DNA from: an uncultured Desulfobulbaceae bacterium
GTDB lineage: Bacteria > Desulfobacterota > Desulfobulbia > Desulfobulbales > BM004
Length of the DNA stretch: 14,596 nucleotides
Direction: 5' to 3'
Assembly: GCA_947258675.1 (NCBI GenBank)
Contig: CAMYJP010000088.1
Location: 1-14,596, forward strand
Within the stretch, counting starts at the first letter, position 1. Each line of letters opens with the position of its first letter. Below are positions 1 through 14,596 of the stretch, piece after piece. The notes under the pieces were generated by a model, which searched no databases, was not told the DNA's origin, and worked only from the letters and a program-made list of their open reading frames with translations. The position numbers were made by a program, and so were the translations under genes.

Positions 1-213
1 AACAAAAAAACTCTAGGTGACGATATAACCCCGCGTCCTGGAATGGTCCTCGGCATGACGATTGACAAAGACAACGAAAAACATAAAATCCCGGCAATGA
101 TCGTTGAAGTTGAAGGGGAACAGATTACGGTTGATTTTAATCATCCTTTGGCTGGTCAAGCTCTTACTTACAAAATTAATGTGCAATCAATAACCAAACG
201 TCCCCCCGCATAG
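1..213 (+). CDS. FKBP-type peptidyl-prolyl isomerase, SlyD-like (3' end only)
   Basis: Seen: an open frame of 70 codons enters from the left edge in frame 1 and stops at TAG 211-213. The C-terminal segment contains DFNHPLAGQALTYKINV, which matches the DFNHPLAGKTL-type signature of SlyD/FkpA-like FKBP domains, followed by a short tail (ITKRPPA). Known of the family: these proteins catalyse cis-trans isomerisation of prolyl bonds and often act as folding chaperones; SlyD has a metal-binding His-rich tail. Here the tail is short and has no histidines, so it resembles the short SlyD-like proteins rather than E. coli SlyD itself. The N-terminal half and its start lie outside the window, so export cannot be judged. 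No convincing terminator was seen after the stop. Confidence 0.85.
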   Translation, partial: NKKTLGDDITPRPGMVLGMTIDKDNEKHKIPAMIVEVEGEQITVDFNHPLAGQALTYKINVQSITKRPPA

Positions 214-466
214 CCTACGCTTCTCATAAATAGTACCATTTTTTTCATATAACTATCCTCCATTCTCGTTCCTAACACCTTAAAATTCTATCAGAAATTT
301 GTTTTTTATGAGCATTGCCCAGAGTGCTTCATATGCGCGGGATTATTACATATGTTCTTTGAGCAATCTCTATTCGTGAATTATGCAGGTCAGAGACTTT
401 CCAAATTTCGTTACCATGATTATGTAATTAATAATGTGAAGTAGTTTTCATAGAAAAAAATAGACT

Positions 467-471
467 GGAGG
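467..471 (+). promoter_or_regulatory. Shine-Dalgarno site that fixes the start of the selenoprotein gene
   Basis: GGAGG is followed by a 7-nt spacer and then ATG at 479-481. This is a near-ideal ribosome binding site. It argues that translation begins upstream of the in-frame TGA and not at the ATG at 596, which has no comparable site before it. Confidence 0.85.
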
Positions 472-478
472 CAAAATT

Positions 479-1048
479 ATGGCAGAGAGTATACATTGGG
501 AAAGTGAATTGGATACTGCCCTGGAAAGGGCAAAGAATGAAAACAAAACTATTCTTCTTGATTTCTTCAATCCCGGCTGAATCGGTTGCCAACAGATGGG
601 TACAGTTACGTACCCTGAACCGAAGGTCATAGAATATTTCGAAGCTAATTTGATTCCTTTGCAGGTTGCGTTTGATGACGAACCAATATCTAAAGATTTC
701 AACATCAAATGGACGCCGGCGTTAATCACCTTAGGACAGGATGGCAGAGAACATCACAGAACAATTGGATTTCTCGATCCACAAGGATTACTTGCCAGAC
801 TGCTGCTTGGTATTGGCAAATATCACTTTGATAATGATCGTTTTGTTGAAACGGCTTCAGTGCTTGGTACGATTATGAAAGAATATCCACAAAGTGATGC
901 TGTTCCTGAAGCAATTTTCATATCCGGAGTAACAGGATATAAAAGTTCAGGAAACCCCGGCCCCCTCAAAGAAGCCTATGAAAAGCTCAGTAGCAATTAT
1001 CCAGATAATGAATGGACAAAACGAGCATATCCCTATCGACTTTTATAA
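479..1048 (+). CDS. Selenocysteine-containing thioredoxin-fold protein with UxxC motif and TPR-like C-terminus
   Basis: Seen: from ATG 479 (strong GGAGG site) the frame runs 189 residues to TAA at 1046-1048, broken only by TGA at codon 34. Residues 28-37 read DFFNPG-U-IGC and align position by position with the thioredoxin active site (DFWAPWCGPC), so the TGA takes the place of the first, nucleophilic cysteine; Cys37 is the resolving one. Pro80 in KWTPALI fits the thioredoxin cis-proline. Residues 1 to about 100 are the thioredoxin fold; about 105-189 look helical and TPR-like (GKYHFDNDRFVETASVLGTI, then EAYEKLSSNYPDNEWTKRA). No signal peptide, so probably cytoplasmic. Known: cysteine forms of this layout (CIGCQQM) occur in related bacteria, from memory. 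Inferred: a thiol-disulfide or selenol redox enzyme of unknown substrate. A SECIS-like hairpin follows the TGA and a terminator closes the gene, so it appears monocistronic. A plain nonsense mutation is unlikely given the exact motif position and intact downstream frame. Confidence 0.87.
578..580 (+). other. In-frame UGA read as selenocysteine (codon 34)
   Basis: TGA lies 33 codons after the ATG at 479. It precedes ATC GGT TGC, giving U-I-G-C, the redox motif of a thioredoxin fold. It is the only stop in the frame before 1046. The selenocysteine machinery genes (selA, selB, selC, selD) are not in this window, so decoding capacity has to be shown elsewhere in the genome. Confidence 0.85.
581..622 (+). 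promoter_or_regulatory. Bacterial SECIS-like element
   Basis: Directly after the UGA the mRNA can fold into a two-part hairpin. The upper stem is GGGUAC (598-603) with GUACCC (610-615), 6 perfect pairs, closing a 6-nt loop AGUUAC (604-609). The lower stem is CGGUU (583-587) with AACCG (618-622), 5 perfect pairs. C593-G617 and A594-U616 can add two pairs between them, leaving GAU (595-597) bulged just under the upper stem. The loop carries GUU with G as its second base, 25 nt past the UGA. Known: bacterial SECIS elements that bind SelB sit inside the coding region just 3' of the UGA and need a short stem with G/U in the apical loop; this one fits in distance and shape. Confidence 0.82.
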
Positions 1049-1055
1049 CCATCTT

Positions 1056-1106
1056 GTCTTCGTCCGTTTGGATTAATTTATCGACCAGACGGACGAAGAC
1101 TGTTTT
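1056..1106 (+). terminator. Long-stem terminator after the selenoprotein gene
   Basis: Bases 1056-1071 pair with 1085-1100: 12 perfect pairs (GTCTTCGTCCGT with ACGGACGAAGAC), one T-G wobble, then TGG with CCA. The loop is 13 nt. The stem begins 8 bases after the stop codon and is followed by TGTTTTC on the plus strand, a short and imperfect U-tract. The stem is long enough to act as a terminator or 3'-end stabiliser. Confidence 0.75.
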
Positions 1107-1241
1107 CAATGCTCAAAGAGACAGCGTTTACCTTCTAGAGACTTAAGAGAATATTTTTACTGTTATTTGTAGTAATCCTAACACGACTAACATAAGCCAA
1201 ATTAAGGTTTCGATAAATTCTGACATTCAACACTTGGTTCC

Positions 1242-1598
1242 TCATCGAAGATAGCAATCAAGATCAGAATCAAAAGTAGATTCTCTGTTATTGGTATAAT
1301 CTGATTCGGCTGGATTATGAGCTTCGCTGATTCTTACATCATGGAAAATTGGTACGGTAGCCACCTTCGGATGCATATCCGACTGTGAAACGGTTATTTT
1401 TATTTCTTTACCGGGTTTTGGTACAATTTTATTTATATCCAGTTTGTAACAGACACCGTTTTTTGGCCCGTCACCTCTTGCGATGAATACTCCATGAAAC
1501 AATTTCTGTTCACTCTTTTTCGCGAACAAATTTGGGGTACCTATGTTCTCTGATGTGCTCTGTCTATCTTTGATCGATAAAAAATCTCTATTTTCCAA
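1242..1598 (-). CDS. Hypothetical protein, weak start
   Basis: Seen: an open frame of 118 codons whose only plausible start is a TTG (1596-1598) with no clear Shine-Dalgarno site; upstream the frame stays open for 15 more codons without ATG or GTG, then meets TAG. The central part (about residues 32-90, SEQKLFHGVFIARGDGPKNG to FHDVRIS) has the composition of a folded beta-rich protein, while the N-terminus is low-information. No signal peptide, membrane segment or known motif was recognised. It lies about 110 bases downstream of the LuxR-type gene on the same strand. It could be a small real gene, or the remnant of a longer one that lost its 5' end. No function is proposed. Confidence 0.4.
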   Translation of the reverse strand: MENRDFLSIKDRQSTSENIGTPNLFAKKSEQKLFHGVFIARGDGPKNGVCYKLDINKIVPKPGKEIKITVSQSDMHPKVATVPIFHDVRISEAHNPAESDYTNNRESTFDSDLDCYLR

Positions 1599-1706
1599 GT
1601 GGATAGCAGGAAATGATGATTTAATGGACGCTAAGAAATGCTAATAGTGTTCTATTGAGAAGAAAATAGTCTCCATTGTTAAAGAATCTTGGCACAGGTG
1701 GATAAA

Positions 1707-2000
1707 TTAACGCATATTTTTTAAACCCCAGAGAATGGCTTGAAACCGGTTGGGAACGTTGATCTTCTTATAGATTTTATAGACATACGTTTTGACGGTA
1801 TTTTCACTTATATTTAAATTAGATGCAATTTCCTTATTGCTTAACCCAGCTGAAATTCTGGTGAGAACTTCTCTCTCCCTTATCGTCAACATGGTGGCAT
1901 CGGTACTCGTAGAATGGGTAATCAATTGTCTTTTTGGCTTGAAATAATATTCCTTCAATCTTTTTTCAGTTTCCATTCCTCCCCCTTCACAATAATTCAT
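1707..2000 (-). CDS. Small LuxR/GerE-type HTH transcription factor
   Basis: Seen: 97 residues. Residues about 38-95 form a typical GerE helix-turn-helix: LTIREREVLTRISAGLSNKE, then IA..L.ISENTVKTYVYKIYKKI. The conserved E-R-E-V-L, G-x-S-N-K-E-I-A and TVKTHV-like motifs are all present. There is only a roughly 35-residue N-terminal segment and no receiver or ligand-binding domain, so it is a stand-alone DNA-binding module. It starts 6 bases after the PilZ gene stop, so the two are probably cotranscribed. The start is uncertain: ATG 2000 lacks a clear site, while an internal ATG at 1976 (residue 9) sits right behind GGGGGAGG, which is too close for that ATG. Inferred role: the output half of a c-di-GMP-linked pair; the target genes are unknown. 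Confidence 0.85.
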   Translation of the reverse strand: MNYCEGGGMETEKRLKEYYFKPKRQLITHSTSTDATMLTIREREVLTRISAGLSNKEIASNLNISENTVKTYVYKIYKKINVPNRFQAILWGLKNMR

Positions 2001-2006
2001 TCGTAA

Positions 2007-2351
2007 CTAATCTTTTTCATATGAAAAAGATGATTTGAATGACGAAATCAAAAATTTTTCACTCAAACAAACAGCCATATCTTTTTCGCTACTCCTCAAG
2101 ACCTTTCCCGCAACCTTAATTCTTGCTCTTTTTCCCTTGAGAATGTCCTTTTTACCGGGAACAACTATATCTAACATCACTTCTGTTCCTACAGGCAGAG
2201 CATGCGTGGTTTCAAAGTAAGCACCACCTGAACTGATATTACTGGTGAAAAGTTCATAGGTTCTCTCTTTCCCTTCATCGTCAACCATTGAAAGACAAGT
2301 GGGTAATACAAGGAAAAATCTTTCTAGCTTTCTCTTATCCTTTTCTGCCAT
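2007..2351 (-). CDS. PilZ-domain c-di-GMP-binding protein
   Basis: Seen: 114 residues from the chosen ATG (2349-2351). Both PilZ ligand motifs are present: R7-K-L-E-R11 (RxxxR) near the N-terminus and N38-I-S-S-G-G43 ([D/N]xSxxG). The following segment (AYFETTHALPVGTEVMLDIV, and AGKVLRS near the end) has the usual PilZ beta-barrel pattern. Known: these residues bind cyclic di-GMP and the domain acts as an effector. The start at 2351 has AAGGA just upstream (AAGGACTC-ATG); a longer form from ATG 2381 adds 10 residues but has no ribosome site. The protein is a single domain, probably cytoplasmic. It is directly followed by the LuxR-type gene, suggesting a sensor-regulator pair. Confidence 0.85.
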   Translation of the reverse strand: MAEKDKRKLERFFLVLPTCLSMVDDEGKERTYELFTSNISSGGAYFETTHALPVGTEVMLDIVVPGKKDILKGKRARIKVAGKVLRSSEKDMAVCLSEKFLISSFKSSFSYEKD

Positions 2352-2381
2352 GAGTCCTTTTTTTTTGTAATCACTATCCAT

Positions 2382-2807
2382 TTAAATGACAACTTTTAAG
2401 GCGAACACAAAATTCGGAAAAAAAAGGGTAAAAATACGGGATTATTAACCGTATTGTAGCTGGAAAAGTCTAAGGTACCAGAAGTTGAGATTACTGGCTT
2501 GCTAAAAAAATGTCAGTATCTCTTGCCCAAAACCATGATTCCGTGACCTAATGATTCTTATCATGTGTATAATACTTTAGCTACATGATAATCAAAAGAG
2601 TGACAAACAGTTTTTTACATCCAAAATAACAAAATCAGATCAAGAATTTCAGTTCTCCAACCTGGCATTATTTTATCTGAATAATGTTGGTTATCTTTAC
2701 TTCATGTAAAAGATATATTTTCAACCTTCATAGTAGAAATTTTGATTCGAGAAAAAAAACAGAGCCGAAATCCTGGTTTTTTAAAAATGTTAATAATAGT
2801 TCTTCTA
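2382..2807. other. 426-base gene-free stretch between the PilZ gene and the cupin gene
   Basis: No credible coding frame was found. It is very AT-rich and holds several dyads. 2433-2439 with 2449-2455 (AATACGG with CCGTATT) is followed on the minus strand by T-runs and lies about 80 nt upstream of the PilZ start. 2558-2566 with 2583-2591 is listed separately. 2662-2672 with 2680-2690 is a G-U-rich stem that pairs only as plus-strand RNA. An imperfect stem spans about 2692-2715. On the minus strand, T-runs after the cupin stop (near 2751-2758) could serve as a weak terminator. None is proven. Confidence 0.5.
2558..2591 (+). promoter_or_regulatory. Perfect 9-bp inverted repeat flanking a TATAAT box
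   Basis: TTATCATGT (2558-2566) and ACATGATAA (2583-2591) are exact reverse complements. Between them TATAAT (2568-2573) is a perfect sigma-70 -10 hexamer in the plus orientation. The best -35 match (GTGACC, 2543-2548) is spaced 19 bp away, which is long. The right arm continues as ATGATAATCA, ten bases identical to the middle of the classical Fur box. It could be an operator-controlled promoter, but no plus-strand gene follows nearby; alternatively it is a chance dyad in AT-rich DNA. Confidence 0.35.
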
Positions 2808-3182
2808 TCACATTTTCTTCCATTCAATAACTAATACTTGTTGGTTTTCGGTTCCAATAACCTCTACAGCATGAGTTTTGCCTGGACTATAAAGTACCTG
2901 GTCTGCGGAGAACGATTTCTCAACAACCTTGCCTTCAGAGTTTGTGAGTTTCCCTTTCCATGGTGCGAAAAAATATGCGACATAAGCAGGATGAGTATGC
3001 ATAGGTACTTTTGTACCAGGAGGACGATTAGCTTTGGCCACTCGCACATCGTCATTTTCAAATAAAACCTTAACATCTCCTGATTCCGGCATAGCATCGG
3101 CCGCTAATGCCGTCCTCGCAGAAAAGACCAACAACAAGGCCACCATCAAAATATTCCCGGCAAGAAAAAATAAATTTTTCAT
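2808..3182 (-). CDS. Secreted (periplasmic) small cupin protein
   Basis: Seen: 124 residues. Residues 1-27 are a signal peptide (KN, then a hydrophobic run, then SARTALA-A with likely cleavage after Ala27). The mature part is a single cupin barrel: PPGTKVPMHTHPAYVAYFF gives His62 and His64 of cupin motif 1, and SPGKTHAVEVIGTEN gives His104 of motif 2. The usual glutamate of motif 1 is not obvious, so a three-His metal site is the safest reading. The start is secure: AAGGAGGG (3191-3198), spacer 8 nt. The gene stands alone, after a structured leader of about 200 nt with its own promoter. Known: cupins range from enzymes to metal or sugar binders, so the reaction cannot be named. Confidence 0.85.
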   Translation of the reverse strand: MKNLFFLAGNILMVALLLVFSARTALAADAMPESGDVKVLFENDDVRVAKANRPPGTKVPMHTHPAYVAYFFAPWKGKLTNSEGKVVEKSFSADQVLYSPGKTHAVEVIGTENQQVLVIEWKKM

Positions 3183-3236
3183 AATGTACTCCCTCCTTAT
3201 AAATATTTTTTGATAGTTTTCTGCTTAAATACTCGT

Positions 3237-3383
3237 GTGGCATCACGTCCTTTCATTTAAGGAGATAGCCACTAAAAAACACAAAAGCCTCCACCGAGGT
3301 CTTAGACCCCTTTGAAGGCTTATTAAAGTATTTTGCGCACCTCTTTCATGTGATCCCCCCCTAGGGAAAGAGGTAATGTCTAA
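3237..3383 (-). ncRNA. Structured leader RNA of the cupin gene (candidate riboswitch, attenuator or sRNA)
   Basis: Read as minus-strand RNA from a start predicted near 3383. Hairpin 1: ACCUCUUUC (3374-3366) pairs perfectly with GAAAGAGGU (3347-3339), closing an 18-nt G-rich loop. Hairpin 2: AAGCCU (3321-3316) with AGGCUU (3290-3285), holding an inner GGUC-UAA-GACC (3308-3298), followed by UUGUGUUUUUU. Hairpin 3: GUGGC (3272-3268) with GCCAC (3241-3237), and inside it UCCUU (3263-3259) with AAGGA (3252-3248). The AUCAC in the loop of hairpin 1 can pair with the GUGAU in the internal loop of hairpin 3. The 3' arm of hairpin 1 (GAGGU) can alternatively pair with ACCUC inside hairpin 2. The combination suggests cis-regulation; the class is not recognised. 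Confidence 0.55.
3274..3321 (-). terminator. Terminator-like hairpin inside the cupin leader
   Basis: On the minus strand the stem AAGCCU/AGGCUU (3321-3316 with 3290-3285), with an inner GGUC/GACC helix, is followed directly by UUGUGUUUUUU (ending at 3274). It lies between the predicted cupin promoter and the cupin start, so it would be an attenuator, or the 3' end of a small RNA of about 110 nt. It could also catch read-through from thiL. Confidence 0.5.
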
Positions 3384-3389
3384 ATGCAA

Positions 3390-3418
3390 AGTTTAATTAC
3401 GGCTTAACTAATGATCAA
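3390..3418 (-). promoter_or_regulatory. Predicted sigma-70 promoter for the cupin leader
   Basis: On the minus strand TTGATC (3418-3413) and TAAACT (3395-3390) are separated by exactly 17 bases; each matches four of six consensus positions. Transcription would start near 3383, a few bases before hairpin 1 of the leader, giving an untranslated leader of about 200 nt. This is a prediction from pattern alone. Confidence 0.4.
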
Positions 3419-3522
3419 GTGCCACAAAGTGAAAATGTGTATGATTTATTACGTAGGGGTTGCCACCATCTGAACTCGCTAACAACGGTTTATCGTTCAA
3501 GATGTAATTTGGTTATGCAAAG

Positions 3523-4557
3523 TTAAGAAAATTCTGAAAAATGATCATATCCCTGGAAACCAATTTCAATTATCTGTCCATCGGAATGAGAAAGGTATAC
3601 GCCTGAACGTTGACTCATTCGCCCGATACAGAAAATTTCACGCCCGGCCTTATCTTTAACCAAGTTGTAGACCTTGTCTCTATCGTCAGGAGATGAAGTG
3701 AAAAGCAATTGATAATCCTCACCGCCCTTTAAGGCCAGATCCAGAGCTGACAAATTTAAATGGTCCGCTGCTTCGCGCATTAATGGAGAAAGGGGCAATT
3801 CATCAGCTTGGATTTCAGCCCCGATTCCACTTTCAGTGCAAATGTGGGCAAGATCAGTAGCTAATCCATCAGAGAGATCCACCATTGAATGAACAATTTG
3901 GTTTTCCGCCAACAACTCTCCAATTTCAACCTGTGGCTCCGGATTAGTATGAGCTAATAACAATTGCTGGAATTTATCCTCTTCAACTATGGGTAATTTC
4001 TCATGAATTCTTTTATAAATCTCCAACCCTGCTGCGGCATCACCAATACAGCCACTCACCCAAATCAAATCGCCAGGTTTTGCACCTGAACGATACACAA
4101 TCAGATCTTCTTCTCCCTCACCAATGATCGTAATTGAGAAAACTGCATCTTTTCGAACTTTAACAGTATCCCCACCTATCAATATTACGCCATGCTCTTT
4201 CAGAACCCCGGTAAAACCTTTAATAAAATCAGAGAACCAGGGTTCACCTGGATCTGGTATGCCAGCAGAAAACAAGGCAAACCGTGGCCGTCCACCCATT
4301 GCTGCAATATCACTGATGTTAGTAGAAGCGGCCTTACGCCCTAAATAATAAGGAGCATGCCATTCAAGATTAAAATGAATTGTCTCAACCAATGTATCGG
4401 TGGTAACTAAGAATACCTTACCGCTGGTTCCTCGCACTACTGCACAGTCATCGCCAATCCCCATTAAAACGTCATTATTACTGGTACCGGCCAATCCCTT
4501 TATCTGTTCGATTAATTCCCTTTCTGAAAATTTATTTTTTGGGTTGCCGCTTTTCAA
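3523..4557 (-). CDS. thiL: Thiamine-phosphate kinase
   Basis: ThiL phosphorylates thiamine monophosphate with ATP to give thiamine diphosphate, the last step of cofactor synthesis, in the cytoplasm. Seen: 344 residues, slightly over the usual 320-330. Hallmarks in order: GIGDDCAVV (residues 33-41, Mg/ATP-binding aspartates), TTDTLVETIHF, NISDIAAMGGRP, GGDTVK, DLSDGLATDL and GGEDYQLLF. All are typical of the ThiL/PurM-like AIR synthase superfamily. The start is TTG (4555-4557); no ATG is available before the GDD motif, and the 12 codons upstream lead back to the stop of the preceding gene with no better start. No good ribosome site is seen, so coupling to the gene 36 bases upstream is likely. 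It is the last gene of the minus-strand cluster beginning with the methyltransferase. Confidence 0.95.
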   Translation of the reverse strand: MKSGNPKNKFSERELIEQIKGLAGTSNNDVLMGIGDDCAVVRGTSGKVFLVTTDTLVETIHFNLEWHAPYYLGRKAASTNISDIAAMGGRPRFALFSAGIPDPGEPWFSDFIKGFTGVLKEHGVILIGGDTVKVRKDAVFSITIIGEGEEDLIVYRSGAKPGDLIWVSGCIGDAAAGLEIYKRIHEKLPIVEEDKFQQLLLAHTNPEPQVEIGELLAENQIVHSMVDLSDGLATDLAHICTESGIGAEIQADELPLSPLMREAADHLNLSALDLALKGGEDYQLLFTSSPDDRDKVYNLVKDKAGREIFCIGRMSQRSGVYLSHSDGQIIEIGFQGYDHFSEFS

Positions 4558-4593
4558 AATATAATTAGACCAATTCCTTGCAAAAAATTTAGA

Positions 4594-4956
4594 TTATTTT
4601 ACCAGGCGCAATACAGCCTTTTTCCTTTTCTTCTTATCTACGCTGCTTTTTTTAGGGGCATCGCCGTTGAAATCAACGGCTTTCACAAAACGCTTTTCAC
4701 CACCCATACTAAATATTTCCATACCGGTCATTTGCGGAGTTCTTAAAATCCAGGTGAGGCTTTGAATCGGTACAGTAAGTACCTGCATGGTGACATGCCA
4801 CCATTCATCTTGTTTGGTCTCGTCTCGTTTTATATTCTCAACAAGGGCGTAAACCAGCATCTGGGGTTTCTTGGCTGCAATAAGGACAATATCCCCAATA
4901 ATAGTTGTATCCTTGAATTTTATTACACCTTTAAGTTCTTCAACCAACTTTTCCAT
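4594..4956 (-). CDS. Conserved-looking small protein of unknown function upstream of thiL
   Basis: Seen: 120 residues from ATG 4956. The body (residues about 1-95, e.g. VEELKGVIKFKDTTIIGDIV, then WWHVTMQVLTVPIQSLTWIL) alternates hydrophobic and polar residues as in a compact alpha/beta domain; two adjacent Trp and a segment MTGMEIFSMGGEKRFVKAV stand out. The C-terminal tail is strongly basic (KKSSVDKKKRKK), which could contact RNA, DNA or the membrane surface. No signal peptide or transmembrane helix. It ends 36 bases before thiL on the same strand and frame, so they are probably cotranscribed. The family was not recognised and no function is claimed; a role in thiamine metabolism would be guessing from position only. 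Confidence 0.75.
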   Translation of the reverse strand: MEKLVEELKGVIKFKDTTIIGDIVLIAAKKPQMLVYALVENIKRDETKQDEWWHVTMQVLTVPIQSLTWILRTPQMTGMEIFSMGGEKRFVKAVDFNGDAPKKSSVDKKKRKKAVLRLVK

Positions 4957-5058
4957 TCCAGGTTACTCAGCAATATTTAAGCTTTTACTTCACTAGTTTT
5001 ATACAATGAAATATATGAGAATAGATAGTTGTCCCTCTAGTGGTGACACTTGTCTGCT

Positions 5059-5078
5059 GTCCGGCAGTTAAACCGGAC
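5059..5078. repeat. Inverted repeat at the 3' end of comM
   Basis: GTCCGG (5059-5064) and CCGGAC (5073-5078) form a 6-bp GC-rich stem with an 8-nt loop that contains the comM stop codon. No T-run follows on the minus strand, so it is not a canonical intrinsic terminator; it may slow or process the transcript between comM and the small gene downstream. Confidence 0.3.
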
Positions 5079-6597
5079 GATCAAATCTCCTATATTGAAT
5101 AGCCTCGGCAACATGTCCTGCTCTGAGTTCATCTATTGCTGCGAGATCTGCTATCGTGCGGGCCAACTTAAGAATACGATGGTATGAACGGGCTGAAAGA
5201 CCCAGCCTGTCGACAGCCTCTTCAAGTAGTTCCTTTGAGGGCTTATCCAGTTTACAAAATTTTTTCAGTTCATTTGGCCCCATCTGGCCATTGCAGTAAA
5301 CTCCATTTCGCTTCAAGTATCTATCCTTCTGAATATTTCTTGCACTGTTAACCCTGCCCTTAATTTCGTTGGAAGATTCCCCACATCTTTCATCTGTCAT
5401 TTCTTTAAATTTTACAGATGGCACGTCAAGATGGAGATCAATCCTGTCCAAAAGCGGGCCAGATAGTCTGTTTTCATAACGTCTTATCTGTAGTGGTGAG
5501 CAAGTACAGTTATGTTTCAGATCTCCAAAATATCCGCAAGGGCATGGATTCAATGCAGCTATAAGAACAAATCTTGCCGGAAATGATAAAGAATGGGCAG
5601 CCCGGGAGATTGTTACCGCGCCATCTTCCAGTGGTTGACGTAACACCTCAAGAACATTCTTTTTAAATTCAGGAGACTCATCGAGGAAAAGGACTCCGTT
5701 ATGAGCAAGAGAGACTTCACCAGGTCTGGGCATTTGACCACCGCCGATCAGACCTGCATCTGATATAGTATGATGCGGTGCCCTGAATGGCCTGGTTGCA
5801 AGCAGCGGTTTGTTCTTTGGCAGTAAACCCATAACGCTGTAAATTTTGGTAGTTTCAAGTGCTTCCTCAAAAGTAAGATCTGGCAGTATAGTGGGTATTC
5901 GGCGCGCCAACATCGTCTTCCCAGAACCTGGCGGACCTTTCATGAGCACATTGTGCCCCCCTGCGGCGGCAATTTCCAAAGCTCTTTTTACATGTTCCTG
6001 TCCTTTGACTTCGTTGAAATCATTTTGATAATGAGTTTCTTTTTGAAAAATAGCTTTTACATCAATATCTGTCGAGGTCAATTCCGACTTGCCTGCAAGT
6101 ATTTCAACGGCATGATGCAGCGCATCAATGCCTATTACATTAATTCCCGAAACTACCGCCGCCTCAGAGGCATTTACTGATGGCACCAGCACACCATCCA
6201 ATCCGGCTTTTTGAGCCGATAATGCAACGGGCAAAACACCTCTCGCAGACCGGGCTCCACCATCTAAAGAAAGCTCACCTACTACTGCATAACGGTCAAG
6301 AATCTCACTTTTAAAAACACCGGCAGCAGCAAGAATTCCGAGAGCCATAGGCAGATCATACCCCGCACCTTCTTTTTTCACATCAGCAGGCGCAAGGTTG
6401 ACAGTAATTTTACGATTAGGAAACTCATAACCGCAATTCTTAATGGCCGCTTTCACCCTGTCTTTACTTTCACGAACTGCACCTTCAGGTAAACCCACGG
6501 TTGAAAATGATGGTAAACCATACGCTATATCCACTTCAACTTCGACCAGTAGTCCATCTACCCCAATAACCGCCCCACTCAGGACCTTTGCCAGCAT
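5068..6597 (-). CDS. comM: ComM/YifB family Mg-chelatase-like AAA+ ATPase
   Basis: Known: ComM is a hexameric AAA+ helicase that promotes branch migration and integration of DNA taken up by natural transformation; homologues are common also in bacteria not known to be competent. Seen: 509 residues, the normal length. An N-terminal Lon-protease-like/ChlI domain (residues about 1-190, GLPSFSTVGLPEGAVRESKD, AGYDLPMALGILAA) precedes the AAA+ core with Walker A GPPGSGKT (221-228) and Walker B GVLFLDE. A Cys-rich insert N350-PCPCGYFGD..CTC (Cys 352, 354, 364, 366) matches the family's likely zinc knuckle. The C-terminal Mg_chelatase_C helix bundle ends with GLSARSYHRILKLARTIADL. The start at 6597 (MLAKVLSGAVIG) has a GGGGGGAG site; a longer frame to 6645 adds 16 residues unlike the family. 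Second gene of the minus-strand cluster. Confidence 0.95.
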   Translation of the reverse strand: MLAKVLSGAVIGVDGLLVEVEVDIAYGLPSFSTVGLPEGAVRESKDRVKAAIKNCGYEFPNRKITVNLAPADVKKEGAGYDLPMALGILAAAGVFKSEILDRYAVVGELSLDGGARSARGVLPVALSAQKAGLDGVLVPSVNASEAAVVSGINVIGIDALHHAVEILAGKSELTSTDIDVKAIFQKETHYQNDFNEVKGQEHVKRALEIAAAGGHNVLMKGPPGSGKTMLARRIPTILPDLTFEEALETTKIYSVMGLLPKNKPLLATRPFRAPHHTISDAGLIGGGQMPRPGEVSLAHNGVLFLDESPEFKKNVLEVLRQPLEDGAVTISRAAHSLSFPARFVLIAALNPCPCGYFGDLKHNCTCSPLQIRRYENRLSGPLLDRIDLHLDVPSVKFKEMTDERCGESSNEIKGRVNSARNIQKDRYLKRNGVYCNGQMGPNELKKFCKLDKPSKELLEEAVDRLGLSARSYHRILKLARTIADLAAIDELRAGHVAEAIQYRRFDRPV

Positions 6598-6656
6598 TCT
6601 CCCCCCTATTCTTAGTATTGAATTGAATCCCCAAACCCCTTGCAATATAAATCTTT

Positions 6657-7403
6657 CTAGGGCTTATAACACCGTGCCATTTCTTCTGAATAATCTCCGC
6701 CAGCTTTTTTGTATACAAAAAAAGGTGGAAGTATTTTAACCTCCCCTCCTCCCTTTATTGCTTCAACAAGTACAAATTTAGCATCACTTCCTGGGTAACT
6801 GTATACAATCTGCTGTCTTTTTGGTTCCAACCCCCTGTTTTTCATCTCAGTGACAAGTGAAGCTGCCCTGGTTGAAGGATAAATCATTGTTACTTTTCCC
6901 CTGGTTCTTACAGCAAAAGCTGCGGCTCGCATTATTTCCGGCAATCCAGCCCCTATTTCATGCCGAGCTATAGCCTGTTCCGATGCCGGATTTACTTTAC
7001 CTGTACCAGTTTTCCTGTATGGGGGATTGCTGACGATCCAATCGTTAGACCCAGCCTGAATAAAGTTCTCTATTGAACAAAGATCTCCTTTTATAACATG
7101 GATCCTCCGACTGCTAATCCAATCTGTGCCATTGTTTATCTCAATATTCCTTTTTGCCAGAACAGCCAGTTCTGCTTGAAGTTCAAGGGAAGTTAGCTGT
7201 AATTCGGAATGGCGGTAGGCCAGTATGAGTGAAACTATTCCGCACCCTCCGCCGAGATCGAGGATCCTATCTGATTTTTTTGGAGATACGAAGTTGGCAA
7301 GAAGGACGGCATCAAGGGAAAATCGATAGCCATAACGATGCTGCAAACATTTCAATCTGCCATCAAATAATGTATCTTCTGTGAATAATCGGCTGGGTGA
7401 CAT
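6657..7403 (-). CDS. tRNA1(Val) (adenine(37)-N6)-methyltransferase-like protein
   Basis: Seen: 248 residues of a class I Rossmann methyltransferase. Motif I is DLGGGCGIVSL, which binds S-adenosylmethionine; SLELQAELAVLAKRNIEIN follows as motif II; the catalytic NPPY motif (SNPPYRKTGTGKVNP) marks an N6-adenine or glutamine N-methylase. The N-terminal TLFDGRLKCLQHRYGYRFSLDAVLLANFV closely follows the TrmN6/YfiC pattern (the Q-x-x-x-G-Y-R-F-S-x-D element). Known: TrmN6 methylates A37 of tRNA1(Val). Inferred: the same or a related RNA target, in the cytoplasm. The gene begins the minus-strand cluster, 59 bases before comM. The start ATG (7401-7403) has only a poor ribosome site. Other NPPY methylases such as PrmC or RlmF are less likely because of the N-terminal pattern. 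Confidence 0.88.
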   Translation of the reverse strand: MSPSRLFTEDTLFDGRLKCLQHRYGYRFSLDAVLLANFVSPKKSDRILDLGGGCGIVSLILAYRHSELQLTSLELQAELAVLAKRNIEINNGTDWISSRRIHVIKGDLCSIENFIQAGSNDWIVSNPPYRKTGTGKVNPASEQAIARHEIGAGLPEIMRAAAFAVRTRGKVTMIYPSTRAASLVTEMKNRGLEPKRQQIVYSYPGSDAKFVLVEAIKGGGEVKILPPFFVYKKAGGDYSEEMARCYKP

Positions 7404-7832
7404 TATCTAATATATACTCGCACATCAAATGTTTTTAGCCTATAAAATTTAAGACCAACAGGGCAAAAACAGTATATCTAATTGATTTAATGTTATTATG
7501 GAAAACCATTTAAAACCGCAGCTTTCTTCAATCAGAGTCAAACCATGGTTCAATGGGGCTCGTTTTCGCTTAAAAAATGGACATCAAAGTAAATATCATG
7601 TAAATATTTTTCATCAAAAAACCGAGTTTCGAAATGCGTATCTGAAAAATCTTATTCATTTGATTGGGTATTACCGATAAACAGAACCGGATTGAATAAT
7701 AAGCAAGAGTAAAAACAGGAATTTATTGAGACCCGTATTATAGCATATCGAGAATATATATATTTCTGAATAGGTAGTATACATTTAGAAATATTTCCTA
7801 TTAGCAGCGGTTGGAGCTTCCCGACATTTTCA
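7404..7832. other. 429-base AT-rich divergent intergenic region
   Basis: It separates the minus-strand methyltransferase cluster from the plus-strand DUF4390-kinase genes, so promoters for both must lie here. A 60-codon plus-strand frame at 7498-7680 has no ribosome site and no recognisable motif and is not called. An AT-only near-palindrome (about 7752-7768, AGAATATATATATTTCT) is present. No confident -35/-10 pair, terminator or RNA gene was seen. Confidence 0.5.
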
Positions 7833-8432
7833 ATGCGATTACAAATACTACCAAAAATATGCACTTCCAAGTGTAATATAGGCTTGAGCCTGCTGTTGCT
7901 GTTTTTTTGCCTTGAATACTCAAATCCCTGCAAAGCACATGCTCAACCTGCAACAATAGACGATTATTTTGTTATTAATTCAGATACTCACTTGTTGCTC
8001 TATCTTAAAACATTGAATTGTTTTACAAAAGAAATGGAAACCGGTATCCAAAATGGAATACCTGCAACATTCACTTACTTCGTGGATCTTTACCAAGTAA
8101 GAAAAAATTGGCCAGATAAAAAGTTGGTTTCGCATACTTTTCATCGTACCTTGGCCTACGACACGCTTAAAGAAGAATACAGTATCGCTTTTTCAGAGTC
8201 AGAAAAAAAAATCACTACCTCTCTATTGGCAGATGCAAAAGAATATATGTCTGAAATACATGATTTTAAAATAACAACAACTGACCGTTTATCTGAAGAA
8301 GGTTTATTTGTTCTCAAAGTAAAAGCAAAACTGGCACGCAAGACGCTGCCATTATATTTCCACTATCTGATTCCTTTCTCATCACTATGGGATTTTGAAA
8401 CAAGCTGGTATTCGCTGCAATTCAGATACTGA
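7833..8432 (+). CDS. DUF4390 family protein, exported
   Basis: Seen: 199 residues. An N-terminal hydrophobic segment (residues about 16-28, IGLSLLLLFFCLE) followed by NPCKAHAQPA reads as a signal peptide or anchor with cleavage near AHA-QP. The mature part (DDYFVINSDTHLLLYLKTLNCFTKEME, GIPATFTYFVDLYQVRKNW, YDTLKEEYSI, and a C-terminal SLWDFETSWYSLQFRY) matches my memory of the DUF4390 pattern, including the W-x-T-x-W-Y end. Known: DUF4390 genes often lie directly before NtrY-like kinases, as here (118 bases upstream). Inferred: an extracytoplasmic partner or sensor accessory of the kinase; no reaction is known. The start ATG has GGAG about 17 bases upstream, which is too far to be ideal. Confidence 0.8.
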   Translation: MRLQILPKICTSKCNIGLSLLLLFFCLEYSNPCKAHAQPATIDDYFVINSDTHLLLYLKTLNCFTKEMETGIQNGIPATFTYFVDLYQVRKNWPDKKLVSHTFHRTLAYDTLKEEYSIAFSESEKKITTSLLADAKEYMSEIHDFKITTTDRLSEEGLFVLKVKAKLARKTLPLYFHYLIPFSSLWDFETSWYSLQFRY

Positions 8433-8550
8433 TAAACAAAAGTTACATTGCAGACTATTTTTTTGCTAAAACAAATACACACTCAGTAAGTGAAATTTTC
8501 CAAAATAAAAAATTTCTCAAGCCGTCATTTTATCCGGAGTTCAAACAATA

Positions 8551-10770
8551 TTGATTATGACCAAGAAAGATGTAAATAAAGAAAAGCGTTTTCGGATCAT
8601 AATCTTAATTTGTCTTCTTCTTATACCTCTACTTACTTTCTTTGAAACCAAAGTTTTATTAATTGATGAAGTAAGCTTTCCTATCAGCGGTAATGTTCTG
8701 GTCTTTGTGCTTATTAACATCAACGTCTTGCTTCTTTTGTTAATGGTTTTCCTGGTTCTTAGAAGACTAGTTGAACTTGTATTTGAACGTCGTAAACAGA
8801 TTCTTGGCACAAAACTTCGAACAAAACTTGTAATATCTTTTGTTTCTCTCTCTCTTATACCAACCGCTCTCCTATTTTTTATAGCTTTACAATTTATTTC
8901 CACGAGTATGGACTACTGGTTCAACTCTACGGTAGATCAATCCCTCCAGGAATCTCTAAATATTGCGAAAAATATCTATCAAAAGGCTCGTGATCAGGTA
9001 AAAAATCAAGCTGAAAGCATAAGCATCCAGCTTTACTTTGGTAATTATGATGAATCGAAAACCAAAGATATTGACGCTTTTTTAAACAACACCCTAACAG
9101 CGCAAGGCCTCGAAAGTCTTGAACTTATTTCTGACCAAAGAAAATCCATTGTCAAGGTTGTCGGCAAGAATATAAAAAAAGAGTCTTTGCCTGAAATCCC
9201 AGCTGAACTTATTCGCATTGCTCTGGAGGATGATGATCATCAAATAACCATTCAGTCGATACCAGAGGGAGAACTTGTCCGAGGGGTTAAACAGATCTCG
9301 CTTGGTCCCCCGAACAATAGAAATACCCATCATCTGTTGATTACCTCTATGCTCATTACTAAAAACGAACTGAATCGTCTGGAAATCATTTCAAAAGGGC
9401 TAGAAGGGTATAGACAACTCATGCTTCTCAAAAATCCCATCAAAACAAGCCTATTGGTAATGCTTCTGATTGTTACTCTGCTCATAGTTTTCTGCGCTAT
9501 ATGGTTCGGTTTTTATGTTGCCCAGGGCCTTACCGGACCAATTGGTAAACTTGCTGATGCAACCAGACGGGTGGCAGATGGAGAACTCGACTTTGCTCTA
9601 GAAAAAGATGCAGATGATGAAATGGGACTGTTAGTGGATTCTTTTAATAAAATGACTCGAGATCTCCTGAACAGTAAACAAGAACTCGAACGTGCCTATT
9701 TAGCACTTAAAGACAGTAATATAGAACTTGACGAACGAAGACGGTATATAGAAATTATTCTTCAAAATGTGCCTGCAGGTGTAATTTCTTTTGATGAAAA
9801 TAAACAAATTACAACAATTAATCATTTTGCTGAAGAACTCCTCAAAATAGACAAAGAAAATTTTCTATATAAGGATTACAGGGAGACTTTAATCCCTTAT
9901 CACCTCCAAATACTGGAAAGTCTTCTTGATGAACTTTCTGAATCCGGTCAATCTTCGATTCAGCGGCCACTCCAGCTGACGGTAAGGAATGAAACATTTT
10001 CATTGCTGGTGAACTATACAAAATTGGAAGATGAACAGGAAAATCCTATTGGTGGAGTTCTCGTCTTTGATAACCTTACTCAGCTTGAGAAAGCCCAACG
10101 GGCAGCTGCCTGGAGAGAAGTTGCCAAAAGAATTGCCCATGAAGTAAAAAACCCTCTGACTCCTATACAGCTTTCTGCTCAGCGATTACGCAAAAGATAT
10201 CTGGATTTGCTTGGGAAACAAGGCGACGTTTTCGATTTATGCACCAACACAATCATTAACCAGGTTGATGAATTAAAAAGATTGGTAAGTGAATTTTCTG
10301 CTTTTGCCAGGATGCCCGCAGTACAGAAAACAATGAGCGACCTGGAAGACATGATCAATGAAGTTCTGGTATTATATATTGAGGCTCATAAGAACGTACA
10401 ATTCTTATTTTCAATACCCCAGGAAATTCCTATCTTTAATTTTGATCGAAAGCAGCTGAAACGTGTCATGATCAATCTACTGGATAATGCTGTGGCAGTG
10501 CTACCCGAGGGTGGTACAATCGAAATTGTCCTGAAATTAAACGAAGACAAAAACAGGGTCTTTATAGAAGTGAGTGATAATGGGCCTGGTGTTAGTGATA
10601 AAGACAAGTTTCATCTTTTTGAACCCTATTTTTCAACAAAAAAATCAGGCACCGGTTTAGGATTGACAATCGCAAGCACTATTACGGCCGATCATGATGG
10701 TTATATAAGAGTTATGGACAATGTACCCAACGGTGCTGTATTCATCATCGAATTACCCTTGCAGATATAA
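8551..10770 (+). CDS. NtrY-like membrane sensor histidine kinase
   Basis: Seen: 739 residues. Three hydrophobic helices near the N-terminus (about 10-32, 47-70, 92-116), an extracytoplasmic region (about 117-295), and a fourth helix (about 299-325) give the NtrY layout. Then come HAMP (about 325-380, LTGPIGKLADATRRVADGEL), a short coiled coil, PAS (about 398-510, IILQNVPAGVISFDENKQIT), HisKA with phospho-acceptor His530 in RIAHEVKNPLTP, and HATPase with DNAVAVL, DNGPGVSD, FEPYFSTKKSGTGLGL. All catalytic boxes are intact. Known: NtrY-type kinases phosphorylate NtrC/NtrX-type sigma-54 activators. Oddity: no response regulator gene follows; the next 344 bases are non-coding. The start is either TTG 8551 (CGGAG 12 bases before) or ATG 8557. 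It probably forms an operon with the DUF4390 gene upstream. Confidence 0.92.
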   Translation: MIMTKKDVNKEKRFRIIILICLLLIPLLTFFETKVLLIDEVSFPISGNVLVFVLININVLLLLLMVFLVLRRLVELVFERRKQILGTKLRTKLVISFVSLSLIPTALLFFIALQFISTSMDYWFNSTVDQSLQESLNIAKNIYQKARDQVKNQAESISIQLYFGNYDESKTKDIDAFLNNTLTAQGLESLELISDQRKSIVKVVGKNIKKESLPEIPAELIRIALEDDDHQITIQSIPEGELVRGVKQISLGPPNNRNTHHLLITSMLITKNELNRLEIISKGLEGYRQLMLLKNPIKTSLLVMLLIVTLLIVFCAIWFGFYVAQGLTGPIGKLADATRRVADGELDFALEKDADDEMGLLVDSFNKMTRDLLNSKQELERAYLALKDSNIELDERRRYIEIILQNVPAGVISFDENKQITTINHFAEELLKIDKENFLYKDYRETLIPYHLQILESLLDELSESGQSSIQRPLQLTVRNETFSLLVNYTKLEDEQENPIGGVLVFDNLTQLEKAQRAAAWREVAKRIAHEVKNPLTPIQLSAQRLRKRYLDLLGKQGDVFDLCTNTIINQVDELKRLVSEFSAFARMPAVQKTMSDLEDMINEVLVLYIEAHKNVQFLFSIPQEIPIFNFDRKQLKRVMINLLDNAVAVLPEGGTIEIVLKLNEDKNRVFIEVSDNGPGVSDKDKFHLFEPYFSTKKSGTGLGLTIASTITADHDGYIRVMDNVPNGAVFIIELPLQI

Positions 10771-11114
10771 TCAGCAATGTAAAAAGTTTTCACAGGTATC
10801 CTATATGTGCATTTAAGTCACTGGACAACAGAGCATAAATGCTTAGGATTTAATTACGAGACTGACTTAGATGGCGTGGAAAAGTATGAATTACTTCGTC
10901 GTATTAGCTACACGGAATGGGTTATCCTCCTCAGGAGGACATCCGCTTCAGAGACACGATTTATCTTCGCATATGATTTTACTTAGCCATCTAAAAATGT
11001 AACGACAGGCTTATTTCCAGGTTGCAACCTAAATTATTACTGAATAATTCAGATAAATTGTAGAACCTTCTTTTTCTAAAAGATAACCAATTATTAAACA
11101 CTTTATTATATATC
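10771..11114. other. 344-base non-coding spacer between the kinase and the ClpX-like gene
   Basis: No coding frame of note. It carries a 7-bp inverted repeat, GCATTTA (10809-10815) with TAAATGC (10836-10842), and the larger structured element at 10867-10994. The last 120 bases are AT-rich and should hold the promoter of the ClpX-like gene, but no good -35/-10 pair was recognised. A response regulator would be expected here by family habit and is absent. Confidence 0.5.
10867..10994. repeat. 9-bp inverted repeat bounding a multi-hairpin element
   Basis: TTAGATGGC (10867-10875) and GCCATCTAA (10986-10994) are exact reverse complements 110 bases apart. Between them, on the plus strand, CGUG (10875-10878) can pair with CACG (10911-10914) around an AAGUA/UACUU hairpin. 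GGGU-UA-UCCUCC (10919-10930) pairs with GGAGGA-C-AUCC (10934-10944) around a 3-nt loop, of which UCCUCC/GGAGGA is perfect. CGUG and the closing repeat compete for base 10875. It could be a structured RNA, a 5' leader element of the ClpX-like gene, or a small palindromic insertion. No direct repeats diagnostic of insertion were noticed. Confidence 0.4.
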
Positions 11115-12866
11115 ATGAGCGAAGACACGACACACGGGGTGCCAACCCAGAAAGACATTGAAAAAGATATAAGCGAATATCTTACAAAAAAATATGGCGA
11201 GCGGATCAAAATTATTGGAATTCATGCCCAAGCTGATTCCTCAAGGAAAAAGTCTGCGCTCGCTGAAAAAAAAATTCCCAATGAATATAATTTTGATCTC
11301 AAACCTGAAGAGCTATATGCCTATCTAGACGAATACGTGGTCCGGCAGGATGAAGCAAAGGCTGTTCTTTCTACCAAAATATGCACTCACTTCAATCGAA
11401 TCAAACATGCGTTAAAAAACCCGAAACAATCTCGGCAGGCTGTAGGCCAGATAAAAAGTAATGTGTTGCTTATCGGACCTACCGGAGTGGGTAAAACGTA
11501 CCTCGTAAAACTTATTGCACAGAAGTTAGGAGTTCCTTTTGTCAAAGGTGATGCTACAAAATTCAGCGAAACAGGCTATGTTGGTGCAGATGTAGATGAT
11601 CTTGTTCGTGATTTGGTCCGCGAAGCTGACGACGACATTGAACGTGCTCAGTATGGAATTATTTATGTCGATGAAATTGACAAAATCGCATCAAGTCCCA
11701 ATCGCATAGGACCAGATGTTTCCCGTTCCGGAGTCCAGAGAGCTCTTCTTAAACCTATGGAAGAAACCGAGATTGACTTAAAAGTGCCGCATGATCCAAT
11801 TTCACAAATGGAGGCAATCGAACAATACAGGTCAACCGGTAAACGAAAGCGAAAGATAATTAACACAAAAAATATCCTTTTCATCATGAGTGGGGCATTC
11901 AATGAACTGGAAGAGATAATTATCAAGAGAATTAAAACACAAGCTATAGGCTTTGAGAGTACTATTCATTCCAAAAGTGATGGTTTTCAATATCTCAAGC
12001 GAATAAAAGCGGAAGATCTTATTCAATATGGATTTGAATCAGAATTTATTGGCAGATTACCGGTTATTGCCTGTCTCGATCGACTTACAGTAAAAGATTT
12101 ATATGAAATTCTAGTTAATTTTAACTGTTCCGTAATTGTAGGTAAGAAATTAGACTTTCAGTCCTACAAAATTCATATACAATTTGAAGAGAAAGCTTTG
12201 CTGGAAATTGCCAAACGCGCAAACGAGGAGCAAACCGGTGCCAGAGGGCTTGTAAGTGTAATAGAAAAGACCTTACTTCCTTTTGAAAAAAAACTTCCAT
12301 CAACCGATATTCGATATCTTGCTGTTACTAAAAAACTGGTTCTCGATCCTGAAGATGAACTCAAAATACTTCTAAGTGACAATTCAAGAAAGAAATTACA
12401 TGAAAAACAATATGAACTTTTAGCCAGCAAAGAGAGAGAAAGGATTATTCAATTCCTGCAAGAAAACAAGAAAGATTTTTTCAAGTCTCACAAAATCAAC
12501 CTTACGAAAATGCGCGCAGAATTAATAGCTTTGCAGTGCCAGCAGAAAATTTCTGATATCGGCGAGACCCTTGAACTGTTTGTAGAACATATAATGCTGA
12601 TTAACCAATGCGCACGATCTATTTCTGAAAAATGTGAATTAGAAATTTCCTTCAGTGATGAAGCTGTTGATTGGATACTTGCAAAGCAGCCTTTTTCTGA
12701 AGAATCAATCAAATCATCTTGTCTAAACCTTTTGAAGACTTTTGAATATGGTTTTGGCCTTCTTAAGCAAAAAAAAGATATCAAAAACATTGTTATTCCA
12801 GTCAATGGCTTGCAATCACCAGAGAAGTATATTAACGAGTTAGTTTCAGATAGCTTTAAAGAATAA
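11115..12866 (+). CDS. Divergent ClpX-like AAA+ unfoldase with extra C-terminal region
   Basis: Seen: 583 residues against about 420 for ClpX. The first roughly 65 residues lack the C4 zinc-binding domain; similarity begins at LKPEELYAYLDEYVVRQDEAK. Walker A GPTGVGKT (121-128), pore-1 GYVGADVDDL, Walker B IIYVDEIDKI with D186-E187, the arginine finger in SEFIGRLPV and sensor-2 GARGL are intact. The RKH loop is replaced by KRKRK (243-247). IGF (278-280), the ClpP-docking tripeptide, is kept in a loop otherwise unlike ClpX. From about residue 420 there is a helical, probably coiled-coil extension, then a segment (about 510-583, CELEISFSDEAVDWIL and so on) that parallels the ClpX small domain (YKIHIQFEEKALLEIA) as a degenerate second copy. 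Inferred: an ATP-driven unfoldase, perhaps ClpP-linked, with altered substrate choice. No ribosome site precedes ATG 11115. hemB starts 106 bases after the stop. Confidence 0.85.
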   Translation: MSEDTTHGVPTQKDIEKDISEYLTKKYGERIKIIGIHAQADSSRKKSALAEKKIPNEYNFDLKPEELYAYLDEYVVRQDEAKAVLSTKICTHFNRIKHALKNPKQSRQAVGQIKSNVLLIGPTGVGKTYLVKLIAQKLGVPFVKGDATKFSETGYVGADVDDLVRDLVREADDDIERAQYGIIYVDEIDKIASSPNRIGPDVSRSGVQRALLKPMEETEIDLKVPHDPISQMEAIEQYRSTGKRKRKIINTKNILFIMSGAFNELEEIIIKRIKTQAIGFESTIHSKSDGFQYLKRIKAEDLIQYGFESEFIGRLPVIACLDRLTVKDLYEILVNFNCSVIVGKKLDFQSYKIHIQFEEKALLEIAKRANEEQTGARGLVSVIEKTLLPFEKKLPSTDIRYLAVTKKLVLDPEDELKILLSDNSRKKLHEKQYELLASKERERIIQFLQENKKDFFKSHKINLTKMRAELIALQCQQKISDIGETLELFVEHIMLINQCARSISEKCELEISFSDEAVDWILAKQPFSEESIKSSCLNLLKTFEYGFGLLKQKKDIKNIVIPVNGLQSPEKYINELVSDSFKE

Positions 12867-12904
12867 TCGTGATAGCAAAACATCATTTTATCCTGAATGC
12901 TTAT

Positions 12905-12927
12905 GCCTTCATTTACAACTGGAAGGC
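12905..12927 (+). other. Small hairpin between the ClpX-like gene and hemB
   Basis: GCCTTC (12905-12910) and GAAGGC (12922-12927) form a perfect 6-bp stem with an 11-nt loop. No T-run follows, so it is unlikely to stop transcription fully. It lies 29 bases before the hemB ribosome site and could mark partial uncoupling or mRNA processing. Confidence 0.3.
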
Positions 12928-12972
12928 TAGGAACACGAATTATCAATAATATATTTAAGGAGCAGCTAATAT

Positions 12973-13947
12973 ATGGTTTTTCCAGAATATCGCCCGAGAC
13001 GTCTGCGAAAAAATGAAGCATTCCGTGCTTTAATCAGGGAAACATCTCTTTCACCGGCTCAATTAATCTATCCTCTTTTTGTTATGCCTGGCAAAGGAAA
13101 AAGAGAACCAGTCACTTCCATGCCAGGTGTATCCCGAATATCGGTTGACCAACTTGCAAAAGAGGCAAAGGATTGTCTCAAGCTAGGTGTTAACAGTGTT
13201 ATCCTTTTCGGACTTCCAGAGAAAAAAGACTCAATGGGATCTGGTGCGCATGCCAAAGATGGCATTATTCAAAGAGCAATACATGAGCTGAAAAGTAAAG
13301 CTCCGGAACTGATTGTCATCACTGATGTATGTTTATGTGAATACACAGATCATGGTCATTGCGGTATCATTATAGACAAACAGGTGGATAATGATTCTAC
13401 ACTGGAAATACTTGCCCGGACAGCTCTGTCCCACGCTAAAGCAGGAGCGGACATGGTTGCACCTTCTGATATGATGGATGGCAGAGTCGGTGAAATACGC
13501 ACCATTTTAGATGAAAATAATTTTCATATGATTCCAATAATGTCCTACGCTGTTAAATATGCATCAGGATTTTACGGTCCTTTCAGAGAAGCTGCTGATG
13601 GCGCACCGCAATTCGGCAACCGGCGAGGATACCAAATGGATCCCGCTAATGCTCTTGAGGCGCTACGCGAGGCAACGCTCGATGTCGATGAGGGTGCTGA
13701 TATAATCATGGTTAAACCAGCTGTTGCTTATCTGGATATCATAAAAAGTCTCCGAGAAGAATTCGATCTTCCCATTGCCGCCTACCATGTGAGTGGCGAA
13801 TATGCCATGATAAAAGCTGCTGCAGCCAATGGCTGGATAGATGAAGAACAGGTAATGCAGGAAACACTGCTGAGCATCAGACGTGCAGGAGCTGAGATTA
13901 TTATTACCTATTATGCAAAAGAAATGGCGAAATTATTACAGAAATAA
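12973..13947 (+). CDS. hemB: Porphobilinogen synthase (delta-aminolevulinic acid dehydratase), zinc type
   Basis: HemB condenses two 5-aminolevulinate molecules into porphobilinogen, an early committed step to haem, sirohaem and other tetrapyrroles, in the cytoplasm as an octamer. Seen: 324 residues, the family length. The start is secure: AAGGAG (12957-12962), spacer 10 nt. The N-terminal [20 protein letters not shown] arm is typical. The catalytic lysines are Lys195 ([15 protein letters not shown]) and Lys248 (IIMVKPA). Cys120, Cys122 and Cys130 in [14 protein letters not shown] form the catalytic zinc triad, so this is the zinc-dependent rather than the Asp/Mg type. No key residue is missing. 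It follows the ClpX-like gene by 106 bases on the same strand; whether they share a transcript is open. Confidence 0.97.
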
Positions 13948-14044
13948 ATAATTGGCCTCTATTATGAGGTAATAGCTCCCCCAAAACAACTACAATATTC
14001 TGTCAGGCAAAGGAACAAACTTCACAGAACTTTCCTGGATTGCA

Positions 14045-14596
14045 ATGGACTTTCAAGGACACCTTCTCAACACTTACAATATGTTAAAGAAGCAGCCTGT
14101 AATTTTTATATTAGGCGGCTTTTTTGCACATTTTTTATCCATCATAACTTTAGGCTTGGCTGCCGGTCCTGTTCTTGGTGGGTATTTGCTTGCTATGCTT
14201 CTCTATCTGCGGAAAAATCAGCAACCACAATTCAATGATCTTTTTTCAGGATTTGAAAGATTTATGGCTCTGTTTTGGTTTTTCTTTCTAACGTTGATAA
14301 TATTCGGCGGTTTTCTGCTATTTATCATACCGGGTGTTGTCTTTGCAACCTGGTGGATTTACACCCTTCCGCTTATGGTGGACAAACAGTTGCCACTTAT
14401 GCCGGCTATGAAGGAAAGCTATGCCAAAGTGCAGGAAAAAGGTTTTTTCCTGCACCTCGTTTTTCTCTTTATGATAGGGGTTGTCCCTGTATTTCTTCTA
14501 AATATCATCACATCTGTCATACCACTGCTCAGTATACTGCATATTCTGCTGCCCTCTTTCCAGACCGGTTGTCTGGCCAGTTTATACCTTGAAGAT
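14045..14596 (+). CDS. Multi-spanning integral membrane protein (3' end outside the window)
   Basis: Seen: an open frame of 184 codons from ATG 14045 runs off the right edge; no earlier ATG, GTG or TTG exists in frame before TAG 13973-13975. Hydrophobic segments lie at about residues 19-54 (two helices, ILGGFFAHFLSIITLGLAAG), 79-112 (ALFWFFFLTLIIFGGFLLFI, a PG, then WWIYTLPLMV) and 138-175. Between them, a short cytoplasm-like loop has RKNQQPQFNDLFSGFERF and another VDKQLPLMPAMKESYAKVQEKG. This alternation (G-x-x-x-A-G-P helix pair, DLF-x-GF, IPG, LPL-x-x-D, A-x-x-x-S) recalls DUF975/YciC-type membrane proteins, a resemblance from memory only. The ribosome site is weak. It starts 97 bases after hemB on the same strand. 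No function is proposed. Confidence 0.75.
   Translation, partial: MDFQGHLLNTYNMLKKQPVIFILGGFFAHFLSIITLGLAAGPVLGGYLLAMLLYLRKNQQPQFNDLFSGFERFMALFWFFFLTLIIFGGFLLFIIPGVVFATWWIYTLPLMVDKQLPLMPAMKESYAKVQEKGFFLHLVFLFMIGVVPVFLLNIITSVIPLLSILHILLPSFQTGCLASLYLED

Follow-up and report, generated by a model that had tools for sequence, protein, structure and literature searches.

A probable selenoprotein joining a UxxC thioredoxin-like domain to a short TPR-like tail in a Desulfobulbaceae contig

A thioredoxin-like reading frame containing a single TGA

Positions 479–1048 on the forward strand of the window (the whole 14,596-nt stretch of DNA analyzed here) very probably encode a selenium-containing thioredoxin-like protein of 189 residues, judging from the frame itself and its full-length relatives, with the TGA at 578–580 read as selenocysteine and a TAA as the stop codon. 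As a whole, the explanation that best fits the data, and that we hold with high confidence, combines a selenocysteine-decoded UGA, a UxxC redox pair, a client-holding TPR tail and recharge through the general thiol-reducing routes of the cell. The recoded codon, the SECIS-type stem, the coding continuity across the TGA and the selenocysteine machinery in relatives are established by comparison of homologous sequences; selenium incorporation, the direction of catalysis, the client, the role of the tail and the electron donor are inferences about the product.

The frame consists of 33 codons, the TGA, 155 sense codons and a TAA at 1046–1048, confirming the original prediction that it stays intact for 155 codons past the TGA, which is the only one in frame between 479 and 1048. 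Translation with the TGA as selenocysteine (U) gives the motif DFFNPG-U-IGC, in which U is residue 34 and Cys37 (TGC, 587–589) would be the resolving cysteine of the UxxC; the TGA thus falls exactly at the first cysteine of a CxxC motif, as had been claimed. The GGAGG reported before the upstream ATG was located at 467–471, 7 bases 5′ of the ATG at 479, and Shine-Dalgarno (SD)-like motifs in relatives support it as a ribosome-binding site. This TGA was unique in the window in having in-frame flanks of at least 30 codons upstream and at least 150 codons downstream, and no TGA flanked in this way turned up in 200 sequences of equal length drawn from a first-order Markov model. No signal peptide was seen by eye in the 189-residue protein, and the product is predicted from its sequence to be cytosolic. 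Downstream of the gene, an inverted repeat pairing 1056–1071 with 1085–1100 and followed by TGTTTT (1056–1106) was recognized by eye as terminator-like.

The recoded codon is conserved among relatives

Homologues carrying either selenocysteine or cysteine at residue 34, which the original prediction had named as the support to look for, were found in large numbers. Our pool of 153 distinct genes comprised 122 with TGA, 29 with a Cys codon (22 TGC and 7 TGT) and two that were dropped (L114 and L116) because the alignment misplaced the codon; matches shorter than about 120 aligned residues were also left uncounted. None of the 151 genes with a placed codon had TAA, TAG or TGG at this position. 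Cys37 was kept in all 122 TGA genes and in 20 of 20 close Cys genes, and 6 of the 9 distant Cys genes had Ser at residue 37. On a tree of the 151 genes, built by a quick method and with long branches flagged, the TGA/Cys label changed 4 times compared to a mean of 26.8 for shuffled labels. An additional TAG lay some 125 codons past this position in two of the 122 TGA genes (L126 and L128).

These genes came from several surveys. A scan of named genomes, using patterns lying outside the active site, confirmed at least 141 relatives, and the best 80 of these, which were kept, all had TGA at residue 34 (80/80); since they are the closest of the confirmed set, Cys forms may be under-sampled among them. 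Their labels were Desulfobacterota, Nitrospirota and Planctomycetota (Brocadia and kin), together with some metagenome-assembled genomes labeled otherwise. In the phylum of G003 (395 genomes), 91 matches at E ≤8e-21, most of them full length, divided into 80 with one TGA (75 genomes) and 11 free of stops (9 genomes). The weaker matches left out there covered mostly the thioredoxin or the TPR part alone, and one of them, in G267, resembled a family member whose frame is disrupted. The family of G030 (genome of L078, Geomobilimonas luticola), which we take to be Geobacteraceae, was split: 48 genomes yielded 40 strong matches, 20 with TGA (19 genomes) and 20 stop-free (20 genomes), with matches weaker than 4.6e-48 left out. 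Within the class to which the Brocadia genome G025 belongs, 23 of 58 genomes contained 37 matches: a single TGA was present in 35, a TGA plus a TAA in one and no stop in one. Three genomes of this class (G027, G505 and G515) each carried three TGA copies, one 53–57% and two 32–35% identical to the gene of the window. Viral contigs contained 23 stretches that matched a pattern, none encoding a relative, and plasmids gave only 5 weak matches covering 51–58% of the query.

Several other genes with an in-frame TGA were encountered along the way. Thioredoxin-like TGA-UxxC genes without the TPR tail were seen in two forms, one with an N-terminal signal-like stretch (L181 in G264, L182 in G014 and L183 in G169) and a short one lacking that stretch (L184 in G379 and L185 in G361); neither L181 nor L185 reached the cut-off of any NCBIfam model. 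Genes resembling proline reductase PrdB with an in-frame TGA occurred in 6 of 16 genomes (G450, G422, G464, G452, G451 and G463), none of them over the cut-off. Four of the weak Geobacteraceae matches scored as carrying one TGA (L177, L178, L180 and L186) were rejected as a second selenoprotein, their motif being CIPC.

Most listed database entries begin downstream of the active site

The protein search returned 589 proteins at E ≤0.001, of which 120 were listed, among them P0002, the window's own database entry. P0002 is 150 residues long and starts at 596, exactly as anticipated by the claim that conventional annotation would begin there and lose the active site. It shares this fate with most of the family: 97 of the 120 listed homologues (P0002 included) are 150–155 residues long and start after the selenocysteine position, 95 at Met40 (the internal ATG at 596–598, the standard gene-calling start) and two just past the selenocysteine position. 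The 23 full-length entries among those listed have Trp (14), Cys (8) or Ser (1, P0010) at residue 34.

Taken at face value, the starts at Met40 and the open frame from 596 to 1048 fit a TGA that acts as an ordinary stop, with a functional protein made from the ATG at 596 and the upstream frame left as a relic. The DNA makes this reading very improbable. Within the 29 codons tested 5′ of the TGA, no stop occurred in any of the 122 TGA genes, whereas the two other frames of the same stretch contained stops in 53 and 93 of the 122, and the third codon position was the most variable in this region, which, with its codon-like variation, is genuine coding sequence. An upstream ATG at the place equivalent to that of the window was present in 94 of the 122 TGA genes; an SD-like motif preceded it in 87 of these 94 and preceded the internal ATG in none of them. 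Furthermore, a protein begun at 596 would lack both residue 34 and Cys37, the latter kept in all 122 TGA genes, and the Cys relatives run through the codon. Homologues beginning at the later ATG, which had been named as evidence against the gene, exist in database annotation only; at the DNA level the upstream frame is open, and the later ATG lacks an SD-like motif in the 94 genes.

A SECIS-type hairpin follows the TGA

Bacterial SECIS elements are stem-loops lying a short distance 3′ of the UGA, with a G near the start of the loop. In the window, arms at 598–603 (GGGTAC) and 610–615 (GTACCC) are predicted to form six pairs (bases 20–25 with 32–37, counting the T of TGA as 0) around the loop AGTTAC at 604–609, with the loop G at 605, 24 bases past the UGA. 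The folding energy of this region was unremarkable in two tests (z −0.98, with 28 of 200 shuffles as low, and z −1.24, with 25 of 200) and was rejected as weak, so that the evidence for the hairpin is comparative. No Rfam model matched anywhere in the window at gathering thresholds.

Across 113 distinct TGA sequences, 669 of 678 stem cells were paired, a value never reached in 2000 shuffles (mean 644 cells); all six pairs were kept by 108 sequences, and 5 broke one or more. Sliding the partner arm by 1–3 bases gave pairing of only 0.22 to 0.63. The stem has changed on both of its sides, altering the encoded amino acids, with the combinations GAT/TAT (87 sequences), GGT/TAC (9, including the window), GAA/TTT (4) and GGA/TTC (2); the five rows nearest to the window on the tree are GAT/TAT, from which the window departs in both partners of a single pair. 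Where residue 44 is Thr, its codon was ACG in 92 of 92 cases, compared to 191 of 879 later Thr codons in the same genes. The stem is lost in Cys relatives: the 20 close ones had 62 of 120 cells paired, none keeping six pairs and one keeping five, and the 9 distant ones had 22 of 54. The SECIS-like hairpin proposed after the TGA was thus found at 598–615, on the strength of comparison rather than of energy alone.

The two-sided stem changes also bear on the possibility of a pseudogene or a sequencing error in the window. A lone stop interrupting a single gene would have just this appearance, but a TGA that recurs in all of the best 80 of at least 141 relatives, with no TAA, TAG or TGG at this codon in 151 genes, reduces the probability of such an accident to nearly nothing.

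Selenocysteine machinery in genomes carrying the gene

We surveyed the decoding machinery in 30 genomes chosen from the sources of the 80 TGA loci. selA was present in 29 of them, selD in 28 (each selD with its own TGA) and selB over the cut-off in 27, with selB-like fragments in two of the other three. A clear tRNA-Sec (≥67 bits) was found in 22; the gathering score was reached in 25, the extras near 47–50 bits possibly being other tRNAs. Three relatives have gene order in common with the window; two of them, G003 and G012, had all four components (selA, selB, selD and tRNA-Sec), and the third, G004, had selA, selB and selD with no clear tRNA-Sec. In a second set, selB was found in 17 of the 18 genomes carrying the TGA gene, in 5 of the 9 whose distant genes were stop-free and in 11 of the 13 without a match; the Geobacteraceae set had it in all 20 Cys genomes, in 16 of the 19 TGA genomes and in 7 of the 9 others. 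selB accompanies the gene, yet its presence in 11 of 13 relatives lacking the gene means that it discriminates little, and we rejected it as discriminating evidence. At one related locus (L170, 2648–9116), selB, a GTPase (HflX-like by eye), a DUF4390-type gene and ntrY run together. At 6657–10770 of the window, DUF4390–ntrY is preceded by trmN6 and comM, which lie on the opposite strand, and selB is missing from that place, so that it must lie elsewhere or be absent.

This survey, together with the codon counts, leaves next to no room for decoding of the TGA as tryptophan under genetic code 4, for although Trp stands at residue 34 in 14 of the 23 full-length listed database proteins, all 14 (for example P0003, P0013 and P0021) belong to clusters whose longest contig is 682–1486 bases, where gene callers may pick code 4, TGG is found at codon 34 in none of 151 genes, the replacement is Cys, TGA is used as a stop both in these same genes and within the window, and the SECIS stem and the selA, selB and selD of relatives point to selenocysteine. 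The short-contig origin and the lack of TGG make the Trp at residue 34 most likely a gene-caller artefact, produced by code-4 translation of the TGA.

Domain architecture and proposed mechanism

The N-terminal part of the protein (residues 18–108, 530–802) matched PF13098 (Thioredoxin_2) with 33.9 bits against a cut-off of 27, the U34-I-G-C37 motif lying within the match, and the domain was supported by an AlphaFold2 model (pLDDT 96.4) and by PDB comparison. PF13899 and PF03190 were likewise over the cut-off, all Pfam matches of the 189-residue protein were of the thioredoxin type, and no NCBIfam model covering the protein was over its cut-off. The remainder (residues 101–188, 779–1042) is modeled as a helical tail, some 88 residues long and made up of five or six helices, which corresponds to about two TPR repeats. 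TPR models did not match the window's own protein alone; TPR_6 was matched at E 0.01 by 29 of the 31 members of the set A1, and a separate model of residues 105–189 (pLDDT 93.4) had BamD, YbgF and other TPR proteins as its nearest folds. The models thus describe a DsbD-gamma/DsbH-like thioredoxin fold followed by a short TPR tail. The original prediction had called a UxxC–TPR fusion unusual. The TPR-like tail holds for the family, but "unusual" needs tempering, since the gene occurs commonly in the groups that were sampled, thioredoxin–TPR fusions are known (CnoX), and a PF13098 UxxC group of selenoproteins is already listed.

In the mechanism that we propose, SelB and tRNA-Sec would decode the UGA at 578–580 as selenocysteine, guided by the hairpin at 598–615, and Sec34 and Cys37 would form the UxxC redox pair of the DsbD-gamma/DsbH-like domain. 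Reduced Sec34 would attack a client disulfide or another oxidized thiol, Cys37 would resolve the adduct as a selenenylsulfide, and the short TPR tail may hold the client or a partner beside the active site. Recharge would most likely proceed via general thiol-reducing routes, either a thioredoxin-reductase-like flavoprotein or a ferredoxin:thioredoxin reductase (FTR).

The same architecture is compatible with a more specialized role, that of a chaperedoxin-like selenoprotein resembling a small CnoX. Its chief task would then be to take up unfolded clients on the TPR part and to guard or restore their thiols with the UxxC pair, in place of general disulfide reduction. The order of a thioredoxin fold and a C-terminal TPR in one protein, shared with CnoX/YbbN, and the lack of a signal peptide by eye agree with this role, and the excerpts of PMC8129009 describe the Caulobacter CnoX as having a CXXC motif with both oxidoreductase and holdase activity. 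The two nevertheless differ: CnoX/YbbN has Cys where the window's protein would have Sec, and the tail is much shorter here, five or six helices in 88 residues against the two five-helix subdomains given for E. coli CnoX in the excerpts available, and lies nearer to the TPRs of BamD and YbgF. CnoX/YbbN is further characterized by holdase activity and by passing its clients on to GroEL/ES. CnoX (3QOU) was absent from the 25 matched PDB sequences and from the fold-comparison rows shown, an absence that is no proof of difference. We regard the chaperedoxin-like role as possible, at roughly one chance in a handful.

Gene neighbourhood

The neighbours of the gene bear on another, somewhat less likely role, that of a dedicated reductase of peroxide or of selenium/sulfur species served by an FTR or a flavoprotein. 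A reductase-type gene adjoins the gene in 10 of the 151 cases, 7 of them with a thioredoxin-reductase-like flavoprotein and 3 with FTR beta. The flavoprotein is found next to the gene in L023, L036, L039, L046, L051 and L064 (PF07992, 92.5 bits for L036), with a CVDCDGY motif in L023, L036 and L064, and a longer thioredoxin-reductase-like fusion takes its place in L020. FTR beta adjoins the gene in L011, L016 and L025 (PF02943, 72.6 bits for L011), in L011 and L025 with a glutaredoxin in between (PF00462, 47.6 bits for L011). These adjacent reductases are a hint at the electron donor; against a dedicated peroxide or selenium/sulfur-species reductase, they are largely confined to a few clades, and no peroxiredoxin model was among the Pfam matches. 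The preferred reading keeps recharge general.

No neighbour was found to be conserved throughout the family, and gene neighbourhood was rejected as evidence of function; many of the loci outside the named-genome scan have short flanks, so that neighbours could be missed. A phospholipase-D-like gene, so named by eye, comes next after 32 of the 151 genes, in Geobacteraceae, which we read as mere synteny. The window's order FKBP–selenoprotein gene–thiL–orf–comM recurs in L004 and L012, where trmN6 is also found, and L003 shares the FKBP-to-comM order in part. The NtrY-like kinase of the window is 60–63% identical to relatives, many of which are labeled Desulfobulbales or Desulfobulbaceae, and its hemB is 78–84% identical in three of these. 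By these similarities the window would belong in or close to the Desulfobulbales. Upstream of hemB, at 11115–12866, the window encodes a 583-residue ClpX/HslU-like AAA protein (AAA_2, ClpB_D2-small), an arrangement seen likewise in three relatives.

Relation to known selenoproteins and thioredoxin-fold proteins

The excerpts of two reviews (PMC13188914, PMC9312934) list a selenoprotein group named "thiol:disulfide interchange protein" with PF13098, a UxxC motif and the representative WP_011366075.1. The same group is placed in Syntrophus aciditrophicus, Geobacter metallireducens and "G. uraniumreducens" in the excerpts of PMC1794560, and those of PMC2398784 report, for ocean data, 22 sequences named "Trx-like 2 (thiol disulfide interchange protein)". 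This group has the Pfam domain and the UxxC of the window's family and comes from kin of the same organisms. The main texts of PMC13188914 and PMC9312934 contain neither the word TPR nor tetratricopeptide.

Genome G450, which we take to be G. uraniireducens Rf4, carries the TGA gene, and the other thioredoxin-like match examined there has the motif CIPC. The subfamily rule in the excerpts of PMC9312934, a domain plus a selenocysteine site or motif, would together with the TGA gene of G450 file the window's protein under the listed group. Judged by domain, motif and host kin, the family likely belongs to it. No UxxC–TPR selenoprotein was described in the titles and abstract openings found, and we do not claim that the fusion is unpublished.

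Among thioredoxin-fold proteins, the gamma domain of DsbD and DsbH were among the nearest folds and the Pfam/NCBIfam neighbours of the window's protein. DsbD consists of a membrane domain with two envelope domains, and both DsbD and DsbH act in the envelope. In contrast, the protein described here would be a free polypeptide of 189 residues that lacks a membrane domain and carries Sec and a TPR tail. NF041383 (VPGUxxT type 2; 31.8 bits, cut-off 275) and TsoB NF045694 (37.3 bits, cut-off 805) showed weak similarity to the thioredoxin part, and their motif and architecture differ from those of the window's protein.

Significance

Comparison across relatives turns what would be a doubtful read-through of one TGA into a firm selenoprotein assignment. 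It also reveals a family that is often truncated in databases, with loss of the active site and with some of the remnants named TPR proteins. Trp at the selenocysteine position in proteins from contigs shorter than 1.5 kb may offer a quick route to hidden selenoproteins.

A broader picture, which we put forward tentatively and consider rather less than an even bet, is that of a large "selenochaperedoxin" family in which selenocysteine is the usual form. Its members would be cytosolic thioredoxins that dock clients under the guidance of the TPR tail and are fed by FTR or a flavoprotein. They would occur in up to three copies in anammox kin and would be found among groups of sulfate and iron reducers as well. 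The hairpin would dictate residues 41 and 45, and part of the Geobacteraceae genomes would have Cys forms that lack the hairpin. If this is true, the Geobacteraceae with Cys and those with Sec (20 and 19 of the 48 genomes, respectively) would constitute a natural paired experiment. This split, together with the presence of selB in all 20 Cys genomes, makes the question of what selenocysteine buys over cysteine testable on close orthologues.
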